From: Gottschalkiaceae bacterium SANA
GTDB lineage: Bacteria; Bacillota; Clostridia; Tissierellales; GPF-1
DNA length: 64,000 nt
Assembly: GCA_036323355.1 (NCBI GenBank)
Contig: AP028876.1
Span: forward strand, 3,348,001 to 3,412,000
Reading direction: 5' to 3'
Position numbers and translations under genes: made by a program. Below, in pieces: positions 1 to 64,000 of the stretch. The notes below the pieces were generated by a model, which was not told where the DNA came from, did no database searches, and was given only the letters and a program-made list of their open reading frames with translations. Numbering within the stretch: position 1 is the first letter of the stretch; the number at the start of each line of letters is the position of its first letter.

Positions 1-4
1 CCAT
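1..4 (-). other. Start codon of a following gene cut by the window edge
   Basis: On the minus strand an ATG lies at the very edge, preceded 6 bases upstream by a strong GGAGG Shine-Dalgarno that begins just after the murI stop. This shows that murI is followed closely by another gene in the same direction. Nothing of its product is visible. Confidence 0.5.
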
Positions 5-13
5 CAGATCCTC

Positions 14-820
14 CTAATAATTCTCAATGCTGATTTTTTTCACGTGAATCATAGGAAGCGAGACAATGCGACTTCCTGTTTCCCGAAATTTTTCTGGATC
101 ATCGCTTACAAAAAAACGATACTCCGCTGCATCCGTGCGATCTGCCAAAAGTCCCTGTGACGCTAGTTGCGCCTGGACGGCCAAAGCCGTCTCTTTCGCC
201 GGGTTGACCAATCGAACCTCTTTGCCCATCACCCTTCGAAGGGTTGTCTCCAGAATCGGATAATGGGTACACCCCATAACCATGGTGTCCACCTTTGCCG
301 CCTTCATCTCAGTCAAATATTTTTCCGCTGTTAGCCGAGCAATCTCCGTATCCTGCCAGCCTTCTTCCACAATTTGAACAAAGAGTGGGCAAGGGATTGA
401 TTCGATTTCCGCTTCAGGCAGCATGCGTCGAATCGCTTCTTGATAAGCCCCAGAACGGACAGTACCCGTCGTTCCAATCACGCCAATCTTCCCCTTCTCG
501 CTTTCTCGAACAGCGCCCTTGGCTCCTGGCTCCACAACCCCGACCATAGGAATGTCAAATAAGTCCGCAACCTCTGGTACCGCCAGTGCGCTGGCCGTAT
601 TGCAAGCGACAACAATCGCTTTGACGTGATGTCTCATTAAAAATCGAATATTTTGTTTGGAATATTTGATGATGGTTTCTTTCGACTTGGTCCCATAGGG
701 AATCCGAGCTGTGTCTCCAAAGTAAATCAAATTTTCCTTTGGCAACACCTTTCTCAACTCCTTAACTACGGTCAATCCACCAAATCCAGAATCAAAAATT
801 CCGATCGCTTGGTTATTCAT
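14..820 (-). CDS. murI: Glutamate racemase
   Basis: This cytoplasmic cofactor-independent enzyme converts L-glutamate to D-glutamate for peptidoglycan. The 268-residue length is normal for the family. The N-terminal GIFDSGFGGL motif (Asp10, Ser11) and the two catalytic cysteines, in VACNTAS (Cys73) and MGCTHYP (Cys184), are all present, so the enzyme should be active. The start ATG overlaps the stop of the upstream GntR gene by four bases (ATGA), so the two are probably translationally coupled in an ispE-gntR-murI transcript. Confidence 0.97.
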   Translation of the reverse strand: MNNQAIGIFDSGFGGLTVVKELRKVLPKENLIYFGDTARIPYGTKSKETIIKYSKQNIRFLMRHHVKAIVVACNTASALAVPEVADLFDIPMVGVVEPGAKGAVRESEKGKIGVIGTTGTVRSGAYQEAIRRMLPEAEIESIPCPLFVQIVEEGWQDTEIARLTAEKYLTEMKAAKVDTMVMGCTHYPILETTLRRVMGKEVRLVNPAKETALAVQAQLASQGLLADRTDAAEYRFFVSDDPEKFRETGSRIVSLPMIHVKKISIENY

Positions 821-1494
821 TCTTCATTCCTCATTTTTTTATATTGTCTTGCGCCCTCTAAAATCAATGACTTTACGGATTTCATATGGCTGATCATGGC
901 TCTTCTCGTCTCGTTAGGATCTCCCTTGATAAAAGCATTTAATATTCTCGTATGTTCCTCCGGTAAAGATGGCGCTTCAGCCGCATCATTTAAATAAACC
1001 ATACGAAATCGGTTCACCTGTTCCGACAAGTCTTCCAATATCTGAATTAATTGTTGATTTCTAGATGCCTGCCGAATAATCCGATGAAACTCCACATCTT
1101 TTTTCATTGCTTCTTTCATCTGATTGTTATCCATATAGGAGATAAAGGCTTGCAAACAAATTGCAAGGGCTTCTTGCTCCTCTTTTGAAATCCGAGTCGC
1201 GGCCAATTCCGCTGCTTTCCCTTCAAGGCACCCACGAATTTCCAAAATATTCTCCGTATCTTCCAAAGAAATTTCAGCAACATATACCCCTCTCCGAGGG
1301 CTAATGGTTACCAGACCAGCTTTCTCCAATTTTCGAATCGCTTCGCGCACTGGTGTGCGACTAACCCCCAAGGACTCAGCCAGCTGAACTTCCATCAATC
1401 GCTCGCCAGGACGCAATTCGCCCGATTGAATAGCCGACCGAATATTCTCAAATACAACTTCCCTGAGCGGCTGATATTGTTCAATTTTCAACAT
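817..1494 (-). CDS. GntR-family transcriptional regulator, FadR/FCD type
   Basis: The 225-residue protein has an N-terminal winged helix-turn-helix (LAESLGVSRTPVREAIRKLEKAGLV at about 39-63, summarised by SRTPVREA) and an all-helical C-terminal half typical of the FCD ligand-binding domain of FadR-type regulators. Such proteins usually sense small organic acids or sugar acids through a metal site. The ATG is preceded by GGAGAG. It overlaps the ispE end by 14 bases and the murI start by 4 bases. Its targets cannot be read from this window. Confidence 0.9.
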   Translation of the reverse strand: MLKIEQYQPLREVVFENIRSAIQSGELRPGERLMEVQLAESLGVSRTPVREAIRKLEKAGLVTISPRRGVYVAEISLEDTENILEIRGCLEGKAAELAATRISKEEQEALAICLQAFISYMDNNQMKEAMKKDVEFHRIIRQASRNQQLIQILEDLSEQVNRFRMVYLNDAAEAPSLPEEHTRILNAFIKGDPNETRRAMISHMKSVKSLILEGARQYKKMRNEE

Positions 1495-2359
1495 GAAAAT
1501 CTCTCCTTCTCGCAGTTTTTGACCGAATTACAACTGGATATTGCTCTTTTAATTCTTCAAACGCGCGATCCCGCTGATCCTCTGTCTTATAAATTCCAAA
1601 TACTGTCGGTCCGCTTCCGCTCATCATGGCAAAAACAGCGCCAGCTTCCATTAATTCTTCTTCAATTTTTTGAATCTCCGGGTACCACTGCACCGTAACC
1701 TCACGAAGACGATTTCCAGCCGTTTGTCGCATGGTTTCAAAATCCTGGTCTTGCCAGGCTTGAATCGCCTGATCTGTTTTTGGATGAAGAATGGTTCGAT
1801 TCGCATCCAAGGCTTCAAAAACCTCTTTCGTTGATACATGAATGCCTGGATTAATCAAAAGAATCGGCAGACTCGGCTGATCTGTAATTCGTCTCAGCCT
1901 TTCTCCAATTCCCTTGGCCCTCGCTGTTCCACCAAAAATACAAAATGGAACATCGGCACCGATTGTTAAGCCAATTCGAATTAATTGCTGCAGGCTAAGA
2001 TTCAGCTCCCACAATTCATTCAATCCTTTCAAGACAGCTGCTGCATCAGCACTTCCGCCGCCAAGACCAGCACCATGAGGAATTCGCTTTTCCAAATGAA
2101 TAGCGACGCCCCTTTCCTCTTTACAATATGGCAATAAGGCTTTTGCCGCGCGAACGGCGATATTTTCATCATTAACCGGAAGCTCCGGAATATTACACGC
2201 TAACTGGATCCCCTTGTCTCGATACTCCAAGTGAATATAATCCGCAAGTTCAACCTCTTGCATGATCATATCCATTTCATGATAACCATTTGGCAGTTGT
2301 TTCACAACATCGAGCGACAGATTGATCTTTGCGGGTGCTGCGATTCGTATACTTCGCAT
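1481..2359 (-). CDS. ispE: 4-diphosphocytidyl-2-C-methyl-D-erythritol kinase
   Basis: IspE phosphorylates CDP-methylerythritol in the MEP pathway of isoprenoid synthesis. The 292-residue protein has the GHMP-kinase N-terminus (APAKINLSLDV, residues 8-18), the ATP-binding glycine-rich loop PHGAGLGGGSADAAA near residue 95, and a C-terminal MSGSGPTVFG motif. A GGAGG site precedes the ATG. In B. subtilis ispE follows veg and sspF. Here veg is nearby but is separated by an inserted, oppositely oriented lysine-transporter gene. Confidence 0.96.
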   Translation of the reverse strand: MRSIRIAAPAKINLSLDVVKQLPNGYHEMDMIMQEVELADYIHLEYRDKGIQLACNIPELPVNDENIAVRAAKALLPYCKEERGVAIHLEKRIPHGAGLGGGSADAAAVLKGLNELWELNLSLQQLIRIGLTIGADVPFCIFGGTARAKGIGERLRRITDQPSLPILLINPGIHVSTKEVFEALDANRTILHPKTDQAIQAWQDQDFETMRQTAGNRLREVTVQWYPEIQKIEEELMEAGAVFAMMSGSGPTVFGIYKTEDQRDRAFEELKEQYPVVIRSKTARRRDFHVEN

Positions 2360-2503
2360 TTTATCCCTCCTATTACTCCACGTACCATTGTAATCGGAAA
2401 CGCCTAATCAAGCAACCAAATTTCCATTTCCTCTTGACGAAGTATAAAAACCATGGTATCGTATACACTAAATCCATATTAGCAACACCTCATCTCTGCG
2501 GAG

Positions 2504-2682
2504 TTGAGGTAGAGGTCGCAATTCTCATCAGTATCCCTTTCGAGGTCGGAAGCCTGTGAAAAAGGGAAAAAGGGTGAATTGCCGAAGTGAAAAACTTCCA
2601 CAGTTTTTTTGCTGGGGCTGTATTTAAAAAATGCAGAACTGTCATCAACACACGCTCGCGTGTTGATGGGGAGCTATCTCAA
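2504..2682 (+). promoter_or_regulatory. Lysine riboswitch (L-box) upstream of a NhaC-type transporter
   Basis: The stretch carries the L-box core in order: TTGAGGTAGAGGTCGCA at the 5' side, AGTA, GAAAAAGGG, GTGAATTGCCGAAG, then TGCTGGGGCTGTATTT, and AATGCAG-ACTGTCA, followed by a 9-bp P5 hairpin (2643-2668) and GGAGCTATCTC. The 5' TTGAGGTAG (2504-2512) pairs over nine bases with CTATCTCAA (2674-2682) to form P1. The order matches the known lysC leader of B. subtilis closely. An intrinsic terminator follows at 2716-2743, so control is probably by premature termination when lysine is abundant. Confidence 0.93.
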
Positions 2683-2715
2683 GGAGCGGACTGAGGACTT
2701 ATTTACGTATTTTTA

Positions 2716-2743
2716 CGTCCAACGTTTCGTTGGGCGTTTTTTT
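2716..2743 (+). terminator. Riboswitch-controlled intrinsic terminator
   Basis: A nine-bp stem CGTCCAACG / CGTTGGGCG with a three-base loop is followed by seven T. It lies between the lysine aptamer and the transporter Shine-Dalgarno. The P1 strand TCAAGGAG (2677-2684) can instead pair with CTCCTTGA at 2750-2757, on the far side of the terminator. That alternative pairing is an inference. Confidence 0.85.
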
Positions 2744-2791
2744 GTCGCTCTCCTTGAATATGGGTATTATCATTTACAGGAGGTAACAAAA

Positions 2792-4330
2792 ATGGAATTT
2801 GGTTGGCTATCCATCCTGCCGCCTTTGGTGGCAATCGCACTCGCTTTTTTAACACACGAAGTTATTTTATCACTTTTTATTGCAATCTTTACAGGTACCT
2901 TGATCTTAACGGGTTTTCACCCGATTGAGGCCTTCACATCTGTATTCGACACCCATATCTTGGGCGCTCTATACAGTGAGTGGAATCTTGCAATCCTCGT
3001 TTTCTGTCTTTCCATCGGTGGATTAATCGGCATTCTTTCAAAAAATGGTGGTACCAGCGGAATCGCTGACGCCGTATCCGGCCGAGCAAAAAATGCAAAG
3101 TCATCTTTATTTTCAACCATGCTAATGGGTGTATTAATCTTTTTTGATGATTATGCAAATTCTCTCATCGTAGGTAACACCATGCGTCCCATTACAGATC
3201 GTATGAAGGTTTCCCGAGAGAAACTGGCTTACATCGTTGATGCAACTGCCGCTCCTGTTTCTTCCATCGCCTTGGTTTCAACCTGGGTCGGCATGGAACT
3301 TGGATTAATTCGAGACGGAATTGCAGAGATCGGATTGGAAATGGGCGCCTATGAATTGTTTTTGCAGACCATTCCATATCGATTTTATTCCATTTTGAGT
3401 CTGGCCTTTGTCTTCTTTATGATTTACCTGGCCAAGGATTTCGGACCCATGTGGAAAGCAGAACGTCGTGTTTATCTCACTGGAAAAGTACATGATGACG
3501 ATGCGCGACCTTTAATGAGCGACATCAATGAATTTGAAGGGCCTAAGGAAAAGCGCCGATGGATCAATGCCGTACTTCCCATTGTCGTTGTCATCGGAAT
3601 CACCCTTTTCGGCCTCTATGTCAATGGCGGTGGACTTGAAGGAAAAACCATTCAAGAAGCCTTTGGCGATGCAGATGCCAGTGTAGTCCTACTTTGGGCA
3701 TCCTTTAGTGGAATTGCCATCGCAGGTGTAATGAGCCTCGCTCAACGCCTATTAACACTAAAAGAAGTTACTGACGCCTTTGTGGATGGATTAAAATCCA
3801 TGACTGTTGCCTGCATCATTCTGGTTCTGGCTTGGACCCTTGGCGGTATCAATAGCCAATTGGGCACACAAACCTTTTTGGTTGAAAAAGCAACTGGTGT
3901 AATCGCACCTCAATTGATTCCAACGATCTTATTTATTCTTTCTGCACTTGTGGCCTTCTCTACCGGCACCAGCTGGGGTACAAACTCCATTGTTATGCCG
4001 ATCGCCATTCCCTTAAGCTTTGCCATGGGTGGCGCACCCCTTTTGGTTCCAGCTGTAGGATCCGTTTTAACAGGTGCCGTATTGGGCGATCACTGTTCGC
4101 CGGTATCCGATACAACGATTATGTCTTCCATGGCCAGTGCCTGTGACCATATGGCTCATGTGCAAACACAATTGCCTTACGCCTTAACCGTTGGCAGCGT
4201 TGCTATCCTCGTTGGATTCATTCCATCTGGATTTGGCATGTCTCCTTGGATCTCCCTAGTGCTAGGCACAGTTGCCTTGTTCTTCATCTTAAAGATCTTC
4301 GGAAAGTCTGTCGATCTAGGCGATCATTAA
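2792..4330 (+). CDS. lysW: NhaC-family transporter, probable lysine transporter LysW
   Basis: The 512-residue polytopic membrane protein belongs to the NhaC Na+/H+ antiporter superfamily, with family-like stretches such as SSIALVSTWVGMELG and GTSWGTNSIVMPIAIPL. NhaC-type proteins under an L-box are known as the predicted lysine transporter LysW, so import of lysine is a better guess than simple sodium/proton exchange. The reading frame is open further upstream into the riboswitch, but the ATG at 2792 has the only good site (AGGAGGTAA), so that start was chosen. A strong terminator follows, so it is monocistronic. Confidence 0.88.
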   Translation: MEFGWLSILPPLVAIALAFLTHEVILSLFIAIFTGTLILTGFHPIEAFTSVFDTHILGALYSEWNLAILVFCLSIGGLIGILSKNGGTSGIADAVSGRAKNAKSSLFSTMLMGVLIFFDDYANSLIVGNTMRPITDRMKVSREKLAYIVDATAAPVSSIALVSTWVGMELGLIRDGIAEIGLEMGAYELFLQTIPYRFYSILSLAFVFFMIYLAKDFGPMWKAERRVYLTGKVHDDDARPLMSDINEFEGPKEKRRWINAVLPIVVVIGITLFGLYVNGGGLEGKTIQEAFGDADASVVLLWASFSGIAIAGVMSLAQRLLTLKEVTDAFVDGLKSMTVACIILVLAWTLGGINSQLGTQTFLVEKATGVIAPQLIPTILFILSALVAFSTGTSWGTNSIVMPIAIPLSFAMGGAPLLVPAVGSVLTGAVLGDHCSPVSDTTIMSSMASACDHMAHVQTQLPYALTVGSVAILVGFIPSGFGMSPWISLVLGTVALFFILKIFGKSVDLGDH

Positions 4331-4364
4331 TTTTCCATTCAATTCAATCTGATTTTTAGAAAAG

Positions 4365-4390
4365 CGCGGCAAAATTTGTCGCGTTTTTTT
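4365..4390 (+). terminator. Terminator of the lysW transcript
   Basis: Stem CGCGGCA / TGTCGCG with a five-base loop is followed by seven T, 35 bases after the lysW stop codon. Confidence 0.85.
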
Positions 4391-4403
4391 GCGCTTATTA
4401 TTA

Positions 4404-4459
4404 GATAAAAAAAGCCCAGACAGCAGTCTGGACATAGGAAAAGCGCAGAATCTGCGCTT
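4404..4459 (-). terminator. Terminator region of veg
   Basis: Read on the minus strand, a perfect hairpin (AAGCGCAGA / TCTGCGCTT, 4441-4459) is followed by a second one, CCAGAC-TGCT-GTCTGG, and a seven-T run (4407-4413). The second hairpin looks like the true terminator. It faces the lysW terminator from the other strand. Confidence 0.8.
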
Positions 4460-4482
4460 ATTGTGAAATCGATTGATAGCAA

Positions 4483-4722
4483 TTAAACAAATTCAATTAC
4501 TACATCTTCTGTCAATACATCAGAGTACATGTAGGTTACTTGGTGTTCATAAGATCCTCGGTCCTCTTTCACACGGACCATAAACACACATGGGTAAGTC
4601 GATTCGAGAACGCCTTCTTGAAGAACGATTCGTTTGCGACCTTTATTGGCGCTAATTTGTACCTTATTGCCTACATGTCCTTCCAAATGCTGTCGAATAT
4701 CTGTGATGTTACTCTTTCCCAT
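4483..4722 (-). CDS. veg: Veg family protein
   Basis: This 79-residue protein matches the Veg family, small highly expressed proteins of Firmicutes linked in B. subtilis to biofilm gene control. Conserved features are the N-terminal DIRQHLEGHVGNKV, a KGRKRI patch, and TYPCVFMV followed by Y-Y-D-x-LTE near the end. Upstream in-frame GTG and ATG codons at 4731 and 4728 are possible, but the ATG at 4722 (MGKSNI) best matches family length and sits six bases from an AGGTG site. Veg lies next to ispE in B. subtilis too. Confidence 0.9.
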   Translation of the reverse strand: MGKSNITDIRQHLEGHVGNKVQISANKGRKRIVLQEGVLESTYPCVFMVRVKEDRGSYEHQVTYMYSDVLTEDVVIEFV

Positions 4723-4754
4723 TTGCATCACCTACTTTCACTCGGAATATAAAC

Positions 4755-4783
4755 ATTATATCATAATTTTCCGAAATTTTAAA
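4755..4783 (-). promoter_or_regulatory. Probable sigma-A promoter of veg
   Basis: A perfect -10 TATAAT (4755-4760) has a weak TTTAAA -35 placed 17 bases upstream. The -10 lies about 30 bases before the veg start. The -10 is clear and the -35 is not. Confidence 0.55.
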
Positions 4784-4865
4784 GGGCCGTAAGGAATTGT
4801 AAGGGTCTTTTTCGGGCATTTCGTGTAAATTTTTTGTAAATTAAAGAGCTTTCCAATTGGAAAGC

Positions 4866-5798
4866 TCAAAACATCTTCCGTTTTGATAGTAAAATATAAA
4901 CAAAAATAGCCAAAAATAAGGACATCAACAAAATCATCCAGGGTGCATTGGCATCCAACATCCAAGGAAGAGGCACATTCATACCAAAAAAGCTATAAAT
5001 CATGGTTGGAATTGACAAGACAATGGTGATTGATGTCAAAGTTTTCATAACCATGTTTAGATTATTGGAAATGACCGATGCAAAGGCATCCATCATACCT
5101 GAAAGGATATTGCTGTAAATTGTTGCCATCTCTATAGCCTGTTTGTTCTCAATGATAACGTCCTCGAGAAGGTCTTCGTCTTCTGGATAAAAACGAATCG
5201 CATTCATCTTTAAGAGCTTCTCCAAAACGACTTCATTGCCTTTTAATGATGTAGAAAAATACACCAATGATTTCTCAAGATCTAAAAGCTGAATCAGTTC
5301 CGAATTTTTCATGGAACGATGAAGCTTGTTTTCTGTCTCGCTAGATTTCTTGTCAATTTTTTTCAAATAATACAAATACCTTGCCGCTACGCGGTAGAGC
5401 ATCTGCAAAACAAATCGATTGCGCTTAAAGGTAAAGAAGTTCTTCACGCGACCTTCAATAAACATCTGAATGGCTGATGTTTCCCGCAAGCTTACCGTGA
5501 TCACATCTTTTCCTTTTAGAATAATGCCGAGAGGAATCGTATCATAAACCATTCCAGTTTCATCCTCATCTTCATAGGGAACATCGACGAGGATAAATAC
5601 CTCTTCGTTCTCCACTTCAATACGAGAACTTTCTTCATCATCCAGTGGTCCTCTGAGAAAATCAAAATCGGCGCCTGTAAACTGATGAACCAATTGGAGT
5701 TCTTTCATTGTGGGATTGGTAATGTTGATCCACACCTTCTCTTCATAGGTTTCCAATTCAAGCAATTGACCTTCTACAGTTTTGTAAAAGTTTACCAT
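4866..5798 (-). CDS. corA: CorA-like magnesium/divalent cation transporter
   Basis: The 310-residue protein has a large acidic N-terminal cytoplasmic domain and two C-terminal transmembrane helices with the signature GMN (YSFFGMNVPLP) at the end of the first, as in the CorA family of pentameric Mg2+/Co2+ channels. An acidic stretch (DDEESSRIEVENEE) lies in the cytoplasmic domain. The start at 5798 has GAGGTGAG seven bases upstream. A longer in-frame reading to 5843 lacks such a site and overlaps a leader ORF. A hairpin (4846-4867) overlaps the stop codon and may help terminate. Confidence 0.93.
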   Translation of the reverse strand: MVNFYKTVEGQLLELETYEEKVWINITNPTMKELQLVHQFTGADFDFLRGPLDDEESSRIEVENEEVFILVDVPYEDEDETGMVYDTIPLGIILKGKDVITVSLRETSAIQMFIEGRVKNFFTFKRNRFVLQMLYRVAARYLYYLKKIDKKSSETENKLHRSMKNSELIQLLDLEKSLVYFSTSLKGNEVVLEKLLKMNAIRFYPEDEDLLEDVIIENKQAIEMATIYSNILSGMMDAFASVISNNLNMVMKTLTSITIVLSIPTMIYSFFGMNVPLPWMLDANAPWMILLMSLFLAIFVYILLSKRKMF

Positions 5799-5962
5799 TT
5801 TTCTCACCTCGCTATTCAATTCCAACCCTAGGCTGGAATTCACGAAGCATGTCGTTCATCCACAGCAATCATTGGGCGGTTGTTAAGTTATTCTTCCGGG
5901 CTAAACTCGGTCCCTCGTCCATGGACTTATGACACTCCTTTCAAAATTTACTTAGCTCCCTT
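5799..5962 (-). promoter_or_regulatory. Leader region of corA with short ORFs, unassigned
   Basis: About 160 bases separate corA from the divergent recX start region. On the minus strand the leader contains a 15-codon ORF (5812-5859, MNDMLREFQPRVGIE) whose TAG lies immediately before the corA Shine-Dalgarno, with a five-bp hairpin (TTCCA / TGGAA) inside it. Two more tiny overlapping ORFs lie upstream. No match to the M-box magnesium riboswitch was recognised. A leader-peptide control like that of mgtA or corA in enterobacteria is possible but unproven. Confidence 0.35.
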
Positions 5963-6029
5963 CTATGTTATGGGATTTGAATGATTTTTGCAAGTTTTTT
6001 GATATACTAGATAGGGGGAGGAATCAACA

Positions 6030-6512
6030 ATGGAAGAAAGCAAAGCATGCATGCAAACCGCCCTGCGGTCTCTAACGAGAAAAATGAGCAGCGAGAAAGA
6101 AATGATCGAAAAACTACAGAAAAAAAACTACTCGGTGGAATCGATCAACCTTACCATGAGCAAATTAAAACAACTCCGATACCTAGATGATACTCGACTA
6201 ATTGATGCACTTTGCGAGGAATATTTCGCCTTCAAAAAATATGGACCCATCCGAGTCAAACAAGTACTTTTCAAGAAAAAATTTGATAGCCATTTAATCG
6301 ACGAAACCATGCTTAATCACGATGATCCCCAAAGGGATCAGGAACACGCCCTCTATTGGGGCCAAAAAAGGATGCAGCGTCTGACTCAAAAAGAACGTCC
6401 TGCACAGGTTCGGAGCTTGCAGCAACATCTATACACAAAAGGCTTTCGACCCGATACCATTCGAAAAGTAGTACAAGTATTAATTTTTGATCGGCAGCAT
6501 GATTTTGAATAG
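6030..6512 (+). CDS. recX: Regulatory protein RecX
   Basis: RecX proteins bind RecA filaments and inhibit them. The 160-residue protein is built of repeated three-helix units. The pattern is seen in SSEKEMIEKLQKKNYS, LDDTRLIDALCEEYFAFKKYGPIRVKQVLFKKKF and the C-terminal LQQHLYTKGFRPDTIRKVV. The start is preceded by GGGGGAGG. RecA is not in this window. The gene stands alone between corA and csoR and ends at a shared bidirectional terminator. Confidence 0.88.
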   Translation: MEESKACMQTALRSLTRKMSSEKEMIEKLQKKNYSVESINLTMSKLKQLRYLDDTRLIDALCEEYFAFKKYGPIRVKQVLFKKKFDSHLIDETMLNHDDPQRDQEHALYWGQKRMQRLTQKERPAQVRSLQQHLYTKGFRPDTIRKVVQVLIFDRQHDFE

Positions 6513-6521
6513 CGAGAAAAA

Positions 6522-6546
6522 AAAGCGCGGGAAGTTCCCGCGCTTT
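6522..6546. terminator. Bidirectional terminator between recX and csoR
   Basis: A 12-bp inverted repeat (AAAGCGCGGGAA / TTCCCGCGCTTT) is flanked by eight A on the left, giving a T-run for the minus-strand csoR transcript. It also follows the recX stop by 10 bases. Confidence 0.8.
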
Positions 6547-6826
6547 ATCTTGCTCTTTTGAACAAGAGCAAAACCTCTTCAATTTTTTCTTCGACCTGAT
6601 CGTTGTTTAAAATAGCATCTTTCACGCAGTGATGAATATGCTGATCTAAAATTTCTAAATCTGCCTTCTTCATTAGGGCTTGGACTGCTAAGATCTGATT
6701 CGAAATATCCACGCAATACCTGCCATCTTCCAACATCCGAATAATTCCATCCAATTGGCCGCGCGCGGTCTTCAACATCTGCATAGCTTTTTTCCGTTCC
6801 GCATTCATTTCAACAATGGGTTCCAT
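6545..6826 (-). CDS. csoR: CsoR-family copper-sensing repressor
   Basis: The 93-residue all-helical protein belongs to the CsoR/RcnR family. It has the Cys38-His63-Cys67 triad (YCVDIS ... DQHIHHC) expected for Cu(I)-binding CsoR; persulfide-sensing CstR members lack the histidine. Cu(I) binding releases DNA and turns on copper export. It is the last gene of a copA-copZ-csoR operon, its ATG overlapping the copZ stop by one base (TAATG). Candidate operators occur upstream of copA and at three other promoters in the window. Confidence 0.93.
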   Translation of the reverse strand: MEPIVEMNAERKKAMQMLKTARGQLDGIIRMLEDGRYCVDISNQILAVQALMKKADLEILDQHIHHCVKDAILNNDQVEEKIEEVLLLFKRAR

Positions 6827-7038
6827 TAGTCCACTTCCACTTCTACCACATCATAGCCTGCTTCGTAAATCGCCTCTTTAATTGCTTCCTCTGACAAATT
6901 TGAACCGGTTACTTCAACAGCTTTCGACTCCAAGCGAATCTGAACGCCCTCTACACCCTCAACAGCGAACAATGCTTGCGATGCCGCCATCACACAATGC
7001 TGGCAGGACATACCTTCTACTTTTAACTTCATCTTCAT
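6826..7038 (-). CDS. copZ: Copper chaperone CopZ (HMA domain protein)
   Basis: The 70-residue protein is a single heavy-metal-associated domain with the Cu(I)-binding motif GMSCQHC (cysteines 12 and 15). It carries Cu(I) in the cytoplasm to CopA and CsoR. It lies between copA (15-base gap, with a GGAGAG site) and csoR, so the three are one operon. The C-terminus is acidic, as often seen in chaperones that dock onto the ATPase. Confidence 0.94.
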   Translation of the reverse strand: MKMKLKVEGMSCQHCVMAASQALFAVEGVEGVQIRLESKAVEVTGSNLSEEAIKEAIYEAGYDVVEVEVD

Positions 7039-7053
7039 TTTTTTCTCTCCTCA

Positions 7054-9423
7054 TTATTTAATTTTCATCGCCTTCAAACGAAGGGAATTGCTTACAACTG
7101 AAACACTTGACAAGGCCATGGCCGCCCCGGCCAACATGGGGTTCAAGAAGCCCAACGCCGCCAGTGGAATGCCCGCCGTATTATAAAAGAATGCCCAGAA
7201 TAAATTCTGGCGAATCACTTTCATGGTGGTATTGCTCAATTTAATGGCTAATGGGATGTTTCTTAAATCGCCACGCATTAAGGTGATGTCCGATGCTTCC
7301 ATGGCGATATCTGTGCCCGTTCCCATGGCAAAACCCAAATCTGCTTGAGCCAAGGCCGGTGCATCATTGATGCCATCCCCAACCATGCCGACGATTTTAC
7401 CCTGTGCCTGATAAGCTTCTACCGCTTGAGCCTTATGGTCTGGCAATACCTCGGCAATCACCTTTGTAATTCCCGCTTGAGCGGCAATGGCCTTGGCTGT
7501 ACGTTCATTGTCACCAGTCAGCATCACGACTTCAATGCCCATCTCTTGCAAGTGACGTACCGCTTCTGATGAGCTTTCCTTCAAGGTGTCCGCAACAGCA
7601 ATCCAGCCTGCAAGCTTTCCTTCCACCGCAAGAACCATGACCGTCTTGCCTTGGCTTTCCAATGCCTCAATATTTCCTGCTTCTTCGGTTAAATCAACCT
7701 TTAATTCCGCCATCCATTTCGGCTTGCCAATTACAATAGCATTTCCCGCTAGGCTTGCTGAAACGCCCTTGCCGGGTACCGCCATAAATTTTTCAACTGG
7801 CAGGATCTCTGCGCCCGCTTCTTTGGCTCGATCGACCAAAGCACGAGCTAAAGGATGCTCCGATGGGTCTTCCACGCTTCCAATCATTTGAAAGAAGGAT
7901 TCTTCTGTGCCTGACTTCACACCAAACTCTGTAACGACTGGCTTGCCATGGGTCAATGTGCCTGTTTTATCGACAATAATCGTCTGAATCTTTTGTGCGC
8001 GTTCCAGGTGCTCCCCACCTCGAATCAAAATGCCATTCTCTGCGCCACGGCCAGTACCCACCATAATGGCAGTCGGTGTCGCAAGCCCCAAAGAACAAGG
8101 ACAGGCGATAACCAATACGGCAACAGCTCGCAAGATTGCCGTTTCCATTCCGTAACCCAATCCAAGATGCGCTATAAATGCGACCAGTGCAATGCCAATA
8201 ACAATCGGTACAAAAACACTTGATACCTGATCCGCTAATCGCTGAACCGGCGCTTTCGTTCCTTGCGCCTCCTCCACCATGCGGATAATTTGTGCCAATG
8301 CTGTTTCTTTTCCAATCCGGGTCGCCTTCATTTCAATGGCTCCGTTTGCATTTATCGTTGCACCAAAGACCAAATCATCCACCGCTTTATCCACCGGCAG
8401 GCTCTCCCCTGTCAGCATGGACTCGTCAATCGCCGTTTGCCCTGATATGACCATCCCGTCAACCGGGATCTTTTCCCCTGGCCGCACCAAGATTTCATCA
8501 TGAATTTCCACTTGATCCAAAGGCAATTCCACCCATACGCCTTCGCGGCGTACCCGAGCCGTTTTGGCCTGCAGCTTCATCAGTTTCTTAATCGCTTCTC
8601 CCGTTCTGCCTTTTGCTCGCTCTTCCAACATCTTCCCCATTAAAATCAGGGTCAAAAGAACCGCGGATGTTTCGAAGTATAAATGACTATGACCAGAAAG
8701 AACCAAGTAGATGCTGTAAAAATAAGCTGCACTGGTTCCCATGGCTACCAATACATCCATGTTGGCTCCACCACCACGCAAACTATGATAGGCACCCTTG
8801 TAAAAAATTAAACCAACCGTAAACTGAACCACTGACGCCAATGCCCATTGTAAATAGCCATTAGAAAGAATCGTCTTCATTCCTGCCATTTCAAAAAACA
8901 TAGCAGAAAGTAAGGGCAAGGATAGAATCGCTGCAAAAATAAATGACCGCCTCAGTTCTTCCTCTCTTGAACGTTTTTCCGTCTCGTCTACTTTTTTCTC
9001 TTGAGTTAAGTCAATCGGTCTATATCCCGTTTTTTCAATGACCTTCATCATTTCAACCTGAGAAATTGACTCCGAATCGAATAGAATGGTTGCTTTATTG
9101 GCTAGCAAGTTCACCGTAGCTCTATAAACCCCGTCCTGCTTGTTCATCGACCGCTCCACTCGAGCCGAACACGCCGCACAGGTCATTCCCTCCACCCCAA
9201 TGGTTACTTGATTAATACTGGGGGTATAACCAGATTTTTGAATCGACGAGAAAAGGTCTGATACGCTCACTTGATCTGGATTATATTGTACAGTTGCAAT
9301 CTCGGACAGTCCATTGACCATAGCGCTAACAACACCCTCTCGTTTCATTAATGCCTTTTCGACCCTTTGCGCACAAGCTGCACAGGTCATATCTTTTACT
9401 CGAATCCGTATGGTTCGTTCCAT
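7054..9423 (-). CDS. copA: Copper-exporting P1B-type ATPase CopA
   Basis: The 789-residue membrane ATPase pumps Cu(I) out of the cell. It has two N-terminal HMA domains (TCAAC at 13-17 and TCAAC at 81-85), a transmembrane CPC metal site ([13 protein letters not shown]), the phosphorylation motif DKTGTLTHG, an HP motif (SEHPLA), and the hinge motif [10 protein letters not shown]. This is the full set for subgroup 1B-1. It is the first gene of the copA-copZ-csoR operon and has a CsoR-like operator directly upstream. Confidence 0.97.
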
Positions 9424-9436
9424 TTTTTCGCCTCCA

Positions 9437-9491
9437 ATCCCCTCCCTAGGGGGGGTAGGTTCAGACTACCATCCTTTTCTTTTTCTGTCAA
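9437..9491 (-). promoter_or_regulatory. copA promoter with CsoR-type operator
   Basis: On the minus strand TTGACA (9486-9491), a 17-base spacer and TAGTCT (9463-9468) form a sigma-A promoter. Directly downstream lies a G/C-rich inverted repeat, TACCCCCCCTAGGGAGGGGAT (9437-9457 region), of the TACCC...GGGTA-like class bound by CsoR proteins. It would place the repressor over the transcription start, just ahead of the copA ribosome binding site. Confidence 0.75.
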
Positions 9492-9585
9492 GCGTTACCC
9501 AACTTTCTTGATTGAACTTCTTACTCCTTCAAAAGATAAAAACGCTTCTCCAGTAAGCACTTTCAGACAAATCGTCAGCAAAATG

Positions 9586-9612
9586 AAAAGGGCTCTCCGA
9601 AGAGAACCCTTT
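9586..9612 (-). terminator. Terminator of the secreted-protein gene
   Basis: The hairpin AGGGTTCTC-TTCG-GAGAGCCCT (one mismatch) with a stable tetraloop is followed on the minus strand by TTTTCATTTT. It lies 25 bases past the stop at 9637. Confidence 0.75.
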
Positions 9613-9636
9613 GTCTGTTAGATCGATGACGATTCT

Positions 9637-11229
9637 TTATTGTATCCTTTTTCTATGCACGACTTTTGTCATACCATCGACTTGCTCCACCACAAAAAGT
9701 TCGATGGTATAAGAAATATTTCCTTCCTCATCAATTTGTAAATGAATTTCAATGGTTGCATCATCCTGACATGGCATTTCATCCACGCTTAGGCTCAATA
9801 AGAGGTCAAAGGGAATACCAAGCTCTTGCCCCTGATAGCTAATCATCAAATTTCTTGCACCCATACCTGCCTTGGCCAGCAAATCACAATATGGGATCTG
9901 AAGACGTAAATCATTGGTTTGCGCTTTCAATGGCGCTCGATAATCAACGATTCCCGTTTCTTCTTCCACTTGCTTTAACAAGCCAAACTTCTTGTCTGTA
10001 AATCGTGCAAATGTTTGGCCGCCAAAGGTTCTTTCCGCAATGACCGGACGCATACCGCCAGATCCTTCGGCTTTTTCATCCCAGTTCATTTGAATGAGTT
10101 CAATAAATATTTGACTAGGTCCTATTAATCTTAATTCATCTCTAATCGGTTCTTGTAAGCCTACAAATCGATTCTGTAAATACAAAGTCGATCCATTAGG
10201 CCCAGGAGAAATCCAACGGGCAGAATTAGTCGTTTCGATTTGATCAACCCGCTTTCCATCATAGCTATATCGCTGAAGGAAAACACGTCTTTGATTCGAC
10301 TCAAGAATAATAACAACAATATGTTCTTCTGTCGTATACATATCACCGATTAGTAGACTTTGAAGGTCCTCTCCATAGCCGTCCACTTTCACTTCAAATC
10401 GAGGGGCTTCCACAGGATTTCTTTCAAGGCTGAATAAATGATCACGAGAAACAAGTGGTTGTGCGATAATTGGTAACGTTTCAATGTACAATTTTCTTTG
10501 ATTCAGTTGAGAGAACAATTGAAATTCATTACTCTTCTCATATCCAGCGGCAATAATTTCCGAACCATCGGCAGAGAAATCAAAAACGACTGGATCGACA
10601 AATCCTAGTGGCATAACACGATCAATTTCTAGGACCGTATCATTAAAAACATCTGGTAAAACAGCAAATCGATATTCTCCTTGTACTTCAAGAAGTCCGT
10701 CTCGTTGACTTTCTCTGTCTTGAGAACTAGTCCTTCCGATCCAAGCAATTTGATTGCCGAACACTTCGAAGTCGTAACAATTCTCTCCAAAATTAGAAAT
10801 CGGAATGCCATTTCCACTCGCATCGATCAAATAGGGTCCCTGTCCCTCTGCTAACAAGAATCCTTCACCCTGGTCAACTTCAAAGTCATAGACGTATCCA
10901 TCCCGATAGAAGATCGACGCTGCCGAAGAAACCAATCCTGTTCTTGATACCGCAATCGTACGGTCTAGCTCAGGAGCCATGCCCCTTGCTTCAGGCAGCG
11001 ATAAAGCTCTCACATTATCTGCCGACATTCTCACATAAACGGCCTCTTCCTTGGGATAATAGGTGATTCCGCTGATCGGATCTCCCTCGGGGTTTTCACA
11101 TGGCCAACTGTAAAAAAGCTCTTGATTTTTTGTCAGTTCAACATTGGGTGGGGGTGTAGCTGTACCAGCAAAAGTCGTTTGCCCTAGAAGTAGCATGATA
11201 AGCGTAAAAATGATAACTTTTCTTTTCAT
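9637..11229 (-). CDS. Secreted protein of unknown function
   Basis: The 530-residue product starts with a clear signal peptide (MKRKVIIFTLIMLLLGQTTFA, cleavage likely after TFA). The rest is soluble, rich in beta-strand-like segments, and resembles a WD/TolB-like propeller in its repeated short aromatic strands, but no repeat could be defined firmly. I do not recognise the family. GGAGG precedes the ATG and a terminator follows, so it is monocistronic. It lies between the copper operon and the HesB selenoprotein with no evident functional tie. Confidence 0.7.
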   Translation of the reverse strand: MKRKVIIFTLIMLLLGQTTFAGTATPPPNVELTKNQELFYSWPCENPEGDPISGITYYPKEEAVYVRMSADNVRALSLPEARGMAPELDRTIAVSRTGLVSSAASIFYRDGYVYDFEVDQGEGFLLAEGQGPYLIDASGNGIPISNFGENCYDFEVFGNQIAWIGRTSSQDRESQRDGLLEVQGEYRFAVLPDVFNDTVLEIDRVMPLGFVDPVVFDFSADGSEIIAAGYEKSNEFQLFSQLNQRKLYIETLPIIAQPLVSRDHLFSLERNPVEAPRFEVKVDGYGEDLQSLLIGDMYTTEEHIVVIILESNQRRVFLQRYSYDGKRVDQIETTNSARWISPGPNGSTLYLQNRFVGLQEPIRDELRLIGPSQIFIELIQMNWDEKAEGSGGMRPVIAERTFGGQTFARFTDKKFGLLKQVEEETGIVDYRAPLKAQTNDLRLQIPYCDLLAKAGMGARNLMISYQGQELGIPFDLLLSLSVDEMPCQDDATIEIHLQIDEEGNISYTIELFVVEQVDGMTKVVHRKRIQ

Positions 11230-11380
11230 CTTTCCCTCCTATTTTATCGTTATGTTTATTCTATCGGAAATTATCAGATAATGACCTTACGTTTTCTTAC
11301 GTTCGGTTTCTAAGGAAAAATCAGTACTGTAAGCAAGTGCAAGCCTCCACCCAACTGCTTGATACATATACTTATCTCGT

Positions 11381-11410
11381 AAAAAAAAAACCCGACCTAG
11401 GTCGGGTTTT
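11381..11410. terminator. Bidirectional terminator after the HesB selenoprotein
   Basis: A perfect 16-base palindrome CCCGACCTAGGTCGGG (11391-11406) is flanked by A10 and T7, so it can terminate on either strand. On the minus strand it directly follows the stop of the selenoprotein gene. Confidence 0.9.
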
Positions 11411-11411
11411 T

Positions 11412-11717
11412 TTAACAGCTGCCGCCACCTTCAAAATTAGAAGGTTCAACAACAAATCCTTTTCGAAGCCAACTATCGGAAAAATCAACGCGAAATTCGC
11501 CAAATTGATCCAATAACTCTTTCGAAACAATAAATTTCACTTCACTGCTATCATCTACATGATCCTCATCCGTTTGCTCATCCAGAGCAATGCCAAAACG
11601 CGGTCCCGATCAGCCAAAGCCTGAGACATATAGGCGCAAAGTTTGATCCAATGTATCCTTTTGCTCCATAATCCTTTTTAATTCTTCCAGAGCTGCTTGG
11701 GTTGCATGTACTTTCAT
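11412..11717 (-). CDS. HesB/IscA-like selenoprotein (in-frame UGA = Sec36)
   Basis: The 101-residue frame has one in-frame TGA (11612-11610) inside VSGFG-U-SGPRFG. The neighbouring paralogue reads VAGFGCSGPSFG, so the UGA replaces a conserved Cys. The rest of the frame is open and homologous over its full length, ends in GGGSC, and starts at an ATG eight bases after GGAGGTGAG. A hairpin that can act as bacterial SECIS lies at 11571-11600. HesB-like selenoproteins are known from anaerobic bacteria. The family is related to iron-sulfur carrier IscA, but the exact role is unknown. Ordinary gene calling would split or miss it. Confidence 0.88.
11571..11600 (-). promoter_or_regulatory. Candidate bacterial SECIS hairpin
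   Basis: Starting nine bases after the UGA, CGTTT pairs with AAACG and GCTC pairs with GAGC around the apical loop TGGAT, with a seven-base bulge on the 5' side. The loop begins 25 bases after the UGA and has G at its second position, which fits the spacing and loop rule for SelB-dependent elements. The folding was done by eye. Confidence 0.65.
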
Positions 11718-11731
11718 CTTCTCACCTCCGT

Positions 11732-11781
11732 ATACCCCTTATAGGTATGCTAATCTTATCAATTCAAACAAACTTTGTCAA
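11732..11781 (-). promoter_or_regulatory. Promoter of the HesB selenoprotein with CsoR-like operator
   Basis: TTGACA (11776-11781), 17 bases, TAAGAT (11753-11758) form a promoter on the minus strand. The inverted repeat ATACCTATAAGGGGTAT (11732-11748) follows immediately, over the likely start of transcription. It resembles the repeats at copA, ccdA and glutaredoxin. Confidence 0.7.
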
Positions 11782-11825
11782 CACTTCTTCTCAATTTTTA
11801 CCCATTCATTCGTTTTTTCAACATA

Positions 11826-11853
11826 TAAAAAAAGGCTCCCAAATTGGGAACCC
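11826..11853 (-). terminator. Terminator of the Cys-type HesB gene
   Basis: The hairpin GGGTTCCCAATTTGGGAGCC (one mismatch) is followed by seven T on the minus strand, eight bases past the stop at 11861. It separates the two HesB-like genes into different transcripts. Confidence 0.85.
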
Positions 11854-11860
11854 TTACTTT

Positions 11861-12187
11861 TTATACTGCGCAGCTGCCTCCACAAGAAGAACATCCACTT
11901 TCCGGTTGAACCGATGGAGTCAAGATAAATCCTTTTCTCGCATCTTCATCAACATACTCAATTGTAAAATCGCCATATTGCTCAAACAATTCAGTTTGCA
12001 TAATGAAATCAATTTCATTTGCATTCGCCTCAAGATCGTCTTCTTTCTTATCATCAAACGCGAGGCCAAAGCTAGGGCCGCTACATCCAAATCCCGCTAC
12101 ATACAAGCGAACTGGCTTATCTGACTCTTTTGCTGCTAAAATCTTTTTCAGCGCGTCAGACGCTGATTGCGTTAAATTTACATTCAT
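11861..12187 (-). CDS. HesB/IscA-like protein, Cys-containing paralogue
   Basis: The 108-residue protein is a close paralogue of the selenoprotein next door. Both share TQ-A--ALK-I, RLYV-GFG, SGP-FG and RKGF. It has Cys at the Sec position (GFGCSGP) and a Cys-rich tail (SGCSSCGGSCAV). It is HesB-like and may bind iron-sulfur clusters or metal. The ATG at 12187 is preceded by GGAGG; a longer frame to 12253 would run through the promoter and was not used. Its promoter (TTGACA at 12248-12253, 17 bases, TACGAT) has no CsoR-like repeat. Confidence 0.88.
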   Translation of the reverse strand: MNVNLTQSASDALKKILAAKESDKPVRLYVAGFGCSGPSFGLAFDDKKEDDLEANANEIDFIMQTELFEQYGDFTIEYVDEDARKGFILTPSVQPESGCSSCGGSCAV

Positions 12188-12224
12188 TTTGGAACCTCCA
12201 TTCCTAGTAATTTGGTCGGGATTA

Positions 12225-12253
12225 ATCGTATCATGATGTTTTACCCATGTCAA
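12225..12253 (-). promoter_or_regulatory. Promoter of the Cys-type HesB gene
   Basis: TTGACA (12248-12253), a 17-base spacer and TACGAT (12225-12230) lie on the minus strand, 38 bases before the start codon. No inverted repeat is seen here, unlike at the selenoprotein promoter. Confidence 0.65.
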
Positions 12254-12271
12254 ACCTTTTTCTCCTATTTG

Positions 12272-12925
12272 TCAATAGAGTTCCACTTCAATTTCATCTA
12301 GAATTTCAAAGACGCGTTCAATCGTTGCTACATTGTCCTCATACTCAGCTGCGCCGGGCACTGCCCCAATGAACTCTCGGTTTGGTCCTACATAAACCTT
12401 GGTCGGTGTCCCCGTCACATTAAATACCCAGGCGGAGTTATTCACATCTAAAACCAAATCATGCTCATAGACAATTCCTTTATCCGCTTCTCCGTCGATG
12501 TATTTTTGCAGACTCTTTGCTGAGTCGCCAATGCTGACAGAAATAATCACTACATCTTCATAGTCCGCATGAATGCGAGCAAGATCCGGCATCTCTTTAA
12601 TACAATATCCACAACTAGTTGCCCAATAATCCAATACGACCATCTTGCCTGCATAATCACTCATTCGAACCTCGTTTCCTTGAGCATCTTCAAATATAAA
12701 ATCATCCAAATACTCAAGAACCAGTTCTTCTGTTTCTTCTGGATCCGCCGTTTCTTGATCCGGATCAACTTCCGGTTCCGCTGGCGGTGTTTCTGTCACT
12801 GTTTCAGTAGCTTCCATAGCCTCTGGTGCAATTGCTTCCGCCTCTTTATCCACCGCTGGACTGCATCCAACAACAACGAGAGCGAGTATTAACAAGCCTC
12901 CAAATAAGAGCTTCTTTTTATTCAT
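12272..12925 (-). CDS. TlpA-like thioredoxin-fold lipoprotein
   Basis: The 217-residue protein has a lipoprotein signal (lipobox LVVVGC, Cys21), a ~45-residue linker rich in Glu, Pro and Thr, and a thioredoxin-like domain with the active site WATSCGYC (Cys105, Cys108) and a cis-Pro loop (TGTPTKV). It would be anchored outside the membrane and act as a thiol-disulfide reductase. It lies 10 bases downstream of ccdA, which supplies electrons to such proteins, so the pair works together. Confidence 0.92.
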   Translation of the reverse strand: MNKKKLLFGGLLILALVVVGCSPAVDKEAEAIAPEAMEATETVTETPPAEPEVDPDQETADPEETEELVLEYLDDFIFEDAQGNEVRMSDYAGKMVVLDYWATSCGYCIKEMPDLARIHADYEDVVIISVSIGDSAKSLQKYIDGEADKGIVYEHDLVLDVNNSAWVFNVTGTPTKVYVGPNREFIGAVPGAAEYEDNVATIERVFEILDEIEVELY

Positions 12926-12935
12926 GATTACCCTC

Positions 12936-13649
12936 CTAATTCATCCATTCCACCAGCCATTGGCTGATGACAACTAATTTCCCTGTCATAATCAAGATTC
13001 CAAAGACCACAAGAACGGCTCCCCCAATCTTTCGAAGAATCAAAACAAAATGCTCAGAGCTTGCAATCCACCGATCTGCAACACCAATGAACCAGGCCGT
13101 TAAGAAAAATGGAACCGCCATACCCAAGGAATACACAAAAAGCAAGAATGCACCCTGAGAAGCCGTTGCTTCTCCGCCAGCAGTTACTAAAATTGCACCC
13201 AGTATCGGTCCAAAGCAAGGGGTCCAGCCCGCAGCAAAGGCCATGCCCATCAAGACTGCCGAAAACCAGCTCTTGATTTTCTTTGGTGCCTTTGCCTTTT
13301 TCTCCCGATTTAGAAAATTGGGACTAATTAAACCCAACATATACAAACCAAATACAATAATTAGTCCGCCACTAATCAGATTGAAAATAAATTGATATCG
13401 ATTCATCAATCGCCCAATCATGGATGCAGACATACCGAGTGTCATAAAGATAAGAGTAAATCCAATGACAAAGCCTAGGGTTCTTATCATAATCTTCTTT
13501 CGAGACCGATTTTCTAAATCCGTGGTTTCTGAAATATACATCAAGTACGCGGGAACCAATGGCAAGAGACAGGGTGTTAAAAAGGAAGCTGCCCCCGCTG
13601 CAAATGCCACCCACAAGGTAATATCTAATGTTGGTCCTAAAATTTTCAT
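12936..13649 (-). CDS. ccdA: Cytochrome c biogenesis protein CcdA (DsbD-type thiol electron carrier)
   Basis: The 237-residue integral membrane protein has about six helices and the two conserved cysteines in FLTPCLLPLVPAYL and GWTPCFGPILG. CcdA passes electrons from cytoplasmic thioredoxin across the membrane to thiol oxidoreductases, here most likely the TlpA-like lipoprotein encoded directly downstream. A GGGAGG site precedes the ATG. Its promoter overlaps a CsoR-like inverted repeat. Confidence 0.93.
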   Translation of the reverse strand: MKILGPTLDITLWVAFAAGAASFLTPCLLPLVPAYLMYISETTDLENRSRKKIMIRTLGFVIGFTLIFMTLGMSASMIGRLMNRYQFIFNLISGGLIIVFGLYMLGLISPNFLNREKKAKAPKKIKSWFSAVLMGMAFAAGWTPCFGPILGAILVTAGGEATASQGAFLLFVYSLGMAVPFFLTAWFIGVADRWIASSEHFVLILRKIGGAVLVVFGILIMTGKLVVISQWLVEWMN

Positions 13650-13669
13650 CGCCTCCCTTTTGTGTCTTT

Positions 13670-13699
13670 ATCATATTATACCCCCAAGGGGTAGTTCAA
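13670..13699 (-). promoter_or_regulatory. ccdA-tlpA promoter with CsoR-like operator
   Basis: TTGAAC (13694-13699), an 18-base spacer and TATGAT (13670-13675) form a likely promoter. The inverted repeat CTACCCCTTGGGGGTAT (13678-13694) fills the spacer between the two boxes, an ideal position for repression. Confidence 0.7.
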
Positions 13700-13736
13700 G
13701 CATTTTTCCAATTTTTTTACAATTTCTTCATATTCC

Positions 13737-14609
13737 TCAATGATGATCCGGCTCCACATGAACCGTAATCCCCAAGACATCTTCATAGGTATGCATGGCG
13801 AGTTCTTCAACCTGATCTGCTATGGTATGACCCGCATCCACACTGATTTCCCCATCGACTTGAATGGTGAGATCTAGATAACAGCCGGCAGAAATACGTC
13901 GAGATTGAATTTGAGTCAATTCAGCTTGAACTCGAGAGCTATTAATCACCCGTCTTAAGATATCCAACTCCTCTTCTGGAAGAGAAGCATCCATCAATTC
14001 ATCGATGCCATGGATCAAAATTTCAATCCCGGTCTTCACAACAATTACTGCAACCACAATGCCAGCAGCCGAATCCATCCACAACAAACCAAATCGGCTC
14101 CCTAAAACCCCAATTAGAGCACCAAGAGATGAAAGTGCATCGCTTCGATGATGCCAAGCATCAGCCTGAAGCGCCGAAGATTTAAGGCGTTTTCCAGCCT
14201 TCATCGTATAGCGATACTGCCACTCTTTCACAGCGATCGATAAAACCGTGATCCAAACAGCCAAGACGCCCGGCGTCTCCAGCTGACCCATCCACAGGCT
14301 CTTCACTGCACCATATCCAATATTTACACCCACAGCAACAACCAAAAGCGACAAAACAAATGCAGCAATGGATTCTGCACGTTCATGACCGTACCGATGT
14401 TTTTCATCGGCCGGCTTTTTTGCGATAAAAAAACCCACCAGCAAACCAATGCTAGAGGCAATATCCGAAAAGGTATGGATACCATCTGCCAAAACAGCCC
14501 TTGAATGTGCAAATATGCCGACAAGAACCTTTGCGACACCCAATATTATATTAATCACAATTGCGATCCATAATACTCTTTTCCCTTCATTATACCGGTT
14601 TGTACTCAT
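13737..14609 (-). CDS. Cation diffusion facilitator (CDF) metal exporter
   Basis: The 290-residue protein has six transmembrane helices and a C-terminal cytoplasmic domain. Metal-site motifs are visible: LADGIHTFSDIASS in helix II and ALQADAWHHRSDALSS in helix V (the HxxxD pattern), and a His-rich end HVEPDHH. CDF proteins exchange Zn2+, Fe2+, Mn2+ or similar for protons. The metal cannot be told from the sequence. The start at 14609 follows AAGGGGGAAAG; an in-frame upstream ATG lacks a site. It stands alone, divergent from the deacetylase. Confidence 0.92.
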   Translation of the reverse strand: MSTNRYNEGKRVLWIAIVINIILGVAKVLVGIFAHSRAVLADGIHTFSDIASSIGLLVGFFIAKKPADEKHRYGHERAESIAAFVLSLLVVAVGVNIGYGAVKSLWMGQLETPGVLAVWITVLSIAVKEWQYRYTMKAGKRLKSSALQADAWHHRSDALSSLGALIGVLGSRFGLLWMDSAAGIVVAVIVVKTGIEILIHGIDELMDASLPEEELDILRRVINSSRVQAELTQIQSRRISAGCYLDLTIQVDGEISVDAGHTIADQVEELAMHTYEDVLGITVHVEPDHH

Positions 14610-14707
14610 TGTTCTTTCCCCCTTATGGTCGAATATACCCTGTTTTCCCATGATCAACAAGGATTATTGAGAGATCGCAATGAATATAAGGTGCATGCAA
14701 TTCTCAA

Positions 14708-14735
14708 TTGCAGGTTATTCTCAATATGGTACAAT
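14708..14735 (+). promoter_or_regulatory. Probable promoter of the polysaccharide deacetylase
   Basis: TTGCAG (14708-14713), a 16-base spacer and TACAAT (14730-14735) lie just before the start at 14754. Two same-orientation ATTCTCAAT words sit on either side of the -35 and look like Fur half-sites, but they do not form an inverted repeat. Confidence 0.45.
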
Positions 14736-14753
14736 AACCAAAGGAGGAAGAAA

Positions 14754-15545
14754 ATGAAACGAAATAAAACACGAAAAATCATAATTGCTCTTCTGCTTGC
14801 CGTTTCTGTTTTCTTCGGCCTAGCAGAACGAAAACCAATAGAGGGTGTTCCTGTTTTACTTTACCACCAACTGGTATCTGATCGCGCTTATGAAGCTATG
14901 GAAAAAAACGATGCGATTATGTCTATTGGGGAATTCAAAAAGCAAATGGACATGATTGATCAAGCTGGATATCAAACCATTACCCTCGAACAACTCCAAA
15001 AACATATTAGCGGAGAAACACCCGCGCCCAAAAATTCCATTGTCATTACCTTTGATGACGGTTATGAAAGCGATTATAAGCTCGCCTATCCCGTGCTAAA
15101 AAAACATGGTTTTCATGCAGAATCTTTTTTAGTTACCAGTTTTTTAAAAGAAGATTCCCAAGATGAAGAACGCTTATCTTCATCGGATACAAGCATGATG
15201 AAAGATGTTTTCACCTTTCATTCCCATAGCCATGCACTCCACACCTTTGCTTACGAGCATGGTGACTTGAGCGAACTTCTGACAGAAAACCTGATGTGGG
15301 ATACAGATCTCTCTTTGCAGTATTTAGAAATCAAAGGAATAAAAAGTGCAAACGATTTTGACGCATACGCATACCCCTACGGAAAGAATGATGAGCGATT
15401 CCAATCAGTCCTTCAAGATTTATCTGTCCGTCTTGGTTTTACAACCAAAAAAGGCTATGTACAAGCAGGATGCAACCCACTTGCTTTGCCACGCTTTGGT
15501 ATTTACCCCGATCGACCCGGTCAATTATATCGAATCTTACACTAA
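14754..15545 (+). CDS. Exported polysaccharide deacetylase (NodB homology)
   Basis: The 263-residue protein has an N-terminal membrane anchor or signal (residues 8-25) and a carbohydrate esterase 4 domain. The metal and base motifs are present: VITFDDGY (residues about 100-107) and HSHSHALH (about 150-157). Such enzymes remove acetyl groups from peptidoglycan or other amino-sugar polymers at the cell surface. AGGAGG precedes the chosen ATG. It is a single gene closed by a terminator and lies upstream of the iron uptake operon. Confidence 0.88.
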   Translation: MKRNKTRKIIIALLLAVSVFFGLAERKPIEGVPVLLYHQLVSDRAYEAMEKNDAIMSIGEFKKQMDMIDQAGYQTITLEQLQKHISGETPAPKNSIVITFDDGYESDYKLAYPVLKKHGFHAESFLVTSFLKEDSQDEERLSSSDTSMMKDVFTFHSHSHALHTFAYEHGDLSELLTENLMWDTDLSLQYLEIKGIKSANDFDAYAYPYGKNDERFQSVLQDLSVRLGFTTKKGYVQAGCNPLALPRFGIYPDRPGQLYRILH

Positions 15546-15581
15546 ATCCTCCATCCCTTTTTTGGGTAGAGGATTTTTTTT
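15545..15581 (+). terminator. Terminator of the deacetylase gene
   Basis: The hairpin AATCCTC-CA-TCCC / GGG-TA-GAGGATT is followed by a run of eight T. Confidence 0.8.
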
Positions 15582-15601
15582 GAAAAAAGCATAAGAAAAA
15601 C

Positions 15602-15636
15602 TTGACATTCTAATTGAGAATGATTATCATTCTTAT
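15602..15636 (+). promoter_or_regulatory. feoAB promoter with Fur box
   Basis: TTGACA (15602-15607), 17 bases, TATCAT (15625-15630) form the promoter. The overlapping TTGAGAATGATTATCATTCTTA is close to the 19-bp Fur consensus, so ferrous iron uptake is probably repressed by Fur-iron. Confidence 0.85.
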
Positions 15637-15703
15637 TGAGAACTTGTTCACAATCTTGTTCACCACCTTGGCTTTCTTAGGAAGGTCATCTTTTTTCAAG
15701 TCC

Positions 15704-15723
15704 ATTGAGAATCATTCTCAAAT
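15704..15723 (+). promoter_or_regulatory. Second Fur-like inverted repeat upstream of feoA
   Basis: A perfect palindrome TTGAGAA-TCA-TTCTCAA (15705-15721) lies 27 bases before the feoA start. It shares the GAGAATCATTCTC core of a Fur 7-1-7 type site and could act as a downstream roadblock. Confidence 0.7.
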
Positions 15724-15747
15724 ATCCCATTGATCTGGAGGCCCTCT

Positions 15748-16044
15748 ATGACGACACATTCTACCATCAATTTACCTGTTCATTTGCCGATCACCTTAAG
15801 TAAACATACTCGTGCTAGCCAAACCGTAAAAAACATATCCCATTCATTAACTAATACACCTTATCAAATCAAAGAAATTCAAACAAACGATCAGGAACTC
15901 AAGGATTTCCTACTCACCCTCGGTTGTTATCGAGGAGAAACCATTACCGTAGTCTCAATTTTATCCGAAAGCTATGTCATCTTAATCAAAGATGCGCGAT
16001 ACAACATTGATCAAGAATTAGCTGAAGTCATTCACCTTGAATAA
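15748..16044 (+). CDS. feoA: FeoA ferrous iron transport protein
   Basis: The 98-residue protein is an SH3-like FeoA: LTLGCYRGETITVVSI and YNIDQELAEVIHL match the family beta-barrel core. About 30 polar residues precede the core, so it is longer than the usual ~75 residues. FeoA is a small cytoplasmic partner of FeoB. CTGGAGG precedes the ATG at 15748. FeoB starts 105 bases later. Confidence 0.88.
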   Translation: MTTHSTINLPVHLPITLSKHTRASQTVKNISHSLTNTPYQIKEIQTNDQELKDFLLTLGCYRGETITVVSILSESYVILIKDARYNIDQELAEVIHLE

Positions 16045-16149
16045 GTGAGACTTTCAACTATTCAATTGCACTCCCTCACCATACATACAGTACATCATCA
16101 ATTATTTACCTCCCATCCAAAGCATTGGGAGAACATAAAGGAGAAAAAT

Positions 16150-18150
16150 ATGAAAATTGCACTTGCAGGAAATCCAAACAGCGGTAAAACAAGCCTATAT
16201 AACGCGCTTACCGGTAAACTTGAGAAAATTGGTAACTGGGCTGGTGTTACCATCGAAAAAAAAGAAAGTCCTCTAAGAAAACAATACAATCCTACACATG
16301 AAGATCTTACCATCGTTGATCTACCTGGTGCTTATTCCCTCTCTCCTTTTACATCCGAAGAATCAATAACCCGGGACTTTATTTTAGAAGAAGCGCCCGA
16401 TATTATTATAAACATTGTCGATGCAACCAACCTAAGCCGTGGTTTATTTTTCACAACACAACTCCTTGAACTGGGAATACCTCTTGTTTTAGCTCTCAAC
16501 AAAACCGACTTACTTGCAAAAAAAGAAAAAGAAATCCGCGTGGCAGAGCTGGCTAAAGCCTTGGCTTGTCCCGTTGTTGAAACGATCGCAATAAAATCAA
16601 AAGATAATGGACTGGCATCATTAATTTCAACCGCAGCTGCGATTAAAGGAAAGACTCCAGCTCCTCCTTTTACAAGCAATCTTACCACGCTCTTACATAA
16701 AGAAGACCGAGAACTTGCAGACAAAAACCGATACGCATTTGTGAATACGCTCGTTTCAAAGGTTGAAATTCAAGAAAAAAAGAATAACCGTCAAACGAAA
16801 CAGGATGCCGCCGATCGATTTATTGCCCATAAATGGTTTGGCCTTCCCATCTTCGCTGTCGTCATGTGGTCTGTCTTTTCCATCTCTCAAACACATTTGG
16901 GCCCCTTGCTAGCAGACCTCCTTGCTGGATTGATTGATTCTCTCTACACTTCGGTCGCTGGAATGCTTGGCGAAGGGGTGTCACCGGTTTTACGCGCCCT
17001 CCTACTGGATGGCATAATCGGTGGTGTTGGTGCAGTTGTCGGATTTCTTCCCCTCATCATGGTCCTCTTTTTCTTACTTGCTCTGCTTGAAGACTGCGGT
17101 TATATGGCAAGAGTCGCCGTTGTTATGGATCGCTTTTTCAAACGGGTCGGCTTATCTGGAAAATCAATTATTCCGATGATTATCGGAACCGGTTGTGCCA
17201 TTCCAGGTATTATGGCAACAAGAACCATTCGCAATACACGCCAAAGAAGAACCACGGCTATGCTGACACCCTTTATGCCTTGTGGAGCAAAACTGCCCGT
17301 GATCGCTTTGTTTGCCGGCATATTCTTTAATGATGCAGCCTGGGTTGGAACCTTGATGTATTTTTTGGGAATTGCCATTATTGTTTTCGGTGCCTTACTC
17401 GTCATGCGAATTACTGGTGAAAAACACACGAAATCCTTTTTTATCGTAGAGTTGCCTGATTATCGATTTCCAAGCATAAAAAGGGCAAGCATTTCTATGC
17501 TATCCAGGGCAAAATCCTTTATCGTAAAAGCGGGTACCATCATCTTGCTCTGCAATGCCGCCATACAAATTATGCAAACCTTCAATTGGAAATTACAGGT
17601 GGTTGCTGAGGGTGCAGCCAACACAAGTATTCTAGCCAGTATCGCCTCTCCCTTTGCCATCTTAATGATCCCCTTGGGTTTCGGTGCATGGCAATTGGCA
17701 GCGGCAGCCATTACTGGATTTATTGCAAAAGAGAACGTAGTCGGAACCCTGGCTGTCGTCTATTCAATTACAAATTTCATCGATCCCGAAGCCAAAGCCC
17801 TGATTTCAGGAGGTGCAAGCGTCGCAAATATCATGGGATTGAGCTCAGCAGCCGCACTGTCCTATCTCGTATTCAACCTCTTTACTCCGCCATGCTTTGC
17901 AGCGATTGGAGCCATGAACGCTGAAATGGAAAGTCGAAAATGGCTTTGGGGAGGAATCGGATTTCAGTTTGGAATGGGTTATGTTGTCGCATTCTTTGTC
18001 TATCAATTGGGAACCCTTTTTACAACAGGTTTATTCGGCACTGGCTTCATCCCAGGATTGATTGGCGTCTCTGCATTTCTCGGCTTTCTCTTGCATCTCG
18101 CACGCAAGGGAAGTATGACAGAAGAAGAGTCACTAAAAACAGCAGCCTAG
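16150..18150 (+). CDS. feoB: FeoB ferrous iron transporter
   Basis: The 666-residue protein has an N-terminal GTPase domain with G1 GNPNSGKT (7-14), G3 DLPG, and G4 NKTD, then a polytopic membrane domain with two gate regions (IGTGCAIPGIM and FMPCGAKLPVI carry the conserved Cys). It imports Fe2+. The reading frame extends upstream of 16150, but AAAGGAG lies only before this ATG, whose product begins directly with the G domain as in the family. It is followed nine bases later by the Cys-rich Feo partner. Confidence 0.96.
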   Translation: MKIALAGNPNSGKTSLYNALTGKLEKIGNWAGVTIEKKESPLRKQYNPTHEDLTIVDLPGAYSLSPFTSEESITRDFILEEAPDIIINIVDATNLSRGLFFTTQLLELGIPLVLALNKTDLLAKKEKEIRVAELAKALACPVVETIAIKSKDNGLASLISTAAAIKGKTPAPPFTSNLTTLLHKEDRELADKNRYAFVNTLVSKVEIQEKKNNRQTKQDAADRFIAHKWFGLPIFAVVMWSVFSISQTHLGPLLADLLAGLIDSLYTSVAGMLGEGVSPVLRALLLDGIIGGVGAVVGFLPLIMVLFFLLALLEDCGYMARVAVVMDRFFKRVGLSGKSIIPMIIGTGCAIPGIMATRTIRNTRQRRTTAMLTPFMPCGAKLPVIALFAGIFFNDAAWVGTLMYFLGIAIIVFGALLVMRITGEKHTKSFFIVELPDYRFPSIKRASISMLSRAKSFIVKAGTIILLCNAAIQIMQTFNWKLQVVAEGAANTSILASIASPFAILMIPLGFGAWQLAAAAITGFIAKENVVGTLAVVYSITNFIDPEAKALISGGASVANIMGLSSAAALSYLVFNLFTPPCFAAIGAMNAEMESRKWLWGGIGFQFGMGYVVAFFVYQLGTLFTTGLFGTGFIPGLIGVSAFLGFLLHLARKGSMTEEESLKTAA

Positions 18151-18159
18151 GAGGATCAA

Positions 18160-18336
18160 ATGACTAATATACTCACGGGAATACTGATTATCACCATTCT
18201 TGGCTTGTCTATTTCAAAGATAATCCATGAAAAGCACAAAGGCTCAGTATGTATCGGTTGTCCCTATAGTGGATCAAAAGACTGCGCTTGCGCATGTAAA
18301 ATCGTAGAATTTTCAGAAGAAAAACATCCTTTGTAA
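18160..18336 (+). CDS. FeoB-associated Cys-rich membrane protein
   Basis: The 58-residue product has one N-terminal transmembrane helix (residues 3-21) and a cytoplasmic Cys cluster CIGCPYSGSKDCACAC. This layout fits the FeoB-associated Cys-rich membrane protein family, which stands in for FeoC in Firmicutes. A GGAGG site overlapping the feoB stop precedes the ATG. It closes the feoA-feoB operon. Confidence 0.85.
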   Translation: MTNILTGILIITILGLSISKIIHEKHKGSVCIGCPYSGSKDCACACKIVEFSEEKHPL

Positions 18337-18400
18337 CCCCCCCTCTTACTAGGATCATCTGAAGTAATACCTGCGTATTACATCACTCGCTTTCTGTATA

Positions 18401-18452
18401 AAAGGCACCCGACAGATTCGATCTCTATCGACTCTGTCAGGTGCCTTTTTTA
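18401..18452. terminator. Terminator of the feo operon, probably bidirectional
   Basis: AAGGCACC-(C)-GACAGA pairs with TCTGTC-(A)-GGTGCCTT around a 16-base loop and is followed by T6 on the plus strand. The flanking TAAAA also gives a weaker T-run on the minus strand, behind glutaredoxin. Between 18453 and 18589 nothing else was recognised. Confidence 0.8.
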
Positions 18453-18589
18453 TTGATCAATTTTTTACCATCATCGCGCAATAAAAAAAGAATTGTGTCC
18501 GTATTTAAATCGAACCCAATCCTCTTTAAAATTTAAATTTTTTTCCGTTCCGTGGATGCCTCCGCTTCACTTACTCTGCGGATGGTGTT

Positions 18590-18820
18590 TTATAGTCCGA
18601 GCAATTGATCAATTCGTGCCTTGTCAAATCCAACGACTTCTTCTTCACCAATCACCAATACAGGTACGCCCATATGGCCTTTTGCCATCAATTCCTTGCG
18701 TGCCTCCATATCTGTTTGCACGTTTTTCTCTTCATATTCTACATTGTTCAATTTTAAATAATCCTTTGCTGCCACACAATGTGGGCATGTGTTTGTTGAA
18801 TAAACGATCACTTTTTCCAT
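18590..18820 (-). CDS. Glutaredoxin-like protein (NrdH/Grx type)
   Basis: The 76-residue protein has a glutaredoxin fold with active site TCPHC (Cys12, Cys15), the cis-Pro motif GVPVLVI and a GFD turn. It would reduce disulfides or mixed thiols in the cytoplasm. The ATG at 18820 follows AAGGAGG. Its promoter contains a CsoR-like inverted repeat, so it may respond to copper or to sulfur/thiol stress together with ccdA-tlpA. Confidence 0.9.
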
Positions 18821-18849
18821 GATAACGCCTCCTTTTTTCTTGTACAAAT

Positions 18850-18878
18850 AATATACCCCGATCGGGTATCTTTGTCAA
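18850..18878 (-). promoter_or_regulatory. Glutaredoxin promoter with CsoR-like operator
   Basis: A near-consensus promoter reads TTGACA (18873-18878), 17 bases, TATATT (18850-18855). The near-palindrome ATACCCGATCGGGGTAT (18853-18869) fills the spacer. The -35 overlaps the stop codon of lplA. Confidence 0.8.
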
Positions 18879-19750
18879 CTAATATTTTGTTCTTTCATCC
18901 AACGGAGAATATCATCCGGCACTGATTTTCCTACCCCGCTTTGATCAAAACAATCAGAAAGCTGCAAAATTTTTCCGCTTTTAACCTTTATTTCATGATT
19001 CTCCCATTTTACGGTAAAGGGTGGAGTCATTCCCCGATTCCATTCCCAGGTTCTGTATTTCTCCTCCGCCAAAGCCTCCGCCTTCTCTATAAGATCACCA
19101 TCCGGCTGCCACATTTTACAGGGTGTCGAATCCATAATTCCTTGAATCCAACGCTCCAGAAAAAGCTTTGTGGTCGTCTCAGGCAGATACTCTGATAAAT
19201 TTACAATAGGCGACGGAACAGAAGGGGAAGCAAAGCTTTCAAATTCCACCCCACTGTCTCTGTCCAGTAATCGATGAATCCGATCCAGATCTGAATCAAA
19301 GAGCAGGGTCCCATGAAACAAGGTCGTATCGCGCCGCATATATTGCGCAGATCCAGATATCTTTTTCCCGTCAATGCGAAAATCATTCCGATCGGAGGTT
19401 TGAATATCCAAACCCATTGCTCGAAGACCCTGTAAAACCGACCCGTAAAGCAAGGGAAAATCAACCGTTTTACTGGGTACATCCTTCAAAATCAAGCTGT
19501 AATTAATATTGCCCTCGTCATGAACCACACAACCCCCACCAGAAATCCGTCTAAGTACAGGAATGGCTTTTGCTTGAGCATAAGCCAAATTTGCTTCAAT
19601 CCAAGGATTTTGGTGCTTGCCTATAATCACAGAGGGTGAATTCCGGTACAGAAACAAGAGACTCTTACAATCGGCTTCAAAAAAGAAAATTTCTTCCAAG
19701 GCCAGATGAAAGGCGGGGTCTCTTCTTTCTGAAACAACAATCTTCATCAT
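18875..19750 (-). CDS. lplA: Lipoate-protein ligase A family protein
   Basis: The 291-residue protein has the LplA/LipB catalytic fold: RRISGGGCVVHDEGN near residue 70 (lipoyl-AMP loop) and the reactive-lysine motif GKKISGSAQ near residue 125. It attaches scavenged lipoate to E2 or GcvH proteins. The start overlaps the end of rsmA by four bases, so it is part of the tatD-rnmV-rsmA transcript. No lipoate-dependent complex is encoded nearby, and octanoyltransferase activity cannot be excluded. Confidence 0.88.
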   Translation of the reverse strand: MMKIVVSERRDPAFHLALEEIFFFEADCKSLLFLYRNSPSVIIGKHQNPWIEANLAYAQAKAIPVLRRISGGGCVVHDEGNINYSLILKDVPSKTVDFPLLYGSVLQGLRAMGLDIQTSDRNDFRIDGKKISGSAQYMRRDTTLFHGTLLFDSDLDRIHRLLDRDSGVEFESFASPSVPSPIVNLSEYLPETTTKLFLERWIQGIMDSTPCKMWQPDGDLIEKAEALAEEKYRTWEWNRGMTPPFTVKWENHEIKVKSGKILQLSDCFDQSGVGKSVPDDILRWMKEQNIS

Positions 19751-20613
19751 GCCAAAACCTCACCAATGGCGTCAGCCAGTCGGCCAAATTCCTCGAGGGA
19801 CAAAGACTCTCCCCTTCGCTTGGGATCAATCTCCGCCGCTGCCAAGGCTTGTCGCAGAAGGTCCTTCTCAATCCCCATTGTCGAAGATAAGGTGTTCGGT
19901 AGGGTCTTTCTCCGTTGGGCAAAGCCCGCTTTAACAACACGAAAGAACATCTCCTCATCCTTTACATCCACTGCCGGCTTTTCTCGACGAACCAAGGCAA
20001 TCACGGCTGAATCCACATTCGGTGATGGGAAAAAGGAATTCGAGGATACCGTCGTTACAATTTTAGCCTCTGCGTAGTATTGGACCGCAATAGAAAGGGT
20101 CCCATAGGCCTTGGTAGACGGTACTGCTTGCATCCGATCCGCCACTTCCTTTTGTACCATAACAACAATGCGCTCCACCGGCAGTTTTTGTTCAAAAAAG
20201 TTCATAATAATCGGTGTCGTAATATAGTATGGCAGGTTTGCCACAACTTTAACCTGGGCACCCGATAACTTTTCTTCAAACAATTGAGGCAAATTCAATT
20301 TCAAAATATCGCCATGTACCACTTCCACATTGTCATAGTCTTCAAGGGTTTCCTCTAATACTGGCAAGAGTCCCCGATCAATCTCTACGGCAACTACCCG
20401 GCCAGCTCGTTCGCATAGGACCTGGGTCAAGACACCAATTCCAGGACCAACTTCTAGAACCACATCCTTCTCGGTCAATTCAGCGCCCTCGGCAATCTGA
20501 TCCAATACCGATCCGTCAATTAAAAAATTCTGGCCCAGGCTCTTGGAAAAGTGAAAGCCGTGTCGGCCCAAGACCTCCCGCATCACCGATGTCTTATATA
20601 GTCTCTCTTTCAT
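19747..20613 (-). CDS. rsmA: 16S rRNA dimethyladenosine transferase (RsmA/KsgA)
   Basis: RsmA dimethylates A1518 and A1519 of 16S rRNA during small-subunit assembly. The 288-residue protein has the SAM-binding loop LEVGPGIGVLT, the catalytic NLPYYITTPI and the C-terminal helical domain with FAQRRKTLPN. It overlaps rnmV by 20 bases. The tatD-rnmV-rsmA order is the conserved Firmicute arrangement. Confidence 0.97.
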   Translation of the reverse strand: MKERLYKTSVMREVLGRHGFHFSKSLGQNFLIDGSVLDQIAEGAELTEKDVVLEVGPGIGVLTQVLCERAGRVVAVEIDRGLLPVLEETLEDYDNVEVVHGDILKLNLPQLFEEKLSGAQVKVVANLPYYITTPIIMNFFEQKLPVERIVVMVQKEVADRMQAVPSTKAYGTLSIAVQYYAEAKIVTTVSSNSFFPSPNVDSAVIALVRREKPAVDVKDEEMFFRVVKAGFAQRRKTLPNTLSSTMGIEKDLLRQALAAAEIDPKRRGESLSLEEFGRLADAIGEVLA

Positions 20614-21142
20614 GGGTCGCCTCCTTTATCGCGGATTTAAGTTCCTCATCTGTAATATCAAAATGATTCAATCGGCGCATAAACTGCAAGGTATTTCCAT
20701 AGCCAAGTCCCAGCAGGCGGCCCACCCTGATCCGCAGATCTTTGGACCCCTTGCCGCCACACAAACCCAATTGAATCATATCGGTTTGAACATAGCGATC
20801 CACGCCTTCCCGCTCTGTCCGACAGGTTTCAAGAGCCTTTCTGATCGCCGCAACCGATGCATTCTCGACACCAATATTGCCCTTGTGCGTCGCCGCCTCC
20901 CGTGGAATAAAGGCATGCTTGCATCCTGGCACTTGTTTGGCTATTTCGTTTCGAATCCGTTCACCCGCATAATCCGGGTCCGTCAAAATAATGACGCCAC
21001 AGCGCTTCTGTGCTTGCCGAATTCGATCAAACAGGTCTTCTGGATACCCAAATCCACTGGTTGAAATAATCTGACACGCCACAGCCTTTTTGACAGCGGA
21101 AACATCATCCTTACCCTCCACCACAATTACTTCTTGAATCAT
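20594..21142 (-). CDS. rnmV: Ribonuclease M5
   Basis: RNase M5 matures 5S rRNA. The 182-residue protein has a Toprim domain with VVEGKDD at residues 7-13 and the acidic LTDPDYAG motif near residue 54, which bind Mg2+. The start codon lies directly after the tatD stop, so translation is likely coupled. Confidence 0.95.
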   Translation of the reverse strand: MIQEVIVVEGKDDVSAVKKAVACQIISTSGFGYPEDLFDRIRQAQKRCGVIILTDPDYAGERIRNEIAKQVPGCKHAFIPREAATHKGNIGVENASVAAIRKALETCRTEREGVDRYVQTDMIQLGLCGGKGSKDLRIRVGRLLGLGYGNTLQFMRRLNHFDITDEELKSAIKEATHERETI

Positions 21143-21919
21143 CTACTCTTCCTCAATTCCATAAATTCGTCTTGCATTTTCATCCGTGATCCGTCCAATT
21201 TCAATGGGATCCAAGCCACGAAGCCGTGCAATTTCCTGAATAATAAACCGTACCTTTGCCGGATCGTTTCGTTTCCCTCTAAAAGGTTCCGGGGTTTGAT
21301 AGGGCGCATCCGTTTCCACCAATAAGCGATCCAACGGAACCCGGATTGCAGCTTCTTTGACTTTCTTGGCATTTTTGAAAGTCACTGTACCAGGCATTGA
21401 AATATAAAATCCCAGTTTTAGATATTCCTCCATGACCTCAACGCTACCGGAAAAGCTATGCAAAATTCCTTTTAAACGTCCGTCCTGCTCCGCCTTTAGA
21501 ATTTCTACCATATCTCCGTGGGCGTCTCGACAATGAATATTCACTGGCATACCCAATCGTTTTGCCAAGCGAAGTTGATCGATAAACCACTTCTTCTGTA
21601 CTTCTTTTGGCGATTGGTCCCAATAATAATCAAGTCCAATTTCACCGATGGCAACCGCCTTGGGATGATTGGCTAATTCTTCCAATTTCTCAAGATCACC
21701 CGTCTTCGCGAGGTGAGTCTCGTGGGGATAAATTCCCACAGCTGCGTAAAGGTAGACTGTTTTTTCGCACAAAGCTAATACCGCTTTGGCATTCTCTACA
21801 TTCACAGAAGCATTCACCACCCCAGTCACTTCTCGGGCGGGTAGGTCAAGCAACAATTGCTGGCGATCTTCATCGAATCGTTTTGAATCCAAATGCGCGT
21901 GACTATCAAATATTCGCAT
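21143..21919 (-). CDS. tatD: TatD family metal-dependent deoxyribonuclease
   Basis: The 258-residue TIM-barrel hydrolase has the metal ligands FDSHAHLD near the N-terminus, IGEIGLDYYW, IHCRDAHGDM, ILHSFSG and LVETDAPY. TatD enzymes are 3' exonucleases tied to DNA repair and turnover. An in-frame GGAGG lies upstream. It starts a block of tightly spaced genes tatD-rnmV-rsmA-lplA. Confidence 0.95.
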   Translation of the reverse strand: MRIFDSHAHLDSKRFDEDRQQLLLDLPAREVTGVVNASVNVENAKAVLALCEKTVYLYAAVGIYPHETHLAKTGDLEKLEELANHPKAVAIGEIGLDYYWDQSPKEVQKKWFIDQLRLAKRLGMPVNIHCRDAHGDMVEILKAEQDGRLKGILHSFSGSVEVMEEYLKLGFYISMPGTVTFKNAKKVKEAAIRVPLDRLLVETDAPYQTPEPFRGKRNDPAKVRFIIQEIARLRGLDPIEIGRITDENARRIYGIEEE

Positions 21920-21927
21920 ATGACCTC

Positions 21928-22458
21928 CTATTTTTTCTTCTTTTTCTTTTTTGACTTTAAAAATCCAAACCTTTTTAATTCCGTTTCAACACGTGACCGA
22001 TCGCCCACTACGCTCAAATACACGTCACGTCTTCGCCCTTTTTTCGTCTCAGCTACAAGGTGCAAACGAGACGTACCCGTCTTGCGTCCTGGCTCCATGT
22101 GCATTTCAATAACCTTGTCGTAGTCAAAATACGTTGTTGCCGCCTGGATTCCATGCTCGCGGATCTTGGGGGTCTGTGTTATATACACACCAAAATAAAC
22201 CCACCAAAGTGCCCAAAAAGGCAATACGCTAAGCAATCCCGTTTGCCAGCTTGTACCCATACGCGTCATCTCATAGTAAAAGTAAAAAACGGTTAAGGCA
22301 ACAAACATGACCGATAAAATCATACGCTGCTTCTTGTCCGCCTGAAAGGCATAGATGACTGCGCCTCCTCGTTTTTTAAATTGAAACAATCGGAAAAACA
22401 AGCTGCCCACCATGCCCACTGCCATAAATGTCAGTAAATAATAAAAATCAAACGTCAT
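21928..22458 (-). CDS. Membrane protein of unknown function with PH-like tail and poly-Lys end
   Basis: The 176-residue product has an N-terminal helix, two further transmembrane segments near residues 46-65 and 72-92, and a soluble domain that looks like the small bPH-like domains found after two-helix anchors. It ends in KSKKKKKKK. The final codons come from a homopurine tract and could be prone to slippage. It sits between metG and tatD, eight bases before tatD. A protein of similar layout lies at 33470. No function is known. Confidence 0.75.
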   Translation of the reverse strand: MTFDFYYLLTFMAVGMVGSLFFRLFQFKKRGGAVIYAFQADKKQRMILSVMFVALTVFYFYYEMTRMGTSWQTGLLSVLPFWALWWVYFGVYITQTPKIREHGIQAATTYFDYDKVIEMHMEPGRKTGTSRLHLVAETKKGRRRDVYLSVVGDRSRVETELKRFGFLKSKKKKKKK

Positions 22459-22475
22459 CGTACCCTCCTAGAATC

Positions 22476-22500
22476 AAGAAGGGGCCTGAAATCAGGCCCC
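22476..22500 (-). terminator. Hairpin after metG
   Basis: GGGGCCTGA / TCAGGCCCC with a two-base loop, then TTCTTG on the minus strand. The U-run is weak, so read-through into the downstream block is likely. Confidence 0.6.
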
Positions 22501-22504
22501 TCGC

Positions 22505-24517
22505 TTACCAAACCTTTGTGCCTGAAGCGATGGAATCCGCTACTGTAGCCAAAGTAAAAGTTTCTTTGTCTTCCGCTGCCAAAATCATGCCATGGCTGAT
22601 TTCTCCGCGTAGTTTTCTTGGTTTCAAGTTTGTTACAACCATCACCTGTTTACCAATTAAGGCATCGGGTTGATAGTGTTTGGCAATTCCCGAAACAATT
22701 TGACGCCGTTCTTCTCCCAATTGAACCTGAAGAACCAAAAGCTTATCTGCATTTGGATGCTTTTTCGCTTCCACGATCGTCGCAACCCGCAGATCCACTT
22801 TAGTAAAGTCATCAAATTCGATGATCTTGATTTCGTCCTTGTCTTCGGCTTCTTTTTCCTCAGCTTCCTTCTCCTCAGCTTCCTTTGCGGACTTTGCTGC
22901 CGGTTTTGCAATCGGCTGGCCTGTTTTCGCTGCGAAGAATTTTGCGTTTTCTTCATCGATTCGAATCAATTCCTTTTCGATATCGAGACGAGGGAAAAGG
23001 TTGGCTCCCTTAATGACGGTACGCCCAACTGGCAATGTACCCCAAACACCAACAACATCCCAGGTTGTTTCATGACCTTCTTCGATCCCCAATTGCGTCC
23101 AAATTCGATTTGATGTTTTCTCCATAAATGGACGAATTAAAATCGAAATAATTCGAATGGATTCCGATAGGTTGTATAAGACTGTATCCAATCTCGGTTT
23201 TCGTTCTTCATCCTTGGCTAAAATCCAAGGCGTTGTTTCATCAATATATTTATTGGTCCGGCTTACCAACTTCCAAATTGACTCCAATGCACCAGAGAAA
23301 TCCAATTTATCCATGGCAGCTTCCACGTTCATCGAAGTATCGCCAGCCATTTTTTTCAGTTCTTTGTCAATGGGCTCCGTAACCGTTGGCGTCGGCATAA
23401 TCGCTTGGTTATATTTCTCGATCATAGCAATGGTTCGACTCACCAAGTTCCCCAGATCATTCGCTAAATCTGAATTGATGCGAGACAAGAATTTCTCGCG
23501 CGTAAAGGATCCATCAGAACCAAAAGAAAACTCTCGAAGCAAGAAATACTTCAAAGCGTCAATCCCATAAAGCTCGATCAATGGCTCGGCATACATCACA
23601 TTCCCTTTGGATTTTGACATCTTGTCATTGTCAAAAAGAATCCATCCATGTCCGAAAACCTGTTTAGGCAAGGGCAGATCCAAAGCCATCAACATTGCAG
23701 GCCATATCAGGGTATGAAAGCGAATAATTTCTTTTCCAACCAAATGCACATCAGCTGGCCAGAACTTCTCAAATTCTCCTTCATCATCAGATGAATAACC
23801 CAAGGCAGAAATGTAATTAAGTACGGCATCAAACCAAACATAAATAACATGCTTGTCATCAAAGGGTACTTTAATTCCCCAGTCGAAAGTGGTTCTAGAG
23901 ACACAGAGATCATCCAAACCTGGTTTCAAGAAGTTGTTCACCATCTCTTTTTTTCTGGTTGCCGGCAAAAGGAAATTGGAATCCTCAGCAAAAAGCGTTT
24001 CCAATTCTTCTTGGTATTTCGATAATTTAAAGAAATATGCCTCTTCTTTGGCGATATGCACCTCACGGCCACAATCAGGACACTTGCCATCCTTTAATTG
24101 AGACTCCGTCCAAAAAGACTCGCAAGGGGTACAATAAAACCCTTCATATTCTCCTTTATAAATATCTCCCTTGTCATAAAGCTTTTGAAAAGCCGCCTGA
24201 ACAGTCGCCTCGTGACGGGGTTCCGTTGTGCGGATAAAATCATCATAGCTGATTTCTAGATCACTCCACAGCTTCTTAACATCCTTTAAAATGCCATCCA
24301 AATACTGGATTGGTGTTAGGCCTTTGGCTTCAGCCACCAATTGAATTTTTTGACCATGTTCATCAGTTCCCGTCAAAAACTTTACATCAAATCCAGCCAA
24401 TCGCTTAAAGCGGGCTAAAGCATCCGCTGCAACTGTCGTATAGGTATGTCCCAGGTGAAGATTCCCACTCGGATAATAGATCGGGGTCGTTAAATAAAAT
24501 TTCTTTTTCTCACTCAT
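22505..24517 (-). CDS. metG: Methionyl-tRNA synthetase
   Basis: The 670-residue class I synthetase has HLGH (21-24), a zinc-binding segment (CTPC ... CPDC), and KMSKSKGN near residue 300. A C-terminal EMAP-like tRNA-binding domain (DDFTKVDLRVATI ...) is joined by an acidic linker made of repeated KEAEE units. This is the dimeric long form found in Bacillus and clostridia. The gene is preceded by a T-box leader with an AUG specifier. Confidence 0.97.
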   Translation of the reverse strand: MSEKKKFYLTTPIYYPSGNLHLGHTYTTVAADALARFKRLAGFDVKFLTGTDEHGQKIQLVAEAKGLTPIQYLDGILKDVKKLWSDLEISYDDFIRTTEPRHEATVQAAFQKLYDKGDIYKGEYEGFYCTPCESFWTESQLKDGKCPDCGREVHIAKEEAYFFKLSKYQEELETLFAEDSNFLLPATRKKEMVNNFLKPGLDDLCVSRTTFDWGIKVPFDDKHVIYVWFDAVLNYISALGYSSDDEGEFEKFWPADVHLVGKEIIRFHTLIWPAMLMALDLPLPKQVFGHGWILFDNDKMSKSKGNVMYAEPLIELYGIDALKYFLLREFSFGSDGSFTREKFLSRINSDLANDLGNLVSRTIAMIEKYNQAIMPTPTVTEPIDKELKKMAGDTSMNVEAAMDKLDFSGALESIWKLVSRTNKYIDETTPWILAKDEERKPRLDTVLYNLSESIRIISILIRPFMEKTSNRIWTQLGIEEGHETTWDVVGVWGTLPVGRTVIKGANLFPRLDIEKELIRIDEENAKFFAAKTGQPIAKPAAKSAKEAEEKEAEEKEAEDKDEIKIIEFDDFTKVDLRVATIVEAKKHPNADKLLVLQVQLGEERRQIVSGIAKHYQPDALIGKQVMVVTNLKPRKLRGEISHGMILAAEDKETFTLATVADSIASGTKVW

Positions 24518-24559
24518 TGTATCCTCCTTGTTTGCTTACCGCTGGGCACGAATTTTAGA

Positions 24560-24806
24560 GTCAAAAAGAACCCGCCCCGTTTGTAGAGACGAGATATCCC
24601 GCGGTACCACTCTACTTACAGATCGAGTCTGTCTCTTTCGTCATAACGGGGACGTTCCCGCACTGCCCTAACGCCAAGCGCTTAAGCATGTTGCTCCAGA
24701 ACCATCTTCAATCGTTTGTCATATCGGGTCTCACCACCCCCGACTCTCTGAAAATTCAAACCGATTTACTTATTCCTTCAATGCAAAATCTCGATAGATA
24801 ATAGCT
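24560..24806 (-). promoter_or_regulatory. T-box leader of metG, methionine specifier
   Basis: The T-box sequence AGAGTGGTACCGCGG (24599-24613) is intact. Upstream, stem I includes an AGTA element and an ATG triplet followed by A (24720-24722) that fits the specifier position in GATATGACA. A G/C-rich stem (GTCCCCGTT / AACGGGGCG) followed by TTCTTTTT (24568-24575) is the terminator. Uncharged tRNA-Met should favour read-through. The specifier assignment was made by eye. Confidence 0.88.
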
Positions 24807-24812
24807 ACCCGT

Positions 24813-24841
24813 ATTTTATCCAAACTCGCGTTCTTTGTCAA
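24813..24841 (-). promoter_or_regulatory. metG promoter
   Basis: TTGACA (24836-24841), 17 bases, TAAAAT (24813-24818) on the minus strand, just upstream of the T-box leader. Confidence 0.8.
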
Positions 24842-24986
24842 ACAAGAGAGGCATAAGAAGTTTGTCAGCTTTCCGTTCTATGAAATTTATCATTTTTTTG
24901 GTAAAACTTCATTAATTTGGTTAAGATTTCAAAATCATGGGTACAAGTTAATTGAGTAAACAAATATTAAAGAAAGGAGCGATACG

Positions 24987-25253
24987 ATGAAATCAACCGG
25001 CATTGTTCGTAGAGTCGATGAGCTCGGCCGAGTCGTTATACCGATTGAACTTCGCCGAACGCTGGACATCGCTGAAAAAGACGCTCTAGAAATATTCGTA
25101 GATGGTGAAAAGATTATCTTGAAGAAGTATAATCCAGCGGACGTGTTCACCGGATCATTAGAAGATTTAATCGAGTACAAAGGTAAAAAAATTGCTAAGT
25201 CGACAATCATCGAATTAGCACGTATTGCAGGCATGACCGTTACAGAAGATTAA
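24987..25253 (+). CDS. abrB: AbrB/SpoVT-type transition-state regulator
   Basis: The 88-residue protein starts with the AbrB swapped-hairpin DNA-binding domain: STGIVRRVDELGRVVIPIELRRTL. Such proteins repress stationary-phase and sporulation-related genes in Bacilli and clostridia. AAAGGAG precedes the ATG. As in B. subtilis, it is next to metG and rsmI and points away from them. The 140 bases upstream are A/T-rich with no clear operator. Confidence 0.92.
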   Translation: MKSTGIVRRVDELGRVVIPIELRRTLDIAEKDALEIFVDGEKIILKKYNPADVFTGSLEDLIEYKGKKIAKSTIIELARIAGMTVTED

Positions 25254-25293
25254 AAAAAAGTCCAAGGAGGATTTATTTCCCCTTGGACTTTTC
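25253..25293. terminator. Bidirectional terminator between abrB and rsmI
   Basis: AAGTCCAAGG (25259-25268) pairs with CCTTGGACTT (25281-25290), with A8 on the left and T-rich sequence on the right. The end of rsmI lies inside the hairpin. Confidence 0.85.
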
Positions 25294-26112
25294 TTTAATT
25301 TCCATGGCCCATTGATAAGCCTCATTTTTTTTCACAGAGAAAACAGACACCGCTTCCTTAACCAAATCTTTGGTACTCTTTCCTTCTAGCGCCCACTCTT
25401 CCATGGTCGTCACAATTACTTCCTTGGAAATCACTTCTTCAACATGGTCGGCACCTTCCACAACCAGTACAAACTCTCCCCGAGGAGATTCAAAGGCAGA
25501 AATTGCTTGAACAATCGTGCCCCGATACACTTCCTCAAACTTCTTTGTCAACTCTCGACAAACCGCAATTTTTCGATTTCCAAATCCCGTTTCCAAATCG
25601 GCCAGAACCCCCTTCAATCGATGGGGAGAAGCATAGAAGATCAGGGTTTCTTCAATCTTTGCCAATTGACCAATCCGTAGGCGCCGGTTTTTCTTATCGT
25701 GAGGCAAAAATCCCTCAAAGAAAAATCGTCGCGTAGACAATCCGCTAGCCACCAAAGCAATCGAAAAGGCTGTCGGGCCAGGCAATACCGTAAAAGGAAT
25801 TCCCGCTTCAATGGCCAATTGCACCAAATGTTCACCCGGATCCGAAATACCAGGCATCCCCGCATCAGAAATCAAGGCAATCTTTGTTCCTGCCTGCATT
25901 TTTCGAATCAATTCCGGACCCCGGCTGCGCAGGTTATGCTCATGATAAGAGATCAAGGGTTTTTTTATCTCGAAATGCGTCAAAAGTTTCAGACTGTGGC
26001 GGGTATCTTCACAGGCGATTACATCCGCATTTTCCAGCGCCTCCAACGTACGAAGGGTAATATCCTGCAAATTACCTATAGGTGTCGGGCAAAGCCATAA
26101 TTTCGTTTCCAT
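25273..26112 (-). CDS. rsmI: 16S rRNA (cytidine-1402-2'-O)-methyltransferase RsmI
   Basis: The 279-residue enzyme has the SAM-dependent tetrapyrrole-methylase fold: CPTPIGNLQDITLR, CEDTRHSLKLL, SYHEHN, SDAGMPGISDPG and LPGPTAFSIAL. It 2'-O-methylates C1402 of 16S rRNA. The ATG at 26112 follows GAGGAGGGG; a longer frame up to 26139 has no site and overlaps the upstream gene. Confidence 0.95.
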   Translation of the reverse strand: METKLWLCPTPIGNLQDITLRTLEALENADVIACEDTRHSLKLLTHFEIKKPLISYHEHNLRSRGPELIRKMQAGTKIALISDAGMPGISDPGEHLVQLAIEAGIPFTVLPGPTAFSIALVASGLSTRRFFFEGFLPHDKKNRRLRIGQLAKIEETLIFYASPHRLKGVLADLETGFGNRKIAVCRELTKKFEEVYRGTIVQAISAFESPRGEFVLVVEGADHVEEVISKEVIVTTMEEWALEGKSTKDLVKEAVSVFSVKKNEAYQWAMEIKEKSKGK

Positions 26113-26126
26113 CTGATCCCCTCCTC

Positions 26127-26867
26127 TTATTTTTTCCAAATATCTTCATAGGCCTTATGAACCTCGGGCCTATATTCTCCATTCTCGTCATATACAAAAA
26201 ATGCAGGTTCCATAATGAGATCGGCTTTTCCTCCCCGAACGCCCTTTATTAAAACAATATTGGGTCGTTTTCCCTCTTTGGGATAGATCAAACGGATCCG
26301 TTTGGGCTCGATTCCGTGCTTCTTCATCAAGGTAATAATCTCAACCAAGCGCTGTGGCCGGTGAACCATATAAAACCGTCCCTGGCTGTTCAAGAGATAT
26401 GCAGCGCTTTCAATGAGGCTTTCTAGCCCCGCAGTAATCTCATGGCGTGCAATGGCCTTATGGTCCGTCGGATTGACCATCCCGCCGCCCATAGGCTTAT
26501 AAGGCGGATTCATGGTCACTACATCGAAACTATGAGGCTTTTCCATCTCCCTAATCCGCGAGGCATCCCCGACTTGAATGGAGATTACCTCTTCCAAGCC
26601 ATTCATGGAAACGGACCGTTGTGCCATTTCCGCAATCTCCGCTTGAATCTCCAGTCCATAGATCCTCGTTCCTTTATTCTTCCCATACAAAAGCAGGGGA
26701 ACGATCCCATTCCCCGTACAAAGATCCATAATTTTGGCTCGCTTGTTGGCTTGAACAAAATCCGCTAGAAGAACGGCGTCAATGCCGAAGCAAAACCAAT
26801 CTGGATTTTGAATAATTTGTAACCCTTTAAGCTGTAGGTCATCGACCCGTTCATGTGATTTGACCAT
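26127..26867 (-). CDS. tRNA1(Val) N6-adenine methyltransferase-like protein (YabB/TrmN6 family)
   Basis: The 246-residue class I SAM methyltransferase has the motif I MDLCTGNGIVPLLL and the N6-adenine motif NPPYKP. Members of this family methylate A37 of tRNA-Val, and the gene corresponds to yabB, next to rsmI (yabC), in B. subtilis. It is 14 bases upstream of rsmI and likely co-transcribed. The exact substrate here is inferred. Confidence 0.88.
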   Translation of the reverse strand: MVKSHERVDDLQLKGLQIIQNPDWFCFGIDAVLLADFVQANKRAKIMDLCTGNGIVPLLLYGKNKGTRIYGLEIQAEIAEMAQRSVSMNGLEEVISIQVGDASRIREMEKPHSFDVVTMNPPYKPMGGGMVNPTDHKAIARHEITAGLESLIESAAYLLNSQGRFYMVHRPQRLVEIITLMKKHGIEPKRIRLIYPKEGKRPNIVLIKGVRGGKADLIMEPAFFVYDENGEYRPEVHKAYEDIWKK

Positions 26868-26883
26868 TGGTCCCCTCTATAAT

Positions 26884-26913
26884 GAAAAAAATCCGCAAAT
26901 CTGCGGATTTTTT
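26884..26913. terminator. Terminator between the ferredoxin and trmN6-like genes
   Basis: ATCCGCA-AA-TCTGCGGAT-type hairpin (26891-26908) is flanked by seven A and six T and follows the ferredoxin stop on the minus strand. Confidence 0.85.
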
Positions 26914-26923
26914 CGATCTGCTC

Positions 26924-27085
26924 TTATTCTGGTTGTGGAGCGTCTACAGGACAAACGTCCGCGCAAGCGCCGCAATCGATACATGCATCGCTGATTACGT
27001 AAATATCTCCGGCAGTAATAGCGCCTACTGGGCACTCTGCTTCACATGCACCGCAAGCGATACAAGCGTCTGAAATTTTATACAT
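26924..27085 (-). CDS. 2[4Fe-4S] ferredoxin
   Basis: The 53-residue protein is a clostridial-type ferredoxin with two CxxCxxCxxxCP motifs (CIACGACEAECP and CIDCGACADVCP), giving two low-potential [4Fe-4S] clusters. The start at 27085 follows GAGGAGG. It sits where B. subtilis has yabA, between ricT and the methyltransferase gene. Confidence 0.95.
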   Translation of the reverse strand: MYKISDACIACGACEAECPVGAITAGDIYVISDACIDCGACADVCPVDAPQPE

Positions 27086-27154
27086 TTGATTCACCTCCTC
27101 GGGTTTTGATAATACTATATCATTTCTTATCTTCCTTGAAAACAAGTATTTTAT

Positions 27155-28291
27155 CTATTCTTCATTCTTCTTTTCCGTGGCTGCCGGTTTATTCGGATTC
27201 GGTCGGCGTCTGCCACTTCGCCTCCGTTTGCTTCCCCTGGACTGCGCACGATCTTTCCCATCAATTCCCGTTAATTTTTTGTTGATTGCGGAGGTTTGAA
27301 TCTGATCCCGCTTGGCTTGAGGCAGCTTCATTTTTTTCGGCACTTCTTCCACCAAGTTTTCAGCAGATGGCTTCGCCTCGCCTTCTTTTTTCGGTTCCTC
27401 ATAAAGGTCATCTAAAAAGTCATTCACCGCTCCCAAATCAATTTTCGATTCAAATTTACCCTTAGGCTTTGGCTCTGGCTTTTTATAAATCGACACTTCT
27501 TTGGCGTCATAGGTCACAAACTGATCGGGACCCCGCTCATTTCGAAAACGAACTTTTACTTTTCCACGCAAAATATCCAAATCAAATACCTTGCCTACGC
27601 CATCAGGCGTATCCACCATCTTGTTGACCTTTGGTAATTCTTTCAGCAATTCTACATAATGCGTGTGCTCGTAATTCAAGCAACACATCAATCGACCACA
27701 TACACCGGATACCTTGGTTGGATTCAAAGAAAGATTTTGATTCTTGGCCATTTTAATGGATACAGGTGCAAATTCCCCTAGGAAACTATTGCAACACAAT
27801 TGACGTCCGCAAGAGCCCATGCCGCCAACAATCTTGGCTTCATCTCGCACACCAATTTGGCGCAGTTCGATTCTTGTGCGGAAAACACCTGCCAAGTCCT
27901 TAACCAATTCCCGAAAGTCAACGCGACCGTCAGCGGTGAAATAGAAAATAATCTTATTGTTGTCGAAGGTATACTCCACATCCACCAATTTCATTTCCAA
28001 TCCGTGCTTGTCAATCCGTTCCTGGCAAAGCCGAAATGCATTCGGCACCTTTTCCTTATTCTGTTTATGGACCTTCCGATCCTCGTCCGTTGCAATCCGA
28101 ATAACCGCTTTGAGGGGGTGATTCATTTCCTGTTCCGAAATTTCTTTCGGTCCACTCACCACATCTCCAAACTCTAATCCCCGCGCGGTTTCAACGATGA
28201 CTTGATTTCCCGCTGCTAGATCCAGATCGCCGGGCGTGAAATAATAAATTTTTCCCGCTTGTTTAAAGCGAATGCCTACGATCGTTTCCAC
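27155..28291 (-). CDS. ricT: PSP1-domain protein RicT (YaaT)
   Basis: RicT is part of the Ric/Y-complex, an iron-sulfur factor that affects RNase Y activity and development in B. subtilis. The first ~275 residues match that family, including the paired Cys motifs GSCGRQLCC and GVCGRLMCC. About 100 further residues form a low-complexity tail, first acidic/Pro-rich, then very basic (SKRRRSGRRR). It overlaps holB by 29 bases. RicA and RicF are not in the window. Confidence 0.93.
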   Translation of the reverse strand: METIVGIRFKQAGKIYYFTPGDLDLAAGNQVIVETARGLEFGDVVSGPKEISEQEMNHPLKAVIRIATDEDRKVHKQNKEKVPNAFRLCQERIDKHGLEMKLVDVEYTFDNNKIIFYFTADGRVDFRELVKDLAGVFRTRIELRQIGVRDEAKIVGGMGSCGRQLCCNSFLGEFAPVSIKMAKNQNLSLNPTKVSGVCGRLMCCLNYEHTHYVELLKELPKVNKMVDTPDGVGKVFDLDILRGKVKVRFRNERGPDQFVTYDAKEVSIYKKPEPKPKGKFESKIDLGAVNDFLDDLYEEPKKEGEAKPSAENLVEEVPKKMKLPQAKRDQIQTSAINKKLTGIDGKDRAQSRGSKRRRSGRRRPNPNKPAATEKKNEE

Positions 28292-29252
28292 TTATTTCCT
28301 CCTGAATGATCCGGAACATATGCTGAAGCCCAACTGTCAGATTGAGATTTCTTCGCAATTGTTCCTTTGTCTGAATAATCTGTTCTATTATACCATAGAT
28401 CGCACTTTCTGACACCCTTCGAGCCGTCTCCTTAACCTGGATTCGTCTGGTCGGATTCAAAATTCGGCTATCGTCCCGCGTGGTTTTCATTACCAGCACA
28501 TCCCGAAAGAAATTCAAGAAATCATTCAAAATGGCATCGGCCTCTTGCTTTCGTTTTTCAAAGAGGGCAAGAAAGGGAAGAATCTGCAAGGATTGCGGCG
28601 ACAACAAATACAATAAGGCTTGTTCCGAGGCTTCCTGAAGGGCTTGAAATTCCTTAGACTCCAAGAGCGAAAGGGCATGCCCCGGTCTACCTTCAGAAAG
28701 ACGAGCAAGGCTTGTTGCCGTTTCGGGGTCGACACCCCGTTCTCTTAAGCCCATGACCAATTCCGCTTCCTCCACTGGATAAAAACGAATGGCCTGCACC
28801 CGGCTTCGAATAGTTGCTAACAATCCTTGAGGATTCGCAGTCACCAAGATGATCACCGTTTGCGCCGGCGGCTCCTCAAGACTCTTTAGCAAGGCATTTT
28901 GCGCCGAGGCAGTCATTTTGTCCGCATCATCAAAGAGAAAAATCTTGTATCCACCTTCATAAGAACGAATCTGCAATTCGTGAATCGCAGTTTCCGCCTG
29001 TTCCCGCTTGAGCGACCTGCCCTCCGGCATATAGACATGAAAATCAGGATGGTTTCCCGCCGCGAACATCTGACAACTATGACAGGTGCCACAATGACCC
29101 TCTCCTTGCTGGCACAACAAATCCATGGCAAAATTGAAGGCCATCTTTTTTTTCCCGATGGCCTCCGGTCCTTCAAAACAATATCCATGAGCGACCCGTT
29201 TGGTGCGGATCGCTTCTTTCATTTGTTCCTCTTGCGCTTGATGTCCTATCAT
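28263..29252 (-). CDS. holB: DNA polymerase III delta-prime subunit
   Basis: The 329-residue AAA+ clamp-loader protein has a modified P-loop (GPEAIGKKKMA), a zinc site (CGTCHSC), DADKMTASAQNALLKSLEEPP (sensor region) and the TIRSRVQ motif. Delta-prime works with DnaX and delta to load the sliding clamp. The start at 29252 is preceded by GAGGAG. A longer frame to 29405 overlaps darA and has no site. Confidence 0.94.
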   Translation of the reverse strand: MIGHQAQEEQMKEAIRTKRVAHGYCFEGPEAIGKKKMAFNFAMDLLCQQGEGHCGTCHSCQMFAAGNHPDFHVYMPEGRSLKREQAETAIHELQIRSYEGGYKIFLFDDADKMTASAQNALLKSLEEPPAQTVIILVTANPQGLLATIRSRVQAIRFYPVEEAELVMGLRERGVDPETATSLARLSEGRPGHALSLLESKEFQALQEASEQALLYLLSPQSLQILPFLALFEKRKQEADAILNDFLNFFRDVLVMKTTRDDSRILNPTRRIQVKETARRVSESAIYGIIEQIIQTKEQLRRNLNLTVGLQHMFRIIQEEISGNDRRHSL

Positions 29253-29265
29253 CCTGTACTCCTCG

Positions 29266-29595
29266 CTAAAACTGCTCAAATTGATCCACATCAAGCACAA
29301 AAACGACCGCACCGCCAACCTTGACATCCACCAAATACGGCAAATAAACCCCTGAACCCCATGATGCGCTAGTCGTTGTGTTTCTTGTGACAATTCTTGT
29401 CTCACAATTTTCTTTAATCAACGCCAACACTTCCTCCACGCGATCTTTTTTAACTCCCGTCAATAAAGTTGTATTGCCGTCCTTTAAGAATCCGCCCGTC
29501 GATGCAAGCCGTGTTACCCCAAATCCGCTCTCTATCAATATGGTCTGTAATGCATGGGCATCTTGATCCTGAACAATCGCAACTATCAATTTCAT
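29266..29595 (-). CDS. darA: Cyclic di-AMP receptor DarA/PstA
   Basis: The 109-residue protein is a PII-like trimeric c-di-AMP binding protein. Family motifs include IVQDQDA at the N-terminus, ASTGGFLKDGNTTLLTGV and the C-terminal VVFVLDVDQFE. Its place between tmk and holB is the same as yaaQ in B. subtilis. Its downstream target is not known. The start overlaps the tmk stop by four bases. Confidence 0.94.
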   Translation of the reverse strand: MKLIVAIVQDQDAHALQTILIESGFGVTRLASTGGFLKDGNTTLLTGVKKDRVEEVLALIKENCETRIVTRNTTTSASWGSGVYLPYLVDVKVGGAVVFVLDVDQFEQF

Positions 29596-30284
29596 TCCAT
29601 CGCCTCCTCAATGATCTCTTCCATTTTTAAATGAACGATAATTTCTTGATGAATTTCTTCTATGCTTTTTAGTCGACCGTCTTCAACACATTGAATGCGG
29701 ATCCACTTATAGGCTTTCGCCACTTGACACGCTGTTTGATAGGAAGCCACCATATAGGCCTCATCTCGTTCATGTATATCCTTTTCTTGGCTGCCGTCCG
29801 CCTTGTTTTTTCGATTTTCCCGCAATCTGTGTGAAACCTCCGGTGGCATATCCAGAAAAAAGATCATCCGCGGCCTTGGCAAACCCATAATTCTATATTC
29901 AAAGTCTTCCACCCAGCACAAAAATGCCTTTCGCTGATCAGGATCTTCAATTTTTGCAGCCTGATGAATCATATTCGATGGAATATATCGATCGGCTAAA
30001 ATAATGGTTCCCGCTTCGTAAGCATCCTTCCAATTGGTTCGAAAACTTGCAAATCGATCCACCGAAAACAATACAGAAGCCGCGTAGGCACTCACATCGG
30101 ATGGCTTTTCCCCAAAGTCACCAGAAAGATACATTCGTACGGGAGCAGAATATGCTTCGTGGTAGTTTGGAAAAGAAACCGATTCAAATGCTGTCCCAGC
30201 AGATTGGAAAAAGGCCTGCAGTAATTGAGTCTGCGTTTCTTTTCCTGCACCATCACTTCCCTCGATGACGATTAAATTTCCCAT
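29592..30284 (-). CDS. tmk: Thymidylate kinase
   Basis: The 230-residue P-loop kinase phosphorylates dTMP to dTDP. It has the Walker A motif EGSDGAGKETQ (Glu where many homologues have Thr), an ADRYIPSN motif for the DRY signature, and a lid segment with Arg and Lys. AGGAG sits eight bases before the ATG at 30284; a GTG three codons earlier overlaps the site and was rejected. Confidence 0.93.
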   Translation of the reverse strand: MGNLIVIEGSDGAGKETQTQLLQAFFQSAGTAFESVSFPNYHEAYSAPVRMYLSGDFGEKPSDVSAYAASVLFSVDRFASFRTNWKDAYEAGTIILADRYIPSNMIHQAAKIEDPDQRKAFLCWVEDFEYRIMGLPRPRMIFFLDMPPEVSHRLRENRKNKADGSQEKDIHERDEAYMVASYQTACQVAKAYKWIRIQCVEDGRLKSIEEIHQEIIVHLKMEEIIEEAME

Positions 30285-30305
30285 TGTCTTCACTCCTATT
30301 CAACC

Positions 30306-32072
30306 CTACAAGTCATCTGACTCCAACACCTCTTCAAAGTAAGTGAGAAAAGTCAAAATTTCTTGGGTAAATTCTTCAATTGAAAACGCATTGCTTTCCT
30401 CTCCATGATACCAGATTGGCGGCAATAAAAAAATCTCTTTAAAGGGTTTCTTCCACTCATTTAATACCCCCAAACGTTCCGCGTAAGGCAAGCCATAGTA
30501 AAATAGGTCCGGTGCCTGCTGAATCATAACCAAAAGCTCCTCTTTCTGCACACCTTGTAAAAACTTTTTATAGCCCTGATATTTTCTCAAACGAACAAGG
30601 CCAAAAAGACTCCGTTTTTCCGAGTGCTTGATTAAAAAGTTAATTAAGCCCGCAGATGCAAGAGCCATAAAGAATCCCATTCCCCGGTCCAAATAAATAG
30701 AAAAAATCGCCAATAGGCCCAGACCGACGACGCCGATCATCCTTTTTTTTACACTCGCTTCGATCTCAACCCATCGAATCGCTATGGCTTCAACAAGGGT
30801 GAAACAAACAGCCACTACGAGGCCAGTCCATCCCCAATGATTGCCTAGGGCCACGCGGATCCAAAAAAACAGAATGGGTAAACTCGCTAAAATGCTTAAT
30901 GCGATGATATCTTTGGTTTGATGGATTTTGTAAAATGCCTGATTCCCCGAACCATATTGAAGCATCAAATGTGCTTTTATCTCATCAAGATGTCGTGGAA
31001 ATCGGCCACGTAAGTTTTCAATACGAAGGCTGCTTCCATCCCCATATTCATCAAATAAAAGATGGAAAAACCGGTTCTCATAGGCTGGCATATCCATCGG
31101 CGGTTTTCGCTTCAAAATCAAAGTCGCACCTTTTTCGCCATTACCCAGTGGATATTTCGGATAGATATGGATCCACCCCCGATTCGCCCATTCGATCAAC
31201 ATGATGCTGAGATCCCTAGTTTCCACATGATTGGAAAGCAAATAACCAATCTCCGAAGGCGAAGCGTTCCAGGGTGGCTCTTTTCGAATGACTCCCTCTT
31301 TTAATTTTTCTTTCAACCAAACCCACCAACCGAAAGCCATTAAAAATATGCCAATCGTGATACTGTAAGCCCAAGACTTTGTATCTTCATAAAAATTCCT
31401 GATCAAAATCGCATCGGAAAAAGTCCCTTCCGGCAATTGAATACTCATCGTCAGCACTTCACCCGGTACCAGAAAATATTTGGACCTTCCAAAAACCTGA
31501 TTGTTCTTCATCGTTAACTGTATGGGATCCCTTCCAGAAACCTCCCCAATTGTAGAATGAATGGTAACCATCTCAGAGGGAACTTGAACCGGCAACTCAA
31601 TAGAAATATGTACGTGATTGATATAGGTATGCCAATCCGGTGCAATCACTGATAAGGTTAACAAATCCCGATCAGGATCATCATCTTGACTCCCCCGCAG
31701 TACATACTGTAAATCAAGCTTTTCCAAGCCCGAAAAATCGCCGCTTTCTTTTTTGATTCTTAAAACAACTTGATCTCGTTTATAAACAGGCTCAATCTCG
31801 AGCCCTTGACCTTGAATCTGATCAATTTCAAAATATTGGTCATCCACTCTCAAAGGAATCGTTCTTGTTATATCACCATTTTCCTTATAAAACATCATTT
31901 GAACTTGCTCAGTGACTTGAATGCAATGCTCGCGGTCCACAAGGGCACGAATCGCAATTGACTCTACTTCATAGGTATCCGAATCGGCATAAACCGGAAC
32001 AGGTCCAAAAACAAAAATTAATAGAGTCATTAAAATTGTTATATAGTTGAATTTATTGTTCCAAAATGACAT
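30306..32072 (-). CDS. DUF2207-like membrane protein
   Basis: The 588-residue protein has a signal peptide (about residues 9-29), a long extracytoplasmic beta-rich domain, a transmembrane helix near residue 235 (AYSITIGIFLMAFGWWVWL), a soluble segment, and a cluster of four helices around residues 390-480. The layout and the segment GKFDFTVRNLRG-like SLRIENLRGRFP fit the DUF2207 family of uncharacterised membrane proteins. It is inserted between tmk and the decarboxylase gene and likely co-transcribed with them. Function unknown. Confidence 0.75.
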   Translation of the reverse strand: MSFWNNKFNYITILMTLLIFVFGPVPVYADSDTYEVESIAIRALVDREHCIQVTEQVQMMFYKENGDITRTIPLRVDDQYFEIDQIQGQGLEIEPVYKRDQVVLRIKKESGDFSGLEKLDLQYVLRGSQDDDPDRDLLTLSVIAPDWHTYINHVHISIELPVQVPSEMVTIHSTIGEVSGRDPIQLTMKNNQVFGRSKYFLVPGEVLTMSIQLPEGTFSDAILIRNFYEDTKSWAYSITIGIFLMAFGWWVWLKEKLKEGVIRKEPPWNASPSEIGYLLSNHVETRDLSIMLIEWANRGWIHIYPKYPLGNGEKGATLILKRKPPMDMPAYENRFFHLLFDEYGDGSSLRIENLRGRFPRHLDEIKAHLMLQYGSGNQAFYKIHQTKDIIALSILASLPILFFWIRVALGNHWGWTGLVVAVCFTLVEAIAIRWVEIEASVKKRMIGVVGLGLLAIFSIYLDRGMGFFMALASAGLINFLIKHSEKRSLFGLVRLRKYQGYKKFLQGVQKEELLVMIQQAPDLFYYGLPYAERLGVLNEWKKPFKEIFLLPPIWYHGEESNAFSIEEFTQEILTFLTYFEEVLESDDL

Positions 32073-32108
32073 ACGAATTCCTCCTTACTCATGGAATTCT
32101 TACCCATT

Positions 32109-33473
32109 TTATTCACAAACAATGGGAATTTTACCATTTTCTCCATATATCTTCCCATTTTCATCCTTTATTCTTCTCAAATAATGCATAATCTCTTCTG
32201 TCATGCGTTCACCGGCAAGAATTGCCGGTATTCCCGGTGGATAAGGCGTCAAATTTTCAGCGATAATTTTGCCGACACTTTCCTCCATGACAATCCAGGT
32301 ACGCTTTGCACGCCTTGCTTCAAGGGTTGTCATCACCCGCTCGGGAATGCCTTGGTCTTCTATTGAAATTGGTCGCTCCATTTGGTGCCGCTTCTTCTCT
32401 GGAAGAGACGCCAAAACCTCGATCAAAGCGGTCCAAGCCAATCGTTCCTGGTAGGGAGCACCCATCAAAAGCACATGCTTCCCCTGTTGCCACTCGGGTT
32501 CAAGACCTCCAGCCCGCAAGGCTTCATAGAGTTCAGGACCAGAAAACCCACGACCTAAAGCTGAAATTACAAACTTATAGGGATCCTGTTTCTTACCTTC
32601 AACAAGTTCAATCCCCGGCAAAGTTCGAATTTTCTTTCGACAGGCCTCAAGGACCAAGAGCTCTTTCGGATCATGCTGTTGGCTCATCCAGGCAATCGCT
32701 TCTTCCATACCTAAAAGCAGGAGGTAGGAAGGGGAGCTGGTTTGGGTGCGCCGCAAAGCTTCCCGAATCCACGCTCTTGGCACGACGTCACTTGCTCGAT
32801 GCAGCAGTGCGGTTTGTGTGGGCGCTGGCAACATTTTGTGGGCGCTTTGCACCACAAGATCTGCACTCATTTCCACAGCCGATGGCGGCAGGGTCGGGAA
32901 AAATGAAAAATGCGCCCCATGGGCTTCATCGACAATGCTAATTACCCCATACTCCCGGCAAATCGCTATCAAAGATGGAAGGTCCCAACAGACGCCTTCA
33001 TAGGTCGGATATATAAAGACCGCAGCCACAGGTTTTTTTTCTTCGATCACCTTTTCAAAGGCCACCGGATCCACCCCTGCCGCCAATCCATTCTGTTCTT
33101 GAACCGGCATCAGATAAATCGGTTCCGCACCCGCAAACTCAATCCCATAGTGAATAGATTGATGGGCGTTTCTGGGCACAACAACACGATCCCCTGCTTT
33201 CAAAACAGCTAGTAGCGCAGCCTCAAGCCCTCCCGTTGCCCCATTGACCAAATAATAGGTATCCGTCGCCCCAAAAATTTGTGCAGCGCAGATTTGACTT
33301 TCCCGCAAGATCCCCGATGGGTTTTGCAGATCATCTGTCTCCGGGATCTCTGTGAAATCCCATTGCAAGGGAAGGAGGAAATCTTGCCTGCCCTTGTGCC
33401 CGGGCATATGAAAGCGCATTCGATTTTTCTCAATCACATGGGTGAGCCCCTCTTTTAATGGCCTTTTCATCAC
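32109..33473 (-). CDS. Orn/Lys/Arg decarboxylase family protein (SpeA/YaaO-like)
   Basis: The 454-residue fold type I PLP enzyme has FHMPGHKG near the N-terminus, the cofactor region NGATGGLEAALLAV, DEAHGAHFSF, and the PLP lysine in SAHKMLPA. It would decarboxylate arginine, lysine or ornithine to a polyamine precursor. It is the equivalent of yaaO, upstream of tmk in B. subtilis. The substrate cannot be told from sequence alone. Confidence 0.92.
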   Translation of the reverse strand: MMKRPLKEGLTHVIEKNRMRFHMPGHKGRQDFLLPLQWDFTEIPETDDLQNPSGILRESQICAAQIFGATDTYYLVNGATGGLEAALLAVLKAGDRVVVPRNAHQSIHYGIEFAGAEPIYLMPVQEQNGLAAGVDPVAFEKVIEEKKPVAAVFIYPTYEGVCWDLPSLIAICREYGVISIVDEAHGAHFSFFPTLPPSAVEMSADLVVQSAHKMLPAPTQTALLHRASDVVPRAWIREALRRTQTSSPSYLLLLGMEEAIAWMSQQHDPKELLVLEACRKKIRTLPGIELVEGKKQDPYKFVISALGRGFSGPELYEALRAGGLEPEWQQGKHVLLMGAPYQERLAWTALIEVLASLPEKKRHQMERPISIEDQGIPERVMTTLEARRAKRTWIVMEESVGKIIAENLTPYPPGIPAILAGERMTEEIMHYLRRIKDENGKIYGENGKIPIVCE

Positions 33474-33973
33474 TTTGCTCTCCCTGGCAACATCCGTGCC
33501 ATAACCCGTTCCAACCGAGGGCTATTTTGCAAAATCAATCTTTTTTTACTTTCTCCCACCCGATAATCCAAGGCGTAATGGCTTGCTTTTTTCCATTTCC
33601 GAACCAATCGCCGCGGGTGTCGAACAGGCGATTCTCCCGTTTCGTGAATTGGCCCGTAATAGATAATATCCTCAAATTTAACTTGAATGATCGTTGCTCG
33701 CCGGCGTTTCCCCCAGCACTTATCCACCTGAAAACACTCTTCCAAAACAATATATTGAAAATAAGATGCCATCTCCCTGATAATCAAAAGAAAGGCTACA
33801 ATTCCAAAAATAAAGAAGCCCATTCCCCCCAACAAATGATATGAATCCGGCAATCGATTTGAAAGAGGAATCGCCAAATTTACCCCAATCAATAAAATCA
33901 CCGTCCAGTTGATCAAATGAGTGGTTGGCATAAAAACCTGCTCTTCCAAGATTTTAAAATTTTGATCAGACAC
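33470..33973 (-). CDS. Membrane protein of unknown function, two helices plus PH-like domain
   Basis: From a GTG at 33973 the product is 167 residues, with two transmembrane helices (about 23-40 and 50-67) and a basic C-terminal domain of PH-like appearance. The GTG follows GAGGTG and overlaps the fumarase beta stop by eight bases. An ATG at 33931 is the alternative start. Layout resembles the 21928-22458 protein in the same conserved block. No function is known. Confidence 0.65.
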   Translation of the reverse strand: MSDQNFKILEEQVFMPTTHLINWTVILLIGVNLAIPLSNRLPDSYHLLGGMGFFIFGIVAFLLIIREMASYFQYIVLEECFQVDKCWGKRRRATIIQVKFEDIIYYGPIHETGESPVRHPRRLVRKWKKASHYALDYRVGESKKRLILQNSPRLERVMARMLPGRAK

Positions 33974-34508
33974 AAGGCACCTCTTCTCGCTCGTAAACAG
34001 AAGCGCCTGTTGCGTCAACTGCAACAACCACAGGAAAATCCTTTACCTCAAGGGCATGAATGGCTTCAGGGCCCAAATCCGGGTAGGCAATAACCTCCGC
34101 GGAAATAATCGCCTGTGCCGCCAAGGCACCCGCACCTCCCAAGGCTGCAAAATACACAGCACCATGCGCTTGAATAGCTTGACGAACTAGGGGCGAACGC
34201 CTTCCTTTTCCAATCATGCCAAGCAACCCCTCTTCCAGCAATCGCGGTGTGTAGTCGTCCATGCGATAACTGGTGGTAGGACCAGCTGATCCAATAATCT
34301 GTCCCGGACGTGCAGGACTCGGTCCCACATAAAAAATAGTAATCCCATCTAAAGCAATCGGCAGATCCTCTCCCCGTTCAAGGGTTTCCACCAAGCGTCG
34401 ATGAGCAGCATCCCGCCCTGTAAACATGGGGCCGTTCAAATATACCTTCTCCCCAACCTCAAGGGTTTGAATAACATCCTTGGTCAAGGGCAATTGAATT
34501 CGTTTCAT
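33966..34508 (-). CDS. Class I fumarate hydratase / tartrate dehydratase, beta subunit
   Basis: The 180-residue protein matches the C-terminal half of [4Fe-4S] class I fumarases: GPMFTGRDAAHRRL, GPSPARPGQIIGSAGPTTSYRMDDYTP and KGRRSPLVRQAI. With the alpha subunit 9 bases upstream it forms the two-part enzyme common in anaerobes, interconverting fumarate and malate. L-tartrate dehydratase is the main alternative. Confidence 0.93.
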   Translation of the reverse strand: MKRIQLPLTKDVIQTLEVGEKVYLNGPMFTGRDAAHRRLVETLERGEDLPIALDGITIFYVGPSPARPGQIIGSAGPTTSYRMDDYTPRLLEEGLLGMIGKGRRSPLVRQAIQAHGAVYFAALGGAGALAAQAIISAEVIAYPDLGPEAIHALEVKDFPVVVAVDATGASVYEREEVPCV

Positions 34509-34517
34509 AGTTGCCTC

Positions 34518-35360
34518 CTAAATCACACGCTCGCGATGGCGAGCAACATGGCAATTGATGTTTACACAAACGGGCAATCCCGCAATATGGGTAGGGAACA
34601 AGGCCGCATGTACCGCCAAAGCCGTCGTTTTTCCCCCAAAACCCTGGGGGCCGATATCAAGAGCTTCAATCCGTTTCATCAAGTCTTCTTCCAACCCACG
34701 CGCTTCTTCTTCCACGGCCGGCTCACCAATGTTTCGAAGCAGTTGTTCCTTGGCAATCAGGCAGGCCTTTTCCATGGTCCCACCCACTCCAACTCCGATC
34801 ACCAAGGGCGGGCAGGCGTTAGGCCCGGCCATCTTCACCGTATCTACAATAAATTCAAGAACACCTTGACGACCGTCTGATGGCTTCAGCATACCAAGTC
34901 TCCCCATATTTTCGCTTCCAAATCCTTTGGGAGCAAAACGAAGACGAATTTGATTGCCTTCAACAACACGGTAATGAATCACCGCCGGGGTATTGTCTTT
35001 TGTATTGACCCGGGTAATCGGGCTTTTTACCACCGATTTCCGCAGATATCCTTTTTCATATCCTCGCCGAACCCCTTCGTGAATGGCCTCTTCCAGACTG
35101 CCTCCCTTCAGGGCGACCTCCTGTCCCAGATCGACAAAGACCACTGCCATGCCCGTATCCTGACAAATTGGCACCTCAAGTTCCGATGCAACCCGCTCAT
35201 TCTTGATCAAGTCTTCCAACACCTCTTTTGCTAAAGAATTGGTTTCCGATTCAAGAGCATTTTTCATGGCATCCTGCACATCTTCCGTCAAGGCAAGATT
35301 TGCTTCCATGCACATGGCTTCAACGGCCTCTTGTACCTTGGCTACGTTTATTTCTCGCAT
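34518..35360 (-). CDS. Class I fumarate hydratase / tartrate dehydratase, alpha subunit
   Basis: The 280-residue protein carries the [4Fe-4S] ligands in PICQDTGMAVVFV, in GPNACPPLVIGVGVGGT and in VNINCHVARH near the C-terminus. The catalytic dehydratase cluster is oxygen-labile, which fits an anaerobe. It pairs with the beta subunit directly downstream. The two genes are an insertion between the recR and decarboxylase genes of the conserved block. Confidence 0.94.
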   Translation of the reverse strand: MREINVAKVQEAVEAMCMEANLALTEDVQDAMKNALESETNSLAKEVLEDLIKNERVASELEVPICQDTGMAVVFVDLGQEVALKGGSLEEAIHEGVRRGYEKGYLRKSVVKSPITRVNTKDNTPAVIHYRVVEGNQIRLRFAPKGFGSENMGRLGMLKPSDGRQGVLEFIVDTVKMAGPNACPPLVIGVGVGGTMEKACLIAKEQLLRNIGEPAVEEEARGLEEDLMKRIEALDIGPQGFGGKTTALAVHAALFPTHIAGLPVCVNINCHVARHRERVI

Positions 35361-35583
35361 TTTTTGCCTCCTTTGGCTGGTCTTTATTGGGATAGTCCTT
35401 CCACATCTCTTCCTGGATCTCTTTTTTCATTCGTTTATGGTCGCGAATCCGTTTCTTTCGCCGTTTCTGATCTTCCGTATAGGTCTTTTGCTGGCGGATG
35501 ACATCCTCGCATAAAGAAAAAAAGAGCGCAAGAAAACCAATGCCTATGACTACCAAGAAAAAAATATACGCCACCTGCAACAT
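35320..35583 (-). CDS. Small basic membrane protein of unknown function
   Basis: The 87-residue product has one N-terminal transmembrane helix (about residues 4-25) and then a highly charged Lys/Arg/Glu-rich tail likely to form a helix or coiled coil. The ATG follows AGGAAGGTGAGG. It overlaps the fumarase alpha start by 41 bases. I do not recognise it. Confidence 0.55.
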   Translation of the reverse strand: MLQVAYIFFLVVIGIGFLALFFSLCEDVIRQQKTYTEDQKRRKKRIRDHKRMKKEIQEEMWKDYPNKDQPKEAKNARNKRSQGTRGR

Positions 35584-35649
35584 CTTCCTCACCTTCCTAA
35601 TATGATTCTATTTAATCACAATCGCCATGGGAAAACAATAAATGGAAAA

Positions 35650-35672
35650 GGCATGCGAAATTCCGCATGCCT
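35650..35672 (-). terminator. Terminator of the dnaX-ybaB-recR transcript
   Basis: GGCATGCG / CGCATGCC with a six-base loop, then TTTTCC on the minus strand, directly after the recR stop. The T-run is short. Confidence 0.7.
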
Positions 35673-36270
35673 ACATTTCTCTTCGATTCTCCAAAGCCTT
35701 GGATAAAGTCACCTCATCGGCGAATTCTAAATCACCGCCGACAGGGATCCCATGGGCAATTCGTGTGGTTTTTACACCCAAGGGCTTTAACAACCTACCC
35801 AAATACATGGCTGTTGCTTCCCCTTCCACGGTTGGATTTGTCGCTAAAATAACTTCTTCCACCGGCTCTAGACCGATCCGTTTTAAAAGCTCTTGAATAC
35901 GAATCTCATCGGGTCCAATTCCCTCCATAGGAGAGATATGTCCATGAAGAACATGATACTTCCCCCGATATTCCCGCATCCGTTCCAGAGCCAGAACATC
36001 TCGCGGTTGTTCCACAACCAGAATCTTAGACTCATCCCGCTTACTATCCGAGCAAATCGAACAAGGAGACTGCTCTGTCAAATTCATGCAAATATCGCAA
36101 TACCGTATCGTTTCCTTGGCATGAACAATCGCTTTGGCCAATCCCAAGGCTTCTTCCTGCTCCATATCCAAAACATAATATGCCAATCGCTGCGCTGTTT
36201 TCTTTCCAATCCCAGGCAAGCGTGAAAATTCCTGAATCAATTCACCGATCGCTTGCGGAATCCCACTCAT
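35671..36270 (-). CDS. recR: Recombination mediator RecR
   Basis: The 199-residue protein has the helix-hairpin-helix [13 protein letters not shown], a zinc finger (CDIC ... CSIC) and a Toprim domain (LVVEQPRDV). With RecO it loads RecA during gap repair. It ends the dnaX-ybaB-recR operon. The ATG at 36270 was chosen over a TTG one codon upstream. Confidence 0.96.
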
Positions 36271-36279
36271 CAATCGGTC

Positions 36280-36618
36280 CTAAAACATGCCCGGCATTCC
36301 GCCGGTCACTTTACCCATCTCAGCTGCGACTGCTTCTTCCGCCTTTGTTAAGGCATCGTTCACTGCAACCAAAATTAAATCCTGAATCATTTCAACTTCT
36401 TCCGGATCTAAAAGATCAGGATCAATTTTCACATCCAGCAATTGTCTTTTCCCATTTACGCGAATCGTAATCGCGCCGCCACCTGCAGTCGCCTCAAATT
36501 CTTTCGTTTCCGCTTCCTGTTGCGCCACTTCCATTTTCTTTTGCATCTGTTGTGCCTGCTTCATTAAAGCATTCATATTCATGCCGCCACCGGGCATTTG
36601 TCTACGTCCCTTTGCCAT
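36280..36618 (-). CDS. YbaB/EbfC family nucleoid-associated protein
   Basis: The 112-residue protein has the family pattern: a long N-terminal helix (MNALMKQAQQMQKKMEVAQQE shortened here to MKQAQQMQKK), then VNGKRQLLDVKIDPDLL. It forms DNA-binding dimers. It lies between dnaX and recR, as almost always, 12 bases after dnaX. Confidence 0.95.
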   Translation of the reverse strand: MAKGRRQMPGGGMNMNALMKQAQQMQKKMEVAQQEAETKEFEATAGGGAITIRVNGKRQLLDVKIDPDLLDPEEVEMIQDLILVAVNDALTKAEEAVAAEMGKVTGGMPGMF

Positions 36619-36630
36619 TATAAGCCTCCG

Positions 36631-38277
36631 CTATTTTATTTTTATTAGATCTTCTCCAAAAAACTCTTTTGCTTTTTCAATCCCCTCGTCCACTCCCTTT
36701 GAAGCGGCATGGGGACGAATTTCAGATAATCGCTTGACATCGACATGAATCGGCATCCCCAAGGACTCCTCAATTGCTTGTCGAATAATTGCCAAGTTGG
36801 TTGGTTTTGCAACTTCCTTGCGGAAAAATTCATTCTTGTCGTCATAGGCAATGGTCAATCTACCCTTGGTAAAAGCTACCGGCTCCCCCCGATCCATCAT
36901 CGCATACAAAGACCCACTTCGGAATTTGACGCCCAAAAGGATGTCTTCCCATTGCTGATGCACATCCGTAAAGGAAACCGCTCGCGCTTCCGGCTTTGCC
37001 TCTAGCTGATCATAGGTCTGCCCTTCTTCCTGCACACCGCTGCTTTTACTTGCTGGTCTAGCAGGTGATGCTGAGGAAGTGGCTCTTGCAACTGCACCAA
37101 CAGGTGCAGAAGACGCGGGTTTTGAAAGGGAAAGACCCTCTTCTTCCAAACGACGAACCCGCTCCAACAAGCCTTCCCAGGTTTTCTCATCTGGCTGATT
37201 CATCAGTCGAATCAGTCCCGCTTCCAATAAAACACGCGGAGAGGTCGCATAGGCCAATTGACTTTCCAGCCCACTCAATCCAGATAAGTAGCGAAGAATT
37301 TCCTCTTGGGGAAAACGCTCCGCTTGAAGACGATATCCCTCAATTTGTTCATCGGTACATTGTAAAAGGTCTTCCAGATCCGTAGACACCTTCACAATCA
37401 TCAGATTTCGAAAAACATGAACCAATTCCCGCGTAAACTGTCGAAGATCCTTGCCCTTCATAATCATGGTGTCAATCACAGACAAAACCCGTCTGGCATC
37501 TCTTTCCCAAAGGGCTTGAATCAGTTCAAACAAGACCTCTTCCTGTACCGATCCCAAAACCGATACAACGTCTTCCACCTCAATTATGCCTTCATTGGCC
37601 GCCGTACACTGATCCAAAATACTCAAGGCATCACGCATGGCCCCTTCGGAATTTCGACCGATTAATCGCAGGGCAGCCGGACTCGCTTGGCGATTCATCT
37701 TGCTTAAAATCTCGCCCATATTGGCTGCCATATCTTCCACGGACAGGCGATGAAATTCATATCGCTGACACCTGGAAATAATGGTCGCAGGCAATTTCTG
37801 CGGTTCTGTTGTTGCCAAAATAAAGACAAGATGGGACGGCGGTTCTTCCAGCGTTTTTAAAAGCGCATTGAAGGCACCCTTTGAAAGCATGTGAACCTCA
37901 TCAATAATATAAACCTTCTTTGCCGCTTTTGTCGGCAAGTATTTCACTTTTTCTTTTAACTCCCGGATATCTTCCACGCTATTATTGGATGCGGCATCCA
38001 TTTCTACAACATCATAAATACTTTCTTCCAACAATCCCTTACAGATCTCGCACTCATTGCAGGGGTTACCGTCAACAGGATGCAAACAATTGACCGCGCG
38101 CGACAAAATTTTTGCCGTTGAGGTTTTCCCTGTTCCCCGTGTACCAGAAAACAAATAAGCGTGGGCTGCGTTACCAGCCTTTACCTGATTTTTCAAAACT
38201 CGCGTGATATGACTCTGTCCGTACACGTCTTCAAAGGTGGTCGGACGATATTTTCGATAAATTGCCTGATAACTCAT
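36631..38277 (-). CDS. dnaX: DNA polymerase III gamma/tau subunit
   Basis: The 548-residue clamp-loader ATPase has Walker A FSGTRGTGKTST, a four-Cys zinc module (residues about 64-80), DEVHMLSKGAFNALLKTLEEPP and the TIISRCQR sensor. A Ser/Ala-rich linker (about 385-425) leads to a C-terminal tau domain. No slippery frameshift site was noticed in the linker, so probably only one form is made. It starts the dnaX-ybaB-recR operon. Confidence 0.97.
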   Translation of the reverse strand: MSYQAIYRKYRPTTFEDVYGQSHITRVLKNQVKAGNAAHAYLFSGTRGTGKTSTAKILSRAVNCLHPVDGNPCNECEICKGLLEESIYDVVEMDAASNNSVEDIRELKEKVKYLPTKAAKKVYIIDEVHMLSKGAFNALLKTLEEPPSHLVFILATTEPQKLPATIISRCQRYEFHRLSVEDMAANMGEILSKMNRQASPAALRLIGRNSEGAMRDALSILDQCTAANEGIIEVEDVVSVLGSVQEEVLFELIQALWERDARRVLSVIDTMIMKGKDLRQFTRELVHVFRNLMIVKVSTDLEDLLQCTDEQIEGYRLQAERFPQEEILRYLSGLSGLESQLAYATSPRVLLEAGLIRLMNQPDEKTWEGLLERVRRLEEEGLSLSKPASSAPVGAVARATSSASPARPASKSSGVQEEGQTYDQLEAKPEARAVSFTDVHQQWEDILLGVKFRSGSLYAMMDRGEPVAFTKGRLTIAYDDKNEFFRKEVAKPTNLAIIRQAIEESLGMPIHVDVKRLSEIRPHAASKGVDEGIEKAKEFFGEDLIKIK

Positions 38278-38313
38278 GAGACACCTCTTTCATTCATCTT
38301 CCCCTATTATACC

Positions 38314-38344
38314 AAAATCCCGGTCGAGTTTCGACCGGGATTGA
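38314..38344 (-). terminator. Terminator after the SRP RNA
   Basis: ATCCCGGTCGA-AAC-TCGACCGGGAT, a long perfect stem, followed by TTTTGG on the minus strand. It separates the SRP RNA from dnaX. Confidence 0.85.
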
Positions 38345-38349
38345 CAAAA

Positions 38350-38477
38350 AGCCGCATGGAGATCGAGCAGGCGTCCTTGCAACACATAAAAGGCTTCCCT
38401 TATCGCTGCTACCTTCCGGTCCTGACGAGGTTCGAGAACTTTCATTGCGCAAGACCCGCTCGATCTCCATACGGCTT
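38350..38477 (-). ncRNA. ffs: Signal recognition particle RNA (small, 4.5S type)
   Basis: The apical domain GTCAGGACCGGAAGGTAGCAGCG (split here as GTCAGG, GGAAGGTAGCAGC) is intact, with both the GGAA tetraloop and the asymmetric loop. The ends GCCGTATGGAGATCGAGC and GCTCGATCTCCATGCGGC pair to close a long hairpin. At about 125 bases it is the short form without an Alu domain, or a slightly extended one. It lies between tRNA-Ser and dnaX, as in many Firmicutes. Confidence 0.95.
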
Positions 38478-38504
38478 TTATTTTTGGGTTACCCCGTTTT
38501 TATC

Positions 38505-38596
38505 TGGCGGAAAGGGAGGGATTCGAACCCTCGTGACGGTATTACCGCCAACACGCTTTCCAGGCGTGCGCCTTAAGCCAACTCAGCCACCTTTCC
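38505..38596 (-). tRNA. tRNA-Ser (anticodon GGA)
   Basis: The acceptor stem GGAAAGG / CCTTTCC, discriminator G and encoded CCA are present. The anticodon loop reads CTGGAAA within stem CACGC / GCGTG, giving GGA, which reads UCC and UCU. The T-loop is GGTTCGAATCC. The long variable arm (TTGGCGGTAATACCGTCA) is typical of tRNA-Ser. Confidence 0.97.
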
Positions 38597-38615
38597 ATAA
38601 TAGCCTGCAAAAGGT

Positions 38616-38644
38616 ATTATACTTGCTGACCTGAAAAATGTCAA
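38616..38644 (-). promoter_or_regulatory. Promoter of tRNA-Ser and SRP RNA
   Basis: TTGACA (38639-38644), 17 bases, TATAAT (38616-38621): a full-consensus sigma-A promoter, 20 bases before the tRNA 5' end. It fits a stable RNA transcription unit. Confidence 0.9.
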
Positions 38645-38667
38645 ACCCCAAATCCTCCCACTTGTGT

Positions 38668-41250
38668 CTAGATGCTTGGTTCAATCAATTGAACGCTTCC
38701 CTTCTCTCCATTCACGCGAACCCGTTGGCCATCTTTCAATACCGCTGTAGCCGACGAAATACCGACAACCGCTGGCAATCCGTACTCTCTTGCTACAATA
38801 CCACCATGACTCATGGGGCCCCCATATTCCAATATCAATGCGCCCGCCACAGCGAAAAGCGGGGTCCAGGCCGGATTGGTACTTTCCGTCACCATAATTT
38901 CGCCCTCTTGAAGGTCTGTCGTCCTCGGATCAAAAACTACCCGTACAATCCCTTCATAGGTGCCGGCAGACAATGGCATGCCTTGCAAGGTCTTTGCATG
39001 GGGATCAATGGTTGTTGCCGTATAAACCGCATGGCCGTTATTTACAAGCATTCTTGGGATCGCAGTTCGCCTCATCTCTTTGTTATAGACTGCTTTGTTT
39101 GACTCAACTAGCTCCTTCAAGTCTCTGCCCGCCGTAATTTGCTTTTTGTAAAGGAAGAAAATATCTTCGGGCTCGTCGAGTTGTCCCGCCGCCGCAAGCT
39201 CATCACCCATGCTTAGAACAGCATTCCTACTCAATTCTAAAAACCGAACAATATCAGACTTTGGATATTCCCTCATGGCCGCACCATAACGATAATGAAC
39301 CATCTGCATTCTAAATTTTTCCGCTCTTCTTTTTCCAATCTTTTCAATCAGAGCATCGGCAACCTCCTCGATCATCAACTCTGCTTGCCGACGCTTCTTC
39401 TTATGGTCTGCCAAGTTTCTTTTATACATGCCGTCCTTCATATAGGTTTCAACCAGTCCCAGCAGAAAACTCGGATCTTCGCGCCAGCGTTTGGTGCCAA
39501 AATCCAATTCGAGGTTTGCCCGATGTCCGTATTCTTCAAGAATTTTCTGAAACTCCGGATCATTCACACGGGGTTTCAACTCCTGTTCCACGCAAATTTT
39601 CGCATACTCATTCAACCGAATCGTCATGGTTTGAGTAAAACATCCCGGCAGGGACTGTGCTAAAGTTTCCACCTTATAATCGCTAGCAAAGTGCTTAGCA
39701 AGGACTTTTTCAATTTTGATGTAATTGTTGGCATCCATACAATAGCTTGCCTGCAGCTGGGACAGTTTAAATGCTTCGACAAGATTCTCAACAGCAAAGT
39801 TCAATCGCTCCTCCAAAGTCACTGCTTGTTCATATCTTTTCAATGCGCTCTCATACCACCGATTTCCTTCCTCTTTCATGGCCGCATACCGGTTTTCATG
39901 GGGAATCTTTGAAACCATCCTAACGGTAGCCGCCATCTTGACTCCATAGCCGATAAACCCGAATGGGAACCTGAAGCGAATGCCCTGATGCTTGAATTGT
40001 TTTCCGTAGTTTTTCATCAAGCTGGTGATTACGCCTTCTAGAGGCAGATCGTTACCGGAAAAAGCCTTGGCAAATTGCTTGGTCACAAAACCACTAGACA
40101 AAAGAACAGTCATATCGACAAAAATACGGTTTCCAGCATGACCAACAAAATCATTGGTCAAAGGCTTTTTTTGTCGATTGGTCATCACATTAATAATGGT
40201 TGGAAACATATGACTCATCAGGTCATAACCCAAATTCGTAAATGGCTCTTTCATACCAAAGAGCACCGTGCTCGCACTCAAATAAGCCCTGATCTTTCCA
40301 TCCTGCTTTAGTTTGTCGATAGGAAAGAGGGTCGTGATATGACGAGACTGTAGAATATACAAGACATTTTGATCATCAAAGGCAAATTCTATGTCCTGCG
40401 GTCTGCCAAAAAGAGCCTCAATTTGTTCTGCTGCCTCAGCCAATCGGCCAATCTGTTCTTCATTCAACGACGAGAGATTTGCCTCCTGATCACCAAGAAC
40501 TAGCCAATCAATACCGGTTCCCTTCGCCACAAGCTTTCTACTTTTTCTGCTGATGCTCCGGTCCACAACCACTTTGGTATGCCGATCGACCGTGTACTGA
40601 TCTGGATTCAATTGGCCACTTACAACGGCTTCTCCAAGACCGAAGGAAGCATTAATCACCAACTGATGCCTGATGCCATTCATGGGATTGGCCGTAAAGG
40701 CAACACCCGATACCGCGGCCTTCACCATCTTTTGTACAACAACCGCATGGGAAAAATCTGCCGTGACTTGATTTTTCAAGCGGTACTCCATGGCTCTTTC
40801 GTTCCACAAGGACCGCCAACATTCAATAACTTTTTGAGCCAGCTGGTCTTGTGCAACATTCAAATAGGTGGAATACTGACCCGCAAAACTCATACCTGGA
40901 AGATCTTCTGCCGTAGAACTGCTTCTAACTGCCACTCTTCCCTCACCCTTTCTTGCAAATTCGGCAAATGCTCCCATAAGGGAATCTAGAAAGTTTCGAG
41001 ATAATTTTTCTACGCCAAACAAAGCTTGAATGGCTGCCGACTGTTCAAAAATGGGCATATCAGACGTCAAAATCCCATCAATGGATTCATTCAGATGATT
41101 GGCTTCTACATACTCATCATAGACCGATGTAGGAATGACAAACCCATCTGGCACCGCAATGCCGTGAGCAAGCATACGCGCCAGATGGGCGCCCTTGCCT
41201 CCAGCCAAATGGAAATCTTCTACTTTGATCTCTTTCAGCCATTTAATCAT
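38668..41250 (-). CDS. PEP-synthase/rifampin phosphotransferase-like enzyme
   Basis: The 860-residue protein has an N-terminal ATP-grasp PEP/pyruvate-binding domain (GGKGAHLARM, VRSSSTAEDLPGMSFAGQY), a large middle region, and a C-terminal swivelling phosphohistidine domain GGPMSHGGIVAREYGLPAVVG with the catalytic His. The C-terminal PEP-binding TIM barrel of true PEP synthase is missing, so the three-domain layout fits rifampin phosphotransferase (Rph) and YvkC-type relatives. The substrate is unknown. The start overlaps the tetR stop by four bases, so the two form one operon. Confidence 0.85.
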   Translation of the reverse strand: MIKWLKEIKVEDFHLAGGKGAHLARMLAHGIAVPDGFVIPTSVYDEYVEANHLNESIDGILTSDMPIFEQSAAIQALFGVEKLSRNFLDSLMGAFAEFARKGEGRVAVRSSSTAEDLPGMSFAGQYSTYLNVAQDQLAQKVIECWRSLWNERAMEYRLKNQVTADFSHAVVVQKMVKAAVSGVAFTANPMNGIRHQLVINASFGLGEAVVSGQLNPDQYTVDRHTKVVVDRSISRKSRKLVAKGTGIDWLVLGDQEANLSSLNEEQIGRLAEAAEQIEALFGRPQDIEFAFDDQNVLYILQSRHITTLFPIDKLKQDGKIRAYLSASTVLFGMKEPFTNLGYDLMSHMFPTIINVMTNRQKKPLTNDFVGHAGNRIFVDMTVLLSSGFVTKQFAKAFSGNDLPLEGVITSLMKNYGKQFKHQGIRFRFPFGFIGYGVKMAATVRMVSKIPHENRYAAMKEEGNRWYESALKRYEQAVTLEERLNFAVENLVEAFKLSQLQASYCMDANNYIKIEKVLAKHFASDYKVETLAQSLPGCFTQTMTIRLNEYAKICVEQELKPRVNDPEFQKILEEYGHRANLELDFGTKRWREDPSFLLGLVETYMKDGMYKRNLADHKKKRRQAELMIEEVADALIEKIGKRRAEKFRMQMVHYRYGAAMREYPKSDIVRFLELSRNAVLSMGDELAAAGQLDEPEDIFFLYKKQITAGRDLKELVESNKAVYNKEMRRTAIPRMLVNNGHAVYTATTIDPHAKTLQGMPLSAGTYEGIVRVVFDPRTTDLQEGEIMVTESTNPAWTPLFAVAGALILEYGGPMSHGGIVAREYGLPAVVGISSATAVLKDGQRVRVNGEKGSVQLIEPSI

Positions 41251-41918
41251 AGACTCCCGCCTTTCATCTCTCGTTTCATAGCCGCAAGATACGCCCTGCC
41301 CATGGGCTCCAATTCAATCACCTTGGACCCGAAACCCAATTGCTGATTAATCAAATGTTCATTGAATTGAAGGGTGCGAAAAAAAACCGTTTCATCTTTT
41401 GCCGGATCCATCAAAGCCTTTCTAGCCATCTGTTGAAAGAGTATGACCTCTCTCCCCCACAGGGCTGCCAGTTCAGCTGGATAGGCCACCTGAAAAATCC
41501 CCTCTTTAACACCTTGATTGATCAAGTCATGGTAATACCTGGCCGTCTCCCGCTCAAATCGGTCTCCCATTCGCATCAGTACAAGATGATTATCCTTAAA
41601 GGTATATAGATTCTTGATTTTATCCCAGTCCTTTACGGATTCCACCTTAAGACGATTCAAACGATAAAAGGACTCCATGAATTTCTCCACAACAGATAGC
41701 TTGTCATCTTTCAAAATCTCTTCATAATGCTTCTGAATCTGGTCAACATAGTTAAAACTAATGGTCTCTAGAATCTCTTCCTTTGATTTAAAATGATGAT
41801 AAAACCCACCCTTGGAAGCCCCAGCTCGATCAATAATCTCTGCCACAGATGTCTTTTCATATCCCTTCTCACCAAATAATTCATAGGCTGCATCCACGAT
41901 TTTTTCTTTTAATGTCAT
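41247..41918 (-). CDS. TetR-family regulator
   Basis: The 223-residue protein has the TetR N-terminal helix-turn-helix (KTSVAEIIDRAGASKGGFYHHFKSKEEIL, residues about 21-49) and a helical ligand domain. It likely represses its own operon, including the PEP-synthase-like gene downstream. A 13-bp palindrome lies just upstream. GGGGTG precedes the ATG at 41918; in-frame upstream codons lack a site. Confidence 0.9.
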   Translation of the reverse strand: MTLKEKIVDAAYELFGEKGYEKTSVAEIIDRAGASKGGFYHHFKSKEEILETISFNYVDQIQKHYEEILKDDKLSVVEKFMESFYRLNRLKVESVKDWDKIKNLYTFKDNHLVLMRMGDRFERETARYYHDLINQGVKEGIFQVAYPAELAALWGREVILFQQMARKALMDPAKDETVFFRTLQFNEHLINQQLGFGSKVIELEPMGRAYLAAMKREMKGGSL

Positions 41919-41939
41919 TAATTCACCCCATTCATCAAA

Positions 41940-41962
41940 CAAACCGACGGTCGGTCTGTTTT
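41940..41962. promoter_or_regulatory. Probable TetR operator
   Basis: The inverted repeat ACCGAC-G-GTCGGT (41943-41955), within AAACCGACGGTCGGTCTGTT, lies 25 bases upstream of tetR. The sequence class is common for TetR repressors of multidrug genes. Confidence 0.7.
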
Positions 41963-42078
41963 TTCTTTTACTCTATCATTGATTTGAGCAAGCGTCAATT
42001 TTTCTAAGCCATAATCGTTAGAATTCTTTTCTACAAAATCTTTGTATAAGAAATTCTTCGCCTGGCAAAGCAAACTCC

Positions 42079-42112
42079 TTGACAAAGTCATATTCCAATT
42101 CTAGAATATGAC
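42079..42112 (+). promoter_or_regulatory. Promoter of the split permease with palindromic operator
   Basis: TTGACA (42079-42084), 17 bases, TAGAAT (42102-42107). A perfect nine-bp inverted repeat GTCATATTC / GAATATGAC (42087-42095 and 42104-42112) spans the spacer and -10. The shape resembles ArsR/SmtB operators. No ArsR gene is in the window. The 41956-42078 stretch holds nothing else recognised. Confidence 0.7.
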
Positions 42113-42166
42113 CATGGTAGCTTCAGTTTTTCTCTGTTGACCAACTATGAATAAGGATGTGTTACT

Positions 42167-42655
42167 TTGAATATCAGTTTATATGTGATTACCCTCCTGC
42201 TTTTGGGGGCTTCCACATGGCGAGACAAAATGAAAACCAAAAAAGCCTGTAAAAAAGCATGGAAAGCCTTTGAAAATATTATGCCTCAATTTTTAGGCGT
42301 TATTGTTTTGGTCGGCATGATGATGGCGGTCTTCGATGCCGCCTTTATTTCCAGATTGATCGGCGATCAGTCCGGTCCCCTTGGTCTTGTTCTTTCCGCC
42401 CTTGTGGGTTCTATCACGCTCATCCCGGGATTTGTCGCATTTCCTACGGCTGCCATCCTTTTATCCAATGGGGCAGGCCATATGCAAATTGCAGCCTTTG
42501 TCTCCACCCTAATGATGGTCGGCGTGGTCACCCTGCCGGTTGAGATTCAGTACTTCGGTAAAAAAATAGCCTGGAGCAGAAATATCCTGGCCTTTCTTTT
42601 CTCATTTATTGTGGCCGTACTTGTTGGAAAGGTGGCTGGTGGAATATGGCTATAG
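42167..42655 (+). CDS. Permease of the ArsP/YraQ type, N-terminal-half-like subunit
   Basis: The 162-residue membrane protein has four or five helices. It shows the family-like segment MPQFLGVIVLVGMMMAVFD and LIGDQSGPLG---ALVGSITLIPGFVAFPTAAIL, which resembles one half of PF03773-type permeases (ArsP_1/YraQ). It starts at TTG, 9 bases after AAGGATG; this is the only plausible start ahead of the first helix. It overlaps the next gene by 10 bases. The cargo is unknown; organoarsenical or metal export is possible. Confidence 0.7.
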   Translation: MNISLYVITLLLLGASTWRDKMKTKKACKKAWKAFENIMPQFLGVIVLVGMMMAVFDAAFISRLIGDQSGPLGLVLSALVGSITLIPGFVAFPTAAILLSNGAGHMQIAAFVSTLMMVGVVTLPVEIQYFGKKIAWSRNILAFLFSFIVAVLVGKVAGGIWL

Positions 42656-43176
42656 TTAAACGATATCATTTTTTTCTCATCACATGCATGGCCTTTGTTC
42701 TTCTCTGGATCATCAATCAAGAACTGGGCATGAAAGCCCTGCAGGTTACTGGTTATTCCCTAAAAGAAATGATCCTCGTCATTCCACCCATTTTTGTTCT
42801 TTTGGGTTTGCTGGATGTTTGGGTTCCTCGAGAAACAATGATCAAATATATGGGTGATCATTCCGGTGTAAGGGGTGTTGTTCTAGCCTTCCTTATTGGG
42901 TCCGCAGCAGCGGGACCTCTATACGGCGCCTTTCCCGTCGCAGCGGTTTTTATGAAAAAGGGTGTAAAATTCAGCAATGTGCTGATCTTTATCGGCGCAT
43001 GGTCAACCACCAAGATTCCTATGTTTCTCTTTGAGTTGTCTGCCTTGGGTGCACGTTTCGCACTTACTCGATTACTCGTTGATATTCCCGGCATTCTACT
43101 CATGTCGATAATTTTATCCAAACAGCTCTCAAAAAAGGACATTCAAGTTTTATATAACAAAGCAGAAAACCTGTAG
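42646..43176 (+). CDS. Permease of the ArsP/YraQ type, C-terminal-half-like subunit
   Basis: The 176-residue protein repeats the fold of its upstream neighbour. VPRETMIKYMGDHSGVRGVVLAFLIGSAAAGPLYGAFPVA corresponds to LIGDQSGPLG---LIPGFVAFPTA in the first protein. Together the two would make one complete permease, which is often encoded as a single chain of about 300 residues. It ends the two-gene operon. Confidence 0.7.
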   Translation: MAIVKRYHFFLITCMAFVLLWIINQELGMKALQVTGYSLKEMILVIPPIFVLLGLLDVWVPRETMIKYMGDHSGVRGVVLAFLIGSAAAGPLYGAFPVAAVFMKKGVKFSNVLIFIGAWSTTKIPMFLFELSALGARFALTRLLVDIPGILLMSIILSKQLSKKDIQVLYNKAENL

Positions 43177-43235
43177 AAAAGTTGCCAAATCTAGGATTTC
43201 CTGTAGAATAAAAGAAAGAAGAAAGGAGATCCGCC

Positions 43236-43643
43236 ATGTTCACTGCGTGCACTGCCATTATTGTTTTGAAAGGAAATTTGGTGCTCTTGGGCTATCGTTC
43301 TGATGGACAAGGGTGGTCTTTTGCTGGAGGAAAACAAGAGCCCGAAGAAGACTTGGAAGCCTGTGCGAAACGGGAACTGCATGAAGAATTCGGTCTCCTA
43401 GCAAGCCGATTGGAACCCTTAGGTCGAATTCATTCTTCAAGCCTTGTCCACGGCGTTCTTTTAACTGTCCACCCCATGGTTTACCTTTGCCGCGAATACA
43501 CCGGCACGATCAAAATGCGTATTGAGGAAATGCTGGATTTTCAATGGGTCTCACTGGATCAGGCTGATCAGATCCCGGATCTCTATCCCCCAACCCAAGA
43601 AGCCTTGCACACCTATACCGAACTTATACAAAAAAGATGTTGA
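43236..43643 (+). CDS. Nudix hydrolase
   Basis: The 135-residue protein has a complete Nudix box starting at GGKQEPEEDLEAC and ending in RELHEEFG (G-x5-E-x7-REUxEExG), about residues 31-54, so it should bind Mg2+ and cleave a nucleoside diphosphate-X substrate. AAAGGAG precedes the ATG. The substrate is unknown; an ADP-ribose or 8-oxo-dGTP type activity is possible. It stands alone with a terminator overlapping its stop. Confidence 0.9.
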   Translation: MFTACTAIIVLKGNLVLLGYRSDGQGWSFAGGKQEPEEDLEACAKRELHEEFGLLASRLEPLGRIHSSSLVHGVLLTVHPMVYLCREYTGTIKMRIEEMLDFQWVSLDQADQIPDLYPPTQEALHTYTELIQKRC

Positions 43644-43667
43644 TCAATTTTTGATCAACATCTTTTT
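43631..43667. terminator. Bidirectional terminator between nudix and ACT genes
   Basis: AAAAAGATGTTGATCAA (43631-43647) pairs perfectly with TTGATCAACATCTTTTT (43651-43667), giving T-runs on both strands. The stop codon of the Nudix gene lies inside the left arm. Confidence 0.92.
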
Positions 43668-43708
43668 AACGCCATTCATTTTCCTTATGTTTTATCGCTT
43701 GCTTGTAC

Positions 43709-44149
43709 TTAATAGCCCAAAGCAATCAATTCAAGTCTTGTAATTCCTTCTACTTCCTTCAATTCATCAATAAAATCCGCCAATTCTCCTCGAAGATTGG
43801 TCATATCGAAGGTAATACTGACATTGGCAAATTCATTGATCGGAATATCCTGATGAATCGTCAAGACATTTCCCCCTTGTCGCGCAATGGAGTCTAGAAC
43901 ATAGGACAACAAGCCCACTTGATGCATCAACAAAAATGTAATAGTTACCTTTTTCCCGCGCTTAGCTTCCGACAAACGATACACATGCTCATGATATTTA
44001 TAGTAGGTACTCCGACTGATTCCCACCTGCTTGACCGCATCACTGATGCCACGCGCCTTTCCGGTTCGAATCATTTCATCCGCCTCTACCACCTTAACAT
44101 AAATTTCCGGTAAAATTTCCTTGCTGATAACCAAATAACGATTCGGCAT
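43709..44149 (-). CDS. ACT-domain protein of the UPF0735/PheB family
   Basis: The 146-residue protein has an N-terminal helix-turn-helix-like part (AVKQVGISRSTYYKYHEHVYRL) and a C-terminal ACT domain (TITFLLMHQVGLLSYVLDSIARQGGNVLTI). This is the PheB/UPF0735 family, thought to link amino acid sensing to regulation. No aromatic pathway gene is adjacent. It is 11 bases downstream of the 44161 gene and likely in one operon. Confidence 0.9.
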   Translation of the reverse strand: MPNRYLVISKEILPEIYVKVVEADEMIRTGKARGISDAVKQVGISRSTYYKYHEHVYRLSEAKRGKKVTITFLLMHQVGLLSYVLDSIARQGGNVLTIHQDIPINEFANVSITFDMTNLRGELADFIDELKEVEGITRLELIALGY

Positions 44150-44160
44150 CCCGCTCCTCC

Positions 44161-45720
44161 TTATTGTCTTTCCTCATAATCAATAATCAGCAAGCCCTTC
44201 CATTCATAAGGACGCACTTGCGTTGGCTTATCAAAGGTAAATACCAAGGTTCCTGATTTTTCATCCACCTCAATATTTTTGATGATTGCACTAAATCGCG
44301 TGTAATCCGCAATTTCCATCTTATCTAGCTCACTGTCCACTTTCACCGTCATCTTTTGATTGTCCTCCGACAACCACAATTGGAAGGAAGGAGCATCCAC
44401 ACCTTGATCCACCTTTGCTTCTGCAGAGGTAAACACCATTTTTTCAAATCCTTCTCGCTGAATGCCAAATTTCAATGTTAACATGGAATAGGAACTTCCG
44501 TCCTCTGATTCATAGCTAAATCCACCAGACTGGATAAATCCATTCTCCGTTTCCTTTTCGACTTGAGGCGTCTCAGACAAGTCCACCTCAGGTTCCTCGA
44601 CCACCGGCTCTTCGACAATTACCTCACCAACAGGCAGATCTGAATGATCTTCGACAGTTTGAATCGGCATTTGTCCCTCTGCAATCCGCGCATTAGACAA
44701 TTGAAGCAAATAATCTTCGGCGTCAAAAACCCATTGCCCGTCTTGATATCGCCAGAGGGTTTCAGCTAAAGCCTTCTTCAACACCGGATCTACGCTATTC
44801 ATTTGAATTTTTACAAGCGCTCGAATCGGCTGACTGTCCACCTCTTCGATGGATAGCTCCGAAATCCCAATATACTGCAATTCCTGCACCAACTCAAAAC
44901 TGGTCTTTAAATCAATCAAGGCATTAATTGCATCCCGATTCAACTCATAATTTTGTGGATCATCCATAGTTGTCATAGAGAAAAAACTTGTCATGCTTTC
45001 TGCTTCAATGACCTTGGCTGTGGAAAAGAATAGTTCGATTCGAGTCCGCAAGAGCGCTTCCGGCTCTTGAATATCCACGGCCTCCGAACGATCAAATTTC
45101 GGTAAGATATCCGCAATATTCCCCCGGAAAAACCACATGCTTATACCACACAAAACAATGGCAAAAATTAATATCCATTTTCCCATTGATCGCTTGGGCT
45201 GCTGTCGGCGACGACGATGATAATGCACCTCACCATTGTTTTTTTTCACGCCTAAGACGGCCTGTTCGTGGATCCATTCCCGTCGATCCTGGGGCAATCC
45301 TGATTTAATCTGCTTTAACTCCTCTAATTGTTCCTGTAAAGAATCTTCCAATGGGGTTCGCACCGGGAGAGACTCATTCTGACTTTCCTCTTCTTCAAAA
45401 TTCGGTATGGATTCACGTATAGATTCCTTCGGAGAATCTTGCAAAGCATTCAGAATAACTTCCGGCTGCAGTTCGCGTACGCGTTCCACCTCCATCTCCA
45501 ATTCCTCCAGATTTTCTTCCTCAATTACAGGATCCGTTCTGGTTTCCTTCGGCTGATCTTCAACCGGCTCATCCCCTTCAAGTTCCATATCCTCAGCTTC
45601 CAATTCCGCATGAAGCACCGCCTCGAATTCTCGAAGCGCCTCTTCATCAATATCCAGTTGTTTTTCCCCTTTATCCTTGCTTCGATCCCAAAAATGAAAC
45701 CTTGATTTTTTTTCTGTCAT
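44161..45720 (-). CDS. Acidic single-pass membrane protein of unknown function
   Basis: The 519-residue product has a very acidic cytoplasmic region of about 180 residues with coiled-coil potential, a basic patch (RRRRQQPKRS), one transmembrane helix (about 181-199), and a large outer region. The outer part has a helical middle and a beta-rich C-terminal domain of about 130 residues after an acidic linker. A type II topology is likely. I do not recognise a family. Proteins with this shape often act at the cell envelope or during division. Confidence 0.7.
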   Translation of the reverse strand: MTEKKSRFHFWDRSKDKGEKQLDIDEEALREFEAVLHAELEAEDMELEGDEPVEDQPKETRTDPVIEEENLEELEMEVERVRELQPEVILNALQDSPKESIRESIPNFEEEESQNESLPVRTPLEDSLQEQLEELKQIKSGLPQDRREWIHEQAVLGVKKNNGEVHYHRRRRQQPKRSMGKWILIFAIVLCGISMWFFRGNIADILPKFDRSEAVDIQEPEALLRTRIELFFSTAKVIEAESMTSFFSMTTMDDPQNYELNRDAINALIDLKTSFELVQELQYIGISELSIEEVDSQPIRALVKIQMNSVDPVLKKALAETLWRYQDGQWVFDAEDYLLQLSNARIAEGQMPIQTVEDHSDLPVGEVIVEEPVVEEPEVDLSETPQVEKETENGFIQSGGFSYESEDGSSYSMLTLKFGIQREGFEKMVFTSAEAKVDQGVDAPSFQLWLSEDNQKMTVKVDSELDKMEIADYTRFSAIIKNIEVDEKSGTLVFTFDKPTQVRPYEWKGLLIIDYEERQ

Positions 45721-45911
45721 CTTTCCACCTCCGAGATGGATTTATTCTATTTTAGTTTACCACATTCTCCTTTTCCCTACACTATGAAAGAATAACTTTT
45801 CACACATTTATTGAAAATTTAACCAACTCTTTCTCTCCTAAACAATCGATTATTCAGACAATTTATGATATAATAAAACGGATGAAAAAACCGGACAAAA
45901 GGGGGCTAATC

Positions 45912-46724
45912 GTGTACTATCTCTTTTATGACAAGGAATCGAATCGATTGAAAAATTACTATAAACTTTTGGGAATTCCCCGTAATTCCAATGAATCAAT
46001 CATCCACAAACGATTTGCCGCTCTTCATGAAGAAGGCAAGACAAATGAGTTGATTGAAGAAGCCTATGCTGTTCTTTCCGCTCCAGAAGACCGAGATCGA
46101 TACAACCGAGTTTATGATCGATACAATTGGAATTATGGCATACAAAAAAATACCCTCTATGAAAATGCAAAGCCCAAGAATCAAAATCGATCCATCTTTA
46201 TCATACTTCTATTTGTTTTAATCGGCTTTTTAGCCATCGCTTTCTTCTTTCTCCGTACGCCAGATGTAGAAACACCGCCTGCAACCATGGAAGAAGCTGC
46301 TGAACCACAGATTGAGCTCGTGGACAAATCTGAGACCAGTGTCTCTGATAAACGCGATCAAGCTGAGCCCTTGGATCAAATAGAATCCGATGCAGAGACA
46401 TCGACAGAAAACAGCGAGATGGATTCATCTCCCTCAGGCGATTCCGCCGAATCCCCCTTAGCCTTATCTATTTCCGATGAACTTCTGACAAAATACCCAA
46501 CAATGGAAACATATAATGACATCAACAATACCTATCCACAGGCGCAAGTGACAGCTGGTGTCAACTTTCGAGATGCGCCCGCCATGAGTTCAAGAATTCT
46601 CTCATCTGTTGACACAGATGAAACCTTCCGTGTACTGGGCAAGGTCGATGGATGGTCCTATATCTATCGAGAAAGCGAGGGCTACGGTTGGATCGGTGGA
46701 AAATATATTCGCTTTACTCAATAA
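45912..46724 (+). CDS. Degenerate J-domain membrane protein with SH3b domain
   Basis: The 270-residue protein begins with a J-domain-like helix bundle (NYYKLLGIPRNSN ... EEAYAVLSAPEDRDRYNRVYD), then one transmembrane helix (about 93-112), an acidic Ser/Glu-rich linker and a C-terminal bacterial SH3 domain (VNFRDAPAMSSRILSSV ... GYGWIGGKYI). The HPD tripeptide needed to stimulate DnaK is absent. The GTG at 45912 is preceded by AAAGGGGG; the ATG at 45882 is only eight bases past a TATAAT box and has no site, so GTG was preferred. Confidence 0.8.
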   Translation: MYYLFYDKESNRLKNYYKLLGIPRNSNESIIHKRFAALHEEGKTNELIEEAYAVLSAPEDRDRYNRVYDRYNWNYGIQKNTLYENAKPKNQNRSIFIILLFVLIGFLAIAFFFLRTPDVETPPATMEEAAEPQIELVDKSETSVSDKRDQAEPLDQIESDAETSTENSEMDSSPSGDSAESPLALSISDELLTKYPTMETYNDINNTYPQAQVTAGVNFRDAPAMSSRILSSVDTDETFRVLGKVDGWSYIYRESEGYGWIGGKYIRFTQ

Positions 46725-46748
46725 CCCGGATTGCTCCGGGCTTTTTTT
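46725..46748 (+). terminator. Terminator after the J/SH3b gene
   Basis: CCCGGA-TTGC-TCCGGG and a T7 run, immediately after the stop codon. Confidence 0.85.
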
Positions 46749-46760
46749 AGGAGGAGAATC

Positions 46761-47342
46761 ATGAAAATTGGATTATTTGTTCATAGCGTATCTGGAAACA
46801 CCTATCTGCTGGCACGCATGCTAGAGACCGCCTTTCAAAATCTAGGACAAGAGGCAACCCTCTATCGGGTTTCCGATCCAGACGGACAGACCCTAGTCGA
46901 TGAATTTAATTTAGATGCAGACCTTTACCGCGAGTATCTTCGGCTTCCGGAAGCAAGGGCCCATGATCTGATGCCTTGCGACCACCTGGTCTTCGCTTCT
47001 CCCACCTATTTTGGCAATGTCTCTGCGGAGATGAAGACGCTCTTCGATGCCTCAGCCATTTTTTGGACAGAAGCCATGCTTGCAGGCAAAACCTGCTCGG
47101 CCCTTTCCACTGCCGGAACCCCCGAAGGGGGCGCTGATCAAGCACTAAAAGCCATCCATACCTTTGCGCAACATATGGGAATCATATCCATTCCGCTTCC
47201 CTGCAACCTAGTTCCCGGCATGGATATTCCCGCCTACGGATTGAAACACTACACGGGTGCTGACGGCAGCATTCGGCCCGGCAAGGCACAAGCCATTCAA
47301 GCAAAAGCGATGGCAAAATGGATTGTTAAACAATCTCGATAA
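46761..47342 (+). CDS. Flavodoxin-like NAD(P)H:quinone oxidoreductase / FMN reductase
   Basis: The 193-residue protein has a flavodoxin fold: the FMN phosphate loop HSVSGNTYLLA (residues 7-17), ASPTYFGNVSAEMKTLFDAS typical of WrbA-like proteins, and STAGTPEGGADQA. It likely reduces quinones or other acceptors with two electrons. AGGAGGAG precedes the ATG at 46761; an in-frame start at 46731 lies within the upstream terminator and was rejected. Confidence 0.87.
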   Translation: MKIGLFVHSVSGNTYLLARMLETAFQNLGQEATLYRVSDPDGQTLVDEFNLDADLYREYLRLPEARAHDLMPCDHLVFASPTYFGNVSAEMKTLFDASAIFWTEAMLAGKTCSALSTAGTPEGGADQALKAIHTFAQHMGIISIPLPCNLVPGMDIPAYGLKHYTGADGSIRPGKAQAIQAKAMAKWIVKQSR

Positions 47343-47354
47343 GAATGAAATCAC

Positions 47355-47382
47355 AAAAAGCAGAGCCTAGGCTCTGCTTTTT
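47355..47382. terminator. Bidirectional terminator
   Basis: AAAAAGCAGAGCC-TA-GGCTCTGCTTTTT perfect hairpin between the flavodoxin gene and the convergent DMT transporter. Confidence 0.92.
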
Positions 47383-47410
47383 CTATATCTGTTTTTTGCG
47401 TACGCAAGGC

Positions 47411-48235
47411 TTATCGATTCATCAAATAGATGGCAAGCAGAGACAAAGCTGCTGCCTGCCACTGCATGCGAGTCAATCGTTCCCGATAAAAGCCCACGCT
47501 TCCCAAATAGATCAGCAGCATGCTTCCCACCCCAAATGACGGGAAAACCACCGCAGCCGATAAAGATGCCAAGGCCTGAATCAAAAAGAAGGATGAAAAT
47601 ATATTGGTAACCCCAATCCCAAGGCCCCATGCCCAAATAACAGCTTCCGGTCTTTTTTGGGCAAGACTCTTGACCAAACTGAAAAGAAGCGCAGTTCCAA
47701 AAACAGTAGCCAGCCAAAGGGGACGCAAGGAAAGGGAATACGCAGCTTCAAATCCCTTGTTCATAAACTCCGCCATGCCATTGAGAACAAGCAGCATCAA
47801 GAGGGGAACCACCCATTCAAATTTTCCTTTTTCCGTTCGATTGGCAATGCCAATGGCTAAGATTGCCAAAGCGATTCCCACACTCTGAAGAGTGGTCGGC
47901 CATTCTCGAAATATCGCCAGGGATAAAACCACTGGCAACAAGATGCCCAACTTCCCATAAAAGCCCGTCAAAGAGGCCCCATAGTCTCGCACATTCTTCT
48001 GATACAACAAGAAGGATTCAAAAAACAAAAATCCTGTGAATCCCGCCATGGCAAAAAAAGAAAACGATGGCCATTGTTGGGGCGGCGACTGAATGACCAT
48101 CCAGATGCCAACCCCCGTTGCAACAACATAGTTGGCCGAGGTTACCCAAAATCGATTCAAATTTCGTTTTTCTGTTTCCTTAAAGAAAAAAGCTAGCGAT
48201 GCACTACAGACCATCGCAATCATCAATGCGCCCAT
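47411..48235 (-). CDS. EamA/DMT-superfamily transporter
   Basis: The 274-residue protein has about ten transmembrane helices arranged as two five-helix EamA-like repeats, with the C-terminal SVGFYRERLTRMQWQAAALSLLAIYLM matching the typical end of such carriers. It exports or imports a small metabolite that cannot be named. It overlaps the upstream 48223 gene by 13 bases and is probably co-transcribed with it. Confidence 0.85.
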   Translation of the reverse strand: MGALMIAMVCSASLAFFFKETEKRNLNRFWVTSANYVVATGVGIWMVIQSPPQQWPSFSFFAMAGFTGFLFFESFLLYQKNVRDYGASLTGFYGKLGILLPVVLSLAIFREWPTTLQSVGIALAILAIGIANRTEKGKFEWVVPLLMLLVLNGMAEFMNKGFEAAYSLSLRPLWLATVFGTALLFSLVKSLAQKRPEAVIWAWGLGIGVTNIFSSFFLIQALASLSAAVVFPSFGVGSMLLIYLGSVGFYRERLTRMQWQAAALSLLAIYLMNR

Positions 48236-49092
48236 ACATTCCTCCCATAGATCTTCACATGCTGTAAAAATTGCCTGTCAGTTTCCTCAATTAAAGCTTC
48301 ATCCTTTGCAAACACATAGAGAAACACACTTGATTCCCATTCTGGAAAGTGTTTTACATAGATCCTACCCTTCAAAATTAAGGGAGGAAAGTCCTCTTCC
48401 ACATGCTTTGGCGGAGGACCGTATTGCAAATCATTTTGATTCCAGCCTTTTTTTGCGTGAATTACGGATCTCGTCTCGATCCTTGTATCCAATCGGATCC
48501 ACCCAGCAAGTGGATGATCCTCTGCGAGTGAATGGTCACCCATTAGAGAAAATGCCCCCCCGACTTTCGATTCCTCAATGGAAGTAATCTTTGTTTTTGC
48601 CAATTCTTTGGGACAACCCAGCCCCCGCAATACCAGAACCTCTAAATCATAGAGTGGAATCATGGACAGCTCACTTGGGTCAAGCTCACCCCTTGCTGTA
48701 AATCCAAAGGGGATTTCATCGCCCTCCCGGGTCACCGCATAAGCACCGTAATAGGCCATTTCATAGGCCGAAGTGGCGTCATAAAGACGAGATCGCCCTT
48801 CTGAGAAACTTCCAAAATTATAAAGAATCGTCGCTGAAATCGGATGCTCTGCCGATTCAAAGGCCGTGGTATGAAAAATTTTCATGCTCGGGCTCCAATC
48901 CTCTTGGAACGTAGCGTTCCCGCCGGGCATGACCAGTTGAAAACCCTTGTTGCGCATGACACTATCTCGATAAGCCAGGAAACTTGCTGGCCTCATAATG
49001 ATTTCACTTCGAAAACCTGGCACAAAAAAGAAGCCAAGCAAAAACAAGCTGACCACAATCAGCATTTTTTTTCTTCGCTTCTTCGTATTCAT
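48223..49092 (-). CDS. Exported/anchored protein of unknown function
   Basis: The 289-residue product has a basic start (MNTKKRRKKM) and one hydrophobic segment (about 9-24, signal anchor), followed by a soluble domain outside the membrane. No motif was recognised. GGGGGAAGG precedes the ATG at 49092; the frame is open further upstream to 49155, inside pgmB, without a site. It lies between the DMT transporter and pgmB. Confidence 0.7.
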   Translation of the reverse strand: MNTKKRRKKMLIVVSLFLLGFFFVPGFRSEIIMRPASFLAYRDSVMRNKGFQLVMPGGNATFQEDWSPSMKIFHTTAFESAEHPISATILYNFGSFSEGRSRLYDATSAYEMAYYGAYAVTREGDEIPFGFTARGELDPSELSMIPLYDLEVLVLRGLGCPKELAKTKITSIEESKVGGAFSLMGDHSLAEDHPLAGWIRLDTRIETRSVIHAKKGWNQNDLQYGPPPKHVEEDFPPLILKGRIYVKHFPEWESSVFLYVFAKDEALIEETDRQFLQHVKIYGRNVWAH

Positions 49093-49117
49093 GATCCTTC
49101 CCCCTCGATGATTGACT

Positions 49118-49774
49118 CTATCTACCATCATAAAGGATTTCGTCATTAATTTCATCCAGAGATCCTAAAATCCAATCCGCAAGAAGCAAGTTTTCTTGAT
49201 TTCCGATGCCAACAACATGCATATTTGCTCGTTTGGCAGCTTCAACACCGGCAGGCGCGTCCTCAAAAACAAGACAGTCTGCTGGATTCACTCCGACACT
49301 TTTAGCTGCTAAAAGAAAAACTTCCGGATCCGGTTTTGCTCGACTTACCTTGGTACCGTCAATGCGAGCGTCGAAATAGTCTCCAATTTCCAGTCGATTC
49401 AAAATTCGTTCCGCATTCTTGCTAGCCGATCCTAAAGCGATTTTCACCCCGTCTGCTCTTAATTGACGCAAAAGACCTTCTGCGCCCGGGAGCAATTCCT
49501 CGCGGGTCAACTGGTCGATCATCTCCACATACCATGCATTTTTCTCTTCCGCCAGTATTAGCTTTTCAGTCTCTGGGAGCCTTCTTTTTCCCAAGGAAAG
49601 CAGAATGTCCAAAGAGGCCATCCGACTAACCCCTTTCAACCGCTCATTATCCTCCAGTGTAAAAGAAATCCCTAACTCCTCTGCAAGGCGTTTCCATGCC
49701 AAATAATGGTATTTTGCTGTATCTACAATCACGCCATCCAGGTCAAAAATGACCGCTTTCCAACGATTACCCAT
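49118..49774 (-). CDS. pgmB: Beta-phosphoglucomutase
   Basis: The 218-residue HAD enzyme has the nucleophile motif FDLDGVIVDT (Asp11, Asp13), LKGVSRMASL in the cap region, LGSASKNA, and the acidic KPDPEVF ... EDAPAGVEAA motifs. It converts beta-glucose-1-phosphate to glucose-6-phosphate. The product of the divergent GH65 phosphorylase is exactly beta-G1P, so the two work in sequence. GGAGG precedes the ATG. A LacI-type operator lies in the shared intergenic space. Confidence 0.95.
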   Translation of the reverse strand: MGNRWKAVIFDLDGVIVDTAKYHYLAWKRLAEELGISFTLEDNERLKGVSRMASLDILLSLGKRRLPETEKLILAEEKNAWYVEMIDQLTREELLPGAEGLLRQLRADGVKIALGSASKNAERILNRLEIGDYFDARIDGTKVSRAKPDPEVFLLAAKSVGVNPADCLVFEDAPAGVEAAKRANMHVVGIGNQENLLLADWILGSLDEINDEILYDGR

Positions 49775-49800
49775 CTAATCCTCCTTTTTTAAAAAAATAT

Positions 49801-49851
49801 TTGTACCTCAGGCAAACCTTTGCTATAATTAAGTTATGCAATCGGTTGCAT
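49801..49851 (+). promoter_or_regulatory. GH65 promoter with LacI/MalR-type operator
   Basis: TTGTAC (49801-49806), 17 bases, TATAAT (49824-49829) form the promoter. Seven bases downstream is the palindrome ATGCAATCGGTTGCAT (49836-49851), a LacI-family operator with the central CG. The same word recurs at malE, the amylase gene and lacI. From the operator to the GH65 start (49852-49967) no other signal was recognised. Confidence 0.85.
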
Positions 49852-49967
49852 TATTAGTTTATCATATTTGCATCAGGATTGAAACGACATCTTTGACCTT
49901 AAATTCTAACAGATAAAAACCCGAATAAATTTTATGCATTCACAAATACTAGGAAGGTTGTGACCCT

Positions 49968-52253
49968 ATGAAACAAAGAATTCAAGCGGATCCATGGAAG
50001 ATTATCGAAGATGGATTCCACCCAAAAGAAAATCGATTTTACGAAAGTGTGATGAGCCTTGGAAATGGACATATGGGTATGCGAGGGAATTTCGAGGAAG
50101 GCTACTCTGGTGACAGTCTTTCAGGCACCTACCTGGCAGGGGTTTACTACCCCGATAAAACAAGAGTTGGCTGGTGGAAGAATGGATATCCCGAATATTT
50201 CGCCAAGGTATTGAATGCTGTTAATTTCCTTTCTACCCCCATGAAACTCAATGGCGTTTCGGTCGATCTTGCCCAAGACGAGTTTTCCGACTTTAAACGG
50301 GTCCTCAATATGCAAACGGGTATTCTAACACGAAGTTTTACCATTACCCGGCCTGAAGGAAAAGTGAAATTCATCATCGAACGCTTTGTCAGTAGCGACA
50401 ACCGTGAGATTGCCGCCATTCGTTTTACCGTGGAAGCGATTGAAGGAAACCATACGCTCGAATGGACACCTAGCCTCGATCAAAATGTTCAAAATGAAGA
50501 CTCCAATTATGATGAGGTCTTCTGGAATTCCCTGGAAGCAGAAGCAGAAAACGGCAACTGCTTTGTTATGGCTACCACCAAAAAAACACAATTCGTTGTG
50601 GGTGCAGCCATGACGGCAAATGCAAACGGCGCAACCTTAATCGAGGAAACCGCCCACCTGCAGTTGGCAAGCCTCCAATATACAATCACTTTGCAAGCAG
50701 GCCATCCCATTATCCTCGATAAAATCGTTTCTGTTTTAACAAATCGTGACCACAAAACTGCTCAGATTAAAGCCTTGGCTTATCAGACCCTAGCTCAGGC
50801 GAAAGAAGCGGGATATGATCATTTGCGAGATGCCCATATGCGGACCTGGGCAGCCATCTGGCAGGAAAGCGATATTGAAATCACGGGTGACGATGCCGCT
50901 CAACAAGGCATTCGATTTAATCTCTTTCATTTGAAGCAGACTTACAACGGGCTGGATCCGAGACTCAATATTGGACCCAAGGGATTTACCGGCGAAAAAT
51001 ACGGCGGCAGCACCTATTGGGATACAGAAGCCTTTTGTATTCCCGTCTTCTTATCGACTGCAAAACCAGAAATCGCAAAAAATCTTTTGCTCTATCGCCA
51101 TCAACACTTGGAAAAAGCCATCGAAAACGCAAGTAAGCTCGGTTTAAAGGGTGCGCTCTATCCCATGGTGACCATGAATGGAGAAGAATGCCACAATGAA
51201 TGGGAAATCACCTTTGAAGAGATCCATCGAAATGCTGCTATTGCATACGCTATCTATCAATACGTCCTCTATACAGGGGACCGCGACTACCTCTTGAGTC
51301 ATGGTCTCGATGTTTTAATTGAAATCAGTCGCTTCTGGGCAAATCGCGTCAACTGGTCTCAAGCCAAGCAGGCCTATGTACTCTTAGGTGTCACGGGACC
51401 CAATGAGTATGATAACAACGTCAACAACAATTGGTACACCAATCGCATGGCAAAATGGACCCTTAGCTACACAAGGGAAACCATAGAAAAATATCGTTAT
51501 TCCGATGCTAAAAAAACACGTGCAATTCTCGACCGCCATCACGTATTATCAGAAGAACTGATTCAATGGTTGGATGTAGAAAGCAAGTTCTATGAACCAA
51601 AAGACCAAGCCCTAGGCATATTCTTGCAACAGGACGGCTATCTAGACAAGGAACAACGCATGGCCGCAGATTTGGACCCGGCGGAACGGCCTTTAAACCA
51701 GAACTGGTCTTGGGACCGAATCCTTCGTTCCTGCTTTATCAAGCAGGCCGATGTATTGCAGGGACTCTTTGTTCTCGGCGATCACTATTCAATAGAAACA
51801 AAGAAAAGAAACTTTGATTTTTACGAACCCCGTACGGTTCACGAATCTTCTCTTTCTCCTTGTGTACACAGCATCTTGGCTACAGAATTAGGTAAAACAG
51901 AAAAGGCGATGGAAATGTTTCATAGAGCTGCCCGCCTCGATCTGGATGATTACAATAACGATACAGATGACGGCCTGCATATCACCAGCATGGGCGGCAC
52001 ATGGATGAATATGGTCTATGGATTCGGTGGACTTCGCATCAAAGAAAACGGTCTTTATCTAACACCTGTTCTACCCAAAGAATGGAATGGGTATTCCTTT
52101 ATTCTCAGATATCGCGGAAGCAAGGTCAAGGTCACTCGAAGGCAAGATGAACTGACCGTTAACCTACTGGAAGGAAAGCCGCTTCATCTGCGCATATGGG
52201 GAAAAGACGAATACTGCGATATAGACGGGATCACCATTCCCATCGTTTCTTAG
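49968..52253 (+). CDS. GH65 glycoside phosphorylase, probably maltose phosphorylase
   Basis: The 761-residue protein has the GH65 (alpha/alpha)6 layout. The catalytic acid Glu lies in VTGPNEYDNNVNNNWYTN, and the motifs FEEIHRNAAIAYAIY, KYGGSTYWDTEAF and the late EPRTVHESSLSPC (phosphate-binding His-Ser) match maltose phosphorylase of lactobacilli. It splits maltose with phosphate to glucose and beta-G1P, feeding PgmB. Kojibiose or nigerose phosphorylase are less likely alternatives. Cytoplasmic, no signal peptide. The alpha-glucan phosphorylase follows 10 bases later. Confidence 0.9.
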   Translation: MKQRIQADPWKIIEDGFHPKENRFYESVMSLGNGHMGMRGNFEEGYSGDSLSGTYLAGVYYPDKTRVGWWKNGYPEYFAKVLNAVNFLSTPMKLNGVSVDLAQDEFSDFKRVLNMQTGILTRSFTITRPEGKVKFIIERFVSSDNREIAAIRFTVEAIEGNHTLEWTPSLDQNVQNEDSNYDEVFWNSLEAEAENGNCFVMATTKKTQFVVGAAMTANANGATLIEETAHLQLASLQYTITLQAGHPIILDKIVSVLTNRDHKTAQIKALAYQTLAQAKEAGYDHLRDAHMRTWAAIWQESDIEITGDDAAQQGIRFNLFHLKQTYNGLDPRLNIGPKGFTGEKYGGSTYWDTEAFCIPVFLSTAKPEIAKNLLLYRHQHLEKAIENASKLGLKGALYPMVTMNGEECHNEWEITFEEIHRNAAIAYAIYQYVLYTGDRDYLLSHGLDVLIEISRFWANRVNWSQAKQAYVLLGVTGPNEYDNNVNNNWYTNRMAKWTLSYTRETIEKYRYSDAKKTRAILDRHHVLSEELIQWLDVESKFYEPKDQALGIFLQQDGYLDKEQRMAADLDPAERPLNQNWSWDRILRSCFIKQADVLQGLFVLGDHYSIETKKRNFDFYEPRTVHESSLSPCVHSILATELGKTEKAMEMFHRAARLDLDDYNNDTDDGLHITSMGGTWMNMVYGFGGLRIKENGLYLTPVLPKEWNGYSFILRYRGSKVKVTRRQDELTVNLLEGKPLHLRIWGKDEYCDIDGITIPIVS

Positions 52254-52263
52254 GAGGAATCTT

Positions 52264-53871
52264 ATGAATAAACAAGTAGCTTACTTTTGCATGGAGTATG
52301 GATTAAGCTCCAGTTTCAAACAATACGCTGGCGGTCTTGGCATTCTTGCCGGAGACCACTTAAAAGGTGCCCACGACTTGAAATTACCTCTAGTAGCAGT
52401 CGGACTCTTATGGAAACAAGGCTACACCGATCAATATATCCAAGACGACGGCACCCCTTATGACAGCTATGTCAATCGCCATTACGACTTTCTAGAGGAC
52501 ACGGGCGTAATCGTCAAAGTGAAAATCCGCCAGCGCGATGTCGCATGCAAGGTCTGGAAATGCGAGGCCTTTGGCAATGCGCCCCTCTACCTGTTAGACA
52601 CGGACCTCGAAGAGAACACGGGTGCCGATCGTTGGATTACCGGTCAACTCTATGGTTGGTTTGGCGAAGAGCGAATTGCCCAAGAAATGGTTTTGGGAAT
52701 TGGCGGGGTTCGCGCCCTTCGCGCCTTAGGATTTACCCCCGATGTTGTCCACTTCAATGAAGGCCACGCCCTCTTCGCTGGGTTCGAATTGCTTCGCGAA
52801 AAAATGGACACCGGCATGACCTTTGAAGAAGCCAAAGCCGCCATCAAACCTCAGGTGGTCTTCACGACTCACACGCCAATTGTAGAAGGCAACGAAGCCC
52901 ATGAACTGGATCGTCTGCTCTATATGGGCGCAAATAATGGCCTTACTCTTGAGCAATTGGTTTCCCTAGGTGGCGCGCCCTTTAATATGACCGTTGCCGC
53001 TCTTCGTCTTGCGAAAAAAGCCAATGCGGTTGCCGCTCTTCATGCGGAGACCGCCAATATGATGTGGACCCATATCGAAGACCGATGTGAGATCATCGGC
53101 ATTACCAATGCCATTCACCGCCCTACATGGGTGGATCAAAATATGTTGAATTCCCTTGAGGATCCTCAAGCGCTTTGGACACATCATCAAACCAACAAAC
53201 TCGCTTTGATAAAAATGGTAGAAGAACGAAACGGCGTTTCTCTAAATCCTGACAGCTTATTAATCGGATTTTCACGCCGAGCCGCCCCTTATAAACGCAG
53301 CGATTTTATCTTCTCGGACCTGGATATCATCGAGCCACTTCTAAAAAATGGCCATTTGCAAATTATCTTCTCGGGCAAGGCGCACCCTCTGGATGACAAT
53401 GGCAAAGAAATTGTGACACGCATCGTTGCCATGGCAAGAAAGTATCCTCATGCTGTTGTATTCTTAGAGAACTATGATATGACCATCGGCGCTGCCCTAA
53501 CACGAGGCTCTGACATATGGCTCAACAACCCAAGACGGCCGAAAGAAGCCAGCGGCACCTCTGGTATGAAGGCGGCCATGAACGGGGTTTTAAACTTCTC
53601 CATTTTGGATGGCTGGTGGCCAGAAGCTTGTCAACACGGCGTCAATGGCTGGCAATTTGGCGATGCTTTTGAATCGGATGATGTAGAAGAGCAGGATGCC
53701 CACGATTTAACCGAACTCTACCGCGTTCTTCGAAAAGAAGTCCTTCCAACCTATTATCAAGATCGCGGACATTGGATTCATATGATGCAGGAGAGCATTC
53801 GGTCCACCCAAGACTATTTTGCAACAGACCGCATGCTGAAAGAATACTACGAGAACCTTTACAACGTGTAA
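52264..53871 (+). CDS. Short-type alpha-glucan phosphorylase (GT35)
   Basis: The 535-residue protein is the short form of glycogen/maltodextrin phosphorylase. It has AGGLGILAGDHLKGA near the N-terminus, VVHFNEGHALF, THTPIVEGN, and the PLP-lysine motif EASGTSGMKAAMNG. It releases alpha-G1P from the ends of linear dextrins in the cytoplasm. GGAGG precedes the ATG, and it forms an operon with GH65. The short type is known from archaea, Thermotoga and some clostridia, versus about 800 residues for classical GlgP. Confidence 0.93.
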   Translation: MNKQVAYFCMEYGLSSSFKQYAGGLGILAGDHLKGAHDLKLPLVAVGLLWKQGYTDQYIQDDGTPYDSYVNRHYDFLEDTGVIVKVKIRQRDVACKVWKCEAFGNAPLYLLDTDLEENTGADRWITGQLYGWFGEERIAQEMVLGIGGVRALRALGFTPDVVHFNEGHALFAGFELLREKMDTGMTFEEAKAAIKPQVVFTTHTPIVEGNEAHELDRLLYMGANNGLTLEQLVSLGGAPFNMTVAALRLAKKANAVAALHAETANMMWTHIEDRCEIIGITNAIHRPTWVDQNMLNSLEDPQALWTHHQTNKLALIKMVEERNGVSLNPDSLLIGFSRRAAPYKRSDFIFSDLDIIEPLLKNGHLQIIFSGKAHPLDDNGKEIVTRIVAMARKYPHAVVFLENYDMTIGAALTRGSDIWLNNPRRPKEASGTSGMKAAMNGVLNFSILDGWWPEACQHGVNGWQFGDAFESDDVEEQDAHDLTELYRVLRKEVLPTYYQDRGHWIHMMQESIRSTQDYFATDRMLKEYYENLYNV

Positions 53872-53880
53872 TTCTTCCTC

Positions 53881-53917
53881 AAAAAAATGCTAGCCCCCTG
53901 GGGCTAGCATTTTTTTA
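53881..53917. terminator. Bidirectional terminator between glucan phosphorylase and GH31
   Basis: ATGCTAGCCCC / GGGGCTAGCAT stem flanked by A7 and T7. It serves both convergent operons and overlaps the last codons of GH31. Confidence 0.92.
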
Positions 53918-56084
53918 TACTCTTCATAAGTGGCGCCGAATACTGATCATGCAAAATTTCTTCCCGCAAAATTCCATCTTCCACATGAATCCATGACTCT
54001 CTGTAGGCTCCCGATTCGAAGGCAAAACTTTGCCCATCATCAAAATAAAGTTTGGTTTTCAAGCTTTCCGCACCTTCAAAATAAATCAATTCCAATTCGT
54101 CTATCTCACCCTCCGGGTCAAATTGCGAAGGCATATCCAGCGGAATCACCGCACCTGCGCGAACAAAAACAGGAATCTCATCAAACCCAGCATCAACAAT
54201 TGCCACCGATTCCGTAACCCGCTTGCCCGTTGAAAATTCAACCCATTCCCCTTTGGGAAAGATCACCATTCGCTGACGCTGCCCCGGTCTCAAGATCGGA
54301 CAAACCATCAAATGATCCCCAAATAAAAATTGATCATTCACATCATACAATCTCAAATCTGTCTGATCTAAGAAATAAAGCGGTCGCATAATGGGTAACC
54401 CTTCTTGATGCGACTGCCAAAGCGCCGAATACAAATAGGTCCGCAGACGGTAGCGCATTTCCACGGCCTTTTTCATGGCTGCTTGCGCCTTATCACCGAA
54501 ACACCAAGGCTCTTGATGCCGTGTACCGATCGCTGCATGATTTCGAAATAATGGCGTAAAGGCCCCTAGTTGCATCCATCGAACCATCATCTCGGCAGAA
54601 GGATCTCCTGCATATCCACCAACGTCTGAACCCACCATAGAAAATCCACTCATTCCCATATTCAAAAACATGGGAATGCTCATCTCCATATGCTCCCAAG
54701 TACTACTGTTGTCACCCGTCCATACTGCAGCCAGGCGCTGCGTTCCCGCGCTCGCGGCACGAGATAAGACAAAGGGGCGTTGATTCTTCAATAGCGCTCT
54801 CATCCCCGTCTGGGTCGCTTTCGCTTCATAATGAGCATATTGATTGTGCATGTCCTTTTGCGTTACCAGTCTACCCTCATCATCTCGATGGGTGACGCGA
54901 GTCGGCACTGTTTTTGATTTCGTAGAAAAATCAGCGATTTCGTTCATATCATTCCAGATCCCGCGGATTCCTGCCTCAACAAATGCTTTGTGAAGATTGC
55001 CCCACCAATCCCGAACCTGCTTTTGCAAAAAGTCAGGAAAAAGTGACTGATCCGGCCAAACCACACCCACGTAGGGTTTACCCGTCTTTGGATCTTGAAT
55101 AAAGTAGTCTGGCTTTGCACCCAGTAAGGCCACTTGACCGTCTTTCTCCAACTTAACCCCCGGATCAATGATAACGATCACGGTAAAACCAAGCTCACGA
55201 ACCCTTTGAAGGGTTTCAACAAAATCAGGAAAGGCTTTCTGATCAATGCTGAAAACTCGATACTCGTCCATGTAATGGATGTCCAAATACAAAACATCGC
55301 ATGGAATTTCTTCCTTGCGGAAGCGTTTAGCAACCGCCAATAATTCCTCTTGGGTTTTATAGCTATAACGACTCTGTTGAAGCCCTAAGAATTTTCGAGG
55401 CCACAAGGGGCTTGTTCCGGTCAATTGGCCATAGGCTTTCAATACTTCCTGTGGTGAACGCTTGACCATCAGGTAGTAATCCAAAAAACCTCCCTCAGCA
55501 GAAAATCGCATTTCTCCGTCTCCAACTGCCACTTCTCCTCTACCATGATCGAATGAGAATTGCGTATGAGTCGGATTGTCATAATACCAGCCAACACAAC
55601 GCTCTTCGCTTACTCCCAGGTAAAAGTTAATCGCCGTATGCATGGAAGTCAAAGCCGTGCAGTGCTGGGGCACTCGCGCAAGGGCATCCGTATTCCAATT
55701 TTCCATCGTATGATGCATCAAATTCAACCAGTGGTACTTTTCACCCAGTCCATAGACACCCGATTCCCAATTTCGCTTGCGGCTATGCCCAGGCTTGACA
55801 CCCGTGCGAATCTCTTGATCATCCTGAACCAAGCCAAATGAATCATATACTTTAAGCGTCAGTTCCTTTTTATTCACCACAATTCGAAGGTCCTGCCAAC
55901 GAATTTCCTCTTCCATCTTCGATTCTTTTCGCTCCAATTCTTTCGGCTGAATCGCTTGCAAACATACAGCATCAGTCTGTATCTTCTCTTGATCATGATA
56001 GGAAACCCTCAAGATTCCCTCTGGATAAAATCGGAGACGCAAAGATCTGCGCCCCCGACGAAATTCTATTTTATTCAAATTCAT
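53904..56084 (-). CDS. GH31 alpha-glucosidase
   Basis: The 726-residue protein has the GH31 (beta/alpha)8 barrel with the catalytic nucleophile Asp in GIWNDMNE and the acid/base Asp in WTGDNSSTWEHM, plus DVLYLDIHYMDEYRVF. It has no signal peptide, so it likely hydrolyses short dextrins or isomaltose-type sugars inside the cell. It lies five bases after malG and closes the malE-malF-malG-GH31 operon. Linkage specificity is not readable. Confidence 0.93.
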   Translation of the reverse strand: MNLNKIEFRRGRRSLRLRFYPEGILRVSYHDQEKIQTDAVCLQAIQPKELERKESKMEEEIRWQDLRIVVNKKELTLKVYDSFGLVQDDQEIRTGVKPGHSRKRNWESGVYGLGEKYHWLNLMHHTMENWNTDALARVPQHCTALTSMHTAINFYLGVSEERCVGWYYDNPTHTQFSFDHGRGEVAVGDGEMRFSAEGGFLDYYLMVKRSPQEVLKAYGQLTGTSPLWPRKFLGLQQSRYSYKTQEELLAVAKRFRKEEIPCDVLYLDIHYMDEYRVFSIDQKAFPDFVETLQRVRELGFTVIVIIDPGVKLEKDGQVALLGAKPDYFIQDPKTGKPYVGVVWPDQSLFPDFLQKQVRDWWGNLHKAFVEAGIRGIWNDMNEIADFSTKSKTVPTRVTHRDDEGRLVTQKDMHNQYAHYEAKATQTGMRALLKNQRPFVLSRAASAGTQRLAAVWTGDNSSTWEHMEMSIPMFLNMGMSGFSMVGSDVGGYAGDPSAEMMVRWMQLGAFTPLFRNHAAIGTRHQEPWCFGDKAQAAMKKAVEMRYRLRTYLYSALWQSHQEGLPIMRPLYFLDQTDLRLYDVNDQFLFGDHLMVCPILRPGQRQRMVIFPKGEWVEFSTGKRVTESVAIVDAGFDEIPVFVRAGAVIPLDMPSQFDPEGEIDELELIYFEGAESLKTKLYFDDGQSFAFESGAYRESWIHVEDGILREEILHDQYSAPLMKSIKKC

Positions 56085-56088
56085 CCTC

Positions 56089-56973
56089 CTAGCCTTTAAC
56101 TCCGCCTAACGTTAAGCCGCCAACCAAGTAGCGCGATAAGCTAATAAATAAGATAATCACTGGAATACTGGTAATAAGGGCAGCCGCTGAATATACGCCC
56201 CATTGGGTATTAAATTGCCCTTGCATGGATACCAATCCCACCGGTAGTGTTAAAACCTCTGGTTTCGTCAAAATAACCTTGGCTACGATATACTCTGACC
56301 AAGCAGACATAAAGGCAAATAAGAAGGTAATCGCAAGCGCTGGTTTTGCCAATGGCAAGATAATCCGATAAAAGGTCATTAATGGAGAAGCGCCATCGAT
56401 ATACGCACTTTCTTCCAGAGACTTTGGAATGGTGTCAAAATATCCCTTCAGCATCCACACGGAAAACGGAACTGCTGTTGCCGTGTAGGGAACCAAAAGT
56501 CCTAAAAATTGATTCACTAGTCCCAACTTCACCAATAAAATGTACATGGGCAATAACAGCATGGGACCCGGGAACATCTGTGTAACCAAAAACATCATCA
56601 TCCCTGATTTTCTTCCTGCAAAGCGATAGCGCGAGAAGGCATATCCCGCCGTTGCCGAGAAAGAAACCGCAATCACTGCCGTCAGGATCGAGATAATCAA
56701 AGAATTTCGAATCCATAAAAGCAAGTCGATCTCAAAGATCGCGCGACGAAAGTTCTCTAATGTATAATTATCCGGTACGATCTGCAGATTCATTTGGAAA
56801 AGATTATCTGCGGGACGCAAGGCAACGGATAAAATATTAAGCATAGGATAGACCGTCACCACGCACATAACCAATAGCAATAAATAAATCAAGATGATTT
56901 TTAGCCAAGAATCATTGCGTTCGAAGTGACGGTTTTTAAAAGAATCGCGAAACTGAACTTGATTGTTTTCCAT
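56089..56973 (-). CDS. malG: Maltodextrin ABC transporter permease MalG-like
   Basis: The 294-residue permease has six helices and the EAA loop ESAYIDGASPLMTFYRIILPLAKPAL that contacts the ATPase. It is the second permease of a sugar importer, family CUT1. Its start overlaps the malF stop by one base. No ATPase gene is present in the window. Confidence 0.92.
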   Translation of the reverse strand: MENNQVQFRDSFKNRHFERNDSWLKIILIYLLLLVMCVVTVYPMLNILSVALRPADNLFQMNLQIVPDNYTLENFRRAIFEIDLLLWIRNSLIISILTAVIAVSFSATAGYAFSRYRFAGRKSGMMMFLVTQMFPGPMLLLPMYILLVKLGLVNQFLGLLVPYTATAVPFSVWMLKGYFDTIPKSLEESAYIDGASPLMTFYRIILPLAKPALAITFLFAFMSAWSEYIVAKVILTKPEVLTLPVGLVSMQGQFNTQWGVYSAAALITSIPVIILFISLSRYLVGGLTLGGVKG

Positions 56974-57908
56974 TACCGCACCTCCTCAAGGCCCTGAGAC
57001 CGTTTCATAAATGTCATACCGAAGACCAACAAAATCAAGAAGATTACAACCGAGTATGCCGCTGCATATCCATATCGATAGAAGTTGAAAGCCAATCGGT
57101 AAACTTCCGTTACCAAGATTTGTGTCTTTTCGTTGCCAAAACCGCCGGCAATAATTAGGATCACGTTCAACATGTTGAATGTCCAAACGGTTCCCAAAAC
57201 AATGGCCGGTGCCAATACTGGCTTCAATAAAGGCAAGGTAATGTTGCGAAATTGCTGAATCCCAGAAGCGCCGTCAATCTCAGCCGCTTCATAAAATTCC
57301 TTATCAATGGATTGCAATCCACCCAAGGAAATCATCATCATAAAGGGAAATCCCAACCAAATATTCGTTAAAATCGCTCCAATAAAGGTCCAGGATGGAT
57401 TGGTCAGCCATGGCACCGCTGCAAATCCAATCTTCTGCAAGAAAATATTAATTGCCCCAAACTGATTGTTTAACATACCTCGCCAAGTCAAAGCGACAAT
57501 ATATTGTGGAACGGCCCAAGGAATGATTAAAAGCACGCGAAGAATTCCTTTGCCCGGTAATTTTCGATTTAATAAGACCGCTAAAAACAAACCAATTGTT
57601 ACATGAAAGAATACATTAACCATCGTCCAGACAATCGTACGTCCAAAGGTGCGTAAGAAAGCTGTTTCATGAAGAAGCTTTGCATAGTTTCCTAAACCAA
57701 TAAAATTTGGATTTTTAAATGTTGCCAAACTCATATCTGTCATAGAAAGATAGATCCCATATGCCAAGGGATAAAACACCATCAACGCCATTACAATAAA
57801 AGCTGGCAATATATACCAATATGGTGTCCATGGACCCACCGCTAAATTCATGTTTTTTCGTTTCTTTTTGGGTGATGGCGCTATTGTCGCCGGGTTATTC
57901 CCATTCAT
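56973..57908 (-). CDS. malF: Maltodextrin ABC transporter permease MalF-like
   Basis: The 311-residue permease has six helices with the EAA loop EFYEAAEIDGASGIQQFRNITLPLLKP. It has a short basic N-terminus (PSPKKKRKN) and lacks the large periplasmic loop of E. coli MalF, as usual in Gram-positives. It sits 67 bases after malE, with a hairpin in the gap. Confidence 0.92.
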   Translation of the reverse strand: MNGNNPATIAPSPKKKRKNMNLAVGPWTPYWYILPAFIVMALMVFYPLAYGIYLSMTDMSLATFKNPNFIGLGNYAKLLHETAFLRTFGRTIVWTMVNVFFHVTIGLFLAVLLNRKLPGKGILRVLLIIPWAVPQYIVALTWRGMLNNQFGAINIFLQKIGFAAVPWLTNPSWTFIGAILTNIWLGFPFMMMISLGGLQSIDKEFYEAAEIDGASGIQQFRNITLPLLKPVLAPAIVLGTVWTFNMLNVILIIAGGFGNEKTQILVTEVYRLAFNFYRYGYAAAYSVVIFLILLVFGMTFMKRSQGLEEVR

Positions 57909-57933
57909 CGAATTCCGCCTTTCGTGTATTTGA

Positions 57934-57967
57934 GAAAAAAAGGGGGAAGAACTTTCATTCTCCCCCT
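57934..57967 (-). terminator. Attenuator hairpin between malE and malF
   Basis: AGGGGGA pairs with TCCCCCT around a 13-base loop and is followed by seven T on the minus strand, in the malE-malF gap. A partial terminator at this place would raise binding-protein levels over the permeases, a known pattern in ABC operons. Confidence 0.8.
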
Positions 57968-57975
57968 ATCAATTC

Positions 57976-59256
57976 TTATTCGCCGCGAATTGTTGCAACA
58001 CCTTCGACTGCACGTTGCTGCATGTCTTTTGCTGCGTCAGCTGGAGCTTTATCTTGATAAAGAACCGCTTCTAATTCCGGTCTCATCGCATCCCATACCG
58101 CACGCATCTCTGCTACGATTGGCATTGGAGTTGTATGTTGAATGGTTGCGATAGATGCTTTTTGCAAATCATCATTTTTAATTTCTGGTAGATCCCATGC
58201 CGCGATTACCGCTGGTGCTTGAGAATTTGCCAATGCAAATTTCGCATTATTCTCTGCATTCATAAAGTAAGTGAAGAAAGTTCGAATCGCTTCCGTTTTT
58301 GCTGGATCCATTTCCGCAGAAATCATGTACCCTTTTGTTGCGCTGTAGAAAGTCATGTTGTCGCCGCCTGGCATTACTGGTCCTGGTGCGATTCCAAGAT
58401 CAATGCCAGCATCTTGATAGGAAGTCCATGACCATGCACCATTCAAGATGATTGCTGCTTTGCCTTGTTTGAATAGAGAATCTGGAATATCATAATCCAT
58501 TCCTTCGATTCCCAAGTTTTCTTTTGCTCGAACATCTTTAACAAATTGAAGAGCTTTTACCATCGCATCGTTATCCAATGTAGGGTTATTATCTGCATCC
58601 ATAGCGCTTCCACCGTATCCATTATAGAATCCGATAAACCAATATGGCTCTTTTTCGTTAAAGACGAAACCGTATGTTGAATTATCTGGATCATTGGCAT
58701 CGATGTCTTGAACCTCTTTGGCCATCATCACCAATTCTTCCCAAGTTTCCGGTGCTTTCTCGATCATTGCCTTATTATAAAGCATTGCAATCTGATTGCC
58801 ATTGATATCTGGAACCGTCCAGTATTCGCCTGCAGTAAATCCATCTTTTCTGGCATTCTCATCCACTGTTGCAAGGAATGAATCTTCCAAAATATTCGTT
58901 ACCGGTTGAATCAAACCAGATACATTGAACAGGCCCACATTATCCGACGGTCCATAAACCAAATCTGGTCCTTGACCTGCCAAAGAAGCGGTTTGGAAGT
59001 TTGTTCTCAATTCTTCCGTTTCATAGTGTGTTCTTGTTACTGTAATGTTCGGATACTCAGCCATGAAGTCCGCAGCAACTTGATCAAATACATCTTGTGC
59101 TACAGGGTCCATTTGCTCCCAAAGAGCAAGATCTACTGGTTCTACTGCTTCTGGAGTTTCTCCACCTGTTGCTGGTGCAGCAGGTTCTTCGCTCGTACAA
59201 CCCGCAAAGAAGGATAAAACGAGTACAACTACTAATACCATGGATAGTTTTTTCAT
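57976..59256 (-). CDS. malE: Maltodextrin-binding lipoprotein MalE-like
   Basis: The 426-residue extracellular solute-binding protein (family 1) has a lipoprotein signal with lipobox FAGC (Cys20) and a Ser/Pro/Ala-rich spacer. The body shows NIVYGPSDNVGLF-like features and KGYMISAEMDPAKTEAIRTFFTYFMNAENN near the end, as in maltose/maltodextrin binders. GAAAGGGGAACG precedes the ATG at 59256. It is the first gene of the import operon, under a LacI-type operator. Confidence 0.93.
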   Translation of the reverse strand: MKKLSMVLVVVLVLSFFAGCTSEEPAAPATGGETPEAVEPVDLALWEQMDPVAQDVFDQVAADFMAEYPNITVTRTHYETEELRTNFQTASLAGQGPDLVYGPSDNVGLFNVSGLIQPVTNILEDSFLATVDENARKDGFTAGEYWTVPDINGNQIAMLYNKAMIEKAPETWEELVMMAKEVQDIDANDPDNSTYGFVFNEKEPYWFIGFYNGYGGSAMDADNNPTLDNDAMVKALQFVKDVRAKENLGIEGMDYDIPDSLFKQGKAAIILNGAWSWTSYQDAGIDLGIAPGPVMPGGDNMTFYSATKGYMISAEMDPAKTEAIRTFFTYFMNAENNAKFALANSQAPAVIAAWDLPEIKNDDLQKASIATIQHTTPMPIVAEMRAVWDAMRPELEAVLYQDKAPADAAKDMQQRAVEGVATIRGE

Positions 59257-59299
59257 TTTCGTTCCCCTTTCGATTCTTTTGATTAACCATGCACGCCAG

Positions 59300-59352
59300 T
59301 GCAATCGTTTGCATTCACAATTTCATTATACCATCTTCGCTTATTCTGTCAA
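59300..59352 (-). promoter_or_regulatory. malE promoter with LacI-type operator
   Basis: On the minus strand TTGACA (59347-59352), 16 bases, TATAAT (59325-59330). Ten bases downstream is AATGCAAACGATTGCA (59300-59315), the same operator class as upstream of GH65, placed to block initiation. Confidence 0.85.
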
Positions 59353-59404
59353 TCCCAAATTGATCGAATTTCCAAAAAAAATCTAAACATAGTACGGATG
59401 ATTC

Positions 59405-59467
59405 CGGTTGCACTTTCTAATTATGTAAGTGCAACCGGTTGCTTTAACTTGTAAATTTAGATAGAAT
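59405..59467 (+). promoter_or_regulatory. Amylase promoter with two LacI-type operator sites
   Basis: TTGCTT (59439-59444), 17 bases, TAGAAT (59462-59467). The perfect palindrome GCAACCGGTTGC (59431-59442) overlaps the -35. A half-site CCGGTTGCAC lies 20 bases further upstream (59404-59413), which could allow cooperative binding. Confidence 0.8.
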
Positions 59468-59498
59468 GAAACCATAAAGAAGTCATAGGAGGCCCAAT

Positions 59499-60920
59499 AT
59501 GCGAAAAATCGCGGTGTTACTTGCCGTTTTGGTTTTTATACCCATTTTATCCAGTTGCTCTAGTCCAGATCCCATTACACCAAATGACAACATCTATTTT
59601 TTACTGGTTGACCGCTTCTCTAATGGTGAAACGGAAACCACCGATGCGTTCTGGGACATCAATCCAAATGCACCCAAAGCCTATCACGGCGGAGACCTTC
59701 AAGGTGTCATTAAAAAACTTGATTACCTTCAAGATCTGGGGATCACCGCCATCTGGCTCTCCCCCCTTGCTGACAATGAAACCGGGGGATACCACGGCTA
59801 TTGGATTGAAGATTTCTACAAGGTAGAAGAACATTTCGGCACGATGGAAGACTTACAGTCCCTGGTCAAAGAAGCCCATGCCCGGAACATAAAAGTGATC
59901 CTTGACCATGTGGTCAATCACACTGGCTACAACAGCCCATGGCTAAAGGACGAGGAAAAAAGCCAATGGTACAACCCAAGAGCCGATATCATCAACTGGT
60001 CGGACCCCATTCAATTGGAAACCGGTTGGCTAGCCGGGCTTCCCGATCTGGATTTTTCTAATCCCGATGTGCAGTCCTTTATGATCGAAAATACCCTGTG
60101 GTGGATTGATGAAACCGGCGTCGATGGTTTCCGACTCGATACCATGCGCCATGTTCCCCATGAATTTTGGAAGAACTTCTCCATCGCTATAAAATCAAAA
60201 TATCCTGACTTCTACCTGATTGGCGAGGTTTGGTCCAATGATGTGAAACAATTGGAAAGCTATCACCAAGATGGCATAGACGGCCTAACCAACTACTCTC
60301 TCTACGAAGGTCTTCGTCAAGCCTTTTCCGATGGTGGTGAAAGCTACACCCTGATTCAAGCCCTTCGAAAGGAGGATCGCTTAAGCAAGCCGGATTGGAA
60401 CGGTCTCTTTATCGACAATCACGACAATGCAAGAATGATTTCAGTCGGTTCAAACGGTCAAGCCCATGTCAAGCAATCCCTGGCCTTTCTCTACACCTAT
60501 CCCACCATTCCCATCCTCTACTATGGAACTGAATTGGGATTAGAAGGTGGAAGCGACCCTGACAATCGTCGTGACATGCCTTGGGATCGCATGGATCAGC
60601 CACCTGCAATCTATCAATGGACCAAGGATTTAATCCGTCTGCGGCAATCCATTGTGTCAGAGGGAGATCCTGGATACCGGATACTCTCCTATGACCGCTA
60701 TGCTTTTGCATCCATCTTGGAAGCGGGAAATGAAAAACTAATTAGCATCTACAACCTGTTGAACAAGGAGAAACAATTTGAGGTCGACTTGAGAGCGGTT
60801 TCTGGCCTGAGTTTTCCGGTCACCCTCACCAATCCCATGAACGGCGAAAGTTACACCTTCGATACGCCTCTTCAAACCCTGACCCTGCCCCCAAAAGCAG
60901 TCATTCTTCTTCAGCCATAA
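59499..60920 (+). CDS. Lipoprotein GH13 alpha-amylase
   Basis: The 473-residue enzyme has a lipobox ILSSC (Cys20), so it is anchored on the outer face of the membrane. The GH13 motifs are complete: VILDHVVNHTG, GFRLDTMRH (nucleophile Asp), LIGEVW (acid Glu) and IDNHDN (stabilising Asp). It would cut starch or long dextrins into pieces taken up by MalEFG. Cyclomaltodextrinase or neopullulanase-type activity is also possible. AGGAGG precedes the ATG. Its promoter has LacI-type operators. Confidence 0.93.
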   Translation: MRKIAVLLAVLVFIPILSSCSSPDPITPNDNIYFLLVDRFSNGETETTDAFWDINPNAPKAYHGGDLQGVIKKLDYLQDLGITAIWLSPLADNETGGYHGYWIEDFYKVEEHFGTMEDLQSLVKEAHARNIKVILDHVVNHTGYNSPWLKDEEKSQWYNPRADIINWSDPIQLETGWLAGLPDLDFSNPDVQSFMIENTLWWIDETGVDGFRLDTMRHVPHEFWKNFSIAIKSKYPDFYLIGEVWSNDVKQLESYHQDGIDGLTNYSLYEGLRQAFSDGGESYTLIQALRKEDRLSKPDWNGLFIDNHDNARMISVGSNGQAHVKQSLAFLYTYPTIPILYYGTELGLEGGSDPDNRRDMPWDRMDQPPAIYQWTKDLIRLRQSIVSEGDPGYRILSYDRYAFASILEAGNEKLISIYNLLNKEKQFEVDLRAVSGLSFPVTLTNPMNGESYTFDTPLQTLTLPPKAVILLQP

Positions 60921-60948
60921 AAAAAACCCTCACAGTCGTGAGGGTTTT
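60921..60948 (+). terminator. Terminator of the amylase gene
   Basis: AACCCTCAC-AGTC-GTGAGGGTT flanked by A-rich and TTTT sequence, just after the stop. The rest of the gap to lacI (60949-61063) holds nothing recognised. Confidence 0.88.
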
Positions 60949-61063
60949 GCTTTACCATCTATTTCGTTTCTCGAACCCTAGCATATAAAACTTGCGATTG
61001 CGAAACGACAGCCCTACTTCTACAATCGTAGTTCTCATAGACATCGGCTTCCTAATCATAGCA

Positions 61064-62092
61064 TTACTTAATTGGCTTTTCCTTCACGCACGACGATGCT
61101 CGTTCAATAAATTCCGTGTCGATCAAACAATGTGTCACATCGCTCTTCTGCTTCAAATTCGTAATTAAAAGTTTCGCCGCTTCATAGCCCAAGGCTTCCG
61201 CTTTGATATCCACCGAAGAAATAGCAGGCGTTTTATATTCTGCCAAGATTGTATTGTTGAATCCTGTTAATGCCACCTCGTCTTTCTTCAATTCCACAAG
61301 GGCTTTCTGCGCCCCAAAAGCAATTAAGTCATCGGTTGTTACAATGGCATCTGGTCCCGCTTGACCAACCGATTCAAAAAGTGCCATGGTTGCTTCGTAT
61401 CCTGCCTTCTCCGTGTAAGCCCGTTCGATCACCCACTCAGGTTGATACGGAATTCCGTAATGTTTCAAGGCTTTTTGATAACCGCGCAAGCGATACCGGG
61501 TCACCACGAACTCATGAGGCCCCCCAATAAAGGCAATCTGTTTATGCCCCTTTTCCACAAGACTGGCAACGACTTCATACATGGCGTTGCTGTTGTTGTT
61601 GTCCACCCAAAGAATTTCATCTACATGGTCTTCCGGGGTTCCAATCACGACAAAGTGATGCTGATTAGCCCGCAAAAATTCAACACATCTATCATTTTCC
61701 CTGATCGTTGTCAGGATTACACCGTCCACCCATTTGCTTTGGAGCAGTTCGTCCAGCATTTTAATTTCCTGGTCTTCATGATCGGTATAGCTGTAGAGAA
61801 TATAGTAACCCGCCTTTTGTGCATACCGACTGATTCCCCGCATCACCTGTACATAAAATGGGTTCTGAAGCAAATCTTCATCATTATTGGGCAAAAGCAA
61901 GCCCAGTGTTCTTGTTGATTGATTGGCAAGTGACCTGGCAATCGCATTGGGACGATACTGCAGGGTTTTCATCGCCTCCGAGACTCGATCCTTGGTCGCT
62001 TGTGATATTTTGGGATGATCAGCAATGACACGGGAAACCGTCGAGGGGGAAACCCCCGCCATTTTTGCAACATCTTTTATTGTAGTCGGCAT
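61064..62092 (-). CDS. LacI-family regulator of the maltose locus
   Basis: The 342-residue repressor has the LacI HTH and hinge (TIKDVAKMAGVSPSTVSRVI, then a hinge helix with RPNAIARSLA) and a periplasmic-binding-like sugar domain. Its gene is within the maltose locus, and TGCAA-N4-TTGCA-type sites lie at GH65, malE, the amylase gene and lacI itself, so it is very likely MalR-like and autoregulated. The inducer, maltose or a dextrin, is inferred. Confidence 0.92.
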   Translation of the reverse strand: MPTTIKDVAKMAGVSPSTVSRVIADHPKISQATKDRVSEAMKTLQYRPNAIARSLANQSTRTLGLLLPNNDEDLLQNPFYVQVMRGISRYAQKAGYYILYSYTDHEDQEIKMLDELLQSKWVDGVILTTIRENDRCVEFLRANQHHFVVIGTPEDHVDEILWVDNNNSNAMYEVVASLVEKGHKQIAFIGGPHEFVVTRYRLRGYQKALKHYGIPYQPEWVIERAYTEKAGYEATMALFESVGQAGPDAIVTTDDLIAFGAQKALVELKKDEVALTGFNNTILAEYKTPAISSVDIKAEALGYEAAKLLITNLKQKSDVTHCLIDTEFIERASSCVKEKPIK

Positions 62093-62106
62093 AATTTATC
62101 CTCCGT

Positions 62107-62151
62107 GGTACCGTTTGCACTCATTATACCATGCATTCGTTTCTCCACAAA
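62107..62151 (-). promoter_or_regulatory. lacI promoter with operator-like sequence
   Basis: TATAAT (62123-62128) has a weak TTTGTG -35 at 62146-62151. Right after the -10 is GAGTGCAAACGGTACCA (62107-62122), an imperfect copy of the LacI-type operator, which suggests autoregulation. Confidence 0.65.
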
Positions 62152-62157
62152 ACAAAA

Positions 62158-62175
62158 ACTCCGGAAGCCCGGAGT
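62158..62175 (-). terminator. Terminator of the aldo/keto reductase gene
   Basis: ACTCCGG / CCGGAGT with a short loop, then TTTTTGTTTTG on the minus strand, six bases after the stop at 62181. Confidence 0.75.
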
Positions 62176-62180
62176 TTCAA

Positions 62181-63320
62181 TTATTCACCAAATGCCGCAA
62201 TGACTTTCTTCAATTCCTTTCGAATCTCAATTGCCTGCGGACAATGGGATTCGCAAAGTCCACATTCCACGCAATTCGAAGCTGCTTGAGAACTTCCTAG
62301 AAATTTAAGATAGTTGTTCTTCGCACCCTCTTGGTCCGAAAAGAGAAACGCATTGTTATAATACTCAAAACATCCTGGAATATCGACGCCATGCGGGCAA
62401 GGAAGGCAATATTTGCACCCCGTACAATCCACCTGGATCTTTTCATGCAAGATTTCTTGAACCTCTTTAAGAATATCAAGGTCCTCTTTCGACAAATTAC
62501 CAACTTGCCCGCGTTTTGCCGTCTCCACATTCTCCATAATTTGATCCAGATTCGACATGCCACTTAAAACCAAACTAACTTCTGGACGGTTCCACAGATA
62601 GCGAAGTCCCCATGCCGCAGCGGTTTTCTTCTCTTTACTCGTTTCAAACAGCGCCGTCGCCTCGGGTGGAAGGCTATCTACCAAGCGTCCGCCCCGCAAA
62701 GGCTCCATCACAATCACACTGAGTCCATGGCTGGCTGCAAATTCCAATCCTTCCATTCCTGCTTGATAGTTTTCATCCAGATAATTGAGTTGAATCTGAC
62801 AGAATTCCCAAGGATAAGCCTCAATAATTTCCTGAAAGAGATCAAAGCTGTCATGGAAGGAGAATCCCACATGACGGACCTTCCCCGATGCCAAGGCTGC
62901 ATCTAAAAAATCAAAAATACCATGCTCTTTCACTTGTGCCCATAATTTTTTCGTTAAGGTGTGCACCAAATAATAATCGATATGATCCGTTTGCAATCGT
63001 TCCAATTGTTGATCCAAATACTTGTCCATATCTTGGCGGGAATGAATCAGCCAGCTTGGCAATTTCGTCGCCAAATGAATCTGATCCCGAATCCCCAGGG
63101 CCTGAATCGCCCGCCCTACCACAGGCTCGCTCATCCCCCCATGGTAGGGCCAAGCTGTATCGATATAATTCACTCCACCTTCAACGGCCGCCCTCATCAT
63201 TTCCTGGACTTGTTTTTCATCAATTTCTTTCGTGCTTTCCCCTTGTAAAGGGAACCGCATACACCCCAAACCCAAAACAGAAACCGATGCATGATTTCTT
63301 CCAAATGCTCTATTCTCCAT
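62181..63320 (-). CDS. Aldo/keto reductase with C-terminal iron-sulfur domain
   Basis: The 379-residue protein has an aldo/keto reductase TIM barrel in the first ~280 residues, including YIDTAWPYHGGMSE (the catalytic Asp-Tyr region) and VGFSFHDS. A ferredoxin-like tail follows with CTGCKYCLPCP and CVECGLCESHCP, which likely bind two [4Fe-4S] clusters. Such fusions are common in anaerobes; the substrate is unknown. It overlaps the upstream GNAT gene by 11 bases. Confidence 0.92.
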   Translation of the reverse strand: MENRAFGRNHASVSVLGLGCMRFPLQGESTKEIDEKQVQEMMRAAVEGGVNYIDTAWPYHGGMSEPVVGRAIQALGIRDQIHLATKLPSWLIHSRQDMDKYLDQQLERLQTDHIDYYLVHTLTKKLWAQVKEHGIFDFLDAALASGKVRHVGFSFHDSFDLFQEIIEAYPWEFCQIQLNYLDENYQAGMEGLEFAASHGLSVIVMEPLRGGRLVDSLPPEATALFETSKEKKTAAAWGLRYLWNRPEVSLVLSGMSNLDQIMENVETAKRGQVGNLSKEDLDILKEVQEILHEKIQVDCTGCKYCLPCPHGVDIPGCFEYYNNAFLFSDQEGAKNNYLKFLGSSQAASNCVECGLCESHCPQAIEIRKELKKVIAAFGE

Positions 63321-63885
63321 CTTTCCACTCCCCTTTCCACTCTTCTCTTACAATCGCATAGTGAATATGATCTTCCCACTTCCCATAAATATTCAAGTAT
63401 CGTTTTGCAAGGCCTTCTTGTCGAAAGCCTAATTTCTCCACCACACGGCGGCTGGCCAAATTCCTTGGCATCACGTTCGCTTCAATCCGATGCAGATGAA
63501 GACGATCAAAAGCAAGGGGGATGGCCTCCCTCAAAGCCTCTGTCATCAAGCCTTTCCGCTCACAATCCTGATCCAAGCGATAGCCTAAAAAACAAGATTG
63601 AAAGGCACCACGTACCACATTGGCAAAACGAATGGAACCAATCACCCGCTGTGGCTTGCTCTTTTCAAAAAGCCACAGCCGCAAGGACTTTTCTTCCTTC
63701 CACTCCAAAAAATCATTTTTCATGACCTCTCTCTGCTTGGCCTTTGTGTAAAATATATCCGGCTGAATCGGCTCAAAGGGGGCTAAAAATGACTTGTTCC
63801 GTTGGAAGTAGGAAACGATTTCTGATAGGTCCTCAACGACTCCTGTTTTCAAAATCATGCGTTCTGTCTCAATTTGTATGGTCAT
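63310..63885 (-). CDS. GNAT-family N-acetyltransferase (RimJ/RimL-like)
   Basis: The 191-residue protein has the RimJ/RimL-type layout: IETERMILKT at the N-terminus, the acetyl-CoA loop RLDQDCERKGLMTEALREAI, and HRIEANVMPRNLASRRVVEKLGF near the end. It transfers acetyl to a protein N-terminus or a small amine. GGGAGGG precedes the ATG at 63885. Its start lies inside the end of the EAL gene, and its stop inside the aldo/keto reductase. Confidence 0.92.
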   Translation of the reverse strand: MTIQIETERMILKTGVVEDLSEIVSYFQRNKSFLAPFEPIQPDIFYTKAKQREVMKNDFLEWKEEKSLRLWLFEKSKPQRVIGSIRFANVVRGAFQSCFLGYRLDQDCERKGLMTEALREAIPLAFDRLHLHRIEANVMPRNLASRRVVEKLGFRQEGLAKRYLNIYGKWEDHIHYAIVREEWKGEWKDGE

Positions 63886-64000
63886 TGCTGCCCTCCCTGT
63901 GCATCTTATCAATTAAGCGAATCAAGGCTTCAATTTTCATCGGTCTCGCATAATAATAACCTTGAAGCAAACACTTCATTTCTGTCAAGAACTCCGCTTC
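63869..64000 (-). CDS. C-terminal end of an EAL-domain protein (partial)
   Basis: Only the last 43 codons are inside the window and the 5' part is cut off. The visible peptide contains CLLQGYYYARPMKIEALI, which matches the conserved QGY-x-FxxP end of EAL phosphodiesterase domains (c-di-GMP breakdown). The stop codon TGA lies 14-16 bases inside the GNAT gene, so the two genes overlap. Confidence 0.75.
   Translation of the reverse strand, partial: EAEFLTEMKCLLQGYYYARPMKIEALIRLIDKMHREGSNDHTN

Follow-up and report, generated by a model that had tools for sequence, protein, structure and literature searches.

Four minus-strand promoters in the window (the whole stretch of 64,000 nucleotides analysed here) carry a G/C-rich inverted repeat each, at copA, at a HesB-like selenoprotein gene (hesB), at ccdA and at a glutaredoxin gene (grx), and the question raised by this locus is whether one repressor joins copper export with thiol and selenol functions. 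The first-pass annotation had proposed a single regulon under the copper sensor CsoR encoded nearby, with a CstR-type sensor elsewhere as a fallback. All four repeats were found as it had given them and they are real, but they represent two different operators, class A at copA and class B at the other three genes.

Two operator classes in the window

The class B operators ATACCTATAAGGGGTAT of hesB (11732..11748), CTACCCCTTGGGGGTAT of the ccdA operon (13678..13694) and ATACCCGATCGGGGTAT of grx (18853..18869), all on the minus strand, have the consensus ATACCC-N4-GGGGTAT in common, and a scan of the window at a threshold of at least 11 of 13 matches returned exactly these three promoters. The sites are of the CsoR-family type, as had been noted, and show the type 2 layout of two short G/C tracts within TAC-N9-GTA, given as TAC-X9-GTA in the available part of its source (PMC3902906). 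The copA operator (9437..9457, minus strand; approximately CACCCC-N4-GGGGtGGGG) fails this definition and reaches at best 9 of 13 matches to the class B pattern. The repeats had also been said to overlap or abut the −35 and −10 boxes. With the boxes of all four promoters picked by eye, overlap stands for grx, where the operator overlaps the spacer and the −10 box of TTGACA-17-TATATT (18878-18850), and is plausible for ccdA (TTGAAC-18-TATGAT), but not for hesB (TTGACA-17-TAAGAT, 11781-11753) or copA, where the operators closely follow the −10 box on its downstream side.

Exact matches to the class B pattern numbered 3 in this genome versus 0 for the reversed control, and 28+40 across 41 genomes (54 distinct sites, counted from the listing) versus 4+0; for one exact site (L063, in G031) no gene start was assignable. 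Eight loci of this genome match with at most one mismatch: three lie inside the window, three precede ferritin-like, thioredoxin-like and DUF3179 genes, one lies between divergent genes without a clear link and one within a gene. Looser searches were dropped as evidence because they gave no clear rise over the reversed control: in the whole genome, ATACCC-N4-GGGGTAT at up to two mismatches yielded 31+38 matches versus 33+30, and ATACC-N7-GGTAT at up to one mismatch 92+92 versus 127+127. In the window, TACCCC-N5-GGGGTA with two mismatches matched twice versus 0.87 expected, one match being the ccdA site.

Since hesB, ccdA-tlpA and grx share one operator, they are probably co-regulated. The HesB/IscA-like selenoprotein gene (11412..11717, minus strand, as are all genes named here) has its UGA at codon 36 (GFGUSGP); this in-frame UGA sits at the same place in all 55 genomes counted, and selA, the gene of the selenocysteine (Sec) machinery that was looked for, is present in the genome. 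Simple folding of a SECIS hairpin 3′ of the UGA gave values no better than those of shuffled sequences (z −0.9 and −0.4). The presumed ccdA operon comprises genes for a CcdA/DsbD-like transmembrane electron carrier (12936..13649) and a TlpA/ResA-like thiol-disulfide lipoprotein (12272..12925), both named from best NCBIfam matches under the curated cut-offs, and, as third gene, a Cys paralogue of HesB without a site of its own (11861..12187). The glutaredoxin (18590..18820) belongs to the YruB family (TIGR02196, 94.1 bits; cut-off 88.55).

The class A operator appears to go with the copper-type CsoR (group A; 6545..6826), the last gene of copA-copZ-csoR, which follows copA (7054..9423, judged by eye from the translated sequence to encode a copper P-type ATPase) and a copZ-like copper chaperone gene (6826..7038, named by sequence and position without a profile search). 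This CsoR carries the C-H-C triad that had been ascribed to it (RYC...DQHIHHC), as do 34 of the 35 group A rows, and its best sequence match among solved structures is M. tuberculosis CsoR (2hh7). In relatives, too, copA lies near a group A csoR, and the class A element was seen at all 17 readable copA promoters of the order Tissierellales (two further copA starts were not placeable), also in a genome without group B (G016). The claim of one regulon is thus supported for hesB, ccdA-tlpA and grx, which share an operator, but not for copA, whose different operator is conserved at copA in relatives.

A second CsoR-family protein and the distribution of the class B motif

A second CsoR-family gene, which the first-pass annotation had suggested looking for, was found with the PF02583 profile at 1.964 Mb, where it follows an rseC-like gene; both CsoR-family proteins of this genome score above the curated CsoR/RcnR cut-off (87.7 and 86.7 bits). 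Among the family matches, 74 of 75 were classified into groups, leaving out a 38-residue fragment of G003. Group A proteins make up a single clade, which M. tuberculosis CsoR joins (100/98), and group B, to which the second gene belongs, forms one clade in 98% of the bootstrap trees. Group B stands beside the CstR of structure 7mq1 (95/65), a weakly supported position on a long branch with few columns; the tree program flags long branches, also at M. tuberculosis CsoR. Both sensing cysteines are kept in 32/32 group B proteins, and the copper-ligand position is Tyr in 18 (including this genome), His in 12 and Gln in 2.

On comparative genomic evidence, the class B motif tracks group B and not the copper CsoR. 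The pattern occurs in 82/83 genomes with group B versus 44/116 without, and at least two sites in 71/83 versus 11/116; mean sites per genome are 2.76 with group B (control 0.78) and 0.48 without it (control 0.33), the latter slightly exceeding its control. The earlier proposal was to be given up if the repeats were not conserved in orthologous promoters, and conserved they are. Its other ground for withdrawal, binding of purified CsoR to the copA operator alone, is the outcome that the genome comparison predicts. For grx, 29/30 group B genomes (the exception is G034) have a match of at least 11/13 at a distance of 30-48 bp upstream of one or more copies, as do 0/9 without group B (Fisher 5e-8, uncorrected for kinship; the glutaredoxin of G030, at 35% identity, was dropped). 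The selenocysteine form of hesB carries the site directly in 40/48 group B genomes and in 1/7 others; G038, with 94 bases of upstream sequence, and G063, at a contig end, were left out of this count. In seven further members, all of one family, the site sits just upstream, at ccdA (six) or a TlpA-like gene (one), and G090 lacks it. For ccdA the count is 20/20 in group B genomes, with rows dropped if the start fell after residue 25 or the score was below 80 bits. At the level of whole genomes, G112 has group B without the pattern, and G049 has sites with no group B found. Two genomes without group B, from a family mostly having it (G072, G145), keep the selenoprotein gene and show no site.

This distribution bears on the reading in which the window CsoR controls copA, hesB, ccdA and grx together. 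In its favour, csoR, hesB and grx cluster in a stretch of about 13 kb, both here and in some relatives (G012, G014 and G025, for example), and operators of the CsoR family generally resemble one another. Yet the copA operator differs, four genomes with group A only (G017, G020, G033, G035) have no site at grx, three in which group B is the sole CsoR-family protein (G004, G007, G040) carry sites, and genomes without group B, many of them with another CsoR-family gene, stay near the control level. We rejected a single copper regulon as very unlikely because operator class and phylogenetic profile both disagree with it; as regulator of hesB, ccdA and grx, CsoR gives way to the former fallback, a CstR-type sensor elsewhere, which fits a motif tracking group B.

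The group B genes adjoin ThiF/tcdA-like, rseC, glyA or other genes, and no sulfurtransferase or sulfide oxidation operon was recognised beside them. A class B site (at least 11/13) within about 1.5-2 kb on either side is absent at 29/32 loci; the other three are G000, with a site at rseC, G007, with one ahead of the first gene in its row, and the second copy of G028. With sites at only 3/32 loci, autoregulation is mostly not seen, and general autoregulation of group B is unsupported. Three genomes of this genus have a degenerate TAC-N9-GTA site at rseC. As most group B loci lack a site, they provide no tie to the motif through autoregulation, which would suit a regulator from outside the CsoR family that binds class B sites and co-occurs with group B by chance. 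We hold such a regulator to be highly improbable: the motif has the CsoR layout in the available part of PMC3902906, and in other Clostridia exact copies precede csoR-family genes (L387, L388, L394, L395, L398) and copA-like genes (L390-L392, L403).

A candidate sulfur-sensing switch

The class B switch is probably run by a second repressor of the sulfur-sensing type and not by the copper sensor next door. Its control over glutaredoxin, the membrane thiol pathway and the selenoprotein appears to be conserved in many anaerobic bacteria, as we presume the hosts of this regulon to be. We consider it likely that two paralogous repressors share the work, CsoR on the copA operon and the CstR-like group B on a dispersed thiol/selenol regulon. 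From the observed sites, their conservation, their co-occurrence with group B, the conserved cysteines and the lack of a fixed copper ligand, we infer DNA binding by group B, a tetramer, repression and a ligand. Group A CsoR would control its own copA-copZ-csoR operon through the copA-specific operator, and tetrameric group B would bind ATACCC-N4-GGGGTAT at the grx, hesB and ccdA-tlpA-hesB(Cys) promoters; the thioredoxin-like, ferritin-like and DUF3179 genes are probable further targets in this genome. Binding would block RNA polymerase. If group B works as CstR does, persulfide or polysulfide, as reactive sulfur, may cross-link the two conserved cysteines between subunits, upon which group B would leave its operators and thiol/selenol reducing capacity would rise.

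Other candidate class B targets include small ferredoxins and one TusA gene (L101, in G032). Of the selenocysteine-containing glutaredoxins, two carry the class B site themselves.

Group B could also be the regulator and respond to another signal, such as disulfide stress, selenide or perselenide as reactive selenium or, in those lineages that have the His, Cu(I), a reading we regard as possible but doubtful. The His at the ligand position in 12/32 proteins makes copper binding possible there, selenium would suit a regulon with selenoprotein targets and the selenoprotein HesB at its core, and no sqr, rhodanese, persulfide dioxygenase or other sulfide-oxidation gene was recognised by eye among the targets with exact sites. 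The targets do not, however, change with the residue at this position (Tyr, Gln or His), which argues against copper as the shared signal, and the TusA target and the tree position point to sulfur.

A more general notion, which we offer tentatively, is that CsoR-family repressors act as general thiol/selenol redox regulators in Clostridia, with a CstR-like clade responding to reactive sulfur or selenium. If true, this clade would control selenoproteins (HesB, Sec-glutaredoxins), the CcdA-TlpA membrane pathway and small ferredoxins, and a persulfide-type sensor would be linked to selenoprotein expression, for which the literature matches listed hold no precedent. We know of no role for the HesB-like selenoprotein; its conserved regulon would place it in a setting open to experiment, that of sulfane sulfur or thiol stress, and offer a ready reporter promoter.

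Comparison with known systems

Among the literature matches listed, mostly open-access articles, none joins a CsoR-family regulator to a HesB selenoprotein, glutaredoxin or CcdA. The HesB-like protein resembles the UxGP selenoprotein (TIGR01911, NF038090) of selenoproteome surveys (PMC1794560, PMC13188914), the available text of which gives no regulator for this family. It differs in staying under the curated cut-offs when Cys replaces Sec (NF038090, 77.3 bits, cut-off 85; TIGR01911, 57.2 bits, cut-off 66.35).

The arrangement resembles that of CstR (Staphylococcus aureus and others; 7MQ1-7MQ3) and YrkD (Bacillus licheniformis), members of the CsoR family whose two conserved cysteines occupy the same positions as those of group B and whose copper-ligand His is dispensable; in S. 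aureus, CstR is likewise a paralogue of copper CsoR within one cell. In the parts available, the sources describe CstR-type regulons as sulfide-oxidation operons, with S. aureus CstR directly controlling one operon, cst (PMC5480029), and YrkD an 11-gene sulfur cluster including its own gene (PMC9918477). Unlike these, group B would serve dispersed targets, thiol/selenol carriers and ferredoxins, from a gene adjoining rseC. TTHA1953 of Thermus thermophilus, a cysteine-modulated CsoR-family protein, likewise has sulfur targets that are dispersed and distant from the gene encoding it (PMC10318464, available part), but its operator TACNNTACNNNNGTANNGTA lacks a G/C tract and its targets are Sox genes. 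The copper CsoR of streptomycetes and other bacteria has operators of the same TAC-N9-GTA layout as class B (e.g., ATATACCCCTNAGGGGTATAT; PMC3902906, available part). Unlike in streptomycetes, the copper CsoR of Tissierellales goes with a different copA operator, and TAC-N9-GTA goes with a paralogue that has no fixed copper ligand.

Two operator classes in the window

The four repeats that the first-pass annotation had joined into one candidate CsoR regulon were all located by reading the sequence, all on the minus strand, at copA (9437-9457), the HesB selenoprotein gene (11732-11748), ccdA (13678-13694) and the glutaredoxin gene grx (18853-18869). Translations and profile searches bore out the gene names (copA-copZ-csoR, HesB selenoprotein, ccdA-tlpA and glutaredoxin): the glutaredoxin belongs to the YruB family, above its cut-off. 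The HesB/IscA-like protein, whose gene has a UGA in frame (GFGUSGP), matched HesB profiles best, under the curated cut-offs; the best matches of the ccdA-tlpA-hesB(Cys) gene row were likewise under the cut-offs. The genome encodes selA, and folding gave no signal for a SECIS of the HesB selenoprotein. A gene for a predicted secreted protein of 530 aa (9637-11229) separates copA from the HesB selenoprotein in this genome; in G001, ~0.35 kb lie between copA and the selenoprotein gene, which is upstream (L225).

The copA repeat does not share the site class of the other three. In the window, the hesB, ccdA and grx sites are the only matches of at least 11/13 to the class B motif ATACCC-N4-GGGGTAT, and the copA repeat, TACCCCCCCTAGGGAGGGG, belongs to class A, a class drawn from copA promoters aligned by eye and hence descriptive rather than independently tested. 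The element CACCCC-N4-GGGGtGGGG, or a near form, was present in the promoter region at 17 of the 19 copA starts examined (two could not be placed), including G016, which lacks the group B regulator described below, and this separate operator class speaks against copA as a member of the proposed common regulon.

A loose search for the class B motif (up to 2 mismatches) yielded 69 matches in the genome versus 63 for the reversed pattern, hence no clear excess. Searched exactly in 41 genomes of the Tissierellales, the motif exceeds chance, with 28 + 40 matches versus 4 + 0 in the control and 28/41 genomes positive. Sites with at most one mismatch beyond the window precede ferritin-like, thioredoxin-like and DUF3179 genes in this genome; two others, one between divergent genes and one within a gene, look like noise.

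Co-occurrence with a second CsoR-family protein

A second CsoR-family gene, which the first-pass annotation had proposed to look for, was found, so that the genome has two. The 74 CsoR-family proteins classified in the 41 genomes comprise 35 of group A (copper-type, including the window gene at 6545-6826; C-H-C triad in 34/35), 32 of group B (in 31 genomes, including the second gene of this genome, at 1.964 Mb) and seven others. Groups A and B form separate clades in a tree of 80 rows and 92 columns, in which the CsoR of M. tuberculosis joins group A (support 100/98, with a long-branch warning) and group B adjoins CstR 7mq1 (support 95/65) on a long branch, a placement that is therefore only a hint. 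The entry 7MQ2 is likewise CstR according to an excerpt of PMC9774590.

A profile built from 14 group B proteins and run on 199 genomes split them cleanly into 83 with at least 125.8 bits and others with at most 86.2. The pattern ATACCYNNNNNGGGTAT was found in 82/83 group B genomes versus 44/116 others, at least twice in 71/83 versus 11/116, with means of 2.76 sites per genome (control 0.78) versus 0.48 (control 0.33), a comparison for which test values overstate independence because the genomes are related. The contrast recurs within families: in G072 and G145 group B is missing, Sec-HesB is retained and the site is absent. At grx, the genomes whose only group is A (G017, G020, G033, G035) have no site, and those with group B only (G004, G007, G040) have one. 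Exceptions are G112 (group B, no pattern), G049 (site, no group B), G034 (grx) and G090 (HesB).

Site conservation and target genes

The class B repeats are conserved in orthologous promoters of group B genomes; a lack of such conservation was one of two results that the first-pass annotation had named as refuting its reading. Glutaredoxin was matched in 40/41 genomes and the upstream region read in 39, a genome being scored positive when any copy had a match of at least 11. This applied to 29/30 group B genomes, 30-48 bp ahead of the start (G034 fails), and to 0/9 genomes without group B (best score 7-9). Among random 130-base pieces of glutaredoxin loci 62/3000 reached 11, an overestimate because these loci are enriched for sites. 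Additional copies, often the second of a tandem, score 6-10, and in G004 and G021 the site lies at another copy than that closest to the window's. In 29/80 named loci around close glutaredoxins the matched copy is preceded by a site of at least 11, among them those of Tissierella praeacuta, Anaerosalibacter, Sporosalibacterium faouarense and [Clostridium] ultunense. Loci of Peptoniphilus, Parvimonas and Finegoldia score at most 9, and the matched copy likewise has no site in Dethiosulfatibacter aminovorans, Acetoanaerobium pronyense or Tissierella pigra; the T. pigra locus has one elsewhere. The names fit the order Tissierellales, and the closest relatives bearing a name are the MAGs CSMAG_119 and GPF-1. 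In the window, the -35 box for grx (18873-18878) contains the stop codon of a lipoate-ligase-like gene (18875-19750).

HesB was matched in 119/199 genomes and the Sec-HesB upstream region read in 55; a site of at least 11 precedes HesB (any copy) in 40/48 group B genomes and in 1/7 without group B (G049). In seven genomes of family f3 the site instead precedes the neighbouring upstream gene, which is ccdA in G004, G021, G034, G045, G054 and G059 and TlpA-like in G065, an arrangement compatible with one operon including Sec-HesB; G090 has no site. The Cys paralogue of HesB has none in the three members of the genus. For ccdA, 23/26 blast rows have a site scoring 11-13, including all 20 group B genomes read within the order, plus G049. 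The rows without are L238 (another locus of G027, its upstream end probably truncated), L110 (from G017, without group B) and L385 (another order, with sites ~200 bases away between divergent grx and ccdA).

Of 54 distinct exact sites in the 41 genomes, 53 were assigned to a downstream gene, named by eye with Pfam used on one example of most kinds: glutaredoxin (25), Sec-HesB (9), a small 4Fe-4S ferredoxin of ~68 aa (6), ccdA (3), ferritin-like (3), Fer4_5 membrane ferredoxin (2), thioredoxin-like (2), and TusA, a membrane protein and a divergent flavodoxin/SBF-transporter pair (1 each). Exact operators recur ~15-26 bp upstream of the small ferredoxin gene, whose product begins in an unusual way (CDxSPFCPxxRxCP or similar), within and beyond the order (L065, L075, L080, L081, L086, L087, L399, L402; the start codon, and hence the distance, is uncertain in L399).

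In G009, G011, G019, G025, G026, G028, G032, G037, G038, G039 and G040 (L074, L223, L068, L102, L064, L103, L069, L128, L207, L216, L115), glutaredoxin genes occur in which UGA takes the place of the first active-site Cys codon; they probably encode selenocysteine glutaredoxins of the same regulon. They usually lie near a Cys copy bearing the site, several in tandem, and those of G037 (12/13) and G040 (11/13) bear it themselves; more than one selenoprotein is therefore likely under class B control.

Across the Clostridia, the exact motif was present in 95/291 genomes, a few Tissierellales included. Among 30 loci read, 20 were assigned, to thioredoxin (5; L397, L400, L408, L409, L410), csoR-family (5), copA-like (4), glutaredoxin (3), small ferredoxin (2) and ccdA (1) genes. 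The thioredoxin loci suggest that CsoR-family sites are linked to thiol redox genes beyond this order as well. Paired exact operators, 28-37 bp start to start, occur at L388 and L394 and in G248, G301 and G466; the window has no such arrangement.

Near the group B gene itself, 29/32 loci showed no site of at least 11 within the short stretches read, about 1.5-2 kb on either side. The others are G000, with a site at rseC (degenerate TAC-N9-GTA counterpart in G001 and G002), G007, with a 12/13 site ahead of the first gene in a ThiF-like/rseC/group B row, and the second copy of G028 (11/13). An RseC/MucC-family gene usually precedes the group B gene, often with a ThiF/tcdA-like gene ahead (L002 and further loci).

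Proposed regulation and relation to CstR

The class B operator, TAC-N9-GTA plus G/C tracts, has the layout described as type 2 for the CsoR family in an excerpt of PMC3902906. The proposed overlap with promoter boxes holds for grx, where the operator covers most of the 17-base spacer (TTGACA-TATATT) and the beginning of the -10 box, and plausibly for ccdA; the hesB operator instead lies at the likely transcription start. Group B proteins are unlikely to share copper sensing as their function, because the third copper ligand position varies (Tyr 18, His 12, Gln 2) while the core targets stay unchanged. Both cysteines are kept in 32/32 group B proteins, and in CstR reactive sulfur yields C31-C60' cross-links, according to excerpts of PMC5480029 and PMC9774590; we therefore infer that persulfide or polysulfide would relieve repression at class B operators.

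No description of this regulon was found in the literature searched, which held few of the subscription papers. It would work in the manner of a CsoR-family repressor regulon and most resembles that of CstR. CstR, however, has a neighbouring sulfide-oxidation operon, and none was recognised beside the group B gene; we therefore file the predicted regulon as a CstR-like variant rather than as CstR.
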